From Luteimonas sp. MC1750 (lineage in GTDB: Bacteria > Pseudomonadota > Gammaproteobacteria > Xanthomonadales > Xanthomonadaceae): a stretch of DNA of 64,000 bases. The position numbers were made by a program, and so were the translations under genes. Positions within the stretch are counted from its first letter, which is position 1. Every line of letters starts with the position of its first letter. The stretch is taken from NCBI RefSeq assembly GCF_016615955.1, contig NZ_CP067113.1:434001-498000 (forward strand), written 5' to 3'. Positions 1 through 64,000 of this stretch are shown one piece after another. The notes beneath the pieces were generated by a model. That model did not search any database. It was not told the DNA's origin and saw only the letters and a list, made by a program, of their open reading frames with translations.

Positions 1-198
1 GATGCTGGCCATGTCGAGGTAGCTCTGCGGCGACGGCGCGGGGCCGATGCAGACCGACTCGTCGGCCATGGCCACGTGCTTGAGGTTGCGGTCCACGGTG
101 GAGTGCACCGCCACCGTGCGGATGCCCAGCGCATGGCAGGCGCGCAGGATGCGCAGCGCGATCTCGCCGCGGTTGGCGATGACGACCTTGTCGAGCAT
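1..198 (-). CDS. accC: Acetyl-CoA carboxylase biotin carboxylase subunit (5' part only)
   Basis: Only the first 66 codons are in the window; the gene runs off the left edge. The product starts [20 protein letters not shown], the typical N-terminus of biotin carboxylase (biotin-dependent carboxylase N-domain). The enzyme carboxylates the biotin on AccB using ATP and bicarbonate, the first half-reaction of fatty acid synthesis, in the cytoplasm. It lies 10 bases downstream of the accB stop on the same strand, so accB-accC are one operon, probably with aroQ upstream. The start ATG (196-198, read on the minus strand) is the conserved family start. Nothing can be said about the catalytic ATP-grasp part because it is outside the window. 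Confidence 0.95.
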
Positions 199-208
199 GC
201 CGGCGGCC

Positions 209-688
209 TCAGCCGATCACGAACAGCGGCTGGTCGAACTCGACCGGCTGCCCGCTCTCGCCGACGATCGCCAGCACCGTGCCGCCGACGTCGGCCTCGA
301 TCGGGTTGAACATCTTCATCGCCTCGACGATGGCCAGCGTGTCACCGGCGTTGACGGTCTGGCCGACGGTGACGAAGGGCGGCTTGTCCGGCGCCGGCGA
401 GGCGTAGAAGGTGCCGACCATCGGCGAGCGCACCACGTGGCCGTCGGGCAGCGACGGGCCGCTGGGCTCGGCCGGGCGCGCGCCGCCGGTGGCGGCCTGG
501 ACGGGGGACTGCATCGGCATGACCGCTTCGGCGGGGGGCGCGTAGTGCGGCGACGGCTGCACCGGGCCGTAGCCGGTGCGCGGCGTGCGCGCCAGGCGGA
601 CCGATTCCTCGCCCTCCTTGATCTCGATCTCGGCGAGGTTGGAGTCCTCGAGCAGGTCGATCAGCTTCTTGATTTTTCTCAGGTCCAT
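209..688 (-). CDS. accB: Biotin carboxyl carrier protein of acetyl-CoA carboxylase
   Basis: A 159-residue protein of normal BCCP length. The N-terminus [20 protein letters not shown] is the family signature. It is followed by a Pro/Ala-rich flexible linker (about residues 45-80) and a C-terminal biotinyl/lipoyl domain with the biotin-acceptor motif EAMKMFN, where the Lys carries biotin. It shuttles carboxyl groups between AccC and the AccA/AccD carboxyltransferase. A ribosome-binding sequence is present just upstream of the ATG, on the minus strand. It sits between aroQ (68-base gap) and accC (10-base gap), the common aroQ-accB-accC order. Confidence 0.97.
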
Positions 689-756
689 GCGGGCCTCTCG
701 GGTAGTGCCGGGCGCGGACGCCGGCGATGGATACGGGATGGGGATACGGGGACGGA

Positions 757-1203
757 TCAGGACGCCGGCGCCAGGCGGGCCAGCGCGGCGTCCAGGGCAA
801 GGAAATAGCTCGCGGCGCCGAAGCCCGCGACCACGCCGACCGCCAGGTCGCTGAAATAGCTCTGGCGGCGGAAGGGCTCGCGGGCGTGCGGATTGGACAG
901 GTGCACCTCGATGAACGGAACCGCGACCGCGGCCAGCGCATCGCGCAGGGCCACCGAGGTGTGGGTGAAGGCGGCGGGGTTGAACAGCACGAAGCGGGTG
1001 CCATCGCCGGCCGCCGCCTGGATGCGGTCGACCAGCACGTGCTCGGCGTTCGACTGCAGGCTCTCGAACGCCAAGCCCGCGGCCTCGATCCGTGCGAGCA
1101 GGGTCGCGTCGATCGCAGCCAGCGTGTCACGGCCATAGATCTCCGGCTCGCGGCTGCCGAGCAGGTTGAGATTGGGGCCGTGGAGGACGAGGATCCGGTC
1201 CAT
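757..1203 (-). CDS. aroQ: Type II 3-dehydroquinate dehydratase
   Basis: A 148-residue protein, the usual size of the small dodecameric type II dehydroquinase. It catalyses 3-dehydroquinate to 3-dehydroshikimate in the shikimate pathway. Visible family motifs are [18 protein letters not shown] near the N-terminus (containing the active-site Tyr), the [10 protein letters not shown] loop (substrate-binding Asn/Pro and Thr-Ser) and [14 protein letters not shown], with the catalytic His region and the Arg-rich lid downstream. It precedes accB on the same strand and probably starts the aroQ-accB-accC operon. A terminator for the preceding tlpA gene lies just upstream at 1228-1260, so it should have its own promoter in the 1204-1230 region or read-through from upstream. 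Confidence 0.96.
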
Positions 1204-1227
1204 TCAGTGCGGCGCGGTGCCCGGCGT

Positions 1228-1260
1228 AAAAACGGCGGCCAGTCTGCGCCAAGCCGCCGT
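1228..1260 (-). terminator. Rho-independent terminator of the dsbD-tlpA operon
   Basis: Read on the minus strand there is an 8-bp stem ACGGCGGC / GCCGCCGT (arms 1253-1260 and 1232-1239) with a 13-base loop, followed by five T (A-run at 1228-1232 on the plus strand). It lies 58 bases after the tlpA-like stop codon and just before aroQ. Confidence 0.7.
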
Positions 1261-1317
1261 TGCTGTCCAGATCGCCGAACTTCTGCGACAAAGCGCAGTT
1301 TTAATCGGTCGTTTGAA

Positions 1318-1917
1318 TCACTCGTCGATGCGCGCCCACGCGTCGAGCTCGCCGTGGGTGAAGGGACCGATCCGCTGCTTGAGCAGGCGACCGTCGGCCG
1401 AGACCAGCACGGTATAGGGCAGCACCCCACGCGGATTGCCCAGCTGGACCCCGGCGTCGCGCGGCCCCGGGGCGTCGAGCACGATCGGATAGCGCACCGG
1501 GATGCGCTCGAGGAAGGCGTCGACCGATGCCTGGTCATCGAGCGCGATCCCGATCACCTGGACGCCCGACGTGCCCTGGGCGGCGGCGTAGCGGTCGAGT
1601 TCGGGCATTTCCTCGATGCAGGGACCGCACCAGCTGGCCCAGAGGTTGACCAGCAGCGGGCGGCCGCCGAAGTCAGCGGGCAGGGTGCGCGGCGTGCCGG
1701 CCAGGTCGGGAAGGGTGATCGCGGGTACCGGCCCGCCGCGCGTGGCCACGGCCAGGCCGTCGGGCGTCGGTGGCGCGACCGCGCCCATCGCCTGCTGGAC
1801 CGCGCGCTGGCCGAGTTCGGTGCGCAGCAGCGGTCCCGGCCCATTCACCGCCAGGCCGGCGACCACGCCGAGCACGCCCGCCACCAGCGCCACCAGCAGG
1901 ATCGTCCGCGTGCCCAT
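1318..1917 (-). CDS. TlpA/ResA-type thiol-disulfide oxidoreductase
   Basis: A 199-residue protein with an N-terminal hydrophobic segment (about residues 5-22: ILLVALVAGVLGVVAGLAV) that should export or anchor it. A thioredoxin-like domain of the AhpC-TSA/Redoxin type follows, with active-site motif NLWASWCGPCIEEMP (CxxC) and the GVLPYTVLVSADG cis-Pro loop. Such proteins reduce disulfides in the periplasm, often for cytochrome c maturation or as DsbD clients. The start codon overlaps the dsbD stop by one base (TGATG arrangement), so the two are co-translated. The neighbourhood suggests that DsbD supplies its electrons. A specific substrate cannot be assigned from sequence. Confidence 0.9.
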   Translation of the reverse strand: MGTRTILLVALVAGVLGVVAGLAVNGPGPLLRTELGQRAVQQAMGAVAPPTPDGLAVATRGGPVPAITLPDLAGTPRTLPADFGGRPLLVNLWASWCGPCIEEMPELDRYAAAQGTSGVQVIGIALDDQASVDAFLERIPVRYPIVLDAPGPRDAGVQLGNPRGVLPYTVLVSADGRLLKQRIGPFTHGELDAWARIDE

Positions 1918-4466
1918 CAGCGCGCCGCCCGTTCGAGCGCGGCGACCGCCACGTCGCGGTCAAGCACGGCGGGCAGGACCTCGCCGGCGCCGCCGCCGCG
2001 CGGGTAGACCACGTACAGCGGCACGCCGACGGCGCGATGCTGCTCGAGGAAGGCGCTGATCCCAGGGTCGACATTGGTCCAGTCGCCCACCATGTAGACC
2101 GCGCCGGTGCGCTGCAGCGCGTCGCGGAAGGCGTCGCTGGACAGCGTCGTCCGCTCGTTGGCCTTGCAGGTCACGCACCAGTCGGCGGTCATGTTGACGA
2201 AGACCGGGGTCCCCGCGTCGCGCAACGCCTGCAGCCGCGCCGCCGAATACGCGACTGTGGCGCCGTCGGCCGCGACCGCCGCCGCCGGCGACGCGGGTGC
2301 GGGCAGGCGACTGGCCAGCCAGGCCGACGACAGCGCCACCGCGAGCAGGGCCACCGCCGGCAGGCGCCGCAGCCAGCCGCCGCGCATGCGCGCGCGCTCG
2401 AGCCACCACAGCGCCAGCGCCATCACCGCCACGCCGGCGGCAACCAGGGCCATCGCGTCCACGCCGCGCTGGCGACCCAGCACCCAGGCCAGCCAGATCG
2501 CGGTCAGGTACATGGGGAAGGCCATGACCTGCTTGAGCGTGTCCATCCAGGCGCCGGGGCGCGGGAGGCGCTCGGCCAGCCCGGGCACGAAGCCCACCAG
2601 CAGAAAGGGCAGCGCCAGCCCCAGACCCAGTGCCAGGAACACCAGGACCGCCACCGCCGGGGTCGCGGTGAAGGCGTACGCCAGGGCGCCGCCCATGAAG
2701 GGCGCGATGCAGGGGCTGGCGACGACGCAGGCCAGCACGCCGGTGAAGAAATCGCCCACCGGGCCGGTCCGCGACGCGAGGCCCTGGCCGAGGTTGGCGC
2801 TGCCGCCAATGCTGAAGACGCCAGACAGGCTGAGGCCCACCGCCGCCATCAGCAGCACCAGCGCGGCGACGAAGCCCGGCTGCTGCAGCTGGAAGCCCCA
2901 GCCCAGCGCCTGGCCGGCCGCGCGCAGCGCCAGCACCGCCAGGCCCACGACGGCGAAGGCGGTGACGACGCCCGCGGTGTACCAGAGCGCATGGCGGCGC
3001 GCGTGGGCGCGGCCACCGCCGCCCTGCGCCAGGCCCAGCACCTTGAGCGACAGGATCGGCAGCACGCAGGGCATGACGTTCAGGAGCACGCCGCCGCCGA
3101 GCGCCAGCAGCAGGGCCAGGGCCAGTCCGCCGGCGCCGCTGGCCGGGGGCGTGCTGCGGGCGGCGTTGTCGGCGGTCGTGCCCGCGCCGGCGGTCGCGGT
3201 GCCCGCGGTCGCGGTGCCCACAGCGGTGCCGGCAGTGGCGCCGGCATCGCGCGCGGCGCGGCCGGCTTCCAGGCCGGCAACCGCGCCGTCGGCTTCGGCG
3301 GCGCCCGCCGTTGCGGCGTCAACGGGCAGCCCGTCGGAACCGACGGTGGATCCGCTGGCACGGGTGGCGTCGGCGGACGCCGCTGCGGTCGCGCCCGGGG
3401 CGCCCGGGGCGCCCGGGCCGTCCGGCGTCGCCGGCACGCCCGGCCCCGCAACGTCGGCCTGCGGCGTCACCGTGCCCGCCGGCAGGGCGACGCGCACGCG
3501 GCGCGTCATCGGCGGATAGCAGATGCCGTCGGCCTGGCAGCCCTGGAAGGTGGCGCTGAGCGTGGCCTGGCGCGGCTCCGCGTGGCTGCGCAGCAGCGGC
3601 AGCGGCACGTCCACGCCGTCGAAATACACCACCACGTCGCCGAAATATTCGTCGCGGTGGGCCGTGCCGCGCGGCCAGCGCGGCGCGCCGGCACGGATGC
3701 CCTCGGCCTCGAGCTGGAAGCGGCTCTGGTCGCGGTAGATGTAGTAGCCCGGCGCCGGCGTCAGGCGCATCAGGATGGTGTTGCCGCCGTCGGCGATGGC
3801 CTCGAACGCGAAGGCCTGGTCCTCGGGCAGCGGCATCGCGCCGGCCGCGCCGGGCAGGGCGAGCGGGCGCGGCCCACTGCCCAGCGACTGGCCGAGCGCC
3901 GAGAAGCCGGCATCCGGCTGGCCACGGCCGGGCGGGGTGCCGGCCGTCGGTGCCGGCAGGGCGACCGTGATCGTGCGGGTCTGCGGCGGATAGCAGATGC
4001 CGAGGTCGGCACAGCCCTGGTAGCGGACCTTGAGCCGGGTGACCGGGCCGGTGGCGGTGCCGGGCAGGACGGCTTCGACGCGACCCCGGTAGGTCTCGAC
4101 CGCGCCGAAGAACTCGTCGGTGTGCCGCTTGCCGGCCGGCAGCTGCAGGCCCGCCGGCGCGGCGCGGAAACCGCCATCCACCGGCTCCGCGCCCATGCGG
4201 TGGCGATACAGGTAGTAGCCGTCGGCGATCGCCCAGCTGAGCTCGATGCGATCCGGCCCCGTGGCCTCGGCGCGCAGCACGAAGGCCTCGTCCACCGGCA
4301 GCAGGTCGTCCATGTCGATGGCCAGCGCGGCCGGTGACGCCAGCAGCAGGGCCGCGATCACAGACAGGCCGGGCAGGCGCCACGTCCGGTCCGCCGGCTC
4401 CTTGCGCAGGAACAGCGCTGTGCGGAGCGCGAGGGTGCCGCGACGGATGAAGGACTGCAGGTTCAA
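1917..4466 (-). CDS. dsbD: Thiol:disulfide interchange protein DsbD with two tandem DsbD-alpha domains
   Basis: An inner-membrane reductase moving electrons from cytoplasmic thioredoxin to periplasmic partners. With the chosen TTG start (4464-4466) it is 849 residues, against roughly 570-600 for classical DsbD. A signal-like hydrophobic stretch (LSVIAALLLASPAALA) ends near residue 48. Two DsbD-alpha domains follow (about 50-170 and 210-330), with redox pairs in YQGCADLGICYPP and FQGCQADGICYPP. Next come an Ala/Gly/Thr-rich linker of about 110 residues, a multi-pass beta domain with MPCVLP and SPCIAPFMGG cysteines, and a C-terminal thioredoxin-like gamma domain with DWCVTCKANE. The reading frame is open further upstream to 4787, but that part runs through a repeat element, so a start near 4466 is preferred. 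The exact start is uncertain because no strong ribosome-binding site is visible. Confidence 0.9.
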   Translation of the reverse strand: MNLQSFIRRGTLALRTALFLRKEPADRTWRLPGLSVIAALLLASPAALAIDMDDLLPVDEAFVLRAEATGPDRIELSWAIADGYYLYRHRMGAEPVDGGFRAAPAGLQLPAGKRHTDEFFGAVETYRGRVEAVLPGTATGPVTRLKVRYQGCADLGICYPPQTRTITVALPAPTAGTPPGRGQPDAGFSALGQSLGSGPRPLALPGAAGAMPLPEDQAFAFEAIADGGNTILMRLTPAPGYYIYRDQSRFQLEAEGIRAGAPRWPRGTAHRDEYFGDVVVYFDGVDVPLPLLRSHAEPRQATLSATFQGCQADGICYPPMTRRVRVALPAGTVTPQADVAGPGVPATPDGPGAPGAPGATAAASADATRASGSTVGSDGLPVDAATAGAAEADGAVAGLEAGRAARDAGATAGTAVGTATAGTATAGAGTTADNAARSTPPASGAGGLALALLLALGGGVLLNVMPCVLPILSLKVLGLAQGGGGRAHARRHALWYTAGVVTAFAVVGLAVLALRAAGQALGWGFQLQQPGFVAALVLLMAAVGLSLSGVFSIGGSANLGQGLASRTGPVGDFFTGVLACVVASPCIAPFMGGALAYAFTATPAVAVLVFLALGLGLALPFLLVGFVPGLAERLPRPGAWMDTLKQVMAFPMYLTAIWLAWVLGRQRGVDAMALVAAGVAVMALALWWLERARMRGGWLRRLPAVALLAVALSSAWLASRLPAPASPAAAVAADGATVAYSAARLQALRDAGTPVFVNMTADWCVTCKANERTTLSSDAFRDALQRTGAVYMVGDWTNVDPGISAFLEQHRAVGVPLYVVYPRGGGAGEVLPAVLDRDVAVAALERAAR

Positions 4467-4600
4467 GGCGGTGCGGCGAGGTGGAGGCGGCCCGCTAGGG
4501 TAGCCGAGCGAGTTGGTCTGGCGCCTGTCCGCCTCGCATGGGACAGGTCTTGCGCCCACGCTTTTCGTTGCAGCGGGTGCCTCGAGCAGGCGCGCGCTGC

Positions 4601-4713
4601 CTGCCGCGGATGCAGGGAGGATGCCCAGCCGGATGTCTCCGCGTCCTGCTCCCATCATCCGGCCGCCGGCCATCCATGGCCGGCTCTGGTCATCCCCCCT
4701 GCATCCGCGGCAG
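4601..4713. repeat. About 114-bp inverted-repeat element, copy 1
   Basis: Perfect 17-bp terminal inverted repeats (4601-4617 and 4697-4713, CTGCCGCGGATGCAGGG and its complement) enclose a core that ends with the internal palindrome CCGGCCATCCATGGCCGG. The core recurs at 9810-9924 and, inverted, at 10078-10191. It has no coding capacity of its own and looks like a non-autonomous, hairpin-forming repeat (MITE- or REPIN-like). Confidence 0.8.
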
Positions 4714-4933
4714 GCCCGACCCTTGTCGCGGTCTGGAGAAGCAAACGCCCGCCCTTGCCGTTGGGCGGAGCGCGGGCAAAGCCACACCGCTTTGGCGCGT
4801 GGCCTGCTGACGGGAAGTCAAGGAGGAGGTGACGGCCCTCCGGGCCGGCACCGGGGGACATGAGCGGCAGCAGGCCATGCGTCGAAGCGCCGCGACGCCG
4901 CACCCGGCGTCTGCCTCGCGTGCGAGAAGAGCC
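4714..4933. other. Gene-free stretch between repeat copy 1 and the endonuclease terminator
   Basis: Together with 4467-4600 this is a region of over 400 bases without a convincing gene. The open frames here on both strands are arginine/proline-rich readings of GC-rich DNA, lack ribosome-binding sites and run through the repeat. It should contain the dsbD promoter on the minus strand, but no clear -35/-10 pair was found. Confidence 0.5.
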
Positions 4934-4964
4934 AAAAAAAGGGGCGCCGGTTCCCCGGCGCCCC
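4934..4964 (-). terminator. Rho-independent terminator of the endonuclease gene
   Basis: A perfect 10-bp stem GGGGCGCCGG / CCGGCGCCCC (4941-4950 and 4955-4964) with a TTCC loop is followed on the minus strand by seven T (A-run 4934-4940). It begins 24 bases after the stop codon of the minus-strand endonuclease gene, in the right orientation to end it. Confidence 0.9.
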
Positions 4965-4988
4965 CTCTTCAATCGCCGTGACCCCGAC

Positions 4989-6887
4989 TCAGCGCAGGAG
5001 TCTGGCCTTGGCCGCGCTGCTGCTGCGGGCCGGTGCCGATGCCGGTGCCAGCGCCGGTGCCGGTACAGTCACGCGCTCGCGCGGGTCACGGATGCGCGGG
5101 TTGCGCGGCGGCGTGGGCGTCGGCGTCGCCAGTTCGCAGGTGCCGGGCGTGGTCGAAGTGAACAGCGCCGTCGTGCCCCACTCCGGGTGGTCGATGAACG
5201 GGTTGCGGTTGCCCTGGTAGGCGAAGACCACCTCGTTGCGCGCGCGCTCCGCCGCATCCGGCGGGTCGGCCAGGTGCCACTCGACCAGGGTCGACAGCAG
5301 GCCCATGTAGGCCGGCGCTTCCAGCGAGCTGGTGCTGACGATCAGGCTGCGATTGTCGGTGAGCTCGAGGTCGGGCTCGCGCTGGGCGGTGGTCGGGTGC
5401 TGGCCGCCTTCGTAGCGGATCGCCATGTACATCACCGCGCGCGCCATGTCGCCGCGGCGTGCGCCCCAGACCTCGAACGAGCCGGCATTGCCGTTCGCAC
5501 CTTCGACCCAGTTCGAGTTGCCCGGGTAGACGCCGGTGCCGCCGCCGCGGCCGTTGTAGGACTCGGTCGCGCGTTCCGAGCAGCCGGCGTCGCAGTTGGC
5601 GAACGGCATGTTGCCGCGGTTCGAGTTGTAGACCTCGTCGCTCAGGTAAAGCATGTGCGTGTCGGTGTACGGCGCGTTCGGCAGGCCGCCCAGGCTGTTG
5701 CCGGGGAAGCCGAGCGAGTTCGGCCAGGTGTGCTCGCGGTTGTACTTGTTGCTGCCGCCCGAGCCGGCCCGATCGCTGCCCTTGGCGTAGGTCCGGTTGC
5801 GGTAGACGTCGAGGATCCGGCCGGGATCGTTGGGATCCTCGTCGGCGATCTCGAGGATGGTCCAGGTGTTGGTGCCGCTGCCGCTGTAGGGGTAGGCGAC
5901 GTGGCCGCGGATGGTCTCGTGCAGCGAGCAGCGCAGCTGGCCGGGGCTCGATGTGTTGACCAGGCCGTAGTACTCCCCGTTGCCGCTGCCCCGGTCGGCG
6001 TGCCTCACGCGGAAGGCCACGGTGGTGCTGGACTCCGGAGCGGTCGCGTCGAGGTCCACGATCCGGCTGGCGTCGATCTGCAGCGAGCAGGCCTGGCCGG
6101 GGACGAGCGGGCGCACGGGGGTCAGGGTGAAGCTGGTCGCCTGGGTGACGTGGTCCAGCGTCGTGGTGCGGCGGCGGGGCACGCCCTCGCAGCTGAGGCG
6201 GAAGGCGCCCGGCTCGACGATGACCGGTTCGCTGAAGGTGACCGTCATGTCGGCGGCGTAGGGGAAATCGCTCGAACCCTGCGCCGGGAAGGTGTCGACC
6301 ACGGTCGGCGCGGCATTGCCGGCCTCGCCGAAGGTCTGGCTGTTGTTGCAGGTGCCGAAGGTCGCGGTGGCCGATCCCGCCCAGGTGAAGTCGGCCTGGA
6401 CGTTGCCGGTGCCGCCGAGCTGCAGCGAGGTGCCGACCGGCGTGTTGTTGGGTTCCGAGACGCCGATGTCCTCGCTGGCCATGCCCGCGGCCGGCCCGTT
6501 CGTGGCGGTCATCACGCCTTCGTAGCTCAGGAACTGGACCACGTTGCCCTGCGGGTCGACCAGGGCGACGCCGTCGGGCGAGCCGTTCTGCAGGCCATCG
6601 ACGGGGTAGTTGACCGTGGCGAATCGCACGTTGCCGCCGCAGGTGGCCGCGACGCCGGCGGGCAGCGTGCTGGTGGAATAGGACTGGCCGTTGCTGCCGT
6701 TGTAGAGGACCAGCTGGTAGTCGGCCAGGTTCTCGCCGGCGCTGCCCACCACTTCGATCGCCTCGCCGACGTCGGCGCCGGCGTTGTCGTAGTGGATCTC
6801 GTTGATGAAGACCTCGGCATGCGCCGGGAAGGTGGCCGCGGCCGCAAGTGCGATCGCGCAGAACAGAGTGGAACGCTCGGAACGCAT
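4989..6887 (-). CDS. Secreted multidomain endonuclease I family nuclease (lamin-tail and Ig-like domains)
   Basis: A 632-residue predicted secreted protein starting MRSERSTLFCAIALAAAATFPAHA, a clear Sec signal peptide with an AHA cleavage site. A GGAGAG ribosome-binding site lies about 8 bases upstream of this ATG, which is why it is preferred to an in-frame ATG 135 bases earlier. Residues about 25-170 (VFINEIHYDNAGADVGEAIEVVG) resemble a lamin-tail domain. About 195-300 (TVVDTFPAQGSSDFPYAADM) resembles an SbsA Ig-like (Big_5) domain. The C-terminal half is an endonuclease I (NucM/EndA) domain with the hallmark NREHTWPNSLG motif, DTHMLYLSDEVYNSNRGN, and several Cys that could form disulfides. 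Family members are non-specific extracellular DNases/RNases. The final 30 residues are Pro/Ala-rich. The gene is monocistronic, ended by the terminator at 4934-4964. Confidence 0.9.
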   Translation of the reverse strand: MRSERSTLFCAIALAAAATFPAHAEVFINEIHYDNAGADVGEAIEVVGSAGENLADYQLVLYNGSNGQSYSTSTLPAGVAATCGGNVRFATVNYPVDGLQNGSPDGVALVDPQGNVVQFLSYEGVMTATNGPAAGMASEDIGVSEPNNTPVGTSLQLGGTGNVQADFTWAGSATATFGTCNNSQTFGEAGNAAPTVVDTFPAQGSSDFPYAADMTVTFSEPVIVEPGAFRLSCEGVPRRRTTTLDHVTQATSFTLTPVRPLVPGQACSLQIDASRIVDLDATAPESSTTVAFRVRHADRGSGNGEYYGLVNTSSPGQLRCSLHETIRGHVAYPYSGSGTNTWTILEIADEDPNDPGRILDVYRNRTYAKGSDRAGSGGSNKYNREHTWPNSLGFPGNSLGGLPNAPYTDTHMLYLSDEVYNSNRGNMPFANCDAGCSERATESYNGRGGGTGVYPGNSNWVEGANGNAGSFEVWGARRGDMARAVMYMAIRYEGGQHPTTAQREPDLELTDNRSLIVSTSSLEAPAYMGLLSTLVEWHLADPPDAAERARNEVVFAYQGNRNPFIDHPEWGTTALFTSTTPGTCELATPTPTPPRNPRIRDPRERVTVPAPALAPASAPARSSSAAKARLLR

Positions 6888-7039
6888 TCGGTGTCTCTCC
6901 CCAATTGGACGGGGCAATTTACCCCCGCGATATGACAATGTCGCGCCGGGCGACACACTTTCCCGCTTGCCTGCACGCCGGCGCGACATGCCGTCCGTAT
7001 GCTTTCGATGCTGCGTCCCCATTCATCGAAGGCTTTCCC

Positions 7040-7537
7040 ATGCAACTTCCCTGCGGCTCCGCGCTGCGCTCCGGAGTGGTGGCGCTGGCACTGGCCGCGG
7101 CGCCGCTGGCCGCGGCCGGCAGCGACATCGAACTGGCCGCCGGGGCTTCGACCACCACCGACCGCGAGTTCACCCGTACGGCCTCGATCGCCTGGGTGCC
7201 GAAGCTGCGCGACCTCGACAATGCCGTGCTCCGGGCCCAGACCGGACTCATCTACGTCGACGGGCGTGGCCCGGTCACCGACCGGGACCTGGAGGACGAG
7301 GTCTGGGTCGGCTACGTCGGCCTGCGCTACGAGCGCACCGACAACGGCCTGACCCTGGGCGCGGCCATCGGGGCCCAGTCAGGGGAGACCGACGCCCTGT
7401 CGGGCGATCCCCAGTTCGTGACCTCGGTGGGCTGGCGCTGGGACCGGTTCTCGCTGTCGGTCCGGCACATCTCCAACGCCAGCCTGCACAGCCCGAACAA
7501 CGGCGAGACCGCCCTGGTGGGTGCCTGGCGCTTCTGA
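7040..7537 (+). CDS. PagL-like acyloxyacyl hydrolase (lipid A 3-O-deacylase family)
   Basis: A 165-residue protein with an N-terminal signal peptide (LRSGVVALALAAAPLAAAG) and a mature part of alternating residues typical of a small outer-membrane beta-barrel, ending in an aromatic residue (GAWRF). Near the C-terminus the motif RHISNASLHSPNNGE fits the PagL His-x-Ser...Glu active site, which removes the 3-linked acyl chain from lipid A and so modulates innate-immune recognition. The ATG at 7040 is preferred because a GAAGG sequence precedes it and it directly starts the signal peptide. It is divergent from the endonuclease gene and its 3' end abuts the groES promoter. Activity is inferred from motifs only. 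Confidence 0.8.
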   Translation: MQLPCGSALRSGVVALALAAAPLAAAGSDIELAAGASTTTDREFTRTASIAWVPKLRDLDNAVLRAQTGLIYVDGRGPVTDRDLEDEVWVGYVGLRYERTDNGLTLGAAIGAQSGETDALSGDPQFVTSVGWRWDRFSLSVRHISNASLHSPNNGETALVGAWRF

Positions 7538-7545
7538 CGCCGGCA

Positions 7546-7576
7546 CCCCTTGAACTCCCGCCGCGGCCCCCCATCT
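7546..7576 (+). promoter_or_regulatory. Sigma32 (RpoH) heat-shock promoter of groES-groEL
   Basis: CCCCTTGAA at 7546-7554 and CCCCATCT at 7569-7576 are separated by 14 bases. This matches the established RpoH consensus (CTTGAA, 13-15 bases, CCCCAT-T) essentially perfectly. It lies 125 bases upstream of the groES start. No CIRCE inverted repeat was seen, so control appears to be by sigma32 rather than HrcA. Confidence 0.88.
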
Positions 7577-7700
7577 CTGGGACATCCCGGTCCGCCGGGT
7601 TTTTCGCGGCGCGTCCTCTGGCACTCGGCATCCCCGACTGCCAGAATATGCGACCGATTTGCCCCTTAGTCGTTACAAACCAATCACTTGTGAGGATTGC

Positions 7701-7988
7701 ATGAACCTGAAGCCGCTCTACGACCGCGTGGTCGTCAAGCCGATCGAAGCCGATGAAGTCTCCGCCGGCGGCATCCTGATCCCGGACAACGCCAAGGAAA
7801 AGCCGACCAGGGGCGAAGTGATCGCCGTGGGCGACGGCAAGGCCCTGGACAACGGCAGCCTGCGCGCGCCGAAGGTCAAGGTCGGCGACAAGGTCATCTA
7901 CGGCCAGTACTCCGGCTCGGCGTACAAGCACGAAGGCACCGAATACAAGATCGTGCGCGAGGACGACATCCTCGCCATCGTCGGCTGA
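7701..7988 (+). CDS. groES: Co-chaperonin GroES
   Basis: A 95-residue heptameric lid of the GroEL folding chamber. The sequence starts [20 protein letters not shown], the conserved N-terminus, and contains the mobile loop ([15 protein letters not shown]) and the roof/base strands with [13 protein letters not shown] at the end. A GAGG ribosome-binding site precedes the ATG at 7701. It is the first gene of the groES-groEL operon under the sigma32 promoter at 7546-7576. It is normal in length and shows no anomalies. Confidence 0.98.
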
Positions 7989-8051
7989 GCGCGCCCGGGC
8001 GCCTCGCGATCCCGGGCCCTGGCCCGGGGCTTTGACCCAACTCTCTCCTGA

Positions 8052-9713
<1,662 letters not shown>

Positions 9714-9743
9714 TCCAGCGCGACTGCGTCACTGCATCATGGA

Positions 9744-9773
9744 GGACCCCGCTTCGGCGGGGTCCTTTTTTTT
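9744..9773 (+). terminator. Rho-independent terminator of groES-groEL
   Basis: A 9-bp stem GGACCCCGC / GCGGGGTCC (9744-9752 and 9757-9765) with a TTCG tetraloop is followed by eight T (9766-9773), 30 bases after the groEL stop. Confidence 0.95.
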
Positions 9774-9809
9774 CGGCTGCAGAACGGGACTGCGTGGTGG
9801 TCCACGCGG

Positions 9810-9924
9810 CCCGTCCCGCGCACAGGGGGTGTGCTGCGCCGGCCGTCTCCGCGTCCTGCTGCCAGCGGCCGGGCGCCGGCCATCCATGGCCGGCTCTCCG
9901 CACACCCCCTGTACGCGGGACGGG
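9810..9924. repeat. About 114-bp inverted-repeat element, copy 2 (variant arms)
   Basis: The terminal arms 9810-9833 and 9901-9924 are complementary at 23 of 24 positions, but their sequence differs from copies 1 and 3. The core (GTCTCCGCGTCCTGCT ... GCCGGCCATCCATGGCCGG) is shared with copy 1. The arms have changed on both sides in step, so the ability to form a long hairpin is preserved. It is part of the roughly 630-base gene-free stretch between groEL and the DUF808 gene. Confidence 0.8.
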
Positions 9925-10077
9925 CTCCGGCCTTTATCGCTACGGACTGCAGAGCAAAGTCGCTGCGCCGGGAAAATTCTGATCAACAGGGGCGCGCCGG
10001 ACTCACATTGACGAGGACGCGACGGCCTGCCGCGCCGTTCGGCTTTGTCCCGCCACAGGATTGCGAAAGAAGTCGGA
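9925..10077. other. Gene-free spacer between repeat copies 2 and 3
   Basis: No open frame here has a ribosome-binding site or recognisable protein similarity. The stretch 9714-10347 as a whole contains only the groEL terminator, two full repeat elements and one half element. Nothing else was recognised. Confidence 0.5.
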
Positions 10078-10191
10078 CCCGCCGTGGATGCAGGGGGGAT
10101 GACCAGAGCCGGCCATGGATGGCCGGCGGCCGGAACTGGGAGCAGGACAGCGAAGATTCCGGCTGGTCATCCCCCCTGCATCCGCGGCGGG
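10078..10191. repeat. About 114-bp inverted-repeat element, copy 3 (inverted core)
   Basis: The 29-bp arms 10078-10106 and 10163-10191 are almost fully complementary, with outer ends CCCGCCGTGGATGCAGGG and its near-complement. The core is the copy-1 core in the opposite orientation (CCGGCCATGGATGGCCGG first, then GCAGGAC). Confidence 0.8.
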
Positions 10192-10205
10192 CGCTGCATA
10201 GCAAG

Positions 10206-10231
10206 GCATCCCCCCCTGCATCCGCGGCGGG
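10206..10231. repeat. Solitary arm of the 114-bp repeat
   Basis: This stretch repeats the right arm of copy 3 (CCCCCCTGCATCCGCGG and flanks) immediately downstream of it, without core or partner arm. It is probably a remnant of a further copy or of slippage/excision. Confidence 0.6.
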
Positions 10232-10347
10232 CACCGCACACCCCGACCCCGCCCATGGAAGGGGGCGAAAGTCCGTGACGGGGGCGTATCGCCCGATCCC
10301 GGAGGCGATGCGACAATCCGCGGCTCCTGACCGAAACGACGAACCCC

Positions 10348-11259
10348 ATGGCCGGCGCCTCACTGCTCACCCTCCTCGACGACATCGCGACCCTGCTCGA
10401 CGACGTCTCGGTCCTGACCAAGGTGGCCGCCAAGAAGACCGCGGGCGTGATCGGCGACGACCTGGCGCTCAACGCGCAGCAGGTCGCTGGCGTGAAGGCC
10501 AATCGCGAGCTGCCGGTGGTCTGGGGCGTGTTCAAGGGATCGCTGGTCAACAAGCTGATCCTGGTGCCGGCGGCGCTGCTGATCAGCTGGCTGGTGCCGG
10601 TGCTGGTGGTGCCGCTGATGATGGTGGGCGGCGCCTACCTCTGCTACGAGGGCTTCGAGAAGGTGGTGGAGAAGCTCTTCCACCGCCACGAGAAGCCCGA
10701 CCCGGAGGCGCGCGCGCAGGCGGTGCTGGCTTCTGGCGAGACCCCGCGCGAGCTGGAGAAGAAGAAGATCCGCGGCGCGGTGCGCACCGATTTCATCCTC
10801 TCGGCCGAGATCATCGTGCTGTCGCTGGCGGTGGTGGCCGACGAGCCCCTGCTGACGCGCACGGTCTCGCTGTCGGTGATCGCGCTCGGCGTCACCCTGC
10901 TGATCTACGGCCTGGTGGCCGCGATCGTGAAGATGGACGACGTCGGCCTGTGGCTGGACAAGCGCGAGGGCGCGCTGGCGCCGCTGGGGCGTGGCCTGGT
11001 CTACGTGGCGCCGTGGCTGATGAAGACGCTCGGCGTCGTCGGCACCATCGCCATGTTCCTGGTGGGCGGCGGCATCTTCGTGCACAACATCGACGCCCTG
11101 CACCACGTGCTCGAGGTGCTGGAGGGCCGGGGCGTGCCCGCCTTCGTCGCGGATACCGGCATCAGCCTGGTCGTGGGCATCGTGGTCGGCGCGCTGGTCG
11201 CCGGCGCGGTCACGCTGGTGAACCGCGTGCGCGGCAAGCCCGCGGTCGCGGCGCACTGA
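10348..11259 (+). CDS. DUF808 (YedI-type) inner-membrane protein
   Basis: A 303-residue membrane protein. The N-terminus MAGASLLTLLDDIATLLDDV and the stretch KKTAGVIGDDLALNAQQV are hallmarks of the DUF808/YedI family. Several hydrophobic segments are visible: about residues 68-92 (LILVPAALLISWLVPVLVVPLMMVGG), 150-170, 175-195, 225-250 and 270-290. Family function is unknown. It starts a tight three-gene run: the next gene begins 3 bases after its stop and the third 8 bases after the second. Regulation is not evident. Confidence 0.85.
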   Translation: MAGASLLTLLDDIATLLDDVSVLTKVAAKKTAGVIGDDLALNAQQVAGVKANRELPVVWGVFKGSLVNKLILVPAALLISWLVPVLVVPLMMVGGAYLCYEGFEKVVEKLFHRHEKPDPEARAQAVLASGETPRELEKKKIRGAVRTDFILSAEIIVLSLAVVADEPLLTRTVSLSVIALGVTLLIYGLVAAIVKMDDVGLWLDKREGALAPLGRGLVYVAPWLMKTLGVVGTIAMFLVGGGIFVHNIDALHHVLEVLEGRGVPAFVADTGISLVVGIVVGALVAGAVTLVNRVRGKPAVAAH

Positions 11260-11262
11260 GTC

Positions 11263-12432
11263 GTGCGCGAAGGGGCAGGGCGCGCGGGGCGCGCCACGAT
11301 CGCACTGGCCGCCGGCGGCACCGGCGGGCACCTGTTCCCGGCCGAGGCCCTGGCGCGCGAGCTGCAGGCGCGCGGGCGCGAGGTCGTGCTCTACACGGAG
11401 GCCCGCGGCGCGCGTTTCACCCAGGCGCTCGAGGGCCTGCCGCACGTGGTGCTGCCGGCGCGCAGCCTGGCCGGCGGGCTCGGCGGCAAGCTGGCCGCGG
11501 CCGCGGTGATCGCGCGCGCCACGCTGTTGGCGCGGGTGGACATGAAGCGTCGCGGGGTCGGCCTGGTGGCGGGCTTCGGCGGCTATCCCAGCTTCGCCCC
11601 GGCGCTGGCCGGGCGCAGCCTGGGGCTTCCGCTGCTGCTGCATGAGCAGGGCTCGCGCCTGAGCCTCGCCAACCGCCAGCTGCTGCGCTTCGCCGACCGG
11701 GTGGCCACGTCCTTCGGTGGGCTGGAAGGGGTCGACGACGGCGCGCGCGCCACGCTGGTCGAAACCGGCAACCCGGTGCGCGCCGGCATCCTGGCCGCGG
11801 CGCGGGCGCCCTATCCGTCGCAGACCGGCGGGGCGCCGCTGCGCCTGCTGGTGGTCGGCGGAAGCCAGGGCGCCGCGGTGTTCGGGCGGGTGCTGCCGCC
11901 GGCGCTGGCGCTGCTGCCCGAAGGCCTGCGCGCGCGCCTGCGCCTGTCGCTGCAGTACCGCGGCGACGATGCCGCGGCGGTCGCCGCCCTGCTGCGCGAC
12001 GCCGGGATCGAGGCCGAGCTGGAGCCCTTCTTCGACGACATGGCCGCGCGCCTGCGCGACTCCCACCTCGTCATCACCCGCGCGGGTGCGACCACCATCG
12101 CCGACCTGCTGGTGGTCGGGCGCCCGGCGATCCTGGTGCCGATTCCCCAGGGCGGGTCGCGCGCCGAGCAACTGGGCAATGCCCAGGCGCTCGAACGCCT
12201 CGGCGCCGGCTGGTGCATGCGCGAGGACGCCGACGGCTTCACTGCCGAGGCGCTGGCGCAGCGCCTGCGCCAGCTGTTCGCGGATCCCTCGCAGCTCGCC
12301 GAGGCCGCGGCGGCCGCCTCGCGGCTGGGGCGACCCGACGCCGCCGCGCGCCTGGCCGACGCGGTGGAGGCGCTGCTCGCCGCAGGCGCGGAGCCGGGAC
12401 ACCGCGGCGACGTCGACCGGCGCGGGGACTGA
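11263..12432 (+). CDS. MurG-like GT28 glycosyltransferase outside the cell-division cluster
   Basis: A 389-residue GT-B protein with the MurG fingerprint: the N-terminal UDP/membrane loop AAGGTGGHLFPAEALARELQ, the HEQGSRLSLANR loop, and the C-terminal donor-binding region RAGATTIADLLVVGRPAILVP. MurG adds GlcNAc to lipid I in peptidoglycan synthesis. However, the chromosomal murG normally lies in the mraY-ftsW-murC cluster, which is not here. This copy is preceded by a DUF808 gene (3-base gap, GTG start) and followed by an FAD oxidoreductase gene. It may be the only MurG relocated, or a paralogue acting on another lipid-linked sugar. The HLFPAEALA form resembles alphaproteobacterial MurG. Confidence 0.8.
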   Translation: MREGAGRAGRATIALAAGGTGGHLFPAEALARELQARGREVVLYTEARGARFTQALEGLPHVVLPARSLAGGLGGKLAAAAVIARATLLARVDMKRRGVGLVAGFGGYPSFAPALAGRSLGLPLLLHEQGSRLSLANRQLLRFADRVATSFGGLEGVDDGARATLVETGNPVRAGILAAARAPYPSQTGGAPLRLLVVGGSQGAAVFGRVLPPALALLPEGLRARLRLSLQYRGDDAAAVAALLRDAGIEAELEPFFDDMAARLRDSHLVITRAGATTIADLLVVGRPAILVPIPQGGSRAEQLGNAQALERLGAGWCMREDADGFTAEALAQRLRQLFADPSQLAEAAAAASRLGRPDAAARLADAVEALLAAGAEPGHRGDVDRRGD

Positions 12433-12440
12433 CTCCAGCC

Positions 12441-14057
12441 GTGGGCACCACCGACGACGTCATCATCATCGGCGGCGGCCACAACGGCCTGGTCTGCGCC
12501 GCCTACCTGGCCGGTGCCGGACTGAAGGTGCGGGTGCTCGAGCGCCGCGGCATCGTGGGCGGCGCGGCGGTGACCGAGGAGTTCCATCCCGGCTTCCGCA
12601 ACTCGGTCGCCAGTTACACGGTGAGCCTGCTCAACCCGCGCGTGATCGCCGACCTGCGCCTGGCCGGACATGGCCTGCGCGTGGTCGAGCGGCCGTACTC
12701 GAACTTCCTGCCGCTGCCCGATGGCCGCGCCTTCCGGCTCGGCGGCGACCATGGCCTGGCCGAAGTCGCGCGCTGGTCGGCCCGCGACGCCGAGCGCCTG
12801 CCCCAGTACTACGCGATGCTGGAGCGCGTGGTCGCCGTGCTGCGCGAGCTGACCCTGCTGACGCCACCCAACGTGTCCGACGGCTTTGTGCTGGCCGACT
12901 GGCTGGCCTCGGCCACCGTCGCGCGGCGGCTCGGGCGGCTCGACATGCGCGGGCGGCGCGACCTGCTGGAGCTGTTCACCAGGTCCGCGGGCGACCTGCT
13001 CGACCACTGGTTCGAATCCGGGCCACTGAAGGCCGCCCTGGGCTGGGATTCGGTGGTCGGCAACTTCGCCAGCCCGTACACGCCGGGCTCGGCCTATGTC
13101 CTGCTGCACCACGTGTTCGGCGAGGTCAACGGCAAGCCCGGCGCCTGGGGCCACGCCATCGGCGGCATGGGCGCGATCACCCAGGCCATGGCCGCCGAGT
13201 GCGCGGCCCGCGGGGTGGTGGTCGAGACCGGCGCCGAGGTCGCGCAGGTGCTGGTGGAAGGCGGCCGCGCCGTGGGCGTGGCGCTGGCCGACGGCCGCGC
13301 GCTGCGCGCGAAGGCGGTGGCGGGCAACATCAATCCGAAGCTGCTCTACACCGCGCTGGTCCCGCGCGAGCACCTCGACGAGGACACCGCGCAGCGCTTC
13401 GCGCGCTACCGCTGCGGCTCCGGCACCTTCCGCATGAACGTGGCGCTGTCCGAGCTCCCCGACTTCACCGCGGCGCCGGGCACGGCGCTGCAGCCGCACC
13501 ACCAGAGCGGGATCCTGGTCGGGCACTCGCTGCGCTATTTCGAGCAGGCCTATTTCGATGCGAAGTCCAAGGAGCACAACGCCGGATGGGCGCGCGCGCC
13601 GATCGTCGAACTGGTCATTTCCTCGACCCTCGACGACACCCTGGCGCCGCCCGGCCAGCACGTTGCCAGCCTGTTCTGCCAGCACGTGCACCCGGACGTC
13701 GACGGCGGCTGGGACGCGCACCGGGACACCGTGGCGCGGCTGATGATCGACACCGTCGACGCGGTCGCGCCCAACTTCCGCGCCAGCGTGCTCGGCTACG
13801 AGGCGCTGTCGCCGCTCGACCTGGAGCGGCGTTTCGGCCTGGTCGGGGGCGACATCTTCCATGGCGCCCTGGGGCTGGACCAGCTGTTCTCGGCCCGCCC
13901 GGTGCTGGGCCAGGGCAACTATCGCGGCGCGCTCCCGGGCCTCTACCTGTGCGGCTCGGGCACCCATCCCGGTGGCGGCGTGACCGGATTGCCGGGGCGC
14001 AACGCGGCCCGCGAGATCGCGCGCGACTTCGGGCGCAGGCTGCCCGTCGGCACTTGA
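12441..14057 (+). CDS. FAD-dependent oxidoreductase, phytoene-desaturase/PYROXD2 family
   Basis: A 538-residue flavoprotein. The N-terminal Rossmann motif VIIIGGGHNGLVCAAYLAGA binds FAD, and the segment GGAAVTEEFHPGFRNSVASY is characteristic of the PYROXD2-like branch of the phytoene desaturase superfamily. A C-terminal FAD-contact motif is present (LYLCGSGTHPGGGVTGLPGRNAA). The GTG start at 12441 is placed directly before the Rossmann motif and 8 bases after the preceding stop. No crt genes lie nearby, so carotenoid synthesis is not implied; the substrate is unknown. It is the last gene of the DUF808 - MurG-like - oxidoreductase run, with a terminator at 14156-14191. Confidence 0.85.
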   Translation: MGTTDDVIIIGGGHNGLVCAAYLAGAGLKVRVLERRGIVGGAAVTEEFHPGFRNSVASYTVSLLNPRVIADLRLAGHGLRVVERPYSNFLPLPDGRAFRLGGDHGLAEVARWSARDAERLPQYYAMLERVVAVLRELTLLTPPNVSDGFVLADWLASATVARRLGRLDMRGRRDLLELFTRSAGDLLDHWFESGPLKAALGWDSVVGNFASPYTPGSAYVLLHHVFGEVNGKPGAWGHAIGGMGAITQAMAAECAARGVVVETGAEVAQVLVEGGRAVGVALADGRALRAKAVAGNINPKLLYTALVPREHLDEDTAQRFARYRCGSGTFRMNVALSELPDFTAAPGTALQPHHQSGILVGHSLRYFEQAYFDAKSKEHNAGWARAPIVELVISSTLDDTLAPPGQHVASLFCQHVHPDVDGGWDAHRDTVARLMIDTVDAVAPNFRASVLGYEALSPLDLERRFGLVGGDIFHGALGLDQLFSARPVLGQGNYRGALPGLYLCGSGTHPGGGVTGLPGRNAAREIARDFGRRLPVGT

Positions 14058-14155
14058 CGAATGCTGTACCGGCCAGTCTCGTTTTGCGCTGCAGCGTGCA
14101 AGTTGCATAACGCTTCCTTCACGATCGATCCGCACCCGACGTGGGGGAGGGAGCA

Positions 14156-14191
14156 AAGCCCGGAGCGGTCCGCCGCTCCGGGCTTTTTTTT
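14156..14191 (+). terminator. Strong Rho-independent terminator upstream of glnE
   Basis: A perfect 13-bp stem AAGCCCGGAGCGG / CCGCTCCGGGCTT (14156-14168 and 14173-14185) with a TCCG loop leads into eight T (14184-14191). It ends transcription from the oxidoreductase operon, or from a short RNA starting near 14118 (see findings). Confidence 0.93.
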
Positions 14192-14209
14192 GCCTGCCAC
14201 AATCGGCGC

Positions 14210-17035
14210 ATGAGCCCGACCCCGGATCCTGTCGACGCCGCCGCGCTGTCGAGTGACCTCGACGCCCACGTGTCCCGCCTGCTGGAGCGCCTGCCCGCCG
14301 ACGCGGTCGCGCGGGCTGGAGACGCGCTGCGCCGGGTCGCCGAGGCCAGCGATTTCGCGCTGGAGGTCTTCGCCCGCCAGCCGGCGGCGCTGGAGGCCCT
14401 GGTCGACGACCCGTCGGCGATGCCGGCCCCGCCGCAGCTCGATCCGGCGGCGCCGGACGACTGGCCGGGGCAGCTGCGCCGCTGGCGCACCGCCTGCTCG
14501 GCACGCATGGTCTGGCGGGACGTCGAAGGCCTGGACGAGGTCGGCGCCACCCTGGCCGGCAGCACCCGGCTGGCGGAGGACTGCTTGCAGCTGGCGCTGG
14601 CGGCGCTGGAGGGCGGGTTCGCCGTGCGCCACGGTCACGTCCGCGACGCCAGCGGCGCGCCCGTCCGCCTGGTGGTGTTCGCGCTCGGCAAGCTGGGCGG
14701 CGGCGAGCTCAACTTCAGCTCCGACATCGACCTGGTCTACGCCTACGAGGCCGCCGGCGACAGCGACGGGCCGCGGCCGCTGGCCGCCGAGGAGTACTTC
14801 GCGCGCCTGGGCCGGGCGCTGGCCAAGCTGCTCGACGAGCCCACGGTCGACGGCTTCTGCCACCGGGTCGACCTGCGCCTGCGGCCCTTCGGCAACGCCG
14901 GCCGGGTGGCGCTGAGCTTCGCGGCGATGGAGCAGTACTTCCAGCGCGAGGGCCGGGACTGGGAGCGGTACGCCTGGCAGAAGGCGCGCCCGGTGGCCGG
15001 CGACCTCGAGGCCGGCGAGCGCTTCCTCGCCTCGCTGCGGCCGTTCGTCTACCGCCGCTACCTGGACTACGGGGCGCTGGCCGGCCTGCGCGAGATGAAG
15101 GCGGCGATTGCCGCCGAGGTCGCGCGCCAGGAGCTGGCCGACGACATCAAGCGCGGGGCCGGCGGCATCCGCGAGATCGAGTTCCTGGTGCAGGCCCTGC
15201 AGCTGGTCCGCGGCGGACGCGAGCCCGCGCTGCGCGGCCGCCGGCTGCTGCCGATGCTCGAGGCGCTGCGCGTCGCGCGGCAGGTCGAGGCCGGCGCCGC
15301 CGGCGAGCTGGCGGCGTCCTACCTGTTCCTGCGCCGGGTCGAGAACCGCCTGCAGATGCTGCGTGACGCGCAGACCCATGTCCTGCCCGACGCGCCGCTC
15401 GACCGCCTGCGCATCGCCCGCGGCCTGGGCCATGGCGACTGGGGTGCGTTCCTCGCCAGCCTGGCGCCGGTGCGCGCGCGGGTGGCCGCGGAGTTCGGGG
15501 CCCTGCTGGCGCAGCGTGACGACGCCCATGCCGGCGTGAGCAGCGACGTCGCCAGCTACTGGCGCGCGCTGCCCGAGGGCGGCGACGCCGGCGTGCTGGC
15601 CGCGGCCGGCTTCGGCGACCCGGGCGAGGTCGACGCCGCGCTGCGCGACTTCGCCCGCTCGCCCAGCGTGCGCGACCTGTCGGACGCCGCGCGCGCCCGG
15701 CTCGACCGGGTCATGCCGGTGATGCTGCAGGCCAGCGCGCCGGCCGACCGTCCGCTGCAGGCGGTGCGCCGGCTGCTGGCACTGCTGCACAACATCCTGC
15801 GGCGTGCGAGCTACCTGGCCCTGCTCGACGAGCAGCCGGCGGCCCTGTCGCGCCTGACCGACCTGGTCACCCGCAGCGCCTTCCTCGCCGAGCGCGTCGC
15901 GGCGCATCCGCTGCTGCTCGACGAACTGCTCGACCTGCGCGTGGAGGGCCCGATGCCCGGGCGCGGGCAGATCGAGGCGGCCTGCGCCGCGGCGCTGCAG
16001 CGCGACGACATCGAGGGCGCGCTGTTCGCGCTCAACGAGACCCGCCAGGCGCTGAGCTTCCGCGTCGCGCTGGCCACGCTCGACGGCCGCCTCGCCGCGG
16101 TCGACAGTGCGCGCCAGCTGGCCTGGCTGGCCGACGGCGTGGTCGCCGCGGTGGTCGAGCTGGCGCGGCGCGAGATGCAGGCCGCGCACGGCCTGGTGCC
16201 CGATGCGCCGTTCGCGGTGATCGGCTACGGCAGCCTGGGCGGCGAGGAGCTGGGCATCGGCTCCGACCTCGACCTGGTGTTCCTGTACGACGCGCCGGGC
16301 GACGCGCAGTCCGACGGGCCGCGGCCGCTGGAGGCGCAGCGCTGGTTCGCGCGCCTGGCGCAGAAGATCGTGCTGCTGCTCGGCACGACCACCGGTGCCG
16401 GACGGCTGTACGAGGTCGACGTGCGCCTGCGCCCGGATGGCGGCAGCGGACTGCTGGTGTCGTCGCTCGCGGCCTACGGCGAGTACCAGCGCGAGCGCGC
16501 CTGGACCTGGGAGCACCAGGCGCTGGTGCGCGCGCGCTGCGTGGCCGGCGACGCCGGCCTGGGTGCCGCGTTCGAGGCGGTGCGCGCGGCGGCGCTGGCG
16601 CGCCCGCGCGATGTGGCGACGCTGGCGGCCGACGTCTCGGGCATGCGTGCGCGGATGCGCGCGAGCCTGGACCGCGGGGACGCCGCGATGTTCGACCTCA
16701 AGCAGGGCGAGGGCGGCCTGGTCGACCTGGAATTCCTGCTGCAGGCCCTGGTGCTGGGTGGCGCGGCCGGGCAGCCGCGTCTGCTGCAGCCGCGGGCCAC
16801 GCCGGCGCTGCTGGAGGCGTGCCGGGACATCGGGCGGCTGGATGCAGCCTGCGCCGACGCGCTGTGCGCGGCCCACGCGCGGCTGGTGGCCTTGGGGCTG
16901 GAGCGCACGCTCGACCGGCGCGCGCGCCTGGTGCCGGTGGACAGCGAGGGCCTGGACGCGGCACGCGTGGCGATCCGCGCTGCGTTCGCGGCGGCGGGCC
17001 TCGCGCCCGCCGCGGGCATCACGCCGCTGGACTAG
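14210..17035 (+). CDS. glnE: Bifunctional glutamine synthetase adenylyltransferase/deadenylylase
   Basis: A 941-residue enzyme, of normal GlnE length, that reversibly adenylylates glutamine synthetase in response to PII and glutamine. It has two nucleotidyltransferase halves: [18 protein letters not shown] (about residues 163-180) for deadenylylation and [18 protein letters not shown] (about 677-694) for adenylylation, each followed by a GlnD PII-uridylyltransferase-type helical domain. A CACAAT -10-like box ends 6 bases before the ATG at 14210 and no ribosome-binding site is visible, suggesting a leaderless mRNA. The 3' end overlaps purC by 17 bases, convergent. Confidence 0.97.
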
Positions 17036-17957
17036 CCTCGCCGGCGCCGATCCCGGCCAGGCGCTGCAGGGCCTCGGCGTATTTCGCGCGCGTGCGCTCG
17101 ATGACCTCGGGCGGCAGGCGCGGACCGGGCGCGGTCTTGTCCCAGTCCTGGGTCTCCAGCCAGTCGCGCACGAACTGCTTGTCGTAGCTCGGCGGGCTGG
17201 TGCCGACCTCGTAGGCATCCGCCGGCCAGTAGCGCGAGGAGTCCGGGGTCAGCATCTCGTCCATCACGTACAGGCGGCCGTCGGCATCGGTGCCGAACTC
17301 GAACTTGGTGTCGGCAAGGATGATCCCGCGCGCGGCCGCGAACTCCGCCGCGAAGGCGTAGAGCCGCAGCGTCGCGTCGCGGACCTGCTCGGCCAGTTCG
17401 GCGCCGATGGTCCGCACCATGGTGTCGAAGTCGATGTTCTCGTCGTGGTCGCCGACGGCGGCCTTGGTCGAGGGGGTGAAGATCGGCTGGGGCAGCTTCT
17501 CCGCCTGGCGCAGGCCGTCGGGCAGCGCGATGCCGCTCACGCGCCCGGTGCGCTGGTAATCCTTCCAGCCGCTGCCGATGAGGTAGCCGCGGGCGATCGC
17601 CTCGACCGGCACCGGCTTCAGGCGCCGGGTGACCACGGCGCGCAGGCGGTAGGGCTCCGGATCCACGCCGTCGGGCAGCACCGATGCCACGTCGATGCCG
17701 GTGAGGTGGTTGCGCACCAGGTGCTCGGTGCGGTCGAACCAGAAGTTCGACACCTGGCAGAGCATCTCGCCCTTGCCGGGGATGGCGTCGGGCAGCACGA
17801 CGTCGAAGGCGCTGAGGCGGTCGGTCGCGACCATCAGCAGCAGCGGGCCGAACGCCTCGGGACCGGAACCGGACGGGAGCGCGTACACATCGCGGACCTT
17901 GCCGCGGTGGAGCAGTTCGAGCCCGGGCAGGTGGGCTTCGAGCAGGGTCGTTGCCAT
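17019..17957 (-). CDS. purC: Phosphoribosylaminoimidazole-succinocarboxamide (SAICAR) synthase
   Basis: A 312-residue protein of the long, eukaryote-like/proteobacterial SAICAR synthetase type. It condenses CAIR with aspartate using ATP in purine synthesis. Motifs seen are [13 protein letters not shown] (the KVRD/Y nucleotide loop), [38 protein letters not shown] and [10 protein letters not shown]...[12 protein letters not shown]. The ATG at 17957 is followed by the canonical N-terminus. A TACAAT -10-like box is present about 30 bases upstream on the minus strand. It is convergent with glnE, overlapping by 17 bases. Confidence 0.97.
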
Positions 17958-18036
17958 GGGTCGTCTTGGAGCCGTCGGGGGGGCATTGTAGCGATGCACG
18001 GCCAGGCGTGCGGGCGGCCACGGTAGAATCGCGCGC

Positions 18037-18366
18037 ATGAAGCGATGGTATGGAAAGGTCCTGGGGTTCATCGCCGGCTGGCTGCTGATGCGCCACCCGG
18101 CGGGCGGCCTGATCGGGCTGCTCATCGGGCACGCCTTCGACAGCGACTGGTTCCGGGTCGCCGGCAACGACGCGTACACGGTGCTGGGGCTGGAGCGCGA
18201 CGCCAGCGACACCGAGCTCGACCTCGCCTACCGGCGGCTGATGGCGCAGTACCATCCCGACCGCATGGCGGGCGCGGCGCCCGAGCTGCTCGACCAGGCG
18301 CAGAAGCGCGCCGCCGAGATCAACCGCGCCTACGACCGCATCCGCAAGGCCCGCGGCCGCCGCTAG
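18037..18366 (+). CDS. Small membrane-anchored J-domain protein (DjlA-like)
   Basis: A 109-residue protein with an N-terminal hydrophobic/glycine-rich segment ([27 protein letters not shown]) and a C-terminal J domain (about residues 45-105) carrying the diagnostic HPD tripeptide in [10 protein letters not shown]-domain proteins stimulate DnaK ATPase; DjlA-type ones do so at the inner membrane. It lacks the TerB-like domain of full-length DjlA, so it is a minimal version. A TAGAAT box at 18024-18029 ends 7 bases before the ATG, again suggesting a leaderless mRNA. It is upstream of rpe but separated by 81 bases. Confidence 0.9.
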
Positions 18367-18447
18367 GCCAACGCCTGTCCCGCCCCTGACGCCCGCCGCA
18401 GCGGGCGGCGCGGCGCCCAACTCCCCCGTGTCCAACGCGAGCCCACC

Positions 18448-19134
18448 ATGCAGCCCACCGTCATCGCCCCCTCCATCCTCTCGGCGGACTTCGCCCGCCT
18501 CGGCGAGGAGGTCGACAACGTGCTCGCGGCCGGCGCCGACTGGGTGCACTTCGACGTGATGGACAACCATTACGTGCCCAACCTCACCATCGGCCCGCTC
18601 GTGTGCTCGGCGCTGCGCAAGCACGGCGTGACCGCGCCGATCGACGTGCACCTGATGGTCTCGCCGGTGGACCGCATCGTCGGCGATTTCGCCGAGGCCG
18701 GCGCCACCCTGATCAGCTTCCATCCCGAAGCCAGTTCGCACGTGCACCGCACCATCCAGCTGATCCGCGCCGCCGGCTGCCAGCCCGGCCTGGTGCTTAA
18801 TCCGGCGACGCCGGTCGACGTGCTCGACTACGTGCTGGACGAGCTCGACCTGGTGCTGCTGATGTCGGTCAATCCCGGCTTCGGCGGCCAGGCCTTCATT
18901 CCCTCGGCGCTGGACAAGCTGCGCAAGGTACGCGAGCGCATCGACGCCAGCGGGCGCGCGGTGCGCCTGGAGATCGACGGGGGGGTGAAGCCCGACAACA
19001 TCGGCGCGATCGCCGCCGCCGGTGCCGACACCTTCGTCGCCGGCTCGGCGATCTTCGGCAAGCCCGACTACGCCGCGGTGATCGAGGCCATGCGCGCCGA
19101 AGCCGCGCGCGCCTGCGCGGCCGGGGGCGCGTGA
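18448..19134 (+). CDS. rpe: Ribulose-phosphate 3-epimerase
   Basis: A 228-residue TIM-barrel enzyme that interconverts ribulose-5-phosphate and xylulose-5-phosphate in the pentose phosphate pathway. Motifs: [16 protein letters not shown] at the N-terminus, [17 protein letters not shown] (metal-binding His/Asp), [24 protein letters not shown] and [10 protein letters not shown] (catalytic Asp and phosphate site). Length is normal. Its stop overlaps the start of the yegS-like gene (GTGA), and that gene overlaps trpE (ATGA), so rpe-yegS-trpE are translationally chained. Confidence 0.98.
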
Positions 19135-20087
19135 GCGCGCCGCCGCGCTGGCGGCTGGTGCTCAACGGCAAATCGGCCGGCGACGACGCACTGCGCGACG
19201 CGGTGCACGCGATGCGCGACCGCGGCGTGGTGCTGGACGTGCGGGTGACCTGGGAAGAGGGTGACGCCGCGCGCGAGGTGGAGGATGCGATCGCCAGCGG
19301 CGTGCAGGCCATCGTCGCCGCCGGCGGCGACGGCACGCTGAGCGAGGTCGCGGCGGCGCTGGCCGGTCGCGACGCCGATGCCTGGGCGCTGCCTGCGCTG
19401 GGCCTGGTGCCGCTGGGTACGGCGAACGACTTCGCCTCGGCCGCCGGACTGCCGCCCGATGCGCTGGCCGCGCTGGAGCTGGTGCTGTCGCAGCCGGCCC
19501 GGCCGATCGACCTGCTGCGCCTGGACGTCGCCGGGACATCGCACTGGGCCGCCAACCTCGCCAGCGGCGGGTTCGGGACCCAGGTCACCCAGGAGACCGA
19601 CGACGGCCTGAAGAAGCTGCTTGGCGGCCTCGCCTACCTGGTGACGGGACTCGCGCAGCTGGGCCGGATCGAGCCGGTCGCCGCGCGGCTGCGTGGCCCG
19701 GGATTCGCGTGGGAGGGCGAGTTCATCGCGCTGGGCATCGGCAACGGGCGCCAGGCCGGCGGCGGACAGGCGCTGTGCCCGGATGCGCTGATCGACGACG
19801 GCCTGCTCGACCTGACCATCGTGCCGACGCTCGAAGGCGAGGTCGCGGCGACGATGGGCACCCTGATCGCCGAAGGCCGGCATGCCGCGCTCGAGCGCGT
19901 GGCGGTGCGCGCGCGCCTGCCGTGGGTCGAGATCGAGGCGCGCGAACCGATCGTGCTCAACCTGGATGGCGAGCCGGTGGAGTCCGCCCGCTTCCGCATC
20001 GAGGTGGCCGCGCAACGGCTGCGCATGCACCTGCCGGCGGGCTGCGCGCTGCTCGATGGCGATGGATCTGCGAAGCTTGCCGGATGA
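19131..20087 (+). CDS. yegS: Lipid kinase, YegS/diacylglycerol kinase family
   Basis: A 318-residue protein of the DAGK catalytic family. It has the nucleotide-binding motif [16 protein letters not shown] and the [18 protein letters not shown] segment conserved in YegS-type lipid kinases, which phosphorylate phosphatidylglycerol or diacylglycerol at the membrane. A C-terminal beta-rich domain includes the Asp of [11 protein letters not shown]. The GTG start overlaps the rpe stop and its TGA overlaps the trpE start. Its presence between rpe and trpE seems positional rather than functional. The substrate cannot be fixed from sequence. Confidence 0.92.
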
Positions 20088-21562
20088 TGACGCCCGACCA
20101 GTTCCAGACCCTTGCCGACGCCGGCCACACCCGCATCCCGGTGGTGCGCGAAGTGCTGTCCGATCTCGACACGCCGCTCTCGGTCTACCTGAAGCTGGCC
20201 GACGGCCCGCACAGCTGCCTGTTCGAATCGGTCGAGGGCGGCGAGCGCTTCGGCCGCTACTCGATCATCGGCCTGCCGGCCACCCGCGTGCACGAGTTCC
20301 GCGGCCACCGCTACGCGCTGCGCGAGCACGGCGAAATCGTCGAGCAGCGTGACGTCGACGATCCCTTCGCCGAGGTCGAGCGCCTGCGCGCGGAGCAGTC
20401 GGTGCCGGACGTCGAGGGCCTGCCCGGGTTCAGCGGCGGCCTGGTCGGCTGGTTCGGCTTCGAGTGCATCGGCTACATCGAGCCACGCCTGGCCGCGGAG
20501 GCCGGCCTGCGCGACGACCTCGGCACGCCCGACATCCTGCTGATGCAGTGCGACGAGCTGGCGGTGTTCGACAACCTCAAGGGCCGGCTGTACCTGGTGG
20601 TGCATGCCGACCCGCGCGAGCCGCGGGCCCTGGCGCGCGCGCAGCGCCGGCTGGACGCGCTGGTGCACCGGCTGCGCCAGGCCGGCACCGGCTATCCCGA
20701 GACCCTGCGGCCGGCGGCGCTGGCCGAAGGCGATTTCGTCTCCGGCTTCACCCGCGAAGGCTTCATCGACGCGGTGGCCAAGGTGAAGGAGTACATCGCC
20801 GGTGGCGACGTGTTCCAGGTGGTGCTGTCGCAGCGGCTGACGGTGCCGTTCGAGGCGCGCCCGGTCGACGTGTACCGTGCGCTGCGCGCGCTCAATCCGT
20901 CGCCGTACATGTACTTCCTCGACGTCGGCGGCACCCAGGTGGTCGGCAGCTCGCCCGAGATCCTGGTGCGCATGCAGGGCGGCGAAGTCACCGTGCGCCC
21001 GATCGCCGGCACGCGCCCGCGCGGCGCCACGCCGGCCGAAGACGCCGCGCTCGAAGCCGAGCTGCTGGCCGACCCCAAGGAGCGCGCGGAACACCTGATG
21101 CTGGTCGACCTCGGCCGCAACGACGTCGGCCACGTGTCCGCGCCGGGCACGGTCGAGGTGGGCGAGCAGTTCGTGGTCGAGCGCTACAGCCACGTCATGC
21201 ACATCGTCAGCGAGGTCACCGGGCGCGTGCGCGACGGCCTGTCCTACGCCGATGTGCTGCGCGCGACCTTTCCCGCGGGCACGGTCAGCGGCGCGCCGAA
21301 GATCCGCGCGCTGGAAGTGATCCGCGAGCTCGAGCCGATCCGCCGCAACGTCTATGCCGGCAGCATCGGCTACATCGCCTGGAACGGCGACGCCGACATG
21401 GCCATCGCCATCCGCACCGCGGTGATCCAGGACGGCCACCTGCACGTGCAGGCCGGCGCCGGCATCGTCTACGACTCCGATCCGGTCAAGGAATGGGAAG
21501 AGACGATGAACAAGGGCCGCGCGCTGTTCCGCGCGGTGGCGCAGGCGGCCGGCGGGCTGTGA
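20084..21562 (+). CDS. trpE: Anthranilate synthase component I
   Basis: A 492-residue chorismate-using enzyme that makes anthranilate with the TrpG glutaminase, the first step of tryptophan synthesis. It has an N-terminal TrpE domain with [18 protein letters not shown] feedback region (here [17 protein letters not shown]), and a C-terminal chorismate-binding domain with [30 protein letters not shown] and [16 protein letters not shown]. The start is one of two adjacent ATG codons (20084 or 20087); 20084 overlaps the upstream TGA. No leader peptide or trp attenuator was seen. trpG, D and C are 6 kb away, a split trp arrangement separated by the oxidase cluster. Confidence 0.97.
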
Positions 21563-21583
21563 CGCGCCGAGGCGCGCCCGCGC

Positions 21584-22480
21584 TCAGCGCAGGCGTCGCT
21601 CCAGGCGCGCGAAGCCGTGCCACAGCAGCCACATCGCGCCGGCGAGATAGGGCACGCAGCTCGGTACCCACATCAGCACGCCGGCCAGCTGCTGGTCGGC
21701 CATGACGTCCAGGCCCAGCTGCGGTGCGCGTTCGGCGTAGATGGCGTACAGCGGCCGCGCGGAGAACGTCATCAGCGCGCCCAGGAAGCCCATCTGCATC
21801 ATCACCGCGACCATCGCCACCACGCCCGCGCCGGCGCCGACGTGGGGATCGCGGATGCGCGTCCACATCGCCGCCCACAGCCACAGCCCGGAGGCGAGGA
21901 AGGTCCCGTGCATGGTCCAGTGCACCGGATCGCTTTCCAGCGCAGCCGTCGTGGCCGCCGGTAGATGCCATGCGCAGAGCACCACGCCGTGCGTGACCGA
22001 AGCCGCCGTGAGCGAAGCGGCGGCGCGCGCCTGGGCCGCGCCGAGCGTCCGGTGCAGCTGCCGCGCCAGCGTGGCCGGCAGCGCGTGCGCGGCCACCGCC
22101 AGCGGCTGCCCGGCCAGCAGCAGCGGCGGCACGAAGGCGATCAGCAGCATGTGCTGGGCGATGTGCGCGGCCAGCGACCATTCGCCATAGGCATCGAGCG
22201 GCCAGGTGGTCGACAGCAGCAGGACCAGGACGCCGACGGCGGCGCTGGCGAAGCCCGCGCGCCCGACACCGGCACCGACGCCCGCGCGTCCCCAGAGCCG
22301 CCGGAGCCCGACGGCGTACAGCAGCACCCAGGCGGCGAGCGGGACGAGGAGCCACGGCGAAGGCGAGAACGCGGTGGCCAGCGTGGGCGGATGGTCGTGC
22401 CCCGCGTGCGCCAGCACGCTGCCGGCCGGCAGCCCGGCGAGCAGCACGCCGGCAGCGACGCGGGCCCACGCCCGGCGCAC
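21584..22480 (-). CDS. ctaG: Caa3-type CtaG cytochrome c oxidase assembly protein
   Basis: A 298-residue integral membrane protein of the Caa3_CtaG family, with about seven hydrophobic helices. Conserved His-containing segments include AAHIAQHMLLIAFVPPLLLAGQPL, SVTHGVVLCAWHLPAA and ADQQLAGVLMWVPSCVPYLAG. Members help metallate or assemble the CuB/CuA oxidase. The GTG start at 22480 precedes a possible cleavable segment ending AHAGHDHP; no strong ribosome-binding site is present, so the start is provisional. It is convergent with trpE and divergent from the CopD-like gene, which starts 61 bases away. The nearby oxidase subunit genes agree with the role. Confidence 0.88.
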   Translation of the reverse strand: MRRAWARVAAGVLLAGLPAGSVLAHAGHDHPPTLATAFSPSPWLLVPLAAWVLLYAVGLRRLWGRAGVGAGVGRAGFASAAVGVLVLLLSTTWPLDAYGEWSLAAHIAQHMLLIAFVPPLLLAGQPLAVAAHALPATLARQLHRTLGAAQARAAASLTAASVTHGVVLCAWHLPAATTAALESDPVHWTMHGTFLASGLWLWAAMWTRIRDPHVGAGAGVVAMVAVMMQMGFLGALMTFSARPLYAIYAERAPQLGLDVMADQQLAGVLMWVPSCVPYLAGAMWLLWHGFARLERRLR

Positions 22481-22540
22481 CCACCACGGCTGCTTCGCGC
22501 CGGAGCGGGCACACTGCGGTGAATCCGAGGGGAATGGCGC

Positions 22541-22999
22541 ATGTATTTCTGGCTGAAGATCCTGCATGTCTCGGCGATGGTCCTCTGGTTCGCCGGACTG
22601 TTCTTCCTGCCGCGGCTGTTCGTGGCGCGGCACCGTGGCCAGCGCGATGCCGCCGCCGGCTACTTCAATGCCACCGCCAACACGCTCTACTTCCGCATGG
22701 CCACGCCCGCGGCGCTGGTGGCGGTGGCCAGCGGGATGGTGCTGATCGCCTACGGGCCGAGCGGTGCCTGGCTGGTGATGAAGCTGGTGATCGTGGCCGG
22801 CGCCGTGTTCCTGCATCTCTACATGGGGCTGGTGCTCTACGAGCTGGGCCAGGGCCGCGATCGCCACGGTGCGCTGTTCTACGGGCTGCTGGGCTGGACG
22901 CCGCTGGCCTTGCTGCTCGCCATCGCGGCGCTCACCGGTGCCAAGCCGCAGACCGTCGGCGACCTGCCGCCGCCGCCGGGTGCCGACGCGAAGCCGTGA
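22541..22999 (+). CDS. HemJ/CopD-family membrane protein
   Basis: A 152-residue membrane protein with four hydrophobic segments. The N-terminus MYFWLKILHVSAMVLWFAGLFFLPRLF closely resembles HemJ (oxygen-independent protoporphyrinogen IX oxidase, formerly UPF0093). The remaining helices (LVMKLVIVAGAVFLHLYMG) also fit. The related CopD family is linked to copper uptake. In a cytochrome oxidase cluster either heme synthesis or copper supply would make sense. The first interpretation is favoured by the N-terminal motif. A Pro-rich cytoplasmic tail (DLPPPPGADAKP) ends it. Confidence 0.8.
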   Translation: MYFWLKILHVSAMVLWFAGLFFLPRLFVARHRGQRDAAAGYFNATANTLYFRMATPAALVAVASGMVLIAYGPSGAWLVMKLVIVAGAVFLHLYMGLVLYELGQGRDRHGALFYGLLGWTPLALLLAIAALTGAKPQTVGDLPPPPGADAKP

Positions 23000-23029
23000 A
23001 TGGCACAGGCCGGGAGCGGGGCGCACGCC

Positions 23030-23557
23030 TCACGCCTCCGGCGGGGCGTCGGGACCGCGGTCCTCGCTGCCGGGATGTCCGGCGACGCCAATCCCGTGAT
23101 GGAAGCTGAGTCCGCCACCCAGCCAGCCGGCCACGCCGACCAGCACCGTCATCAGCGACGACAGCAGCAGCCCCCAGGGCCAGACCGCCGCAACCGGATC
23201 GCCCCAGCGCAGCCAGGTGTTGGCCGCGGCCACCGCCAGCACCATCACCCCCGAGAGCGCATGGCTCCACGCGGAGACATGCCGCCGCACCACCCGGATC
23301 AGCAGCAGGTCGACGGTGCCGACCGCGGCGGCCACGAGCCCCATCGCCAGGCCTGCGCCGCTCAGCACCTGCGACAGCTGCGCCCAGAACGCCAGGCCGC
23401 TCCACAGGTACAGCACGTCGGTCACCGAGACCACGAGCAGGAATGCGATCGGGAACACCACCAGCATCGGGTGCAGCGGGTGCTTGCGGATCGCCACGCG
23501 GCTTTCGACGGTGCGGGTGAGCTGCGGCGGGGTCGGCGGCTTGAGTGATTCGGCCAT
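23030..23557 (-). CDS. DUF2231 membrane protein of the oxidase cluster
   Basis: A 175-residue protein with the DUF2231 opening RKHPLHPMLVVFPIAFLLVVSVTDVLYL (the HPLHP motif) and four predicted membrane helices. Function is unknown; the family is often found near heme-copper oxidase or c-type cytochrome genes. It starts one base after the preceding small membrane-protein gene ends, so it is the distal gene of the coxB - coxA/C - small protein - DUF2231 operon on the minus strand. The C-terminus is His/Gly/Pro-rich and hydrophilic. Confidence 0.85.
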   Translation of the reverse strand: MAESLKPPTPPQLTRTVESRVAIRKHPLHPMLVVFPIAFLLVVSVTDVLYLWSGLAFWAQLSQVLSGAGLAMGLVAAAVGTVDLLLIRVVRRHVSAWSHALSGVMVLAVAAANTWLRWGDPVAAVWPWGLLLSSLMTVLVGVAGWLGGGLSFHHGIGVAGHPGSEDRGPDAPPEA

Positions 23558-23558
23558 G

Positions 23559-23978
23559 TCAGGCACAGCCCGGAAGCAGCAGCACGGGGATGGTGGTGAA
23601 CAGCACCGCGACCGCGGAGAGCACGCAGAGCGCGCCGCTGGCCGCCGCGGCGAAGCGGCGTCGCGCGGCAAGCGCGGGCGCGGAGCGGTCGGCCTGGGCG
23701 GCACGCCAGCCGCGCCAGGCGCGGCGTCCCAGCCACGCCAGCAGGGTGAACGTGACCGCGGTCAGCGCCAGGACCGACCAGGCCAGTGCGGTCAGGCCGG
23801 CATGGCGGGTCAACGCCAGGCCCTCGGCGCAGGTGACGCCCTGCAGCGAATACACCACGACCAGGTGCAGCGCCCAGAGCAGCATCGGCGCGGCGATGCC
23901 GGTAAGGCGCCAGGGCGAGAGGACGCCGTCCAGGCGCACGCCGTCCAGGTGTGGCCCGTCCGGGCGCGCGCCGGTCAC
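23559..23978 (-). CDS. Small four-helix membrane protein of the cytochrome oxidase operon
   Basis: A 139-residue protein whose GTG start overlaps the stop of the fused oxidase gene (GTGA). Hydrophobic segments are visible at LTGIAAPMLLWALHLVVVYSL, LTALAWSVLALTAVTFTLLAWL, GALCVLSAVAVLFT and the last few residues TIPVLLLPGC. The pattern resembles small accessory proteins encoded beside heme-copper oxidases, but no named family could be assigned with confidence. Its translational coupling to the oxidase gene suggests a role in assembly or stability. Confidence 0.75.
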   Translation of the reverse strand: MTGARPDGPHLDGVRLDGVLSPWRLTGIAAPMLLWALHLVVVYSLQGVTCAEGLALTRHAGLTALAWSVLALTAVTFTLLAWLGRRAWRGWRAAQADRSAPALAARRRFAAAASGALCVLSAVAVLFTTIPVLLLPGCA

Positions 23979-26491
23979 GCCAGCCTCGGGAACAGGTGGA
24001 GGACGCCCCAGGCGACCACGCCCTGGCCCACCACGTAGCGCCAGAGCGCGGTGGTGACGCGCGCCTCCAGCGGACGCGCCGCGGTCACCAGGCCGCGGCG
24101 CAGACGCGCCGCGACGAAGGTCGCGAACAGCATCGCCAACAGCACGTGCACGGCATGGAAGCCCGCGAGCGTCCAGGCCACCGATGCGTAGGCGTGAACG
24201 GCGGGCGCTCCGGTGGCCGCCATGGCCCAGGCCTGCGCCGCGATGAAGCCGGCGCCGAGCACGACGGTCGCCATCCACGCGCCCGCGGCGCGTCCGCGCG
24301 CGTCGGCCTGCAGCGCACGCGTCGCGACCCATGCCGTTCCGGCGCAGGCGATCAGCAGGACCAGCGCGGCGATGGCCGCCGGCCAGCCCGCGACCCCGAT
24401 GCCCGCCGGCGGCCAGGCCTCCGTCCCGAGCCACAGGTAGAAGTAGCTGAAGACCAGCGACGCGAACAGCGAGCCGTCGACCAGCAGCGACATCACCAGC
24501 GCCCACCAGCCCGGCGCGTTGCGCGCGGCGCCCTGCGTGGGCAGCACAAGTCCTGGCTCGGCCTCGACCGCGTCGGGCCCGCCGGGATCGCCGGTGGTCC
24601 AGGCCCAGCGCCAGAGCAGCGCGAGCAGCGGCAGCACGAGCAGCAGCACGGCCCAGTAGAGCTTGGCGATGAAGCAGGCCAGCAGCACCGCCAGCGCAAG
24701 CGCGGCCAGCAGCGGCAGCCAGGTCGGGCCGGAGACGCGGATCACCTGCTCGGGCCGCGCATCCAGCAGGCTGCTGCCGAGCAGCTCGCGCACGCCGTGG
24801 CGCGCGTCGCCGAGCAGTCCGTCCGGCCGTGCGGCGGCGTCCGCGAGCAGCGGATCGGCCCACAGCGGATCGCGGCCCTGGACGCGCGGCACCGACGCGA
24901 ACGTGTAGGGCGGAACCGGGTGCTGCACGGCCCACTCCAGCGTGCCGGCGCGCCATGGATTGCGGCGCGCGCGCGGTCCATGCCGGAGGCTCAGCACCAG
25001 GTCCGCCAGCACCGCCACCATTCCGACGGCCAGCACGAAGCCGGCGGCGGTCGACACCAGGTTGAGCCAGTGGAACCCGAGCTCCGGAAGATAGGTGTAG
25101 GCGCGTCGCGGCATGCCCAGCAGGCCGGTGAAGTACATCGGCAGGAAGGTCAGGTTGAAGCCGAGGAAGACCAGCCAGAACGCGGTGCGGCTGAGGCTCT
25201 CCGACGGCTCGCGCCCGCTCACCAGCGGCAGCCAGTAATAGAGGCCGGCGAACAGCGGGAACATCAGCCCGCCGATCAGCACGTGGTGCAGGTGCGCGAC
25301 CACGAAGTGGCTGTCGTGCGCCTGCCAGTCGAAGGGCACCATCGCCACCATCACGCCGGTGAGCCCGCCGGGCACGAAGACGAAGAAGAAGCCGAACAGG
25401 TACAGCGTCGGCACGCGCAGCCAGGGGCGCCCGGCCCACAGCGTCGCGATCCAGGCGAACACCTGGATGCCCATCGGGATCGCCACCGCCATGCTCGCGG
25501 CGCTGAACAGCGCCAGCGCCAGCAGGGGGATGCCGACGGTGAACATGTGGTGCACCCACAGCCCGAAGCTGAGGAAGCCGGTGCCGACCAGCGCCAGCAC
25601 GATCCAGGTGTAGCCGACCATCGGACGTCGCGCGAAGGTCGACACCACCATCGAGACCACTCCCGCGGCCGGCAGGAAGATGATGTAGACCTCGGGGTGC
25701 CCGAACAGCCAGAACAGGTGCTGCCACAGCAGCGGATCGCCGCCCAGCGCCGGATCGAAGAACACGAAGCCGAAGGCACGCTGGATCTCCAGCAGGATGC
25801 TGGCGAGGATCAGCGGCGGGAAGCCGAAGACGATCATGAACGAGGTCACCAGCATCGCCCACGCGAACAGCGGGATGCGCCGCAGGTCCATGCCGGGCGC
25901 GCGGCAGACCAGGATCGCCACGATCATCTCCACCGCCGCGGCCACGGCGGCGATCTCGGAGAAGGTGACGCCGATCAGCCAGAAGTCGGCGTTGAGCCCG
26001 GGCGACCAGGTGGCGTCGGTCAGCGGCACGTACATGAACCAGCCCGAGTCCGGCACCGCGTCGAACAGGAAGCTGGAGTACAGGAACAGCCCGCCGAACA
26101 GGTAGCACCAGAAGCCGAACGCCGACAGCCGCGGGAAGGGCAGGTCGCGCGCGCCGATCATCTTGGGCACGAGGTAGAGCGCGAAGCCCTCCATGATCGG
26201 CACCGCGAACAGGAACATCATCGTGGTGCCGTGCATGGTCACGAATTCGGCGTAGCGCTGCGGATCCAGCACCTCGTTGCCGAACCAGGCCAGCTGCAGC
26301 CGGATGAACATCGACAGCATGCCGCCGATCAGGAAGAAGGCGAGGCCGGTGACGATGAAGCGCAGGCCGATCGTCGAGTGGTTGACCGCGGTCAGGCGGC
26401 CGCGCCAGCCCGGCGGCGTGGACCAGGTTTCGTGCAGCGCCTGCAGGCGCGCGTCTTCCGGCGTGGCTGCGGGGTTGGTCGGAGCCGTCAT
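23975..26491 (-). CDS. ctaD: Fused cytochrome c oxidase subunits I and III
   Basis: An 838-residue fusion. Residues about 1-560 are subunit I (heme a/a3-CuB), with TMHGTTMMFLFAVPI, the CuB-ligand/His-Tyr motif WLFGHPEVYIIFLPA, VHHMFTVG and HFVVAHLHHVLIGG (heme ligands). Residues about 600-838 are subunit III-like (NAPGWWALVMSLLVDGSLFASL, GFHAVHVLLAMLFA), ending LHLFPRLA. It is the catalytic proton-pumping core of the terminal oxidase in the inner membrane. Its ATG overlaps the subunit II stop (ATGA) and its stop overlaps the next gene. Such CoxA-CoxC fusions are known from some caa3/aa3 oxidases. An upstream extension is ignored because it would translate the subunit II tail repeats. Confidence 0.95.
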   Translation of the reverse strand: MTAPTNPAATPEDARLQALHETWSTPPGWRGRLTAVNHSTIGLRFIVTGLAFFLIGGMLSMFIRLQLAWFGNEVLDPQRYAEFVTMHGTTMMFLFAVPIMEGFALYLVPKMIGARDLPFPRLSAFGFWCYLFGGLFLYSSFLFDAVPDSGWFMYVPLTDATWSPGLNADFWLIGVTFSEIAAVAAAVEMIVAILVCRAPGMDLRRIPLFAWAMLVTSFMIVFGFPPLILASILLEIQRAFGFVFFDPALGGDPLLWQHLFWLFGHPEVYIIFLPAAGVVSMVVSTFARRPMVGYTWIVLALVGTGFLSFGLWVHHMFTVGIPLLALALFSAASMAVAIPMGIQVFAWIATLWAGRPWLRVPTLYLFGFFFVFVPGGLTGVMVAMVPFDWQAHDSHFVVAHLHHVLIGGLMFPLFAGLYYWLPLVSGREPSESLSRTAFWLVFLGFNLTFLPMYFTGLLGMPRRAYTYLPELGFHWLNLVSTAAGFVLAVGMVAVLADLVLSLRHGPRARRNPWRAGTLEWAVQHPVPPYTFASVPRVQGRDPLWADPLLADAAARPDGLLGDARHGVRELLGSSLLDARPEQVIRVSGPTWLPLLAALALAVLLACFIAKLYWAVLLLVLPLLALLWRWAWTTGDPGGPDAVEAEPGLVLPTQGAARNAPGWWALVMSLLVDGSLFASLVFSYFYLWLGTEAWPPAGIGVAGWPAAIAALVLLIACAGTAWVATRALQADARGRAAGAWMATVVLGAGFIAAQAWAMAATGAPAVHAYASVAWTLAGFHAVHVLLAMLFATFVAARLRRGLVTAARPLEARVTTALWRYVVGQGVVAWGVLHLFPRLA

Positions 26492-27351
26492 CGCGGCGCC
26501 TCCCCGCCATCGACATCGGCATCGGCATCGACATCGGCATCGGCATCGACGGCATCGTCCACGGTGTCCACGCGGACGGCGTCGCCCGGGCCCAGCGCGT
26601 CCAGCGCTTCGACGGCAGCGGCGTCGGCGGCCGCGACCGCCGCCGGAACGCCGCCCGCCCGCTGTGCGAGCCACGCCTGATGGCCGGCGTCATCCTGCAC
26701 CAGCACCTCGAAGGCCATGCGGGCGTGGCCGGTGCCGCAGTACTCGGCGCACTGCCCGCGGATGCGGCCCTCGCCGTCGGCGCGCAGCCGCAGGCGGTTC
26801 ACGCGCCCGGGGATGGCGTCGACCTTGCCGCCCAGGCGCGGGATCCAGAACGAATGGATGACGTCGGCGCTGGTGATGCGGAATTCGACCATCCGGCCGC
26901 GCGGCATCGACAGCACGTCGAGCGACTCCGCCACCACGCCACCGTCCGCGTCGCGGTAGCGGAAGTGCCAGCGCCAGCGCCCGGCGACCACGTCCACGCG
27001 CTGGTCGACCTGCTGGCCGAGCCCGGTGATCCGCGCGCTGGACACCGAGCCGTAGACCAGCAGCCCCGCCAGCAGCATTGGCGGCAGCACCAGCCCGCCG
27101 CCGACGATGAGCCGCTGCGGTTTCGCCAGCGCGCGGGTGTTGCGGCCGCGGAAGAGTGCCCAGGACACCAGCCCCATCACCATCAGCCAGACCGCCAGCG
27201 CGCCCCAGAACATCGCCCACCAGATGCCGGCAATGGCCTCCGCCGCCGGCCCGGCCGGATCCAGCGTCGACTGCGGCCCGGCACAGCCCGCGGCGGCGAG
27301 CAGCGCCAACGCGGCGGCCGTCGGGCGCGCGCAGGGTGCGATGGTCGCGAT
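26488..27351 (-). CDS. ctaC: Cytochrome c oxidase subunit II (CuA), lipoprotein
   Basis: The CuA-carrying subunit. A lipoprotein signal ([13 protein letters not shown]) and two transmembrane helices precede the periplasmic cupredoxin domain, with [16 protein letters not shown] and the CuA site [14 protein letters not shown]. There is no CxxCH heme motif, so this is aa3- rather than caa3-type. The last 20 or so residues are an Asp-Ala/Asp-Val repeat. The start is problematic. A strong AGGAGGGG sequence lies 6 bases before an ATC codon at 27349-27351, and no ATG, GTG or TTG is suitably placed for the lipoprotein signal. The nearest alternative, a GTG at 27445-27447, adds 32 residues without a ribosome-binding site. 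It is divergent from trpG. Confidence 0.85.
26508..26557. repeat. Hexameric tandem repeat encoding the Asp-Ala/Asp-Val tail of subunit II
   Basis: About eight consecutive 6-base units of CATCGG or CATCGA type lie inside the 3' end of the oxidase subunit II gene, and read on the minus strand as repeated Asp-Ala/Asp-Val. In-frame hexamer repeats of this kind can change copy number without a frameshift. Confidence 0.8.
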
Positions 27352-27518
27352 GGTGGTCCCCTCCTCGTGGCCGCCGACGCCGCGGGCAGCCCCGGCGCGA
27401 TCGCCACAGGCTAGCCACGGCTGTGGACAGCGAATGTGAACGCGCACCGCGTCCGGGCTTTCGGCGAGAATGGACGGCTTCCGGCGGCCCCGACGCCGCG
27501 CGCCTGCAGGGGCCATCC

Positions 27519-28103
27519 GTGCTGCTGATGATCGACAACTACGACAGCTTCACCTTCAACCTCGTGCAGTACCTGCAGGTGCTGGGCGCCGAGGTCGAGG
27601 TGGTGCGCAACGATGCGCTGACGGTCGACGACATCGGGCGCCTCGGGCCGAGCCACATCGTGATCTCGCCGGGACCGTGCACGCCCAACGAGGCCGGCGT
27701 CTCGATCGAGGTGATCGAGCGGCTGGGCCCGACCACGCCGATCCTCGGCGTCTGCCTGGGCCACCAGGCGCTCGGCCAGGCCTACGGCGGACGCGTGGTG
27801 CGCGCGGGCCGGATCATGCACGGCAAGACCTCGCCGATCCGCCACGCCGGGAACGGTGTGTTCGCCGGCCTGCCGGACGGGTACGAGGCCACGCGCTACC
27901 ATTCGCTGGTGGTGGAGCAGGACAGCCTGCCCGACTGCCTCGAGGTCACGGCCTGGACCGAGAACGACGACGGCAGCCGCGAGGAGATCATGGGCCTGCG
28001 CCACCGCGAGCACCCCGTCCACGGCGTGCAGTTCCATCCGGAGTCGATCCTCAGCCAGCACGGTCACGCGCTGCTGAAGAACTTCCTCGACGTCGCGGCC
28101 TGA
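27519..28103 (+). CDS. trpG: Anthranilate synthase component II (glutamine amidotransferase)
   Basis: A 194-residue class I glutaminase that supplies ammonia to TrpE (and possibly PabB). The start is GTG at 27519, giving the classic [18 protein letters not shown]. The nucleophile is in [11 protein letters not shown] (Cys79), and the catalytic His/Glu in [13 protein letters not shown]. The oxyanion motif [12 protein letters not shown] is present. It heads the trpG-trpD-trpC run; trpE is separate at 20 kb. The gap to trpD is 75 bases. The region just upstream overlaps the divergent oxidase subunit II start zone. Confidence 0.97.
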
Positions 28104-28178
28104 GGCCCGCGGCGACGCCGCGACCGGCGCATGCGTCGCCCCGGCATCCCCCGTTCCCTGAAGAAGCCAGCCCCGACC

Positions 28179-29345
28179 ATGCCCATCACCCCCCAGGAAG
28201 CCCTGCAGCGCACCATCGAACACCGCGAGATCTTCGAGGACGAGATGTTCGACCTCATGCGGCAGGTGATGCGTGGTGACGTGTCGCCGCAGATGACCGC
28301 GGCGATCATGATCGGGCTTCGGGTCAAGAAGGAAACGGTGGGCGAGATCACCGGTGCCGCGCGCGCGATGCGCGAGCTGGCGCGCCGGGTCGAGGTCGCC
28401 GACCGCACGCACCTGGTCGACATCGTCGGTACCGGCGGTGATGGCGCCAACACCTTCAACATCTCCACCGCGTCGAGCTTCGTGATCGCCGCCGCCGGCG
28501 GGCGGGTCGCCAAGCACGGCGGGCGCAGCGTGTCGTCCACGTCCGGCAGCGCGGATGCGTACGAGGCGCTGGGCGCCGCCATCGAACTGCCGCCGGAAGC
28601 CGTCGCGGAGTCGATCGCGCGCACCGGCATCGGCTTCATGTACGCGCCGGCCTACCACCCCGCGATGAAGGTGGTCGCGCCGGTGCGCCGCGAGATGGGC
28701 GTGCGCACGCTGTTCAACATCCTCGGACCGCTGACCAATCCCGCGGATGCGCCGTCGATCCTGATGGGCGTGTTCCATCCCGACCTGGTCGGCATCCAGG
28801 TGCGCGTGCTGCAGGAGCTCGGCGCCGAGCGCGCGCTGGTGGTCTGGGGCCGCGACGGCATGGACGAGATCTCGCTGGGCGCGGGAACCCTGGTCGGCGA
28901 GCTGCGCGACGGCCGGGTGCGCGAGTACGAACTGCACCCGGAGGACTTCGGCATCCCGATGGCCGCCAGCCGCAACCTCAAGGTCGAGGGTGCGCAGGAG
29001 TCGAAGGCGATGGTGCTGCAGGCAATCACCGACGCCGACGGCCTGCCCGGGCATATCGTCGCGCTCAACGCGGGCGCGGCGCTGTACGTCGCCGGCGTGG
29101 CGGATTCGATCGCCAGCGGCGTCGAACTGGCGCGCGCGACGATCGCTTCGGGCGCGGCGCGCGCGAAGCTCGACGCGTTCGTGGCCACCACCCGGGAACT
29201 CGGCGAGGCTGCGATCGCGGCTGTAGCCGCTCCCACAGTCGAGCCCCCTGCAGGAGCGGCTACAGCCGCGATCACCCCGGGCCGCCCTGTAGGAGCGGCT
29301 ACAGCCGCGATCACTCCAGCGGCCGACGCCGGAGCCTGCGAATGA
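28179..29345 (+). CDS. trpD: Anthranilate phosphoribosyltransferase with repeat-derived C-terminal tail
   Basis: It transfers the phosphoribosyl group from PRPP to anthranilate. The core has [18 protein letters not shown] (PRPP loop), [15 protein letters not shown] and [37 protein letters not shown], as in the family. The protein is 388 residues, while family members are about 340-345. From about residue 345 the DNA consists of three copies of a palindromic intergenic repeat read in frame, giving Ala/Thr/Pro-rich AATAAIT units. The TGA overlaps the trpC ATG (ATGA), so coupling is kept in spite of the extension. The start ATG at 28179 gives the usual N-terminus; an in-frame ATG at 28131 is less likely. 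Confidence 0.95.
29213..29313. repeat. Three palindromic REP-type repeats inside the 3' end of trpD
   Basis: Copies lie at 29213-29233 (inverted: GATCGCGGCTGTAGCCGCTCC), 29249-29274 and 29288-29313 (TGTAGGAGCGGCTACAGCCG followed by CGATCA, first copy with GC for GT). The same unit recurs between other genes at 34371-34476 and 39169-39237. Each unit can form a small hairpin around GGCTACAGCC / GGCTGTAGCC. Confidence 0.9.
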
Positions 29346-30163
29346 ACACCGGCCATGCCCCCGACGTGCTGGCCCGCATCCTGGCCCGCAAGCGCGAGGA
29401 AGTTGCGGAGCGCAACCTGCGCGTCTCGCGCGCCGAGATCTTCCTGCGCCTGGCCGACGCGCCCCCGCCGCGCGGTTTCGCCGCGGCGATCGAGGCGAAG
29501 ATTGCCGCCGGGCAGACCGCGGTGATCGCCGAGGTCAAGAAGGCCAGCCCGTCGAAGGGCGTGATCCGCGCCGACTTCGATCCCGCCGCGATCGCGCGCA
29601 GCTACGAGGCCGGCGGCGCGGCCTGCCTGTCGGTGCTGACCGACGTCGACTTCTTCCAGGGCGCCGACGCTTACCTCCAGCAGGCGCGCGAGGCCTGCTC
29701 GCTGCCGGTGCTGCGCAAGGATTTCATCGTCGACGGCTACCAGGTCGACGAGGCGCGCGTGCTGGGCGCCGACTGCGTGCTGCTGATCCTGGCCGGGCTG
29801 GACGATCTGCTTGCGAGCGACCTCTGCGTGCAGGCGCTGGAGCTCGGCATGGACGTGTTGGCCGAAGTGCATGACGCCAACGAGTTTGAGCGCGCGCTGC
29901 GCCTGCCCACGGTCGCCGGGCGCGCGCCGCTGCTGGGCGTGAACAACCGCGACCTGCGCAGCTTCGAGGTGTCGCTGGACACGACGCTGGCGCTGAAAGC
30001 GATGGCCCCGGAAGACCGCCGGCTGGTGACCGAGAGCGGCGTGATGACCGCCGACGACGTCGCGCTACTGCGCGGTGCCGGCGTGGATGCCTTCCTGGTC
30101 GGCGAGGCCTTCATGCGCGCCGAGGATCCGGGAAGCGCGCTGCGCGGGATGTTCGGGACGTGA
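29342..30163 (+). CDS. trpC: Indole-3-glycerol phosphate synthase
   Basis: A 273-residue TIM-barrel enzyme that closes the indole ring in tryptophan synthesis. Motifs: [21 protein letters not shown] (catalytic Lys-Lys region), [49 protein letters not shown] and [20 protein letters not shown] (phosphate site). It is monofunctional with no TrpF domain fused. Its ATG overlaps the trpD stop and its own stop overlaps the next gene's GTG start. It belongs to the trpGDC run. Confidence 0.98.
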
Positions 30164-30942
30164 GCGGGCCGCGGTACGCGGTGCCTCGCGATGATGCCCC
30201 GCTGGTCGTCTTCGACTTCGACCACACCCTCTACGACGGCGACTCCGGCAGCCACCTGTTCGCCTGGCTGATCAAGCGCAGCTGGTGGCGGCGGATGCTC
30301 GCGCTGCTGCTGGCCCCGGTGTTCGGTCCGATGGTCGCCTTCCTGCCGACCCGCCGCGCGGGCATCTCCGGTTTCGTCTGGGCCGGCACGGTCGGCTTCC
30401 ACCGCGTGCGCGACCTGGATGCGCTCACCGACGCCTATGTCGCGCAGCACGTCGAGGAGATCCGCGGCCGCCTGCTGCCGCTGGCGCTGGAGGTCTTCCA
30501 CGCCCACCGCGAGCGCGGCGACCACGTCGTGGTGGCCACCGGCGCGCCGCCGGAACTGGCCCGCGCGATCCTGGCGTTTGCCGCCCACGAGGACGTGCCC
30601 GTGGTCGGCACCCTGGCCGGCCCGCGCTTCGGCGCGGTGGTCGCGGCGCGCCACTGCCACAACGAAGAAAAGGTGCGCATGCTGCGCGAGCTCGGCTGGG
30701 GCGACATCGACGCGGCCTATTCCGACTCGAGCGCCGACCTGCCGCTGCTGCACGCCGCGCGCAGGCCGGTGGTGGTGAATCCGAAGCCGGGCGCGATCGC
30801 CCGCTTCGTCCGCGAGCTTCCGCCTGCGACGCCGATCCTCAACTGGGGCTGCCCGGGGCGGGGCGGCGAACCCGTGGCCGTCGCGGTGGGAGACGACGGC
30901 CGGCTGCCGTCCGATCCGGCTCAGCCGGCGAGCGCGCGGTAG
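30160..30942 (+). CDS. HAD-superfamily IB phosphatase (SerB-like)
   Basis: A 260-residue haloacid dehalogenase-type hydrolase. Motif I is [13 protein letters not shown] (nucleophile and acid Asp), motif II is VVATGAP, motif III Lys is in HNEEKVRML, and motif IV is [13 protein letters not shown] cap domain between motifs I and II has a hydrophobic stretch ([18 protein letters not shown]), typical of subfamily IB (SerB, phosphoserine or lipid-phosphate phosphatases). The GTG start overlaps the trpC stop (GTGA). The last 21 bases overlap the convergent permease gene. The substrate is unknown; nothing ties it to tryptophan except position. Confidence 0.88.
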
Positions 30943-31673
30943 ATCTGGTAGAGCGAGATCCCCATCACCAGCACGCCGACCGCCAGCAGCACCAGGCGCT
31001 CGCGCACGTGCCGCACCAGCAGCGCCGCCAGTGGCGCGGCGATCACGCCGCCCAGCAGCAGGCCGATGATGATCCGCCAGTGGTCGAGGCCGACCGAGAA
31101 CAGGAAGGTGATCGAGATCGCCAGGGTCACCGCGAACTCGGATGCGCTGACCGTGCCGATGCTGGTGCGCGCTTCGCCGCCGTTCGCCAGCAGGGTGGAG
31201 GTCGCCATGGGGCCCCAGCCGCCGCCGCCGATGGCGTCGAGCAGGCCGGAGACGAAGCCGAGCAGGCCCACGCGCTTCACCTCGCGCCGCGGCACGCGCC
31301 GGCCCAGCGCACGCACCAGGATCAGCACCGCCAGCACCAGCAGGTAGGCGTGGATCCAGGGTTTGATCGTCGCGCCATCGATGCGGCTGAGCGCGTACGC
31401 GCCGATCACGCCGCCGACCACGCCCGGCACCGCCAGGCGCAGCATCAGGCGGCGATCGACGTTGCCCAGCATGCCGTGCGCGGCGCCGGAGACGCCGGTG
31501 GTGAACACCTCGGCCGTGTGCACGCTGGCGCTCACCGCCGCCGGCGGCATGCCCATCGCCAGCAGGATCGAGGAGGAGACCAGCCCGAAGGCCATTCCCA
31601 GCGCACCGTCCACGAGCTGTGCGCCCAGTCCGATGGCGACGAACATCAGGAAGTGGCTGTCGATCAGGTCCAT
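30921..31673 (-). CDS. TauE/SafE-family membrane transporter
   Basis: A 250-residue integral membrane protein with about eight helices in two halves. The family features are GLGAQLVDGALGMAFGLVSSSILL in the first half and LLGFVSGLLDAIGGGGWGPMATSTLL in the second. Members export or import small sulfonate/organosulfur anions. The ATG at 31673 is preferred; another in-frame ATG is 9 bases upstream. It is convergent with, and overlaps, the HAD phosphatase by 22 bases. No sulfur-metabolism gene is adjacent, so the substrate is not indicated. Confidence 0.85.
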   Translation of the reverse strand: MDLIDSHFLMFVAIGLGAQLVDGALGMAFGLVSSSILLAMGMPPAAVSASVHTAEVFTTGVSGAAHGMLGNVDRRLMLRLAVPGVVGGVIGAYALSRIDGATIKPWIHAYLLVLAVLILVRALGRRVPRREVKRVGLLGFVSGLLDAIGGGGWGPMATSTLLANGGEARTSIGTVSASEFAVTLAISITFLFSVGLDHWRIIIGLLLGGVIAAPLAALLVRHVRERLVLLAVGVLVMGISLYQIYRALAG

Positions 31674-31751
31674 GCGCGGCATCCGGGCGCCACGCGGCAC
31701 CCTGCAGGCGGCAAGACTAGCCGGCTGGCGTGGTGGTGGCGTTGTCGCCGG

Positions 31752-32222
31752 TCAAGCGTCGCCGAGGCGCTTGATGAAGCGCAATGTCCCGTCGCCGAAT
31801 CCGCAGGCCCGGTAGAAGGCGTGGGCCTCGGCGCGCTGCGATCCGCTGGTCAGTTCGATGCGCGCGGCCCCGGCGGAGCGGGCGCGGCGCTCGGCTTCGC
31901 GCAGCAGCTGCCGGCCGAGCCCACGGCCCTGCGCGCCGGGCGAGACCACCAGGGCGGTGATCCGGCAGGTGGTGGTATCCAGCGGCAGGTAATACATGAA
32001 GTCGATCGCGACCAGTCCGCAGACCATGCCGCCGCAGCGTGCGACGACCAGGGCCTGCCGGTCGTTGGCGGTGATGGTGGCGATGCGGCGCGCGGCGTCG
32101 CCGGTGTCGCAGGGGTAGCCCAGCGCGCTGAGCAGGGCGGCGACGTCGTCGGCGTCGATCGCCGAGGCGCTGCGCAGGTCCGCGTCCGGCAGGGTGCCCC
32201 TGGATTCGAACGCCGCGACCAT
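31752..32222 (-). CDS. GNAT-family N-acetyltransferase
   Basis: A 156-residue acetyltransferase with a full GNAT fold: RSASAIDADDVAALLSALGY at the start, the acetyl-CoA loop VVSPGAQGRGLGRQLLREAE (R/Q-x-x-G-x-G/A) and a C-terminal AEAHAFYRACGFGDG motif. It follows clp by 5 bases on the same strand, so it is probably co-transcribed with it. The substrate (small molecule or protein N-terminus) is not evident. Confidence 0.9.
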   Translation of the reverse strand: MVAAFESRGTLPDADLRSASAIDADDVAALLSALGYPCDTGDAARRIATITANDRQALVVARCGGMVCGLVAIDFMYYLPLDTTTCRITALVVSPGAQGRGLGRQLLREAERRARSAGAARIELTSGSQRAEAHAFYRACGFGDGTLRFIKRLGDA

Positions 32223-32227
32223 CGGCG

Positions 32228-32917
32228 TCAGCGGGTGCCGTAGAGGACGATGGTCTTGCCGCGGGCGTGCAGCTTGCCGTCGGCCTGGAGCTTCTTCAGC
32301 ACGCGGCCGGCCATCTCGCGCGAGCAGCCGACCAGGCGCGCGAGCTCCTGGCGCGACACCCGCAGCTGGGTGCCGTCGGGATGGGTCATCGCCTCCGGCT
32401 CGCGGGTGAGGTCGTGCAGGGTGCGGGTGATGCGGTCGGTGACGTCGAGGAAGGCCAGGCGTCCGGCCTTGCGGCTGGTGTCGAGCAGCCGCCGCGACAG
32501 CTGGGCGCCGATCGCGTAGACGATCTGCGTGGCGTCGCCGGACAGCGAACCGTCGAACAGCTGGTACAACCGCTCGTAGCTGATCTCGGCCAGTTCGGTC
32601 TGCACCCGGGTGCGCAGCACCACTTCGCGCACGTCGGACTCGATGAAGAGGCCCATCTCGCCGACGAATTCGCCGGGTCCGAAGTAGCCGAGGATCAGTT
32701 CGCGACCGTCGTCCTCCTCGGTGATGATGGTGACCGACCCGCTGACCACGTAATACATGGTCCCGGCCTGGTCGCCCGGGCGGAACACCTCGGTGCGCGG
32801 CGGATAGCGGCGGCGATGGCAGTGCGCGAGAAAGCGTTCGATCGTCGCCGGCGATGGCATCAGGGGATGCTGGGGACGTCTCAAGGTTGTCAGGATGGCC
32901 ACAGGGCTGATAGTCAT
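32228..32917 (-). CDS. clp: Crp-like global regulator Clp
   Basis: A 229-residue CRP/FNR-family transcription factor, nearly the length of Xanthomonas Clp. The cyclic-nucleotide-binding fold has RPGDQAGTMYYVVSGSVTII and YFGPGEFVGEMGLFIESD. The C-terminal winged helix reads LRVSRQELARLVGCSREMAGRVLKKLQADG, identical in style to Clp. In Xanthomonas, Clp binds DNA unless liganded by cyclic di-GMP and controls extracellular enzymes, exopolysaccharide and motility; a similar role is inferred here. The ATG at 32917 matches the Clp length; an earlier in-frame ATG at 32965 exists. It is divergent from speD, the same arrangement as in Xanthomonas, and followed by the GNAT gene. Confidence 0.94.
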   Translation of the reverse strand: MTISPVAILTTLRRPQHPLMPSPATIERFLAHCHRRRYPPRTEVFRPGDQAGTMYYVVSGSVTIITEEDDGRELILGYFGPGEFVGEMGLFIESDVREVVLRTRVQTELAEISYERLYQLFDGSLSGDATQIVYAIGAQLSRRLLDTSRKAGRLAFLDVTDRITRTLHDLTREPEAMTHPDGTQLRVSRQELARLVGCSREMAGRVLKKLQADGKLHARGKTIVLYGTR

Positions 32918-33078
32918 GGAAAGCTTGAACGGGGGATGAAGCAAGAGTAGGCCGTCCTGACCCATCCGGCAAACGCGTTGGGGCCCCGCCCGGCCGGCCC
33001 CGGTGGCGCTTCACTCGCGGGCGGGGGGGCAATGGCGCATAATCGCGCACTTTCCGCCCGAACCGGGGTCCGCACGAC

Positions 33079-33870
33079 GTGGTCAAACCGCTGCCTCGCC
33101 TGAAGCTGCAGGGATTCAACAACCTCACCAAGGCCCTGAGCTTCAACATCTATGACGTGTGCTACGCCGTCTCCAAGGACGAGCGCCAGCGCTACATCGA
33201 ATACATCGACGAGGAATACAACGCCGATCGCCTCACGCAGATCCTCACGGACGTGGCGGAGATCATCGGCGCGAACATCCTCAACATCGCGCGCCAGGAC
33301 TACGATCCGCAGGGCGCGTCGGTGACGATCCTCATCTCCGAGCAGCCGGTGATCGACAAGGCCGACGCCAAGGGCGTGATCTCGGATGCGGTGGTCGCGC
33401 ACCTGGACAAGAGCCACATCACCGTCCACACCTACCCGGAAACGCACCCGCAGGCGGGCATTGCGACGTTCCGCGCGGACATCGACGTGGCGACCTGCGG
33501 CGTGATCTCGCCGCTGAAGGCGCTGAACTACCTGATCGAGAGCTTCGAGTCGGACATCGTCATCGCCGACTACCGCGTGCGCGGCTTCACCCGCGACATC
33601 AAGGGCAAGAAGCATTACATCGACCACAAGATCAATTCGATCCAGGACTTCCTGGCGAAGAACATCAAGGCGCGCTACGAGATGTTCGACGTCAACGTCT
33701 ACCAGGAAAACATCTTCCACACGAAGATGCACCTGAAGGACTTCGACCTCGACCAGTACCTGTTCGAGGAAAAGGCCCGGAACCTGTCGTTCAAGGAACG
33801 CATGAAGATCGAGGCGCTGCTCAAGCGCGAGATCGAGGAGCTGTTCCACGGGCGCAACCTGGTCGAGTGA
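33079..33870 (+). CDS. speD: S-adenosylmethionine decarboxylase proenzyme
   Basis: A 263-residue class 1 (E. coli-type) AdoMetDC, which makes decarboxylated SAM for spermidine synthesis. The proenzyme self-cleaves to generate a pyruvoyl cofactor; the expected Lys111-Ser112 site is visible in [17 protein letters not shown] at exactly that position. Starting GTG is at 33079. A CATAAT -10-like box lies about 40 bases upstream. The end carries [23 protein letters not shown], typical of the family. It is divergent from clp. The riboswitch 35 bases downstream belongs to the next gene. Confidence 0.97.
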
Positions 33871-33905
33871 TCCCTCTGCCGCAGGTCACGCGGCGTTGGG
33901 CACCA

Positions 33906-33985
33906 GCGGGACGGCCCGCGCGCGGACACGGTCCGCGGAACGGAGACCGACGGCGGTCCGGAGCGAAGGCTCCGGACCGTTTTTT
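33906..33985 (+). promoter_or_regulatory. Predicted guanidine-II (mini-ykkC) riboswitch with terminator expression platform
   Basis: There are two hairpins with the class-defining ACGR loops. P1 is GCGGG-ACGG-CCCGC at 33906-33919, and P2 is GACCG-ACGG-CGGTC at 33945-33958. Between them is a 7-bp hairpin (CGCGGAC/GTCCGCG, 33921-33937). The 3' strand of P2 (33954-33958) is also the 5' start of an 11-bp terminator stem CGGTCCGGAGC / GCTCCGGACCG (33954-33964, 33969-33979) with six T. P2 and the terminator cannot form together, so guanidine binding should switch expression on. The downstream gene encodes a Gdx/SugE-type guanidinium exporter, the classic target. Confidence 0.85.
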
Positions 33986-34039
33986 CATTTGCGGCGCAGC
34001 GCCGGCGCATGGTCCCGGGCAGCGCGAAGGAGACCAGCA

Positions 34040-34357
34040 ATGGCGTGGATTTATCTGGTGGTGGCAGGCCTGTTCGAAGTGGTCTGGGCACTCGGGCTGA
34101 AGTACACCGAAGGCTGGACCCGGCTCTGGCCGAGCCTCGGCACCGTCGCGGCGATGGTGGTGAGCTTCTGGTGCCTGTCGCAGGCGCTCAGGGCGATCCC
34201 GATCGGCACCGGCTACGCGATCTGGACCGGGATTGGCGCGGTTGGCGTGGCGGCCTTCGGCATCCTGGTGTTCGGCGAGAGCGCGTCGCCTGCGCGGCTG
34301 GCGTGCATCGCGATGATCGTGGGCGGAGTGGTGGGGCTGAAGCTGGTTTCCGGCTGA
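34040..34357 (+). CDS. gdx: SMR-family guanidinium exporter (Gdx/SugE type)
   Basis: A 105-residue protein with four transmembrane helices, the length of small multidrug resistance transporters. The sequence [32 protein letters not shown] carries the central membrane Glu13 in the GLFEVVWA context typical of the Gdx (formerly SugE) subtype, which exports guanidinium in exchange for protons. The second half has [29 protein letters not shown] ribosome-binding site precedes the ATG. The mini-ykkC element just upstream supports guanidine-induced export rather than quaternary ammonium resistance. Confidence 0.9.
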
Positions 34358-34370
34358 GCCACCTTGCACC

Positions 34371-34476
34371 TGTAGGAGCGGCTACAGCCGCGATCGCTCC
34401 TGCGCACCCCGATCGCGGCTGTAGCCGCTCCTGCAGGTCGGTGCGCGGGATCTCGGCTGTAGCCGCTCCTACAGGC
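34371..34476. repeat. Cluster of three palindromic REP-type repeats
   Basis: Copies lie at 34371-34396 (TGTAGGAGCGGCTACAGCCG orientation), 34411-34434 (inverted) and 34451-34476 (inverted, TCTCGGCTGTAGCCGCTCCT). They lie between the convergent gdx and coq7 genes; the last copy runs into the coq7 stop codon. Confidence 0.9.
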
Positions 34477-35116
34477 GGTAGGCGACGGTCTTCATGACCT
34501 TCGACGCCGCGGCCATCAGGGTCGGGATCGGCTGCGGCAGGACGCGGGCGCCGGCGGCTTCCGCGTTGTCGGCATGGCGGGCCTCGTCGGCCTTCATGGT
34601 CTCGAGGATCGCGCGGCTGCGCAGGTCGGCTCCGGGCAGGGTCTGCAGGTGCTCCTCCAGATGGGCCTCCACCTGGCGTTCGGTCTCGACCACGAAGCCG
34701 AGGTTCCAGCCATCGCCGCGCAGCCCGGCCAGCAGGCCGATCGCATAGCTCCCCGCGTACCAGAGCGGGTTGAAGAGGCTCGGCCGGCTGTCCAGCTCGC
34801 GCAGGCGGTCGTCGCACCAGGCCAGGTGGTCGGTTTCTTCCTGCGCCGCCTCGAGCAGGTGGGCGCGCGTGGCCGGATCACGCGCCACGGTGGCCTGTCC
34901 GACATACAGCGCCTGGGCACAGACCTCGCCGACGTGGTTGATCCGCATCAGCCCCGCGGCGTGCCGCCGCTCGGCGTCGTCGAGCTCCACTTCGGGCTCG
35001 CCGGCGCCGGGGTTGGGGCGCTCGGCGCGCGGCCGCCCGGCCACGGTCTCCAGCGCGTTCTGGGCATCCGCCAGCAGGCGGTCGAGGGGCGACAGGGTGC
35101 GGGAACGGGTCGTCAT
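34469..35116 (-). CDS. coq7: Coq7-family demethoxyubiquinone hydroxylase
   Basis: A 215-residue di-iron monooxygenase that hydroxylates 2-polyprenyl-3-methyl-6-methoxy-benzoquinol in ubiquinone synthesis. Di-iron ligands are visible in [40 protein letters not shown] and [12 protein letters not shown] (E...ExxH twice). It is peripheral to the inner membrane. A CACAAT box ends 6 bases before the ATG with no ribosome-binding site, suggesting a leaderless mRNA. The final Leu codon and TAG stop are supplied by a palindromic repeat (34451-34476), so the end of the protein may have been altered by repeat insertion. Confidence 0.94.
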
Positions 35117-35204
35117 GCGGACATTGTGGGATGTGGATGGCAGGGCGTACAGGCAGCCCGCCGGCGCACGGCACGGGGACGCGCAGGCCGCCGGGGCCGG
35201 CAAG

Positions 35205-35233
35205 TTGCGATGGCTGCCGTGGCCCGGTACAAT
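35205..35233 (+). promoter_or_regulatory. Sigma70 promoter of rplM-rpsI
   Basis: TTGCGA at 35205-35210 and TACAAT at 35228-35233, with the optimal 17-base spacing, lie 99 bases upstream of rplM. The leader of about 90 bases could host autoregulation by ribosomal protein L13, but no specific structure was identified. Confidence 0.8.
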
Positions 35234-35332
35234 TCCGCCTCTTGCGTTCCCTGAACGTGAAAACGCGAGGCGACGTTCCGCCGGCGATGGCCAGCGCAAC
35301 CAGCCCGACCAGTCACCCCTGAGAGTTTCCCG

Positions 35333-35761
35333 ATGAAGACCTTTACCGCCAAGAACGAGACCGTCCAGCGCGACTGGTTCGTGGTCGACGCCGCCGGCAA
35401 GACCCTCGGTCGCCTGAGCACCGAGATCGCGCGTCGCCTGCGTGGCAAGCACAAGCCCGTCTACACCCCTCACGTCGACACCGGCGATTACATCATCGTG
35501 ATCAACGCCGAGAAGATCCACGTGACCGGCAACAAGCTCGCCGACAAGATGTACTACCGCTTCACCGGGTACATCGGCAACCTGAAGTCCGAGTCCCTGG
35601 GGCAGGCGCTGGAGCGCCACCCCGAGCGGGTCATCGAGCATTCGGTCAAGGGCATGCTCCCGAAGAACACCCTGGGCCGTGCGATGTACCGCAAGCTCAA
35701 GGTGTACAAGGGTTCCGAGCACCCGCACGCCGCCCAGCAGCCGCAAGTCCTGGATATCTAA
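35333..35761 (+). CDS. rplM: 50S ribosomal protein L13
   Basis: A 142-residue ribosomal protein of standard length: [42 protein letters not shown] at the start and [31 protein letters not shown] at the end. It binds 23S rRNA early in large-subunit assembly. A GAGAG ribosome-binding sequence precedes the ATG. It is cotranscribed with rpsI, which starts 3 bases after its stop. Confidence 0.99.
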
Positions 35762-35764
35762 GTC

Positions 35765-36157
35765 ATGGCAATCACCCAGAATTACGGCACCGGCCGTCGC
35801 AAGTCCTCCACCGCCCGCGTGTTCCTGCGCCGCGGTACCGGCAACATCACCGTCAACGACCGTCCGCTCGACGAGTTCTTCGGCCGCGAGACCGCGCGCA
35901 TGATCGTGCGCCAGCCGCTCGAGCTGACCAAGAACACCGAAAGCTTCGACATCATGGTCACCACCCACGGCGGCGGCACCACCGGCCAGGCCGGCGCCAT
36001 CCGCCTGGGTATCGCCCGCGCGCTGGTGGAGTACGACGAGACCCTGAAGTCCGAGCTGCGCAAGGCCGGCTTCATGACCCGCGACGCCCGCGAGGTCGAG
36101 CGCAAGAAGGTCGGTCTGCACAAGGCGCGTCGCGCGACCCAGTTCTCGAAGCGCTGA
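35765..36157 (+). CDS. rpsI: 30S ribosomal protein S9
   Basis: A 130-residue ribosomal protein with the canonical start [20 protein letters not shown] and the conserved basic C-terminal tail [17 protein letters not shown], whose last Arg contacts P-site tRNA. It is the second gene of the rplM-rpsI operon. It is followed by a 9-bp hairpin at 36169-36190 without a T-run and then by a tRNA-Gln gene. Confidence 0.99.
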
Positions 36158-36168
36158 TCGCGGCATTC

Positions 36169-36190
36169 AGGATTCCGTACGCGGAATCCT
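36169..36190. other. Perfect 9-bp hairpin between rpsI and tRNA-Gln
   Basis: AGGATTCCG (36169-36177), TACG, CGGAATCCT (36182-36190). There is no T-run, so it is not a standard terminator. It immediately precedes a TACAAT -10-like box (36195-36200) for the tRNA, so it may double as a weak terminator or processing site in front of the tRNA promoter. Confidence 0.6.
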
Positions 36191-36208
36191 GCGCTACAAT
36201 TGCTACAT

Positions 36209-36283
36209 AGCCCCGTCGCCAAGCGGTAAGGCACCTGACTCTGACTCAGGCATTCGGAGGTTCGAATCCTTCCGGGGCTGCCA
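36209..36283 (+). tRNA. tRNA-Gln (anticodon CTG)
   Basis: A full cloverleaf: acceptor AGCCCCG / CGGGGCT, D-arm GCCAAGCGGTAAGGC, anticodon stem CCTGA / TCAGG with loop CTCTGAC (anticodon CTG, reads CAG), T-arm GGAGGTTCGAATCCTTC with one G-T pair, discriminator G and an encoded CCA. It closely follows the E. coli glutamine tRNA layout. Confidence 0.97.
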
Positions 36284-36391
36284 CATCGCGACAAGTCCGA
36301 AGCCCGCCTCGCGCGGGCTTCGTCCTTTCCGGGCCCGGCGCCAGGCGGCGGCGGCCACGCCCGCGCCTTCCCCGGCCGCCAGGGCGTCGCC

Positions 36392-37192
36392 ATGGCCATC
36401 ATCTTCCCGCCGCCGTACACCCCCGAGGGCCGCGAACAGCTCGCGCTCCGCGACGAGGGCTATGCGGTCCTGTCGCCCGCGGCGGTCGCGGCGACGACCG
36501 GCATCCCCGTGGCGGGCATCGCCGGCCTGGGCACGGGCTGGGACGATCTTCCGCCCGACGGATACCTGCGCGACGGCGGCCGCTACCGGCGCCGCCGCCA
36601 TTCCTGCTTCGTGGTCGACGGTGCCGACGTCCGGATGGCGCCGCACCGTGCCCATTGGCAATCGCTGGATTACAACGCGCTGCACGGCGGCATGGCGCGC
36701 ATGTACCAGCCGCTCTCTGCCGCGCTGGCGTCGCAGCCGGCCTGGTCGCGCCTGCTGGCCGCGCTTGGCGGCCTGTGCAGCGGCGTGCGCGACGCCGGCC
36801 CCTGGCACGTCGAGGCGCACCAGTTCCGCATCGACACCAGCGACGGCATCGGCCGCCCCACGCCGGAGGGCGCGCACCGCGACGGCGTGGACTTCGTCGG
36901 GGTCTTCATGGTGGGCCGCGAGGGCATCAAGGGCGGCGAAACCCGTGTCTTCGACGCCGCCGGCCCGGACGGCCACCGCTTCACGCTCGAAGAGCCCTGG
37001 TCGCTGCTGCTGATGGACGACACCCGCGTCATCCACGAGTCCACGCCCATCCAGCCGCTGGATCCCGACGGACATGGGCATCGCGACACCCTGGTGCTGA
37101 CGTTCCGCGCGGGGGCGTTCCAGGGGGAAGATCGAGAAGTGTTTCTTGCCACGGATGACGCGGATTGCGCGGATTTACGCGGATCTGTCTGA
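36392..37192 (+). CDS. 2OG-Fe(II) dioxygenase family protein
   Basis: A 266-residue protein resembling the 2OG-Fe dioxygenase family that contains amino-acid hydroxylases (isoleucine dioxygenase-like). The iron-binding triad is visible: His162 and Asp164 in EGAHRDGVDFVGVFMV and His215 in DDTRVIHESTPIQP, with Arg-rich 2OG contacts downstream (RDTLVLTFRAG). The last 14 or so codons lie inside the left arm of a large inverted repeat (37148-37325), so the native C-terminus probably ended near residue 252. It is a single gene between tRNA-Gln and the FAH-family gene. The substrate is not evident. Confidence 0.85.
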   Translation: MAIIFPPPYTPEGREQLALRDEGYAVLSPAAVAATTGIPVAGIAGLGTGWDDLPPDGYLRDGGRYRRRRHSCFVVDGADVRMAPHRAHWQSLDYNALHGGMARMYQPLSAALASQPAWSRLLAALGGLCSGVRDAGPWHVEAHQFRIDTSDGIGRPTPEGAHRDGVDFVGVFMVGREGIKGGETRVFDAAGPDGHRFTLEEPWSLLLMDDTRVIHESTPIQPLDPDGHGHRDTLVLTFRAGAFQGEDREVFLATDDADCADLRGSV

Positions 37193-37325
37193 GGCAAGAT
37201 TGCTTTCTGATGGTGGCTGCTGTGCGCGGCCGGTTGTAACCGGCTGGCGGTGAAGTGCGCCGGCCCGGATGCCTCCGCTCCCGGCTTGATCCGCGTAAAT
37301 CCGCGCGATCCGCGTCATCCGTGGC
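37148..37325. repeat. Large inverted repeat (38-bp arms, 102-base centre)
   Basis: Arms 37148-37185 and 37288-37325 are complementary at 37 of 38 positions; each consists of variants of GGATTTACGCGGAT and CGGATGACGCGGAT. The centre has no gene. It may act as a bidirectional structure at the 3' end of the dioxygenase gene, or be a small mobile repeat. Confidence 0.85.
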
Positions 37326-37400
37326 CAACCGCGCTTTCGCAGCCGCGCGCCCCGACGCACCCCGCTACAATCGCCGGACTGTGAATGGCGTGGAGTGGCG

Positions 37401-38390
37401 ATGAAGCTGGGTTCCCTGAAGGAAGGCGGGCGCGACGGTACGCTGGTGGTGGTGTCGCGGGATCTTGCGCGCGCGGTGCGCGCGACCGGGGTCGCGGCGA
37501 CGATGCAGCAGGCGCTCGAGGACTGGTCGAACGTCGCGCCGCGGCTGGTTGCGCTGGCCGATGCCCTCGAGGCCGGCAGCGCCGATGGCGTGTTCGACCT
37601 GGAGCCGGCGCAGCTGGCGGCGCCGTTGCCACGTGCCTACGAATTCGTCGACGGTTCGGCCTACCTGCCGCACGTCGAGCGGGTGCGCCGCGCCCGTGGC
37701 GCCGAGGTGCCGGAGAGCTTCTACACCGATCCGCTGATGTACCAGGCCACGAGCGCCGGCTTCCTCGGACCGCGCGACCCGGTGCGCGTGACCAGCGAGG
37801 ACCATGGCATCGACCTCGAGGCCGAGATCGTCGTCATCACCGACGACGTGCCGATGGCGGTCACGCCGGACGAGGCCGCCGGCCACATCCAGCTCATCGG
37901 CCTGGTCAACGATGTCTCCCTGCGCAACCTGATCCCGGGCGAGCTGGCCAAGGGCTTCGGCTTCCTGCAGTCCAAGCCGCGATCGGCCCTGTCGCCGGTG
38001 TTCGTGACCCCCGACGAGCTCGGCGAGGCCTGGCGCGGCAGCAAGCTGCACCGCCCGCTGGTGACCCATGTCAACGGCGAATGGTTCGGCGCGCCCGAGG
38101 CCGGCGTCGACATGCAGTTCGACTTCTCGCAGCTGGTGGCCCACGCCGCGCGGACGCGTCCGCTTTCGGCCGGAACCATCGTTGGTTCGGGGACGATCGC
38201 CAACCAGGACACCTCGCTGGGCGCCTCGTGCTTCGCCGAGAAGCGCACCGTCGAGGCCCTCGAGCACGGCATGCCGAGGACGCCCTTCATGTCCTTCGGC
38301 GACCGCGTGCGCATCGAGATGCTCGACGATCGCGGCCAGTCGATCTTCGGTGCCATCGAACAGCTGATCGAGCACCAGCCCGCGCCCTGA
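37401..38390 (+). CDS. Fumarylacetoacetate hydrolase family protein
   Basis: A 329-residue protein of the FAH superfamily, which hydrolyses C-C bonds or decarboxylates beta-keto acids. The N-terminus MKLGSLKEGGRDGTLVVVSRDL and the metal-binding core (EDHGIDLEAEIVVITDD, the VNDVSLRNLIPGELAKGFGFLQSKP segment, and AGTIVGSGTIANQD) fit the FAH-like tyrosine-degradation enzyme. It lies just upstream of maiA, so together they would convert maleylacetoacetate to fumarate and acetoacetate. A TACAAT box about 30 bases upstream and GGAG before the ATG support the start at 37401; an in-frame GTG 6 bases earlier is possible. Confidence 0.92.
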   Translation: MKLGSLKEGGRDGTLVVVSRDLARAVRATGVAATMQQALEDWSNVAPRLVALADALEAGSADGVFDLEPAQLAAPLPRAYEFVDGSAYLPHVERVRRARGAEVPESFYTDPLMYQATSAGFLGPRDPVRVTSEDHGIDLEAEIVVITDDVPMAVTPDEAAGHIQLIGLVNDVSLRNLIPGELAKGFGFLQSKPRSALSPVFVTPDELGEAWRGSKLHRPLVTHVNGEWFGAPEAGVDMQFDFSQLVAHAARTRPLSAGTIVGSGTIANQDTSLGASCFAEKRTVEALEHGMPRTPFMSFGDRVRIEMLDDRGQSIFGAIEQLIEHQPAP

Positions 38391-38444
38391 GCGCGCGGCG
38401 GGACTGGCCCCGCAGGAATGCCGGGGCCGCCAGGGGAGGACGTG

Positions 38445-39155
38445 ATGGCCGGAACGGACGGCGAGGCGGGCGAGGGCGGCGGCAACGGCAACGGCAACGG
38501 CGCGCTGTGCCTGCACTCGTACTGGCGCTCGAGCGCGGCCTACCGCGTGCGCATCGGACTCAACCTCAAGGGGCTGAAGTACGACATCGCGCCCGTGCAC
38601 CTGGTGCGCGGAGGCGGGGAACAGCACGCCGCCGACTTCGCCGCGATCAACCCGCAGGAACTGGTGCCGGTGCTCCAGCACGGCCACCGCAACCTGCGCC
38701 AGTCGCTGGCGATCCTCGAGTACCTGGACGAGATGTGGCCCGAGCCGCCGCTGCTGCCCGCGACCGCGCGTGACCGCGCACGCGTGCGCGCGCTGGCCCA
38801 GGTCGTGGCCTGCGACATCCACCCGCTCAACAACCTGCGCGTGCTGCAGTACCTGGAGCAGGACTGGGGCGTGCCCCAGCCCGAGCGCGAGGTCTGGGTG
38901 AAGCACTGGATCCAGTCGGGCTTCCGTGCCTTCGAGGCGCTGCTGGTCGACAACCCGTCCACGGGCGAGTTCTGCGACGGCCACCAGCCGACCATCGCCG
39001 ACTGCTGCCTGGTGCCGCAGGTCTACAACGCCCGCCGCTTCGGCGTCGACATGTCGGCCTATCCGGCGATCACGCGGATCGAAGAACGCTGCCTCGCGCT
39101 GCCCGCCTTCGACGCCGCCCGGCCCGAACGCCAGCCCGACGCACCCGCCAGCTGA
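38445..39155 (+). CDS. maiA: Maleylacetoacetate isomerase (zeta-class GST)
   Basis: A 236-residue glutathione S-transferase of the zeta class. The active-site motif SYWRSSAAYRVRIGLNLKGL (SSxxxRVRIAL type) and the NPQELVPVL and QSLAILEYLDE glutathione-binding motifs are present. It isomerises maleylacetoacetate to fumarylacetoacetate in tyrosine/homogentisate degradation. It starts with an unusual Gly-Asn repeat tail (GGGNGNGNG, residues 9-19) before the family domain. GGGGAGGA precedes the ATG. It lies 54 bases after the FAH gene, in the same operon. Confidence 0.94.
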   Translation: MAGTDGEAGEGGGNGNGNGALCLHSYWRSSAAYRVRIGLNLKGLKYDIAPVHLVRGGGEQHAADFAAINPQELVPVLQHGHRNLRQSLAILEYLDEMWPEPPLLPATARDRARVRALAQVVACDIHPLNNLRVLQYLEQDWGVPQPEREVWVKHWIQSGFRAFEALLVDNPSTGEFCDGHQPTIADCCLVPQVYNARRFGVDMSAYPAITRIEERCLALPAFDAARPERQPDAPAS

Positions 39156-39168
39156 GGCACCTGGCCCC

Positions 39169-39237
39169 TGTAGGAGCGGCTACAGCCGCGATCACCGCGC
39201 GGCCCCATCCCTGTAGGAGCGGCTACAGCCGCGATCA
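39169..39237. repeat. Two palindromic REP-type repeats downstream of maiA
   Basis: Copies at 39169-39194 and 39212-39237 share the TGTAGGAGCGGCTACAGCCG unit in direct orientation. They are followed at about 39287-39305 by short GTTGCA hexamer repeats, up to the end of pilU. Confidence 0.9.
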
Positions 39238-39340
39238 CCCCAGCCCGCGCAGCAAACTGGCTCCGCTGCCGCAGTCTCACTCGCAGTTGCAGTTGCAGTT
39301 GCAACCGCAATCGCAACCCATCGAAAACCGTCCGCCTCCC

Positions 39341-40453
39341 TCAGGCGTGCCCGGTATCAAACACGTCCGCGTAGGGGTCGTGCTCGCCCTCCCCGCCCTC
39401 GGACAGGCGGAACTTGAGGTCCAGCCCTTCGCGCGAGTCGGCGGCGCGCAGCGCGGTCTCGCGCTCGATCCGGCCTTCCTTGTACAGCCGGTACAGGCAC
39501 TGGTCGAAGGTCTCGATGCCTTCCTCCAGGGACTCCTCCATCGCCTGCTTGATCTCGTGCACCTGGCCGCGGCGCAGCAGGTCGCGGATCATCGGCGTGT
39601 TGATCAGCACCTCGGTCGCCGGCATGCGGCGGCCGTCGGTGCCCACCACCAGGCGCTGGCTGACCACCGCGCGCAGGTTCAGCGCGAGGTTCATCAGCAC
39701 GTTCTTGTGCGCGGCCTCGGGGAAGAAATTGAGGATGCGCTCGATGGTCTGGTCGGCGTTGTTGGAGTGCAGCGTCGCCAGGCACAGGTGCCCGGTCTCG
39801 GCGAAGGCGATCGCGGCCTCCATCGTGGTCGCGTCCAGGATCTCGCCGATCAGGATGACGTCCGGCGCCTCGCGCATCGCGTTCTTCAGCGCGTTGTGGA
39901 ACGCATGGGTATCCAGGCCGACCTCGCGCTGGTTCACGATCGATTTCTTGTGCCGGTGCAGGTACTCGATCGGATCCTCGATGGTGAGGATGTGCCCGGA
40001 CGTGGTGGTGTTGCGGTAGTCGATCATCGACGCCAGCGTGGTCGACTTGCCCGAGCCGGTGGAGCCGACGATCAGCACCAGGCCGCGCGGGGCCATGATG
40101 ATGTCCTTCAGCACCTGCGGCAGCTGCAGCTCCTCGATCGAGGGGATGCTGCTGCGGATGGCGCGGATGACCATGCCGACTTCGCCGCGCTGCTTGAACA
40201 CGTTGACGCGGAAGCGGCCGGACTCGGCCAGCGACAGTGCCATGTTCAGCTCCAGGTCGCGTTCGAACTGCGGCACCTGGCCTTCGTCCATCAGCGAATA
40301 GGCGATTTTCTTGACCATGCCGGGCGGCAGGCCGGTGTTGCCGAGCGGATAGAGCTTGCCTTCGACCTTGATGTACACCGGCGCGCCGGTGGTCAGGAAC
40401 ATGTCGGAAGCGTTCTTCTCCGTCATCAGCTTCAGGAAGTAGCCGATGTCCAT
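39341..40453 (-). CDS. pilU: Type IV pilus retraction ATPase PilU
   Basis: A 370-residue PilT/PilU-type secretion ATPase. Walker A is LIVGSTGSGKSTTLASMID, the Asp box is ILTIEDPIEYLH, the Walker B region is EAPDVILIGEILD, and the His box is ETGHLCLATLHSNNA. The C-terminal part has LPQVLKDII earlier and a PilU-style acidic tail (SEGGEGEHDPYADVFD) that separates it from PilT. It is a hexameric cytoplasmic motor that assists PilT in pilus retraction (twitching). A GGGGAAT sequence precedes the ATG, and TTGTCA with CGCAAT at 17-base spacing is a possible promoter. pilT is not in the window. Confidence 0.93.
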   Translation of the reverse strand: MDIGYFLKLMTEKNASDMFLTTGAPVYIKVEGKLYPLGNTGLPPGMVKKIAYSLMDEGQVPQFERDLELNMALSLAESGRFRVNVFKQRGEVGMVIRAIRSSIPSIEELQLPQVLKDIIMAPRGLVLIVGSTGSGKSTTLASMIDYRNTTTSGHILTIEDPIEYLHRHKKSIVNQREVGLDTHAFHNALKNAMREAPDVILIGEILDATTMEAAIAFAETGHLCLATLHSNNADQTIERILNFFPEAAHKNVLMNLALNLRAVVSQRLVVGTDGRRMPATEVLINTPMIRDLLRRGQVHEIKQAMEESLEEGIETFDQCLYRLYKEGRIERETALRAADSREGLDLKFRLSEGGEGEHDPYADVFDTGHA

Positions 40454-40550
40454 TCGCGGGATTCCCCAGTAGCGCAGCCCCGGCGATTGCGGTCCGGACG
40501 GATGCTGTTGACAATGGCCGGGCGTTTCCCCTCTCCGCGGCGGCCCCCTT

Positions 40551-40937
40551 ATGCGCACAAGCTTCGCACAATTCAATCCGCGCCTGCATGGCGCAGGTCT
40601 CGTTCTTGCGCTGGCATTGGCCGGTTGTGCCAGCCTGCCGCCGCCGACCGCCGAACTCTCGGCGGCCCAGCAGGCCGTGGCCCGGGCCGACGCCGCCGAC
40701 GCGCAGCAGTACGCCGTCGACGACCTGGAGCGCGCGCGCACCGCGCTCAGCCGCGCCCAGGCGGCGATGGCCGCCGGCAAGGAGCGCGATGCCCGCGCCC
40801 TGGCCGCGCTGTCCGAGGCTTCCGCCGACCTGGCCAGCGCGCGCAGCGCGCAGGCCCAGACCGAGGCCACCCTCCTGCAGCGCCGCAACGAAGTAGCCGA
40901 GCTGCGCCAGCGGCTGGGCACGGAGGGCGCGCGATGA
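40551..40937 (+). CDS. DUF4398 coiled-coil lipoprotein
   Basis: A 128-residue protein with a lipoprotein signal (LALALAGCASLPP, Cys as acylation site) and a helical, Ala/Arg/Glu-rich mature part of the DUF4398 type (ELSAAQQAVARADAADA...YAVDDLERARTALSRAQ). It is likely tethered to the outer membrane. It is divergent from pilU, with a shared 97-base control region containing TTGACA. Its stop overlaps the start of the next coiled-coil gene (ATGA). In other genomes such pairs precede an OmpA-domain gene; none is present here. Function unknown. Confidence 0.88.
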   Translation: MRTSFAQFNPRLHGAGLVLALALAGCASLPPPTAELSAAQQAVARADAADAQQYAVDDLERARTALSRAQAAMAAGKERDARALAALSEASADLASARSAQAQTEATLLQRRNEVAELRQRLGTEGAR

Positions 40938-41524
40938 ACCGTCTTGTCCTCGCGATGGCCCTCGCCGCCCTGCTGGTTCCGGGCGCCGCGCTGGCCCAGT
41001 CGGGCGCCGGCGACGACGCCGACGCCGCGCCGCTGCAGGCCCGCCTGCGCGCCCTCGATGCCGACCCCGAGCGCGGCTCGCTCGCCGCCTACGAGCGCCT
41101 GCGCGCACGCCAGGCGCTCGACGTGCTGGCGGGTACCCGCGGCACCCAGGCCAGGGCCGACGCGCGCCAGGTCGCGGAGTGGCGCCTCGCGACCGCCGAG
41201 ATCGCCGCCGCCACGGAGCTCGCGCGCCGCCAGATCGACCGGCTGGACCGGGAGCGCAGCGAGCTGCTGGTCGAGGCCAGCCGCCAGGACGCGGCCCGGG
41301 CGCGCGCCGAGGCTGAACGCCTGCGCATCCAGGCCCAGATCCAGGCCGAGGAGGCCGAGCGTCTGCGGCTGGAGGCCGAGATGGAATCCGGCGCCCGCCA
41401 GCGCGCCGAGGGCGCCCTGGACGATGTCGCCAGGACCCAGGCCGACCGCCTGCGCGCGGCCCGTGCGCGCGAGGCCGAGCTCAAGCGCCAGGAAGCCGAG
41501 CTGCTGAAGTCGCTGGAAGACTAG
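40934..41524 (+). CDS. Periplasmic coiled-coil protein partnered with the DUF4398 lipoprotein
   Basis: A 196-residue protein with a Sec signal peptide (LVLAMALAALLVPGAALAQS) and a mature region that is almost entirely charged helix. The heptad-rich segment at about residues 90-195 (RQIDRLDRERSELLVEASRQDAARARAEAERLR...) should be a long coiled coil. The stop/start overlap with the DUF4398 gene points to joint function, perhaps as an envelope scaffold. The OmpA-like domain that often follows in relatives is missing: translation ends at LLKSLED with a stop. The gene-free leader with a structured RNA follows. Confidence 0.85.
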   Translation: MNRLVLAMALAALLVPGAALAQSGAGDDADAAPLQARLRALDADPERGSLAAYERLRARQALDVLAGTRGTQARADARQVAEWRLATAEIAAATELARRQIDRLDRERSELLVEASRQDAARARAEAERLRIQAQIQAEEAERLRLEAEMESGARQRAEGALDDVARTQADRLRAARAREAELKRQEAELLKSLED

Positions 41525-41592
41525 CCTCCGGGCCTTCGCGGGCGGCTCGCGGCCACCTCGCGCCAGCGTTCAGGCCGTGGCCGGCTGGACCC

Positions 41593-41621
41593 TTGCCCGC
41601 CCCGGTAGGGAGGAGTAGGGT
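41593..41621 (+). promoter_or_regulatory. Candidate sigma70 promoter of the structured RNA at 41628
   Basis: TTGCCC (41593-41598) and TAGGGT (41616-41621) with a 17-base spacer. The predicted start at about 41628 coincides with the first base of the 5' hairpin. This is moderate evidence only, since the -10 box is imperfect. Confidence 0.5.
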
Positions 41622-41627
41622 CGATCC

Positions 41628-41815
41628 CAGAGGCCGGTGTCCGCCGTTGGCGGATCCGCCTCTTCGAAGGGAGGAATCGTGACGGAATGCAGCGACTCCA
41701 TCGGGACGGTCGCCGCGGGCAAGCCCCCGCGGACGCTCCCGAGGGAGGGTGTCTGGAGCCCGTCGCGAACCGTCCCCCACGATGCGCCCCGTGCCGCAAG
41801 GCCCGGGGCGTTTTT
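41628..41815 (+). ncRNA. Candidate structured non-coding RNA, about 188 nt
   Basis: A gene-free 339-base gap holds a run of foldable structures. The 5' hairpin is 41629-41663 (AGAGGC/GCCTCT outer, TCCGCC/GGCGGA inner stem). A second hairpin is 41673-41699 (GGA-TCG / CGA-TCC with ACGGA in the loop). A long-range stem GGGACGGT (41703-41710) / ACCGTCCC (41769-41776) encloses a CCGCGGG/CCCGCGG hairpin and a CTCCC/GGGAG hairpin. A terminator follows. The unpaired parts are rich in GGA. It does not match tmRNA, RNase P, SRP or 6S RNA by eye. It could be a free sRNA or a 5' leader controlling the DUF465 gene 49 bases downstream. Confidence 0.5.
41785..41815 (+). terminator. Rho-independent terminator of the candidate RNA
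   Basis: The stem CGCCCCG-T-GCC / GGC-C-CGGGGCG (41785-41795 and 41800-41810) with a GCAA loop is followed by five T. It lies 48 bases before the DUF465 start codon. Confidence 0.8.
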
Positions 41816-41863
41816 GCATGCCCGCGCGGCACGAGGCGCGGGCCAAGGCTGAAGGAGGTCTCC

Positions 41864-42082
41864 ATGTTCGAAGGGCAACCCCAGGCGGAACTCGACGCGC
41901 TGTTCAAGGCCAACCCGGAGTTCAGGCAGCTCTACCACCACCACAAGGAACTCGACAAGAAGGTGCTCGACGCCGAGCTCGGCGTGCTGCCGATCGACGA
42001 CACCACGCTGGCGCGGATGAAGCGCGAGAAGCTCGCCGCGAAGGACCGCCTGTCGGTGATGTACCAGGCACTCGCCCACTGA
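41864..42082 (+). CDS. DUF465 (YdcH-family) small protein
   Basis: A 72-residue all-helical protein of the DUF465/YdcH family. The characteristic segment is FRQLYHHHKELDKKVLDAELG, with a conserved Lys-rich C-terminal helix TLARMKREKLAAKDRLSVMYQ. Function is unknown; it probably forms a helical hairpin. GAAGGAGG lies 7 bases before the ATG. It is preceded by the candidate structured RNA and followed, after a 158-base gap, by cbs. Confidence 0.92.
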   Translation: MFEGQPQAELDALFKANPEFRQLYHHHKELDKKVLDAELGVLPIDDTTLARMKREKLAAKDRLSVMYQALAH

Positions 42083-42240
42083 CCGCAGCTCCCCCACCCC
42101 CACGTGACAGCCCGGGCTGTCGCGGGCGGCGGCGTCCTCCTCGTCGGGCGCCGCCGCCCGCGCCGCCACTCCCGGGCCCGGCCCGGGATGCGGCGGGCGA
42201 TGCGATAATCGGCGTCTCTTTCGCCGACAGGCACCGCCGC

Positions 42241-43617
<1,377 letters not shown>

Positions 43618-43700
43618 GGGTCAGCCGCGGCCCCCTGCAGGGCCGGCAGGCTGCGGTGCCGGTGCTACAATTCGCGGTCTTTTCAAGCGGATATACCGGC

Positions 43701-44897
43701 ATGCGCAAGGATCGTGATCAGGCTGGCGGCGACGGCGCAGGTTGGGGCCACGGGACCCGGGCGATCCACGCCGGGCAGTCGCCGGATCCCTCGACCGGCG
43801 CGGTGATGGTGCCGATCTACGCCACCTCGACCTACGCCCAGTCCAGCCCTGGCGTCCACCAGGGCTTCGAATATTCGCGCACCCACAATCCGACCCGCTT
43901 CGCCTATGAGCGCTGCGTCGCCGGACTCGAGGGCGGCAGCCGTGGCTTCGCCTCCGCGTCGGGGCTGGCGGCGTCCTCCACGGTGCTCGAGCTGCTCGAC
44001 AGCGGCGACCACGTGGTCGCGATGGACGACCTATACGGCGGCAGCTACCGGCTGTTCGAGCGCGTGCGCCGCCGCAGCGCCGGGCTGGACTTCAGCTTCG
44101 TCGACCTCACCGACCCTGCGGCCTTCGAGGCCGCGATCACGCCGAAGACGCGCATGGTCTGGGTGGAGACGCCCACCAACCCGATGCTCAAGATCGTCGA
44201 CCTCGCCGCGATCGTCGCGATCGCGCGCAGGCACGAGCTGCTGGTGGTGGTCGACAACACCTTCGCCTCGCCGATCCTGCAGCGTCCGCTCGAACACGGC
44301 GCCGACCTCGTACTGCATTCGGCCACCAAGTACCTCAATGGCCACTCCGACATGGTCGGCGGCATGGTGGTGGTCGGCGACAACGACGCGCTCGCCGAAC
44401 AGCTCGCCTTCCTGCAGAACTCGGTGGGCGCGGTGCAGGGACCGTTCGACAGCTTCCTGGCGCTGCGCGGCCTGAAGACCCTGCACCTGCGGATGCGCGC
44501 GCACTGCGACAACGCGGCCGAACTGGCCGGTCGCCTGCTCGAGCATGCCGGCGTCGTGGACGTGATCTACCCGGGTCTGGAGTCGCATCCGCAGCATGCG
44601 CTGGCCAGGCGCCAGATGGACGGCGGCGGCGGCATCGTCTCGGTGCGGGTCGCCGGCGGATACGCGGGCGCACAGCGCTTCTGCGAGCGCCTGCAGCTGT
44701 TCACCCTGGCCGAGTCGCTGGGCGGCGTCGAAAGCCTGGTCAACCACCCGGCGGTGATGACCCATGCCTCCGTGCCCGTGGAACGCCGCGCGGTGCTGGG
44801 CATCAGCGAGGACCTGGTGCGGTTGAGCGTGGGCGTGGAGGACGTGGAGGACCTGTGGGCGGATCTGGACCGGGCGCTGGCGTCCACCACCCCATGA
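43701..44897 (+). CDS. metB: Cystathionine gamma-lyase / gamma-synthase (MetB family)
   Basis: A 398-residue Cys/Met-metabolism PLP enzyme. The PLP lysine lies in DLVLHSATKYLNGHSDMVGG, with ETPTNPMLKIVDL and the C-terminal ESLGGVESLVNHPAVMTHAS motif. Family members are gamma-synthases, gamma-lyases or both. Next to a CBS gene, lyase activity (cystathionine to cysteine) is likely. It has its own TACAAT box at 43666-43671. In Xanthomonas the homologous metB marks one border of the LPS gene cluster; here its stop overlaps the first glycan-cluster gene (ATGA), so transcription and translation run into that cluster. Confidence 0.93.
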   Translation: MRKDRDQAGGDGAGWGHGTRAIHAGQSPDPSTGAVMVPIYATSTYAQSSPGVHQGFEYSRTHNPTRFAYERCVAGLEGGSRGFASASGLAASSTVLELLDSGDHVVAMDDLYGGSYRLFERVRRRSAGLDFSFVDLTDPAAFEAAITPKTRMVWVETPTNPMLKIVDLAAIVAIARRHELLVVVDNTFASPILQRPLEHGADLVLHSATKYLNGHSDMVGGMVVVGDNDALAEQLAFLQNSVGAVQGPFDSFLALRGLKTLHLRMRAHCDNAAELAGRLLEHAGVVDVIYPGLESHPQHALARRQMDGGGGIVSVRVAGGYAGAQRFCERLQLFTLAESLGGVESLVNHPAVMTHASVPVERRAVLGISEDLVRLSVGVEDVEDLWADLDRALASTTP

Positions 44898-45868
44898 TCC
44901 CAGGCGCCGACGCGCGCTCCGAGGCCGCCCCGGCGACCTCGGCCGTGCTGGCCTTTGCGCTCGCCGGCGTGGTGCCCGACGGTGAGGAGGGTCCGCGCCT
45001 GCGCCATCGCGTGGCCGGGCAGGGCTATGGTCCTGATGCCGCCGCAGCGACGGATGTCCGGATGGCCGGTGGCGGCGTGCGGCTGCAGTTCGCGCGGCCC
45101 GAGGGCTTGATCGATTTCATCCAGCTCGAGCCGGCTGCAGTGCCGGGGCGTTACCGGCTGCTGCGCCTGGCCATTGGCGACGCGCCGATGGTTGACCTTG
45201 GCCGCCGACTGATGCTGGCGGTGGAGCGCCTGGACAGTCCGGTCGACGGCGGGGCGTTGTCGTTTTCCAGCGACCTGGATCGGCCGGCGGTCGAATTCGA
45301 CCTGCGCGACCTGGACTGGCCGGATGGCGCGCTGCTCGAGCTAGTGCTGCGGCGGGATGGCGATGCCGGCCCGTCCGCCGGACTGGGCGAGCTGTGCGAG
45401 CACCTCGCCGCGGAGCTGGTGCCCGCACGGGCAGCATCCGCGCGGATGGGGCGGGAGCTCGCCGACGCCGCCGACCGCTTGGCCGCCCTGGTCAACCTGA
45501 CCGCCGGCCTTGGCGAACGGCAGGCCGCGCATGCCGAGGGGCTGGCCGGACACGTGGCGGGCCAGTCGCGCCTCGACGCCGGCCTGCAGGCGCTGGTCGA
45601 GGGGCAGGGACGGCTGGACCAGGCGCAGCAGGCGCTGGCCGGCGCGGTCCAGGCCCTGGACGCGCGGCTCTTGGCGCAGGACGAGGCGCTCGCAGGGCTG
45701 GCCGCGCTGGCGCGCGCCGCCGGCAGTCGCGAAGCGGCAGATGCCGCCCACGCCACGACCCTGAAGGCGGTCACCGCGCTGCAGGCAGAGGTCGCGCAGG
45801 TGCGGCACGCGGTGGAGAACGTGTTCTGGCGGCGCTGGATGCATCGGCTCCGCGGAGGTGCCCGGTGA
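44894..45868 (+). CDS. Uncharacterised coiled-coil protein at the head of the glycan operon
   Basis: A 324-residue protein of no recognised family. The N-terminal 150 or so residues look beta-rich (FARPEGLIDFIQLEPAAVPGRYRLLRLAIG, ALSFSSDLDRPAVEFDLRDLDWP), resembling a sugar-binding-like sandwich. Residues about 175-305 are Ala/Leu/Gln-rich helix (coiled coil). It ends with ENVFWRRWMHRLRGG, similar to the SWRxxxPLR-type segment often found at the end of coiled coils in polysaccharide glycosyltransferases. There is no signal peptide. Stop/start overlaps with metB and the next gene couple it to both. A scaffold or chain-length role is only a guess. Confidence 0.7.
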   Translation: MIPGADARSEAAPATSAVLAFALAGVVPDGEEGPRLRHRVAGQGYGPDAAAATDVRMAGGGVRLQFARPEGLIDFIQLEPAAVPGRYRLLRLAIGDAPMVDLGRRLMLAVERLDSPVDGGALSFSSDLDRPAVEFDLRDLDWPDGALLELVLRRDGDAGPSAGLGELCEHLAAELVPARAASARMGRELADAADRLAALVNLTAGLGERQAAHAEGLAGHVAGQSRLDAGLQALVEGQGRLDQAQQALAGAVQALDARLLAQDEALAGLAALARAAGSREAADAAHATTLKAVTALQAEVAQVRHAVENVFWRRWMHRLRGGAR

Positions 45869-48150
45869 ACGGGACAGCATCGGCGCGCGCGCCGCGGCGG
45901 CTGGAGCTCTCTCCGCTGCACCATCTCCAGGCACTGGGCGCCGGCCGCTGGCGCGCCGTTGGGCACGATCCGTACTTCCAGGCGGCGCTTCCGCCGGAGT
46001 GCCTGTCGGGGGGGCTGCTGCGCATCACCGCGCACATCGAGGGCGACGCGCTCGAACGTCCCTGCCTGTATCTCGACCACGGTGGCGGCTGGAGCGAAGC
46101 CGGGCGCGTCGAGCTGCATCCCGACGGCCCCGGCGCCTGGACCGCGGTCGTGCATGCCCCGGCGCTGGCTGGGCCGGTTCGCTTCGATCCCAGCGAAACG
46201 CCCGGTGCCTTCACCCTCCACGCCCTGCGCGCGGAGCCCGTCGATCCCGCCGCCCTCCTGATCGAGCTGCTCGACCAGGAGGCCCGTGGCTGCCCGGCGT
46301 CGGCCGCGGCGGTGATGGCACGCGCAAGAACGCTCGCGGATGGCCCGGGCGGGGCGTCGGCGGCCTGCGCGTGGCTCCTCGACGGGGGCGCCCGCGCGCT
46401 GGGCGTGAGCGGCGATCCCTACCAGGCCTGGATCGGCGAGCACGACACCCTCGCGCCCGCCGCGCTCGACGCCCTGCGGCCGATCGCCAGCCGGTTGCCG
46501 GTGCGGCCCCTGCTGTCACTGCTGCTGCCGCTTCCGGACGCGCATGGTGCCGAGGCCGCGGCCTGCATCGACGCGGTGCTGGCCCAGGCCTGTCCCGACT
46601 GGGAGCTGCTCCTGGTCGGCGGTGCCGGCGCACGGCCACTGGCGGCTGCGGCCCTGGCCCGCAGCCGGCGCGTGCGCTGGATCGAGGGCCGCGCGGACGA
46701 CGCCGGCGCCTGGAACCAGGCACTTTCGGCAGCGTCGGGAAGCCACCTGATGGTGCTCGAAGGCCTGCCGCGGCTGGCGCCGCACGCGCTGCTCGCCTAC
46801 TCCGATGCGCTGGGTCGCCGGCCCGATACGGCCCTGGCCTACGCCGACGGCGACCGCCTAGACGCCGACGGCCGGCGCTTCGCACCGGTGTTCCGCCCTG
46901 CCTGGAACTTCGATCTCTTCCTGGCTCGCGACTACATCGGCGTTGGCGCGGTATTCGCGCTGGAGCGCGTGCGTGCGGTGGGAGGGTTTCGTGCCGACCA
47001 CGCCCCCGCGTTGGCGGCCGATCTCGCGCTGCGCTGCCTGGATGCCACCGCCCCGGTGCTGCACCTGCCGCTGGTGCTGGCGCACTGGCCCGACGCCGTG
47101 CCGGCCGTGGATGCAGCGGCTGCCGGAGCCGCCCGCCGCGGGGCCCTGGCCGACCTGCTGGGCGAACGCGTCGCGGCCGTGGAGCCGGCGTGGCGCGACG
47201 GCGCCCGCCTGCGCTGGCCGCTCCCGGCACAGCCTCCACGCGCCAGCATCGTCATTCCCACGCGCGACCGCGTCGACCTGCTGCGCCAGTGCGTGGACAG
47301 CATCATCGCGCTCAGCAGCTATCCCGACTTCGAAGTGCTGGTGGTCGACAACGGCTCGACCGGGCCGGACACGCTGGAGTATCTCGCCACCATCGCGTCG
47401 CGCCCGGACGTGCGGGTGCTGCGCGACGAGCGGCCGTTCAACTACTCCGCGCTCAACAACCGCGCGGTGGCCGAGGCCACCGGCAGCGTGGTGGTCCTGG
47501 TCAACAACGACATCGAGGTGCTGACGCCCGACTGGCTGGACGAGCTCGTTTCGCAGGCGCTGCGCCCCGGCGTGGGCGCGGTGGGCGCGATGCTCTACTA
47601 TCCCGACGACACGATCCAGCACGCGGGCGTGGTGTTGGGCCTCGGGGGCGTGGCCGGTCATGTGTACTCGCGCGCGCCGCGAGGCGCCGCCGGTGAAGCC
47701 GGCCGTGCCGCCCTGGTGCAGGAGATGTCGGCGGTCACCGCCGCCTGCCTGGCGATCCGCAAGTCGGTCTGGGACGAAGTCGGCGGCCTCGACGAGCAAC
47801 TTCAGGTCGCCTTCAACGACGTCGACTTCTGCCTGCGCCTGCGCGCGGCTGGCTACCGCAACGTCTGGACGCCGCACGCGGAGCTCTACCACCACGAATC
47901 GGCCAGCCGTGGCAGCGAGGACACCGAGGACAAGCTGCGCCGCTTCCATTCCGAAGTGGCCTTCATGGTGGAGCGCTGGGGCGCCGTGCTCGACGACGAC
48001 CCGGCCTACAGCCCCAATCTTTCGCTGCAGCATGGCGCCGCCAACACGCTGGCCTCGCCGCCGCGCAGCGGTCTGCACGCGTGGCTGCGCCACTTGGGCG
48101 CGCGCGCGGCCGACCCCCGACACGACACAGGACGCTGGACTCCACGATGA
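45865..48150 (+). CDS. Two-module GT2 glycosyltransferase with degenerate first module
   Basis: A 761-residue protein. The N-terminal part (about 1-130) begins ELSPLHHLQALGAGRWRAVGHDPYFQA, shared with the next gene. The first GT2-like module (about 212-420) has lost its catalytic residues: LEGLPRL stands where the sister protein has LDHDDEL, and YADGDRLD replaces FTDEDKID. The second module (about 455-700) is intact: RASIVIPTRDRVDLLRQCVDS, VVLVNNDIEVLTPDWLDE (metal-binding NND), and VAFNDVDFCLRLRAAGYRN (catalytic Asp). Such proteins assemble O-antigen-type polysaccharide on the cytoplasmic face. The GTG start overlaps the preceding TGA; the stop overlaps the next ATG. Confidence 0.88.
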   Translation: MNGTASARAPRRLELSPLHHLQALGAGRWRAVGHDPYFQAALPPECLSGGLLRITAHIEGDALERPCLYLDHGGGWSEAGRVELHPDGPGAWTAVVHAPALAGPVRFDPSETPGAFTLHALRAEPVDPAALLIELLDQEARGCPASAAAVMARARTLADGPGGASAACAWLLDGGARALGVSGDPYQAWIGEHDTLAPAALDALRPIASRLPVRPLLSLLLPLPDAHGAEAAACIDAVLAQACPDWELLLVGGAGARPLAAAALARSRRVRWIEGRADDAGAWNQALSAASGSHLMVLEGLPRLAPHALLAYSDALGRRPDTALAYADGDRLDADGRRFAPVFRPAWNFDLFLARDYIGVGAVFALERVRAVGGFRADHAPALAADLALRCLDATAPVLHLPLVLAHWPDAVPAVDAAAAGAARRGALADLLGERVAAVEPAWRDGARLRWPLPAQPPRASIVIPTRDRVDLLRQCVDSIIALSSYPDFEVLVVDNGSTGPDTLEYLATIASRPDVRVLRDERPFNYSALNNRAVAEATGSVVVLVNNDIEVLTPDWLDELVSQALRPGVGAVGAMLYYPDDTIQHAGVVLGLGGVAGHVYSRAPRGAAGEAGRAALVQEMSAVTAACLAIRKSVWDEVGGLDEQLQVAFNDVDFCLRLRAAGYRNVWTPHAELYHHESASRGSEDTEDKLRRFHSEVAFMVERWGAVLDDDPAYSPNLSLQHGAANTLASPPRSGLHAWLRHLGARAADPRHDTGRWTPR

Positions 48151-50456
48151 AGGATCACGACACCGCGCCGCCGGCCCACGGCGGCATCGGCGTGCCGCTG
48201 CGCCCGCACAACCACCTGCGCCACCTCGGCGACGACGCCTGGGAGGCGGTCGGCAACGACCCGTTCTTCCGCTGCGAACTGCCGGCGGGCGGGCTCGAGG
48301 CCGGGTGGTACGAGGTCGAGCTCGCGCTCGAACGCCTCGAAGGCCCCGAGCTGTGGAGCTTTTTCTACCCCGACTACGGCGACCCGGAACTCGAGCGCCA
48401 CAAGGTCTTCGTGCCGCTGCGCAGCACCGGCGACGGGGGCATGCGCGCCGTCGTGCTGTTCTCCAATCCGGTGCGCAGCCTGCGCTTCGATCCCGCGCTC
48501 GCGGTGTGCCGGTTCCGGATGTCCGGGCTGCGCCTGCGCCGGCTCGGCCGCGCGGAGGCGGCGCGCACGATGCTGGGCTCCCTGTTCGCGGACACGCAGG
48601 GGGCGGGCGCGCGGCTGCGCCTGGCCGCGGCGCTCGGCGGCAGCCTGCTGTCGGGTGGGCCGGCGGCCTTCGCGGGCCGCCTCAATGCGCGCTACGCCGC
48701 GCCACCCACCGGCGACGTCGAGGTGGGCTACGACACCTGGCTCCAGCTGTACGACGCGCAGTCACCCGAGGCCCTGGACGCCCTGGCCCGGCAGGCCGCG
48801 GCGCTGCCGGTGCAGCCGCTGTTCTCGATCATCGTGCCGGTCTACAACACCGAGGAGCGCTGGCTGCGCAAGTGCGTGGACAGCGTGCGCCGCCAGGCCT
48901 ACGGGCGCTGGGAGCTGTGCCTGGCCAACGACGCCTCGCCCAGTCCGCACGTGCGCCGGCTGCTCGACCGCATGGCCGCCGAGGATCCCCGCATCCGGGT
49001 CGTGCACCGCGAGGAGAACGGCCACATCTCGGCGGCCTCGAACAGCGCGATCGGCATCGCCGGGGGTGACTGGCTGGTCCTGCTCGACCACGACGACGAG
49101 TTGCATCCGGCCGCGTTGGCCGAGCTGGCGGGCGCCATCAACCGCTTCCCCGAGTGGAAGGTGGTGTTCACCGACGAGGACAAGATCGACGAGCAAGGCC
49201 GCCGCTTCGATCCCTACATGAAGTCGGACTGGAACTACGACCTGTTCCTGTCGCACAACTGCATCAGCCACCTGGGTGCGTACGAGGCGGCACTGGTGCG
49301 CGAGGTCGGCGGCTTCCGGATGGGCATCGAAGGCAGCCAGGACTGGGACCTTGCGCTGCGCTGCATCGAGCGCCTGGCTCCCGGCCAGGTCGGCCACATC
49401 CCGAAGGTGCTGTACCACTGGCGGGCGATCGCGGGGTCAACCGCGCTCGCGCCGCAGGAGAAGGACTACGCCCACCACGCCGGGCTGCGCGCCATCGCCG
49501 GGCACCTGGAGCGTACCGGCTCGTCCGGGCGGGTGGAGGACATTCCCGGCCAGCGCGGCAACTACCGGGTGCGCTATGCCGTGCCCGACCCGGCGCCGCT
49601 AGTGAGCATCATCATCCCCACGCGCGACCGGGTTGAGCTGCTACGCGCCTGCGTCGACTCGATCCTCGGGACGACCACCTATCCCGCCTACGAGATCGTC
49701 ATCGTCGACAACCAGTCACGGGAAGCGCAGACGCGCGACTACCTGGCGTCGCTGGCAGGCGAGACCCGGGTGCGGGTGCTGCCGCACGACGCGCCGTTCA
49801 ACTACTCCGAGATCAACAACCTCGCGGCCGCGGCGGCCAAGGGCACGCTGCTGTGCCTGATGAACAACGACATCACCGTCATCACGCCCAGCTGGCTGGA
49901 GGAGATGGTCGGACACGCCTGCCGGCCGGGAGTGGGGGCGGTGGGCGCGATGCTCTACTACCCCAACGACACCATCCAGCACGCCGGCGTCATCATCGGC
50001 GCGCACGGCGTGGCCGCGCACGCCTACTCGGGCTACGGCCGCGGCTACCCGGGCCATATGAGCCGGGCGCGCCTAGCCCAGGAGCTGTGCGCCGTGACCG
50101 CGGCCTGTCTGGTGGTCACGCGCGAGGCCTACGAACGCGTCGACGGCCTGGACCCGCAGCTCAATGTCGCGTTCAACGACGTGGATTTCTGCCTGCGCCT
50201 GCGCCAGGCCGGCTACCGCAACGTGTGGACCCCCTTCGCCGAGCTCTACCACCACGAATCCGCCACCCGCGGCTACGAGGACTCGCCCGAGAAGGCCGAG
50301 CGTTTCAACGGCGAAGTGGTCTACATGCGCGATCGCTGGGGCGCGGCACTGCAGTACGATCCCTTCTACAGCCCGAACCTCAGCGTGACCGACACGCTTT
50401 ACCTGCTGGCGTTCCCGCCGCGCGACTGGCCGGGCGCATTCGTCGCCGACGTGTGA
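48147..50456 (+). CDS. Two-module GT2 glycosyltransferase, both modules intact
   Basis: A 769-residue tandem paralogue of the preceding gene. The N-terminal accessory domain begins RPHNHLRHLGDDAWEAVGNDPFF. Module 1 (about 225-430) has SIIVPVYNTEERWLRKCVDS, LLDHDDELHPAAL and SQDWDLALRCIERL. Module 2 (about 480-720) has SIIIPTRDRVELLRACVDS, LMNNDITVITPSWLEE, NVAFNDVDFCLRLRQAGY and YHHESATRGYED. Two active sites in one chain could add alternating residues or two linkages of a repeat unit. The donor cannot be read from sequence. It is followed by a lipoprotein gene and the ABC exporter genes. Start ATG overlaps the upstream stop (ATGA). Confidence 0.92.
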   Translation: MKDHDTAPPAHGGIGVPLRPHNHLRHLGDDAWEAVGNDPFFRCELPAGGLEAGWYEVELALERLEGPELWSFFYPDYGDPELERHKVFVPLRSTGDGGMRAVVLFSNPVRSLRFDPALAVCRFRMSGLRLRRLGRAEAARTMLGSLFADTQGAGARLRLAAALGGSLLSGGPAAFAGRLNARYAAPPTGDVEVGYDTWLQLYDAQSPEALDALARQAAALPVQPLFSIIVPVYNTEERWLRKCVDSVRRQAYGRWELCLANDASPSPHVRRLLDRMAAEDPRIRVVHREENGHISAASNSAIGIAGGDWLVLLDHDDELHPAALAELAGAINRFPEWKVVFTDEDKIDEQGRRFDPYMKSDWNYDLFLSHNCISHLGAYEAALVREVGGFRMGIEGSQDWDLALRCIERLAPGQVGHIPKVLYHWRAIAGSTALAPQEKDYAHHAGLRAIAGHLERTGSSGRVEDIPGQRGNYRVRYAVPDPAPLVSIIIPTRDRVELLRACVDSILGTTTYPAYEIVIVDNQSREAQTRDYLASLAGETRVRVLPHDAPFNYSEINNLAAAAAKGTLLCLMNNDITVITPSWLEEMVGHACRPGVGAVGAMLYYPNDTIQHAGVIIGAHGVAAHAYSGYGRGYPGHMSRARLAQELCAVTAACLVVTREAYERVDGLDPQLNVAFNDVDFCLRLRQAGYRNVWTPFAELYHHESATRGYEDSPEKAERFNGEVVYMRDRWGAALQYDPFYSPNLSVTDTLYLLAFPPRDWPGAFVADV

Positions 50457-50499
50457 CCCGAGCTTCCTGATGCATCCCAACCCACCCCTGGATACCTGC

Positions 50500-51042
50500 A
50501 TGGACAAGAAGATTCTGCTGGCAACGGCGCTGCTCGCCGCCGCCCTCCTGGCCGCGTGCGGCGGCGACGAGCCCGTCGGCGCCCCGCCTGCGGTCCCGCC
50601 AGCCGCCGATGACACCCGCGCCGCGGCCCCCGGCCCGGCGGCCGTGTGGGCCGAAGCGTTCACCCCGGCGGCGGATGCACTCGCCGCTGGCCACTGCGCC
50701 TTGGACGCCATCAACGGCGGCAGCCCGCAGGCGGTGGCCCTGCCGGCCACGGGCAGCGCGCTGTTCGGCGGGTGGGTGGCCGATGCCGCGCTGCAGGTCC
50801 CGGCCGATGCCCTGTTCGTCCTGCGGGGCGCCACGGCCAGCTTCGCCGCCCCGCTGTCCGCCGGCAGCACCCAGCGCCCCGACGTGGCCCAGGCGCTCGG
50901 CAGCGAGGCGCTGGCAGGTGCCGGCTTCGACCTGTTGCTCGCGCTCGATGGCCTGCCCGCAGGCAGCTACGAACTCTCGGCGGTGGTCGACCGCGCCACC
51001 CAGGCCACCTGCAGCTTCAACGCGACGCTGGTCATCCAGTGA
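50500..51042 (+). CDS. Uncharacterised lipoprotein within the glycan operon
   Basis: A 180-residue protein with a lipoprotein signal peptide (KKILLATALLAAALLAACGGDE; lipobox LAAC) and a Pro/Ala linker. A globular part follows, with paired Cys (AGHCALDAING, QATCSFNATLV) and beta-rich segments (LFGGWVADAALQVPADALFVL). No family was recognised. It lies between the large transferases and the ABC exporter genes, suggesting an envelope role in polysaccharide handling. The ATG at 50500 is chosen; another ATG at 50470 would add ten residues before the signal peptide. Confidence 0.75.
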   Translation: MDKKILLATALLAAALLAACGGDEPVGAPPAVPPAADDTRAAAPGPAAVWAEAFTPAADALAAGHCALDAINGGSPQAVALPATGSALFGGWVADAALQVPADALFVLRGATASFAAPLSAGSTQRPDVAQALGSEALAGAGFDLLLALDGLPAGSYELSAVVDRATQATCSFNATLVIQ

Positions 51043-51069
51043 CCGGTGCACCGAGCGCCGTTCGACCAC

Positions 51070-51918
51070 ATGCGTGACGCGCCCTTCCTGGCCAGGCCCC
51101 CTGCGCGTTGGAGGCTCCGCGCGCGGGCGCCGTTCTCGGCGCTACTCCAGTACCGGGACCTGACCCGGGAGCTGGTGGCGCGCGACATCCTGGGACGCTA
51201 TCGCGGCGCCAGCTTCGGCCTGCTGTGGTCGCTGCTCGGACCGCTGATGATGCTGCTGATCTACACCGTGGCCTTCGGCGAAATCCTCGGGGCGCGCTGG
51301 AGCCAGACGGCCGATGCCGAGGTGCCGTTCGGGATCGTGCTGTTCCTCGGGATCATGGTGCACGGCTTCTTCGCCGAGTGCCTCGCGCGCTCGCCGCGGC
51401 TGATGGTTGACAACGGCAACTACGTCAAGCGAGTCGTGTTCCCGCTGCACATCCTGCCGTGGACGGTGATGCTGTCCGCCGGCTTCCATCTGCTCGCCAA
51501 CCTTGTGGTGTTCGCGGTGCTGTGCGCGTTGATGGTGGGCACCCTCTCACCGTGGATCGCGCTCGCGCCCGTGGTGCTGCTGCCGCTGGCGCTGCTGGCG
51601 GTGGCCACGGGCTGGCTGGTGTCGTCGCTTGGCGTCTACATCCGCGACATCAACCAGGCCGTGCCCGTGGTGGTGACGGCCCTGCTGTTCCTGTCGTCGG
51701 CGATCGTCCCCGTGGACGCGCTGCCCGAGCGCTACCAGGCCATCTTCGCGCTCAATCCGCTGACCTTCTTCATCGACCAGGTGCGCGAGGTCGCGCTGTG
51801 GGGTCGTCCGCCGGACTGGACCGGCCTGGCCTGGCGTGGCTTGGCCAGCCTGGTGGTGCTTTACGCGACCTACGCCTGGTTCCGGATCAGCAGCCGGGGG
51901 TTTGCCGATGTCCTCTGA
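51070..51918 (+). CDS. wzm: ABC-2 type polysaccharide export permease (Wzm)
   Basis: A 282-residue membrane protein with six hydrophobic helices, of the ABC-2 O-antigen/teichoic acid exporter type. The N-terminal LLQYRDLTRELVARDILGRYRGASFGLLWSLLGPLMMLLIY is the family hallmark, and YVKRVVFPLHILPW and FLSSAIVPVDALPERYQAIFALNPLTFFIDQVRE are conserved. It forms the channel through which Wzt drives the completed, lipid-linked polysaccharide to the periplasmic side. Its 3' end overlaps the wzt start by 11 bases. A GTG at 51046 is an alternative start. Confidence 0.93.
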   Translation: MRDAPFLARPPARWRLRARAPFSALLQYRDLTRELVARDILGRYRGASFGLLWSLLGPLMMLLIYTVAFGEILGARWSQTADAEVPFGIVLFLGIMVHGFFAECLARSPRLMVDNGNYVKRVVFPLHILPWTVMLSAGFHLLANLVVFAVLCALMVGTLSPWIALAPVVLLPLALLAVATGWLVSSLGVYIRDINQAVPVVVTALLFLSSAIVPVDALPERYQAIFALNPLTFFIDQVREVALWGRPPDWTGLAWRGLASLVVLYATYAWFRISSRGFADVL

Positions 51919-53284
51919 GGTCGTGGTCCGCCTGCGCGGCATCGGCAAGTCGTTCCCGATGTTCGACAAGCCCTACCAGCAGCTGCTGCACGTGCTTGCG
52001 CCGGGCGCGCGCAGGGTCGAGCATTTTCACGCACTGCGCGGCGTGGACCTGGACATCCGGCGCGGCGAGGCGATCGGCGTCATCGGCCGCAACGGCTCGG
52101 GCAAGTCCACGCTGCTGCAGATCATCGCCGGCATCCTGCAGCCGAGCACGGGCGAGCTGACGGTGTCGGCGCGAATTGCCGCCCTGCTGGAGCTGGGCGC
52201 GGGCTTCAATCCCGAGTTCACCGGTCGCGAGAACGTGCGCATGAACGCCAGCCTGCTCGGCCTCAGCCAGCGGCAGGTGGACGAGCGCATGGATCGGATC
52301 CTCGCCTTCGCCGAGATCGGCGGCCACGTCGACCAGCAGGTGAAGACCTACTCCAGCGGCATGTTCATGCGCCTTGCGTTCGCGGTCGCGGTGCATACCG
52401 ATCCCGACGTGCTGATCGTCGACGAGGCGCTTTCGGTCGGCGACATCTACTTCCAGCGCAAGTGCTTCAAGCGCATCGAAGAGATGCGCCAGCAGGGCTG
52501 CACGCTCCTATTCGTGACCCACGCCATCGAATCGGTGCTGCAGCTCTGCGACCGCGGCGTGGTGCTCGATCGCGGCCGGCTGATCTACGATGGCGACGCG
52601 CAGTCGGCCGTGAAGCAGTACCTGCGGGTGGTCTTCGGCGACAACCCGGCCGTAAGCGGGGACGCGCCGGACGAGGCGGGCCCCGGAACGGAGGCGGATG
52701 CCGCAACACCGCCCGGCGACGAGGCCGCGCTGGAGGAACGCGACCTGCAGCGCTTCCTGGAGGGCGGGGCGCGCGACCAGTTCCACACCCGCCCGGGCTA
52801 TAACCGCGACGAGACCCGCCTGGGCGATGGCCGCGCGCTGACCGCCGACTGCCTGGTCGTGGGCGGGCACGGCCATGGGCCGCTGGTGCATGGTCGCGAA
52901 CCCTTCCGCTTGCTCGTGCGCTACCACTTCCGCGAGGCACTGGACAGGCTAATCTTCGGGGTGCGCGTGTGCACGGTGACCGGCTCGGTCCTGTACAGCG
53001 CCAACACCCTCGTGTCGACGGGCGAACTCTACGCCTGCGACGCCGGTACCACCGCGATCGGCGAGTTCGACCTGCGCTGCGCGCTCCTGCGCGGACAGTA
53101 CTTCGTGACCGTGGGCGTGTCGCGCCTCGACGAAGACGGCGTGGAGATCCACGCCATCGACCGGCGCACCGATGCCATCATCCTGACCGTGGCCGGTGAA
53201 GTGCGACACGCCGAGGGCGTGGCCGACATGGAGGCGGTGTTCACGCTGGGCGCCGCGACCGGCGGGCTGCGGAGCATGGGATGA
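51908..53284 (+). CDS. wzt: Polysaccharide export ATPase (Wzt) with C-terminal glycan-binding domain
   Basis: A 458-residue ABC ATPase: Walker A IGRNGSGKSTLLQIIAG, ABC signature KTYSSGMFMRLAFAVAV, Walker B DVLIVDEALSVGDIYFQRK, H-loop LLFVTHAIESV. Residues about 245-290 are a Pro/Ala/Glu linker, and about 300-455 form a beta-sandwich of the Wzt C-terminal type (PFRLLVRYHFREALDRLIFGVRV ... YFVTVGVSRLDEDG), which in E. coli O9a binds the modified non-reducing end of the O-antigen. This implies export of a finished, end-marked chain. It overlaps the permease gene and, by 4 bases, the next gene. Confidence 0.95.
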   Translation: MSSEVVVRLRGIGKSFPMFDKPYQQLLHVLAPGARRVEHFHALRGVDLDIRRGEAIGVIGRNGSGKSTLLQIIAGILQPSTGELTVSARIAALLELGAGFNPEFTGRENVRMNASLLGLSQRQVDERMDRILAFAEIGGHVDQQVKTYSSGMFMRLAFAVAVHTDPDVLIVDEALSVGDIYFQRKCFKRIEEMRQQGCTLLFVTHAIESVLQLCDRGVVLDRGRLIYDGDAQSAVKQYLRVVFGDNPAVSGDAPDEAGPGTEADAATPPGDEAALEERDLQRFLEGGARDQFHTRPGYNRDETRLGDGRALTADCLVVGGHGHGPLVHGREPFRLLVRYHFREALDRLIFGVRVCTVTGSVLYSANTLVSTGELYACDAGTTAIGEFDLRCALLRGQYFVTVGVSRLDEDGVEIHAIDRRTDAIILTVAGEVRHAEGVADMEAVFTLGAATGGLRSMG

Positions 53285-56200
53285 GCGGCTGGCCCGCCGG
53301 ACGCCTGCTGGTGTCGTCGGTGAACGGTGGCGGCGTGTTCGCGATTGTCGACGGCGCCGTGGAGCGCTGGTCGCACGTCGACACCACCGGCATCGCGCTC
53401 CTGCCCGGCGGCGCGCTGCTGGCGCGGCAGGCCGAGGGCCGCGCGGAGCTGCGCTGGCTGCGTGGGCGCGACGCGGTGCGCGTGCAGCTGGTGGAGCGTT
53501 CGCTGGACCTGCACGACGTGCTCTGGCACGACGGCCGGGTCTACGTCGTCGCGACCCAGCTCAACGCGGTATTCGAGTTCGACCACGCCTTCACTGAGCT
53601 GCGCCACTGGGCGCAGCCGGGCGAGGAAGACGCACAGCACGTCAATTCCTGCTGTGTCCACCAAGGCCGGCTGCTGGCATCGCGCTTCGGCACCTTCCAC
53701 GCCCATCGGGGCTACAAGGGCGCCACCCGCGGTGCCGGCGAGGTCTACGACGTCGAGACCGGCGAGGTGATGCTGCGCGGCCTGTCACAGCCGCATTCGC
53801 TGCTCTCCGATGGCGACCGCGTGTGGCTGTGCGATTCGGAGGCGCGCACGCTGCGCTGCTATCGCGGCTTCGAAGCCGCAGGTGCCTGGCCGCTGGACGG
53901 ATATGTCCGCGGCCTGGCGATCGCCGACGGCGTGCTGTACGTCGGGTTGAGCCGCAGCCGCAACGCCGAGCCAGGCGCGATTGCGCAGGCATGCGTGGTC
54001 GCATTCGACCTGGCGGACATGTCCGAGCTCGGCCGGATCGAGCTGCCCGCCAACGAGGTCTACGACCTCCGCGTGCCCGACGCCGCGGCCATGGACGATC
54101 TGCGCGCGGCGGCCTTCGCCGACGCCGTGGCCGAATACGAGACCCAGGTCGACGCGCGGAACCGCGCCGTCGAGGCCGTGCGCCGCGAGGCCGACGCCAC
54201 CGGGCTTGCCACGGCGCTGCACGAGGCCAACCTGCGCATCGCCGCGCTGGAGGCGACCGAAGCTGCCCAGGCGAAGGCGCTGGCCGAAGCCACGCGTGCC
54301 CGGGCGCGTCTGTCAGTGGAGGCGCTGGAGGAGGGCTCGTGGCGGGCGATTCTTGAGGCCGACGCACTCGCCCTGCGCACGCTCGCCGCGGACCAGGCCG
54401 CGCTGCTGGCGCGCCAGGCCGAGGCAGGCGGCACCCTCCGCGACGCGTTCGCCCAGGCCCGCGATGCCTACGACGCCCTGGCGCAGCACCACGCCGGCGC
54501 CGTGGCTGCGCATTCCGGACGCGAGGCCAGGTTGCGCGACCTGCTCGCGGCGCAGCAGGCCTTCATCGAACAGATCGTGACCAGCCGCAGCTGGCGCTGG
54601 ATGCGCAGCATGCGCAGCGCCGCGCCCGAGCCACCGGCGATGCCGCAGGGCGTGCTGGATCCGCCTGCCGCGCAGCCGACCGCGCTGCCGCGGTTTCCCG
54701 CGGACGACGTGATCGGGGATGCGCCCGCAGCGCAGCCGTCGTCGCTTCCGTCTCCGCCCGCGCGCGCCGACCTGCCGATCGCGGACCTGGCGTTCGATGT
54801 GGTGGCCGAGCCCACGGTATCGATCGTCGTGGCCGCGCACGGCCAGTTCGCCGCCACCCGGGCCTGCCTGGAGTCAATCCGCGACGCCGGCGCCGGCGTG
54901 CCCTTCGAGGTGATCCTGGTGGAGGACGCCTCGGGCGAACCGGACATGGACCGCTTCGCCCGCGTGCCCGGCCTGCGCTACCACCGCCACCCGGCCAACC
55001 TCGGCTTCCTGCGCTCGATGAACGCCGCGCTGCCGCTGGTGCGCGCTGCGTTCGTACACTTCCTCAACAACGACACGCTGGTCACCCCGGGCTGGCTGGA
55101 CGGCCTGCTCCTGGCCTTCCAGCTGCATGGTGCCTGCGGCCTGGCCGGGTCGCGGCTGGTCTATCCCGACGGACGGCTGCAGGAGGCTGGCGGGATCGTC
55201 TGGTCCGACGGCGACGGCTGCAACGTCGGCCGCGGCGGCGATCCCGCCGATCCGGCCCACGCGGCGGTGCGCGAAGTGGACTACGTGTCGGGCGCCTCGA
55301 TCCTGCTCAGGACGCAGACCCTTCGCGACGTGGGCGGCTTCGACGAGCGCTATGCGCCGGCGTACTACGAGGACACCGATCTCGCTTTCCGCCTGCGCGA
55401 GCACGGGATCCGCACTTTTTACCAACCCTGGTCGACCGTGGTTCACCAGGAAGGGCTGTCACACGGCACCGATGCGGGCGAGGGCGGCAAGGCCTGGCAG
55501 GCGGAAAACCGCGTGCGCTTCTTCGAACGCTGGGCTGCGATCCTGGAACGCGACCAGCTTCCCCGGGGCCAGCATCCGTTCCTGGCGCGAAGCCGCGCGC
55601 AGCGGAAGAAGCTCGTGCTGGTGGCGGACCGCCACCTGCCGCGGACCGACCAGGACGCTGGCTCGCGCGCGATGTGGCAGCTGATGCGCCTGCTGCAGGA
55701 ACGGGGCTTCGAGCTGAAGTTCTGGAGCCACGCCCCGGACCCGGATCCGCGCGCGCGCGACCTGCTGCTGATGCACGGCATCGAGATCGTCGGCGAGGGC
55801 CTCGTCGGGTTCGACGATTGGCTGAACGCGCACGGCGCCTGCCTGGACTACGCGCTGCTGAGCCGCCCGCACGTGGCCGACGCGCTGGTCGACGCGGTGC
55901 GCCGGCGATCCAGCGCCCGCGTCGTGTACTACGGACACGACGTGCACCACCTGCGCCTGGCGGCGCAGCACGCGCTGGAACCTTCCCCGGCACTCGGGCG
56001 ACAGGTGGTCGACATCCGGCGCCTGGAGGAGGGTGTGTGGGCGCGCGTGGACGCGGTGCTGTACCCGGCCGAAGCCGAGACCCGGCACGTGCAGGCCTGG
56101 CGTGACGGCCATGGGGCGGCGGTCCGGGCGCTGACCGTGCCGCTGTTCGCATATGGCGGCGTGCCTGAGCGGCTGGGCGAGGCCGAGCGGCTTGGTGCGC

Positions 56201-56787
56201 GCGATAGCGTGCTGTTCGTGGGCGGCTTCGCCCACGCGCCCAACGCCGACGCCGTGGCCTGGTTCCTGGCCGAGGCCTGGCCGCACGTGCGCGCGGCCTG
56301 CCCGGGGCTGCGGATGGTGGTGGCGGGAGCGGACCCCGGGCCGGAGATCCTGGCCTTCGCGGGCCCGGACGTCGAGGTGACCGGCGCGCTCACGGAAGAA
56401 GACCTCATGGCCGCGTACGCGCGCGCGCGGGTGGCGGTCGCGCCCCTGCGCTTCGGCGCCGGCGTCAAGGGCAAGGTCCTGGAGTCGCTGCGCCATGGGG
56501 TGCCCTGCGTGACCACCACCGTCGGCGCACAGGGCCTGGAGGACGCGGAGGCGCTGCGCGTGGCCGACCAGGCCGAGGCCTTCGCGCACCAGGTCGCAAT
56601 GCTCGCGGGCGACGACGCGGCCTGGCGCAACGCGTCGGAGGCCGGCCTGGCCTTCATCCGCACGCGTTTTTCCGAGTCCGCGCTGTGGTCGGCACTGTCG
56701 ACGGTCATGGACGCCACGCCGTATCCCGACGTCGATGCGCGCCTGGCGGCCATCGCCGCAGCGCAGGCCGCCGCGGCCAGGCGCTGA
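53281..56787 (+). CDS. Trimodular protein: DUF4915-like domain, coiled coil, GT2 and GT4-type glycosyltransferases
   Basis: A 1168-residue cytoplasmic protein. Residues about 5-265 resemble the DUF4915/TIGR03032 propeller-like domain (HVNSCCVHQGRLLASRFGTFH, SQPHSLLSDGDRVWLCDSEA). About 270-435 is helical coiled coil ending SRSWRWMRSMR. About 445-500 is a Pro/Ala linker. About 510-740 is GT2 (VSIVVAAHGQFAATRACLES, HFLNNDTLVTPGWL, YYEDTDLAFRLREHG). About 775-1150 is a GT-B domain (RKKLVLVADRHLPRTDQDAGSR ... PLRFGAGVKGKVLESLRHGVPCVTTTVGAQGLE). It is the last gene of the metB-coupled glycan operon. A two-transferase synthase tied to a ruler-like coil is an inference. Confidence 0.88.
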   Translation: MSGWPAGRLLVSSVNGGGVFAIVDGAVERWSHVDTTGIALLPGGALLARQAEGRAELRWLRGRDAVRVQLVERSLDLHDVLWHDGRVYVVATQLNAVFEFDHAFTELRHWAQPGEEDAQHVNSCCVHQGRLLASRFGTFHAHRGYKGATRGAGEVYDVETGEVMLRGLSQPHSLLSDGDRVWLCDSEARTLRCYRGFEAAGAWPLDGYVRGLAIADGVLYVGLSRSRNAEPGAIAQACVVAFDLADMSELGRIELPANEVYDLRVPDAAAMDDLRAAAFADAVAEYETQVDARNRAVEAVRREADATGLATALHEANLRIAALEATEAAQAKALAEATRARARLSVEALEEGSWRAILEADALALRTLAADQAALLARQAEAGGTLRDAFAQARDAYDALAQHHAGAVAAHSGREARLRDLLAAQQAFIEQIVTSRSWRWMRSMRSAAPEPPAMPQGVLDPPAAQPTALPRFPADDVIGDAPAAQPSSLPSPPARADLPIADLAFDVVAEPTVSIVVAAHGQFAATRACLESIRDAGAGVPFEVILVEDASGEPDMDRFARVPGLRYHRHPANLGFLRSMNAALPLVRAAFVHFLNNDTLVTPGWLDGLLLAFQLHGACGLAGSRLVYPDGRLQEAGGIVWSDGDGCNVGRGGDPADPAHAAVREVDYVSGASILLRTQTLRDVGGFDERYAPAYYEDTDLAFRLREHGIRTFYQPWSTVVHQEGLSHGTDAGEGGKAWQAENRVRFFERWAAILERDQLPRGQHPFLARSRAQRKKLVLVADRHLPRTDQDAGSRAMWQLMRLLQERGFELKFWSHAPDPDPRARDLLLMHGIEIVGEGLVGFDDWLNAHGACLDYALLSRPHVADALVDAVRRRSSARVVYYGHDVHHLRLAAQHALEPSPALGRQVVDIRRLEEGVWARVDAVLYPAEAETRHVQAWRDGHGAAVRALTVPLFAYGGVPERLGEAERLGARDSVLFVGGFAHAPNADAVAWFLAEAWPHVRAACPGLRMVVAGADPGPEILAFAGPDVEVTGALTEEDLMAAYARARVAVAPLRFGAGVKGKVLESLRHGVPCVTTTVGAQGLEDAEALRVADQAEAFAHQVAMLAGDDAAWRNASEAGLAFIRTRFSESALWSALSTVMDATPYPDVDARLAAIAAAQAAAARR

Positions 56788-56868
56788 CGCACACTGCACC
56801 AAAGGGCAGTGCAGCGCCGGTGCTCGGGCCGGTACCATGCCCGTTCCATCCGTGACCAGGAGCCTGCC

Positions 56869-57600
56869 TTGGCCGCCACACCCGACACCCGATCGCCGGG
56901 AAAGGTCTTCCTCGATGCCGCCAGCGCGCTGCGCGACGTCGTCGCCGATGGACAGACGCTCGCGGTGGGCGGCTTCGGCCTCTGCGGGATCCCGGAAGCC
57001 CTGATCGCCGCGCTGCGCGACTCGGGCGTCAACGGGCTGACCGCCATCTCCAACAACGCCGGCGTCGACGGCTTCGGCCTGGGCCAGCTGCTCGCGACGC
57101 GGCAGATCCGCAAGATGATTTCGTCCTACGTGGGCGAGAACAAGGAGTTCGAGCGCCAGTTCCTCGCCGGCGAGCTCGAACTCGAGTTCAATCCGCAGGG
57201 CACCCTGGCCGAGCGCCTGCGCGCCGGCGGCGCCGGCATTCCGGCGTTCTTCACCGCCACCGGCTACGGCACCGTGGTGGCCGAGGGCAAGGAGACGCGC
57301 GAGTTCGACGGCAAGCACTATGTGATGGAGACCGCGCTCACCGCGGACGTGTCGCTGGTGAAGGCATGGAAGGCCGACCGCGCCGGCAACCTGGTGTTCC
57401 GCAAGACCGCGCGCAACTTCAACCCGGCCTGCGCCATGGCCGGCAGGGTCTGCGTGGCCGAGGTCGAGGAGCTGGTGGAGGTGGGCGCCATCGACCCGGA
57501 CCAGGTGCACCTGCCCGGGATCTACGTCGACCGCATCGTGGTCAACGCGAGCCCCGAGAAGCGCATCGAACAGCGCACCGTGCGCGAAGGAGCGAAGTGA
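56869..57600 (+). CDS. scoA: 3-oxoacid CoA-transferase subunit A (LpsJ-like)
   Basis: A 243-residue alpha subunit of a class I CoA-transferase. Motifs: [38 protein letters not shown] and [49 protein letters not shown]. The TTG start at 56869 is set by an AGGAG ribosome-binding site 6 bases upstream; no ATG is well placed. With ScoB it transfers CoA between succinyl-CoA and acetoacetate or a similar oxoacid. In X. campestris the homologues LpsI/LpsJ are reported to be needed for LPS synthesis, so this is the expected position between the glycan genes and etfA. Confidence 0.94.
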
Positions 57601-58232
57601 TGGCCTGGACCCGCGACCAGATGGCACAGCGCGCCGCGCGCGAGCTTGCCGACGGCATGTACGTGAATCTCGGCATCGGCCTGCCGACGCTGGTGGCCAA
57701 CCACATCCCCGAAGGCGTGGACGTGTGGCTGCAGAGCGAGAACGGCCTGCTCGGCATCGGCCCGTTCCCGACCGAGGACGAACTCGACGCCGACCTGATC
57801 AACGCCGGCAAGCAGACCGTGACCGCGCGCAGGGGCGCCAGCTATTTCGGCAGCCACGACTCCTTCGCCATGATCCGCGGCGGCCACATCGACCTTGCGA
57901 TCCTGGGGGCGATGGAAGTCACCGACAAGGGTGACCTGGCCAACTGGATGGTGCCCGGCAAGATGGTCAAGGGCATGGGTGGCGCGATGGACCTGGTGGC
58001 CGGCGTGAAGCGCGTGGTGGTGCTGATGGAGCACTGCACGAAGGCCGGTGAGCCGAAGATCCTGCCCGAGTGCACGCTTCCGCTCACCGGCGTGGGCGTG
58101 GTCAGCCGGATCATCACCGACCTGGCGGTGTTCGACGTCACGCCTGGCGGGCTGGTGCTGGTGGAGGCCGCGGAAGGCGTGGACGAGGCCGAGCTGCGCG
58201 GTTGCACAGGGGTGCCGTTCTCCGCGGGCTGA
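57600..58232 (+). CDS. scoB: 3-oxoacid CoA-transferase subunit B (LpsI-like)
   Basis: A 210-residue beta subunit. It carries [37 protein letters not shown], in which the SENG Glu forms the acyl-enzyme anhydride, and [14 protein letters not shown], as in the family. Its ATG overlaps the last base of the scoA stop, so the subunits are produced together. It ends the plus-strand run, facing the minus-strand GT2 gene with a 45-base gap. Confidence 0.95.
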
Positions 58233-58277
58233 AATCCCCGTTGCGGGCGGGCCGGCGTCCAGGCGCCGCCCGCCTGT

Positions 58278-59321
58278 TCAGCCGCCCGCAGGCACGTCCG
58301 GCGCCGCCGCTGCAGGGATGCGCGCGACCGCCGACCTGTGCATGGGACGGCGTGGCACCGAACCGATGTCATAGCCCAGGAAAGCCAGCAGGAACTGCAG
58401 CCCGAGGATGATCGGCAGTGCCGCCAGCATCACCGTGCCGGCGGGCGTCGGCACCCCGGCCTGCATCGACTGCAGCCAGGCCGACGCGCCGAAGAGCGTG
58501 CCTCCGGCCACCAGCACGGCACCCGCCACCAGCTCGATCGACGCCAGCGACATGTCGCGCAGGAAGTAGTTGTAGAAGATGCGCTTGCAGAGATTGCGCG
58601 CGTGCTTGGCGAGGAACTCGCCCAGGATGCGCGAGATGCGCAGGTTGCTGACCTCGTCGCCGTAGTGCGCGTCCATCGGCACGTCCACCGCCACCGCCCG
58701 CAGCGTGTTGAGGCGGAACAGCATGTCGGTCTCGAAGAAGTAGCGCTTGCTGATCCGGTCGAACGGCAGCCGTCCGGCCACCGCCGCGTGGATGGCCGTG
58801 TATCCGTTGGTGGGGTCGAACAGGTCCCAGTAACCGGTGGACAGCTTGGCCATGAACGACAGCACCGCGTTGCCGAAGATGCGCAACGGCGGCATGCGGG
58901 TGATGTTGGTCAGGTCGAAGAAGCGATTGCCCTTGGTGTAGTCGGCTTCACCGGCGAGGATCGGCGCGATGAAGCGCGTGACCAGCCCCGGATCCATCTG
59001 GCCGTCGCCATCGATCTTGACGATGACGTCGGCACCCGCGGCGATCGCCACCCTGTAGCCGTTGAGCACGGCACCGCCCACGCCCTGGTTCTGCCCGTTG
59101 TAGTGGACGCGCACGCGCGGATCCTGGCACGACCCCTCGACCAGTCGGCCTGAACCGTCCGGACAGGCGTCGTCCACGACCACGATCGTGTCGACGATCG
59201 CCGGCATGCGCGCCAGGACGTCGAGGATGTGGGCGGTCACCCGGTAACAGGGGAGCACCGCAGCGACGTGCGGGCGGGCGTTGCGGGAGCGGAGGGTCTG
59301 GTCTACGGCAGACTGGATCAT
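58278..59321 (-). CDS. Membrane GT2 glycosyltransferase, dolichol/undecaprenyl-phosphate-sugar synthase type
   Basis: A 347-residue protein with an N-terminal GT2 domain (HVAAVLPCYRVTAHILDVLA, VVVDDACPDGSGRLVE, DVIVKIDGDGQMDPGLV with DGD metal site, TKGNRFFDL, and the DPTNGYTAI motif of DPM1/Gtr-type enzymes). Two C-terminal membrane helices (LASIELVAGAVLVAGGTLFGAS and LAALPIILGLQFLLAFLGYD) follow. Such enzymes load a sugar on undecaprenyl phosphate at the inner membrane. It starts one base after the DUF2142 stop, so they are one operon. Start ATG 59321 is preferred to 59363. Confidence 0.9.
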   Translation of the reverse strand: MIQSAVDQTLRSRNARPHVAAVLPCYRVTAHILDVLARMPAIVDTIVVVDDACPDGSGRLVEGSCQDPRVRVHYNGQNQGVGGAVLNGYRVAIAAGADVIVKIDGDGQMDPGLVTRFIAPILAGEADYTKGNRFFDLTNITRMPPLRIFGNAVLSFMAKLSTGYWDLFDPTNGYTAIHAAVAGRLPFDRISKRYFFETDMLFRLNTLRAVAVDVPMDAHYGDEVSNLRISRILGEFLAKHARNLCKRIFYNYFLRDMSLASIELVAGAVLVAGGTLFGASAWLQSMQAGVPTPAGTVMLAALPIILGLQFLLAFLGYDIGSVPRRPMHRSAVARIPAAAAPDVPAGG

Positions 59322-59322
59322 G

Positions 59323-61302
59323 TCAGGAACCGTGGTAGCGCAAATGGATGCTGGAAAGTGCATCCAGCGAAAGCATGGGGGCGCAGAGGACGCATGCCAG
59401 CAGTACCAGGCGCGCCACCGGTGTCGCGCGCAGAGCGCAGAAGACGAGCACGAAGGCGAGGGTGGGCAGGAAGTAGCGACCCTGCAGGCCCTGGATGACA
59501 GGCGCGCCCGGCTGCGTCCAGGTCAGAAGCAAGGGGAGCGCGAGAAGCAATAGCGAGCCACCAGCTGCCATCAGGGCGAGGACGCGCACCCACATGGGCA
59601 GGCGCATGTCATCGGGATTCGTCCAGACGCTGGCGAACAGCATCCATCCGCCTGCGACGTAGGCCCAGGGGGACAGCGGGATGTCAAGCCAGCCAAGCCG
59701 GCCGATCATGGAGTTGTAGAGATGGGGCAAACCGTCGCCAAGGAAGGTATTGAACGCCATGCGCGCGACCACTCCCGGCTGCTCCAGGAGCAGCGCCCTG
59801 TTCTGCTCAGGGTCGACACCGGGGCCGTAGTGGGCGTTCCCCGCGGACCACAGGGTCCAGCCCACGTGGATCAGCCACGGCAGCAGCATGGAGGTGGCCG
59901 CCAGCGCGGCGAAGCGCCGGCGGTTGTCGCGGAATGCGGGATAGCAGAAAAGCACCGCGGCCAGGATCCATGCAGCCCCGGGCTTGGCGAATGCGAGCCC
60001 GACGGCGAGCAGCGGGAGCACGATGCGTGCCTGGCTCCAGCCAACCTTGCCCGAAGCCACGCCGGAGACGTAGCCGATGAAGCACAGGGTCAGGGAGAGG
60101 AGCATCGAATCCGCACTGATCGACGCCACCTGGCTGATGGTCATCGGCAGCATTGCAACAATGAACAGCGCCCATTTGCCGTGGCCGGCCTGGCGGATCC
60201 CGAACGCGACTAGGAAGGCACCCAGCAGCAGGTTGAAGATCCGGGCGGTATCGAGGAAGCCACCGAAGCTTGCGCCCATCCCGCACGACGCCGCCATCGC
60301 GAGGGTTGGTGCGACATAGAGGTGCGGCGCGTACTGGTCCGCGGACCTGGGAAGAGCGCGGGGTGCGCGGTCGCAGGCCAGTGGCTGTTCCAGCTGCCGC
60401 TCCAGCACGGAGCGGTCGAGTGCCTCGGGCCGCGGGACGCCGCCCCATAGCTCGCCGTACATCGCGGCCACATCGACCACCGGCTCGTGGCCCGAATCAC
60501 CAAGGAGAACGCCGCCGTGCATCTTCGCAATCTTGCTCAGGTGCGCGGGCTCATCGGGCACCCCGTTCGGCGGCAGCGCATGCAGGATCTGGCCCCCGAG
60601 AAGCAGCATCGATCCAAAAGCGAGCCAGTGCGCGTGCCGCGACGCCGTCTCGAAGAGCCTGCGCGAGGCCAGCGAGAGGCGCTCGATGCTCTCGGCCAGC
60701 TGCAGCCCGACAAGCAGCGCCGCCGCGAGCAGGAGTGCGGAGAGCGCCATGGCTACCCTCCAACCGCGCACGTGGTCTTCTGCCACCACGCCCTGGGCGA
60801 TGAGGACGACGAACGGATCTTCCGCACCGGCATGCGGTTCCAGCACGAGGCAGCCGGCATCGATGTGCGCCGCCAGCTGGTTGGTCCCTGCGATGTCGTA
60901 CAGCACGAGCCGTCCATCGCGCGCGCCGAGCTTGCAGAGGCGCAGCACGGGTCCGCCCGGCGCCGGGTCGATCCGCAGGTGCTCGCTGTAGCCCGCCGGG
61001 ATTCGCAGCCGCATGCGTTTCGTGCCCGCGGCCGCGGTCTCCGAGTGCGAGTCGGCCTCGCGGAACAGGCCATCGGTCGAATGAAAGACCTGCAGCTGCG
61101 TGGCGACCGGCGACTGCAGGTCGAACTTCAGTTTGGCCCGTGACTGGAGATAGCCGCCGATCAGCACGCTCGCCGCGAGAAAAGCGAGCACTGCGAGCAG
61201 CGCCAGCGAGCGGCGCGGTCGGCGGTGCATCCATTCGAACCGAACAGTGCCCGTTGCGAGCCGTGTGCGGCGCCCATCCGTGGCTGAAGAGTTCGCGGGC
61301 AC
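59323..61302 (-). CDS. DUF2142 polytopic membrane protein (GT-C-like)
   Basis: A 659-residue protein with a single N-terminal helix, a periplasmic beta domain (about residues 55-170) and ten or so further helices. The segment LPPNGVPDEPAHLSKIAKMHGG (DEPAH) is the DUF2142 signature. The acidic loop motif after the first helix of the core resembles GT-C transferases that use polyprenyl-phosphate sugars. Together with the adjacent GT2 and the small transporter it could transfer a sugar to LPS in the periplasm. The GTG start at 61302 has AGGAA upstream. Function is not proven for this family. Confidence 0.85.
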   Translation of the reverse strand: MPANSSATDGRRTRLATGTVRFEWMHRRPRRSLALLAVLAFLAASVLIGGYLQSRAKLKFDLQSPVATQLQVFHSTDGLFREADSHSETAAAGTKRMRLRIPAGYSEHLRIDPAPGGPVLRLCKLGARDGRLVLYDIAGTNQLAAHIDAGCLVLEPHAGAEDPFVVLIAQGVVAEDHVRGWRVAMALSALLLAAALLVGLQLAESIERLSLASRRLFETASRHAHWLAFGSMLLLGGQILHALPPNGVPDEPAHLSKIAKMHGGVLLGDSGHEPVVDVAAMYGELWGGVPRPEALDRSVLERQLEQPLACDRAPRALPRSADQYAPHLYVAPTLAMAASCGMGASFGGFLDTARIFNLLLGAFLVAFGIRQAGHGKWALFIVAMLPMTISQVASISADSMLLSLTLCFIGYVSGVASGKVGWSQARIVLPLLAVGLAFAKPGAAWILAAVLFCYPAFRDNRRRFAALAATSMLLPWLIHVGWTLWSAGNAHYGPGVDPEQNRALLLEQPGVVARMAFNTFLGDGLPHLYNSMIGRLGWLDIPLSPWAYVAGGWMLFASVWTNPDDMRLPMWVRVLALMAAGGSLLLLALPLLLTWTQPGAPVIQGLQGRYFLPTLAFVLVFCALRATPVARLVLLACVLCAPMLSLDALSSIHLRYHGS

Positions 61303-61408
61303 GTGTGCGTTCCTGGGGCGGGGAGTACGGCCGCGCAGTGTACCAGCGGGGTGCAGGCCACTTGCGGACCGGATATGCTAATACGACTGTTCCATTGGCC
61401 GGACTGAC

Positions 61409-61777
61409 GTGAGCAAAGCGGAATACCTGACGGGTGCGAACCTGGCCCTGATCGTCTGCACCATCGCCATGCTCTCGTTCGGGCAGGTGCTGTTCAAGAC
61501 GGCGTCGTCGCATCTCGTGCTGTCGCAGCCCTCCACCTGGCTGACCGTGCCACTCGTGGCTGCCCTAGCGATCTACGGGCTTGCAACCGTGACCTGGCTG
61601 GTCGTGTTGTCGAGGGTGCCGCTGTCGTTCGCCTTTCCGTTCTACGGTCTGTCGTTCCTGCTGGTTCCGGTGGCTGCGGCGATCTTTCTTGGGGAGCCTC
61701 TTAGATGGCAAACGCTCGCGGGTGGGCTGGTGATCCTGATGGGAATCGCGTTGACCGGCTGGAAGCCCCAGGCCTGA
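61409..61777 (+). CDS. Small EamA/ArnE-like four-helix transporter
   Basis: A 122-residue protein with four helices (LALIVCTIAMLSFGQVLFKTA, VPLVAALAIYGLATVTWLVVLS, FAFPFYGLSFLLVPVAAAIFL, LAGGLVILMGIALTG). It resembles half-EamA/SMR-type proteins such as ArnE/ArnF, which flip undecaprenyl-phosphate-linked aminoarabinose. The GLSFLLVPVAAAIFLGEPL stretch is typical. Beside the divergent GT2 and DUF2142 genes, a flippase role for an Und-P sugar is the best inference. GTG start at 61409. Its 3' end overlaps the following methyltransferase gene by about 73 bases. Confidence 0.82.
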   Translation: MSKAEYLTGANLALIVCTIAMLSFGQVLFKTASSHLVLSQPSTWLTVPLVAALAIYGLATVTWLVVLSRVPLSFAFPFYGLSFLLVPVAAAIFLGEPLRWQTLAGGLVILMGIALTGWKPQA

Positions 61778-62637
61778 GCCGTTGCCCCGCCTGCGGGGCG
61801 GAGCTGGTGACGGGCGTGCAGCCGTGGCATCTGTGCTGCACCGCCTGCACCTATGAAGGCAGCACGCTCGAGCCGCATATCCTCGAGCAGGCCGCGGGAG
61901 GCGACCTGGACGAGGCGGCGCGACACGATGGGCTCCAGGCGCTCAGGCGAGCTAACTTCGCGCGGCTGCTGCAGCGACTCGGGACACTCCCGGTACCGGT
62001 CCGGACATTACGGCCTCGCCTGCTCGATGTGGGGTGCGCGCACGGCTGGTTCATCGAGGCGGCGGGTGCCGGCTTCGATACTGTGGGAATCGAGCCTGAC
62101 GCCTCCGTCGCCGCCGCGGCACGTGCGCGTGGACTGGCGGTGCGCAGTGGTTTCTTTCCTGACGTGCTTGGGGCCGACGAGCGTTTCGACCTCATCGTTT
62201 TCAACGACGTGCTCGAGCACATTCCCGACGTCAACGCCACGCTGGCGGCGGTCTCCCGGCATCTTTCACACGGCGGCTGGCTGATCGTGAACTCGCCCTC
62301 GCGCCGCGGATTCCTGTACCGGCTTTCGAAGATGATGGCGCGCCTGCACCTGGCGCGCACATTCGAACGGATGTGGCAGCTCGGGTTCCCTTCGCCCCAC
62401 GTCCACTATTTCGACACCGCGGTGATGCGGGCGCTGGCCGCGCGTCATGGATTCGAGTTGGCAGAGACCATGGTGCTGCCGTCAGTCGCGATCCGCGGAC
62501 TGTATTCCCGCATCCGCTATTCAAGGGACGTGCCGGTGGCCAAGGCAGCGCTGCTCGCGGGTGCGGTCACCGTGGCAACGCCGCTGCTTGCCGTGCTCCC
62601 CCCCGACATCGAGGTCTGGTTACTGCGCAAGCCCTGA
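61705..62637 (+). CDS. Class I SAM-dependent methyltransferase with zinc-ribbon-like N-terminus
   Basis: A 310-residue protein. The N-terminal CPACGAELVTGVQPWHLCCTACTYEG has four Cys in a zinc-ribbon arrangement, as in many glycan-cluster methyltransferases. SAM-binding motif I is PRLLDVGCAHGWFIEAAGAG; later motifs are FDLIVFNDVLEHIPDV and LSHGGWLIVNSPS. It could methylate a sugar in the exported polysaccharide, possibly the terminal mark recognised by Wzt, but this is inference. The only ATG that keeps the Cys motif is at 61705, inside the preceding gene; the overlap is long, so a non-standard start nearer 61777 cannot be excluded. Confidence 0.82.
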   Translation: MANARGWAGDPDGNRVDRLEAPGLSRCPACGAELVTGVQPWHLCCTACTYEGSTLEPHILEQAAGGDLDEAARHDGLQALRRANFARLLQRLGTLPVPVRTLRPRLLDVGCAHGWFIEAAGAGFDTVGIEPDASVAAAARARGLAVRSGFFPDVLGADERFDLIVFNDVLEHIPDVNATLAAVSRHLSHGGWLIVNSPSRRGFLYRLSKMMARLHLARTFERMWQLGFPSPHVHYFDTAVMRALAARHGFELAETMVLPSVAIRGLYSRIRYSRDVPVAKAALLAGAVTVATPLLAVLPPDIEVWLLRKP

Positions 62638-62666
62638 AGACTGCGCGGTCCTGCGCGCGAGGCGGA

Positions 62667-62695
62667 CGGCAGGCCCCTGCGACCGGGGCCTGCCG
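62667..62695. terminator. Bidirectional hairpin between the methyltransferase and etfA
   Basis: An 11-bp perfect stem CGGCAGGCCCC / GGGGCCTGCCG (62667-62677 and 62685-62695) with a 7-base loop lies in the 70-base gap between convergent genes. It lacks a T-run, so it is a weak or Rho-assisted terminator. Confidence 0.55.
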
Positions 62696-62707
62696 CGACC
62701 GGTAGCC

Positions 62708-63649
62708 TCAGCCCAGCGCCGCTTCCAACTCCGGCAGCACCTGGAACAGATCCCCCACCAGCCCGATGTCCGCGATCTCGAAGATCGCCGCATCCGCGTC
62801 CTTGTTGATCGCGACGATCGTGCCGGCGTCCTTGATGCCGGTCAGGTGCTGGATCGCGCCGCTGATGCCGATCGCGACGTAGAGCTCCGGGGCGATGATC
62901 TTGCCGGTCTGGCCGACCTGCATCTCGTTGGGGCAGTAGCCGGCGTCGACCGCGGCGCGCGATGCGCCCACGGCGGCGCCGAGCTTGTCGGCGAACTTGT
63001 AGATGACCTCGAAGTTCTCGGCCGAGCCCACGCCGCGGCCGCCGGAGACCACGCGCTTCGCGCCCTGCAGGTCGGGGCGGTCGGTGCTGCCCGCGGCCAG
63101 GCCGACGAAGCGGGTGTGCGTGGGCAGGGTCGCGTCGACGCTGGCCGCCTCGACCGCGGCGCTGCCGCCCTTGGCCGCTTCCTTCCAAGACGCGGTGCGC
63201 ACGGTGGCGACCACGGTCTGGCCCGCCGGGGCCTCGACGGTGACGATCGCATTGCCGGCGTAGATCGGGCGCTTGAAGGTGTATTCGCCCTCGACGCCCA
63301 TCAGGTCGGACACCTGCGGCACGCCCAGCAGCGCGGCCACGCAGGGCATCAGGTCCTTGCCGAAGGTCGAGCTGGGGCCGAAGACGTGGCTGTAGCGGTC
63401 GGCCAGCCTGGCGACCTGCGGCGCCAGCACCTGGGCGATGGCGTTCGCATTGGCCTCGTTGGCGACGGTCAGCACGCGGGTGACGCCGGCGAGCTGCGCG
63501 GCGTCCGCGGCGACGGTCGCCGGGTCGGCGGCCAGCACCACGATGTCGATGGCCTCGGGCGAGAGTGCCTGCGCGGCGCTGACGCACTTCGCGGTGGAGC
63601 CGTTGAGCTTGCCGTCGTGGTGTTCGGCGACGATGAGTACCTTGGCCAT
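62708..63649 (-). CDS. etfA: Electron transfer flavoprotein alpha subunit
   Basis: A 313-residue FAD-binding subunit. The C-terminal FAD motif GQTGKIIAPELYVAIGISGAIQHLTGI is present; the SGGRGVGSAENF and DAGYCPNEMQVGQTGK loops match the family. It accepts electrons from acyl-CoA and other dehydrogenases and passes them to ETF-ubiquinone oxidoreductase. Its ATG overlaps the etfB stop (TGATG). In Xanthomonas etfA/etfB form the far border of the LPS locus. Confidence 0.97.
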   Translation of the reverse strand: MAKVLIVAEHHDGKLNGSTAKCVSAAQALSPEAIDIVVLAADPATVAADAAQLAGVTRVLTVANEANANAIAQVLAPQVARLADRYSHVFGPSSTFGKDLMPCVAALLGVPQVSDLMGVEGEYTFKRPIYAGNAIVTVEAPAGQTVVATVRTASWKEAAKGGSAAVEAASVDATLPTHTRFVGLAAGSTDRPDLQGAKRVVSGGRGVGSAENFEVIYKFADKLGAAVGASRAAVDAGYCPNEMQVGQTGKIIAPELYVAIGISGAIQHLTGIKDAGTIVAINKDADAAIFEIADIGLVGDLFQVLPELEAALG

Positions 63650-64000
63650 CAGAGCAGCCCCTTGTCCTTGAGTGCGGCGACGAGTTCGGCCGCGTCCTTC
63701 ACCATCACGCCCTTGCTGCGCTTCGCGGGCGCGGCGTACTGCGTGGTTTTCAGGCCCTGGCCCTCGTCGACGCCGAGCTCGGCCCAGGCGATGGTGTCCA
63801 TCGGCTTGGACTTGGCTTTCATGATGTCGGGCAGCTTGATGAAGCGCGGCTCGTTCAGGCGCAGGTCGGTGGTGACCACGGCCGGCAGGTCGACCTCGAG
63901 CGTTTCCAGGCCGGCGTCGACCTCGCGGGTGACGGTGGCCTTGCCATCGGCGACCTCGACCTTGCTGGCGAAGGTGGCCTGCGGACGGCCCCAGAGCGTG
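63649..64000 (-). CDS. etfB: Electron transfer flavoprotein beta subunit (3' part only)
   Basis: The C-terminal 116 or so residues are in the window; the 5' part lies beyond the right edge. Visible text includes VTREVDAGLETLEVDLPAVV and TDLRLNEPRFIKLPDIMKAKSKP, the ETF-beta recognition region (Leu-rich anchor for partner dehydrogenases), and the end AAELVAALKDKGLL. It pairs with etfA, which overlaps its stop codon. Confidence 0.96.
   Translation of the reverse strand, partial: TLWGRPQATFASKVEVADGKATVTREVDAGLETLEVDLPAVVTTDLRLNEPRFIKLPDIMKAKSKPMDTIAWAELGVDEGQGLKTTQYAAPAKRSKGVMVKDAAELVAALKDKGLL

Follow-up and report, generated by a model that had tools for sequence, protein, structure and literature searches.

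A Conserved Candidate Guanidine-II Riboswitch Variant with an Overlapping Terminator between speD and sugE in Luteimonas and Related Genera

Results

Genes and RNA Elements of the speD-sugE Region

The window analysed here is a 64-kb stretch (64,000 nucleotides) of the genome of Luteimonas sp. MC1750, and all the features described are on its plus strand. The gene for S-adenosylmethionine decarboxylase, speD (33079-33870; TIGR03331, 465 bits with a cut-off of 255.8), is followed by sugE/gdx (34040-34357), which encodes a presumed guanidinium exporter of the SMR family (NF008512, PF00893). An earlier note on this DNA had proposed a Gdx/SugE-type exporter gene at 34040, and the protein read from the ATG at this position matches the NCBIfam SugE equivalog NF008512 above its cut-off (136.7 bits, cut-off 126), its closest solved structure being 6wk5, also an SMR-family protein. 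The element studied sits in the 169-base gap between both genes, that is, in the 3' UTR of speD. Inverted and direct repeats of the type CTGTAGGAGCGGCTACAGCCGCGATCGC are found downstream of sugE, at 34370-34475.

Two perfect 5-bp stems with ACGG loops are present in the gap, the P1 hairpin GCGGG-ACGG-CCCGC at 33906-33919 and the P2 hairpin GACCG-ACGG-CGGTC at 33945-33958, in such a way that the two stems of the earlier note are exact to the base. Their loops are proposed as the first and the second guanidine-binding loops, P2 being also the putative antiterminator. The 25-nt linker between them is occupied by a further hairpin of 7 bp with an ACG loop (33921-33937), which corresponds to the extra hairpin of that note. 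A terminator scan called one intrinsic terminator site, at 33954-33985 (shuffle mean 0.2), and direct reading of the sequence gives an 11-bp stem, CGGTCCGGAGC-GAAG-GCTCCGGACCG, at 33954-33979, followed by TTTTTT at 33980-33985. The bases 33954-33958 are at the same time the 3' strand of P2 and the 5' base of the terminator, and as both structures need them, P2 and the full terminator are mutually exclusive, as the same note had proposed. The P2 loop is located 90 nt upstream of the sugE start codon, and a putative Shine-Dalgarno sequence, AAGGAG (34027-34032), lies outside P1, the linker hairpin, P2 and the terminator.

The probability of finding such a hairpin pair by chance was estimated with shuffled sequences. 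The 169-base gap was dinucleotide-shuffled 20,000 times without once giving two Watson-Crick 5-bp ACGR hairpins within 50 nt, and P1/P2 was the sole ACGR hairpin pair of this kind in the window when both strands were searched. The pattern GGGACGRCCC-N10-40-CCGACGRCGG had a single match in the window and none in 100 shuffles of it.

Conservation of the Element in Relatives

The exporter protein was used for a search independent of the RNA motif, which gave matches in 82 of 120 relatives, and the best-scoring 70 places were fetched. Sixteen of these 70 sugE places were directly behind speD, and P1, P2 and an overlapping terminator were present in 15 of the 16, with two ACGR hairpins in 14. Among the details found, one locus (L012) has the standard layout but with a P1 loop ACGT, and in another (L010) the terminator overlapping P2 contains a mismatch. 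At the locus L011/L277 (genome G051) sugE starts less than 20 nt past the speD stop and the entire riboswitch is absent; it was apparently lost naturally, and the exporter should be left there without such control.

The pattern described above was also searched in the genomes of the family, where 81 matches were found in 79 of 297 genomes and in 15 of 54 genera, the reversed control pattern being found in 15 of the 297 (hand count). As called by script, sugE was downstream of 77 of the 81 matches, speD upstream of 77, and a terminator overlapping P2 was present in 75. The input for this examination was 96 loci, including seven near-duplicates from named genomes, which without L011, devoid of the pattern, left 95 matches. 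The terminator was not called in L072, L074, L088, L096, L225 and L267, the sugE start in L072, L092, L267 and L252 (a misplacement by the script in the latter), and speD in L072, L097, L267 and L268. In named genomes the pattern was found in at least 119 stretches, at least 11 of them beside sugE/speD, and the remaining 108 were regarded as matching by chance. Among the named records that carry the element by sugE/speD are Luteimonas terricola, Xanthomonas codiaei, X. cissicola, X. cucurbitae, Arenimonas daejeonensis, a Pseudoxanthomonas, a Lysobacter MAG and an unclassified Gammaproteobacterium.

The whole unit was also described by a covariance model (R1), whose strong matches (E below 1e-8) were confined to the family of the window. 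It was run over 250 genomes of the order, where 42 of the 48 genomes with any match belong to the family, and over 321 genomes of the class, where this holds for four of 15. Among the weak matches at the class level, the seven loci examined, six outside the family and one inside it, had neither sugE nor speD. The model added a further genus (code g60), in which the three loci examined (L322, L323 and L325) were all linked to speD. In L322 and L325 the P1 loop is ACGC or ACGT, one P2 loop is ATGA and the linker hairpin spans around 40 nt; guanidine binding may be altered or lost in these copies. In the locus L008/L077 (G069) the terminator stem runs through the P2 loop with 16-18 pairs, so that loop and terminator would compete more fully there.

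Covariation Supports the Linker Hairpin and the Upper Terminator

For the covariation analysis, 83 distinct sequences (the window and 82 loci) were aligned by fitting them to the structure of the model. In this alignment 98.6% of the cells are paired and 12 of 22 pairs change on both sides; the covariation score was 0.403 vs 0.142 ± 0.007 after shuffling, a control that leaves relatedness in, and it did not exceed 0.087 when the partners were slid. The pairs with changes on both sides include all six modelled pairs of the linker hairpin and 5 of the 11 terminator pairs. The alignment of homologous leaders suggested in the earlier note thus shows covariation in the linker hairpin and in the upper part of the terminator, while the lower terminator, made with the strand common to P2 (33954-33958 in the window), hardly varies across the 83 sequences. 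At one position of this strand, the combinations of P2 strand, shared base and terminator strand were A-T-G in 48 sequences, G-C-G in 30, A-T-A in three and G-T-G in one, with a gap in one; to judge from these combinations, pairing with both partners is respected.

The loops are ACGR in 80 of 83 sequences for P1 and in 82 of 83 for P2, with loops out of consensus in three sequences (L012, L322 and L325). These loop counts and the invariance of the P1 and P2 cores are partly built in by the search pattern. Both loops are ACGR in 14 of the 16 motif-independent speD-linked loci described above, and the loop conservation expected from the earlier note extends, as ACGR, over many genera. The outermost P2 pair is present in only 43 of 83 sequences, the conserved P2 stem being therefore of 4 bp, and the terminator call is weakened for 19 of 83 sequences by the presence of four T or fewer in the eight alignment columns past the stem. 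The linker folds into a hairpin in 82 of 83 leaders, a set collapsed from the loci remaining after omission of L072, L267 and the seven named ones, and the single exception (L252) comes from an error in parsing; against mononucleotide shuffles the fold has a modest mean z of -1.6. A role of the linker hairpin itself in ligand binding was considered and rejected, as both its sequence and its length vary (around 40 nt in g60).

These data also bear on the simplest explanation of the region, an ordinary intrinsic terminator of speD in which the ACGG hairpins are chance or mere decoration of a GC-rich terminator and sugE is transcribed from a separate downstream promoter. A terminator is indeed expected behind speD: in the genus, 21 of 30 speD loci have no sugE behind speD, and a script finds a terminator of at least 10 pairs within 150 nt in 7 of the 21, or in 14 when its rule is relaxed so as to admit doubtful calls. 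However, such an explanation leaves aside that many genera conserve two similarly spaced ACGR hairpins together with the terminator, that sugE lies behind 77 of 81 matches, that the linker hairpin between them covaries, and that chance is excluded for the hairpin pair of the gap by the shuffles, so we regard it as very improbable.

Predicted Folding and Switching

The competition between P2 and the terminator was analyzed by folding predictions in 85 of the 95 matches. In transcripts ending just past P2, with 2 nt of 5' flank, P2 was predicted to be formed (probability above 0.5) in 79 of 85, and in 1 of 85 when the terminator was included. In the window, the predicted terminator fold (-46.7 kcal/mol) is 6.2 kcal/mol better than P2 together with the upper terminator (-40.5), and the latter alone has 6 bp (33959-33974) and stops 5 nt before the U-run. 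Thus, the ligand-free end state would be OFF.

The predicted aptamer fold is not reached in every flanking context. With 20 nt of upstream sequence, P2 was above 0.5 in 55 of 85 loci, and with 60 nt in 51, the corresponding numbers for P1 being 82 and 72. In the window, the predicted probability of P2 was 0.00 with 20 nt upstream, its 5' strand pairing with 33894-33899, and 0.99 with 60 nt, in this case with P1 at 0.03. Within 33890-33953, the predicted fold lets the segment 33894-33899 pair with the 5' strand and the loop of P2, either as a regulatory alternative or as an artefact of the folding program. An upstream GTTCGG block was also considered as an anti-P2 strand and rejected on reading the sequences, as P2 is constant while the block varies.

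Taken together, we consider it very probable that the element is a guanidine-II (mini-ykkC) ON switch acting through transcription termination and gating read-through into sugE/gdx. We infer that the ligand is guanidinium, that the two loops kiss, that the direction is ON and that the control is kinetic. In this mechanism, a polymerase arriving from speD, or in some relatives from a promoter immediately before P1, would begin by transcribing P1, the linker hairpin and P2. Once guanidinium is bound, the ACGR loops would kiss and hold P2 closed, in such a way that the terminator would be limited to its 6-bp upper part and transcription would read through into sugE/gdx. Without guanidinium, the upper terminator would invade P2 and capture 33954-33958, and the complete 11-bp stem beside the U-run would stop transcription before sugE. 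In known guanidine-II RNAs the loops are ACGR and contact each other to bind guanidine in a cooperative manner, according to the part of PMC5486947 covered here. A P2 held by ligand-dependent kissing would block the last five pairs of the terminator, which fits this known mode of binding.

Relatives Carry Two Proposed Platforms around the Same Type of Loops

Relatives with sugE elsewhere than behind speD mostly use the ribosome-site form: 43 of the other 54 protein-found sugE loci (hand count) have two ACGR hairpins near the start codon, which is the ordinary arrangement. The distance from the P2 loop to the start codon is 57-113 nt in terminator-type loci with a called start vs 26-43 nt in the ribosome-site loci with two hairpins. 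In a tree of the exporters built from 97 loci, of which 95 were entered, with one exporter twice (L021 and L338), the terminator form was linked to speD in 36 of 36 entries and the ribosome-site form was unlinked in 48 of 48; the remaining 11 had neither form, one of them being linked to speD (L011). The terminator form needs four changes on this tree, so that one or a few origins are possible, in a tree with few columns and weak deep support.

The earlier note had suggested a covariance-model search with the Rfam mini-ykkC model, and here the expected match was absent: RF01068 scored 17.8 of the 32 bits required, and in a different register (33879-33918), an outcome that the note had named as counting against its reading. 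The same model passes in four of the five ribosome-site-type relatives tried, whereas all 35 terminator-type loci scanned, in which one place is counted twice (L013 and L083), stayed below its cut-off. The absent match thus reflects the model, which misses the whole terminator-type set, and not the copy in the window. Taking the miss as a limit of the model, we class the element as a variant of guanidine-II; its score does not place it among the members. A sample of the phylum detected with Rfam gave matches in 83 of 398 genomes, and among the 30 high-scoring loci examined a terminator overlapping P2 was found in none (the script did not locate the element in L334); a lax terminator rule flagged nine of the 30, all with terminators starting at least 5 nt beyond P2. 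As these loci were selected by a model that misses the terminator form, the sample is biased towards the ordinary one.

The existence of both forms makes it necessary to consider a conventional translational guanidine-II element, with control at the Shine-Dalgarno sequence and a merely incidental T-run hairpin. The relatives include ribosome-site forms, and the class is described as translational in the excerpts available of PMC12186494, PMC9094411, PMC7544219 and PMC10907184, and as "exclusively translational" in that of PMC9561414. Nevertheless, the P2 loop of the terminator-type loci is farther from the start codon than that of the ribosome-site loci, the linker, proposed to hold the anti-Shine-Dalgarno in E. 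coli (PMC9094411, in part), is here a self-contained hairpin, and the 3' strand of P2 is used by the terminator in all 83 aligned sequences. A purely translational switch at this locus is thus highly unlikely in our opinion, and control by termination is the reading that we retain.

It could also be argued that the same RNA switch responds to another natural ligand, a substituted guanidine or another cation, having in mind that all 36 terminator-type entries of the tree are linked to speD and that guanidine-II tolerates methyl- and aminoguanidine, as the excerpt of PMC5486947 states. By contrast, the gene is a SugE equivalog of NCBIfam, from a family that is also found behind the ordinary form in congeners, and the loops are ACGR, matching those of validated aptamers. 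We give very little credit to a different ligand and favour guanidinium.

Source of the Transcript

A promoter scan of 33700-34100 detected no sigma-70-type site. In 24 of 84 loci, the window included, the GGG of P1 follows the final codon of speD by 12-42 nt, and these loci show no match to a promoter-like block. This block, found upstream of P1 in a subset of the relatives with longer spacing (corresponding to the region 33884-33905 of the window), consists of GGTYAC and CAGRAT or similar, around 22 nt apart. In its searched form (GGTBAY-N18-24-YABVMT) it was matched in 21 of the 60 loci with longer spacing and in 9 of the 43 with the ribosome-site form, against 2 matches in 975 random 105-mers. 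The window retains GGTCAC without the downstream half, and the absence of the block is weak evidence, as it is also unmatched in 39 of the 60 longer-spaced loci. Speculatively, the exporter of the window is fed by read-through from speD. A further idea, to which we attach a little less than even chances, is that the speD terminator constitutes a guanidine-gated valve, in which the speD mRNA normally ends there and guanidinium extends the same transcript into the exporter gene, with the consequence that the exporter output would scale with speD transcription.

Discussion

Judged by its sequence and conservation, the element between speD and sugE appears to be a conserved terminator variant of guanidine-II, in which the expected ligand and the gene are ordinary and the platform and the linker are new as far as the literature covered goes. 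If this is true, the guanidine-II class would be widened from translational to transcriptional control, and close relatives would differ naturally in the platform built around the same aptamer loops and before the same kind of gene. There would be, in addition, a set of riboswitches missed by the standard Rfam model, with named Xanthomonas records among them, and an aptamer hairpin of only 14 nt that doubles as antiterminator would make a very small transcription switch.

The earlier note had called this an uncommon form and had stated that most described mini-ykkC elements act near the ribosome-binding site. The latter agrees with the parts covered of PMC5486947, where the known guanidine-II examples are near the ribosome site, and of PMC9561414. 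The rarity holds for the class as described in the literature, at least in the partial texts covered, and fails within the family, where the form is common. In a survey limited to titles and the start of abstracts, no guanidine-II RNA with a terminator platform, or in the Xanthomonas family, was mentioned, an earlier mention being possible in Sherlock 2017, Reiss and Strobel 2017, Weinberg 2007 or Focht 2023.

The other guanidine riboswitches were also compared with the element of the window. Neither guanidine-I nor guanidine-IV gave a match at gathering score or in a permissive Rfam scan of 33700-34200, in a release that may hold no guanidine-IV model. The guanidine-I (ykkC) aptamer is a different and larger one. 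Guanidine-I and the element would share the ligand and a terminator-type ON control, as described for guanidine-I in the excerpt of PMC12186494. Guanidine-IV (GGAM-1), according to the part of PMC7736828 covered, is turned ON by guanidine through the prevention of an intrinsic terminator, mostly before sugE, and a loop-loop contact has been proposed for it as well, but it has no conserved ACG trimers, in contrast to the ACG loops of the window. The GGAM-2 to -6 candidates were rejected because their lineages do not fit (Table 1 of the same paper).

The closest known system is guanidine-II (RF01068), with which the element shares the two GC-rich stems with ACGR loops, the position upstream of sugE/gdx and the expected function as an ON switch for guanidine export. 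The linker of guanidine-II has at least 13 nt in the great majority of cases, and the 25 nt of the window fit this, but they are filled by a hairpin that covaries. A second difference from guanidine-II is that the 3' strand of P2 is the 5' strand of the terminator. The position at the ribosome site, where the window differs, is a described property of the guanidine-II platform and not of its aptamer.
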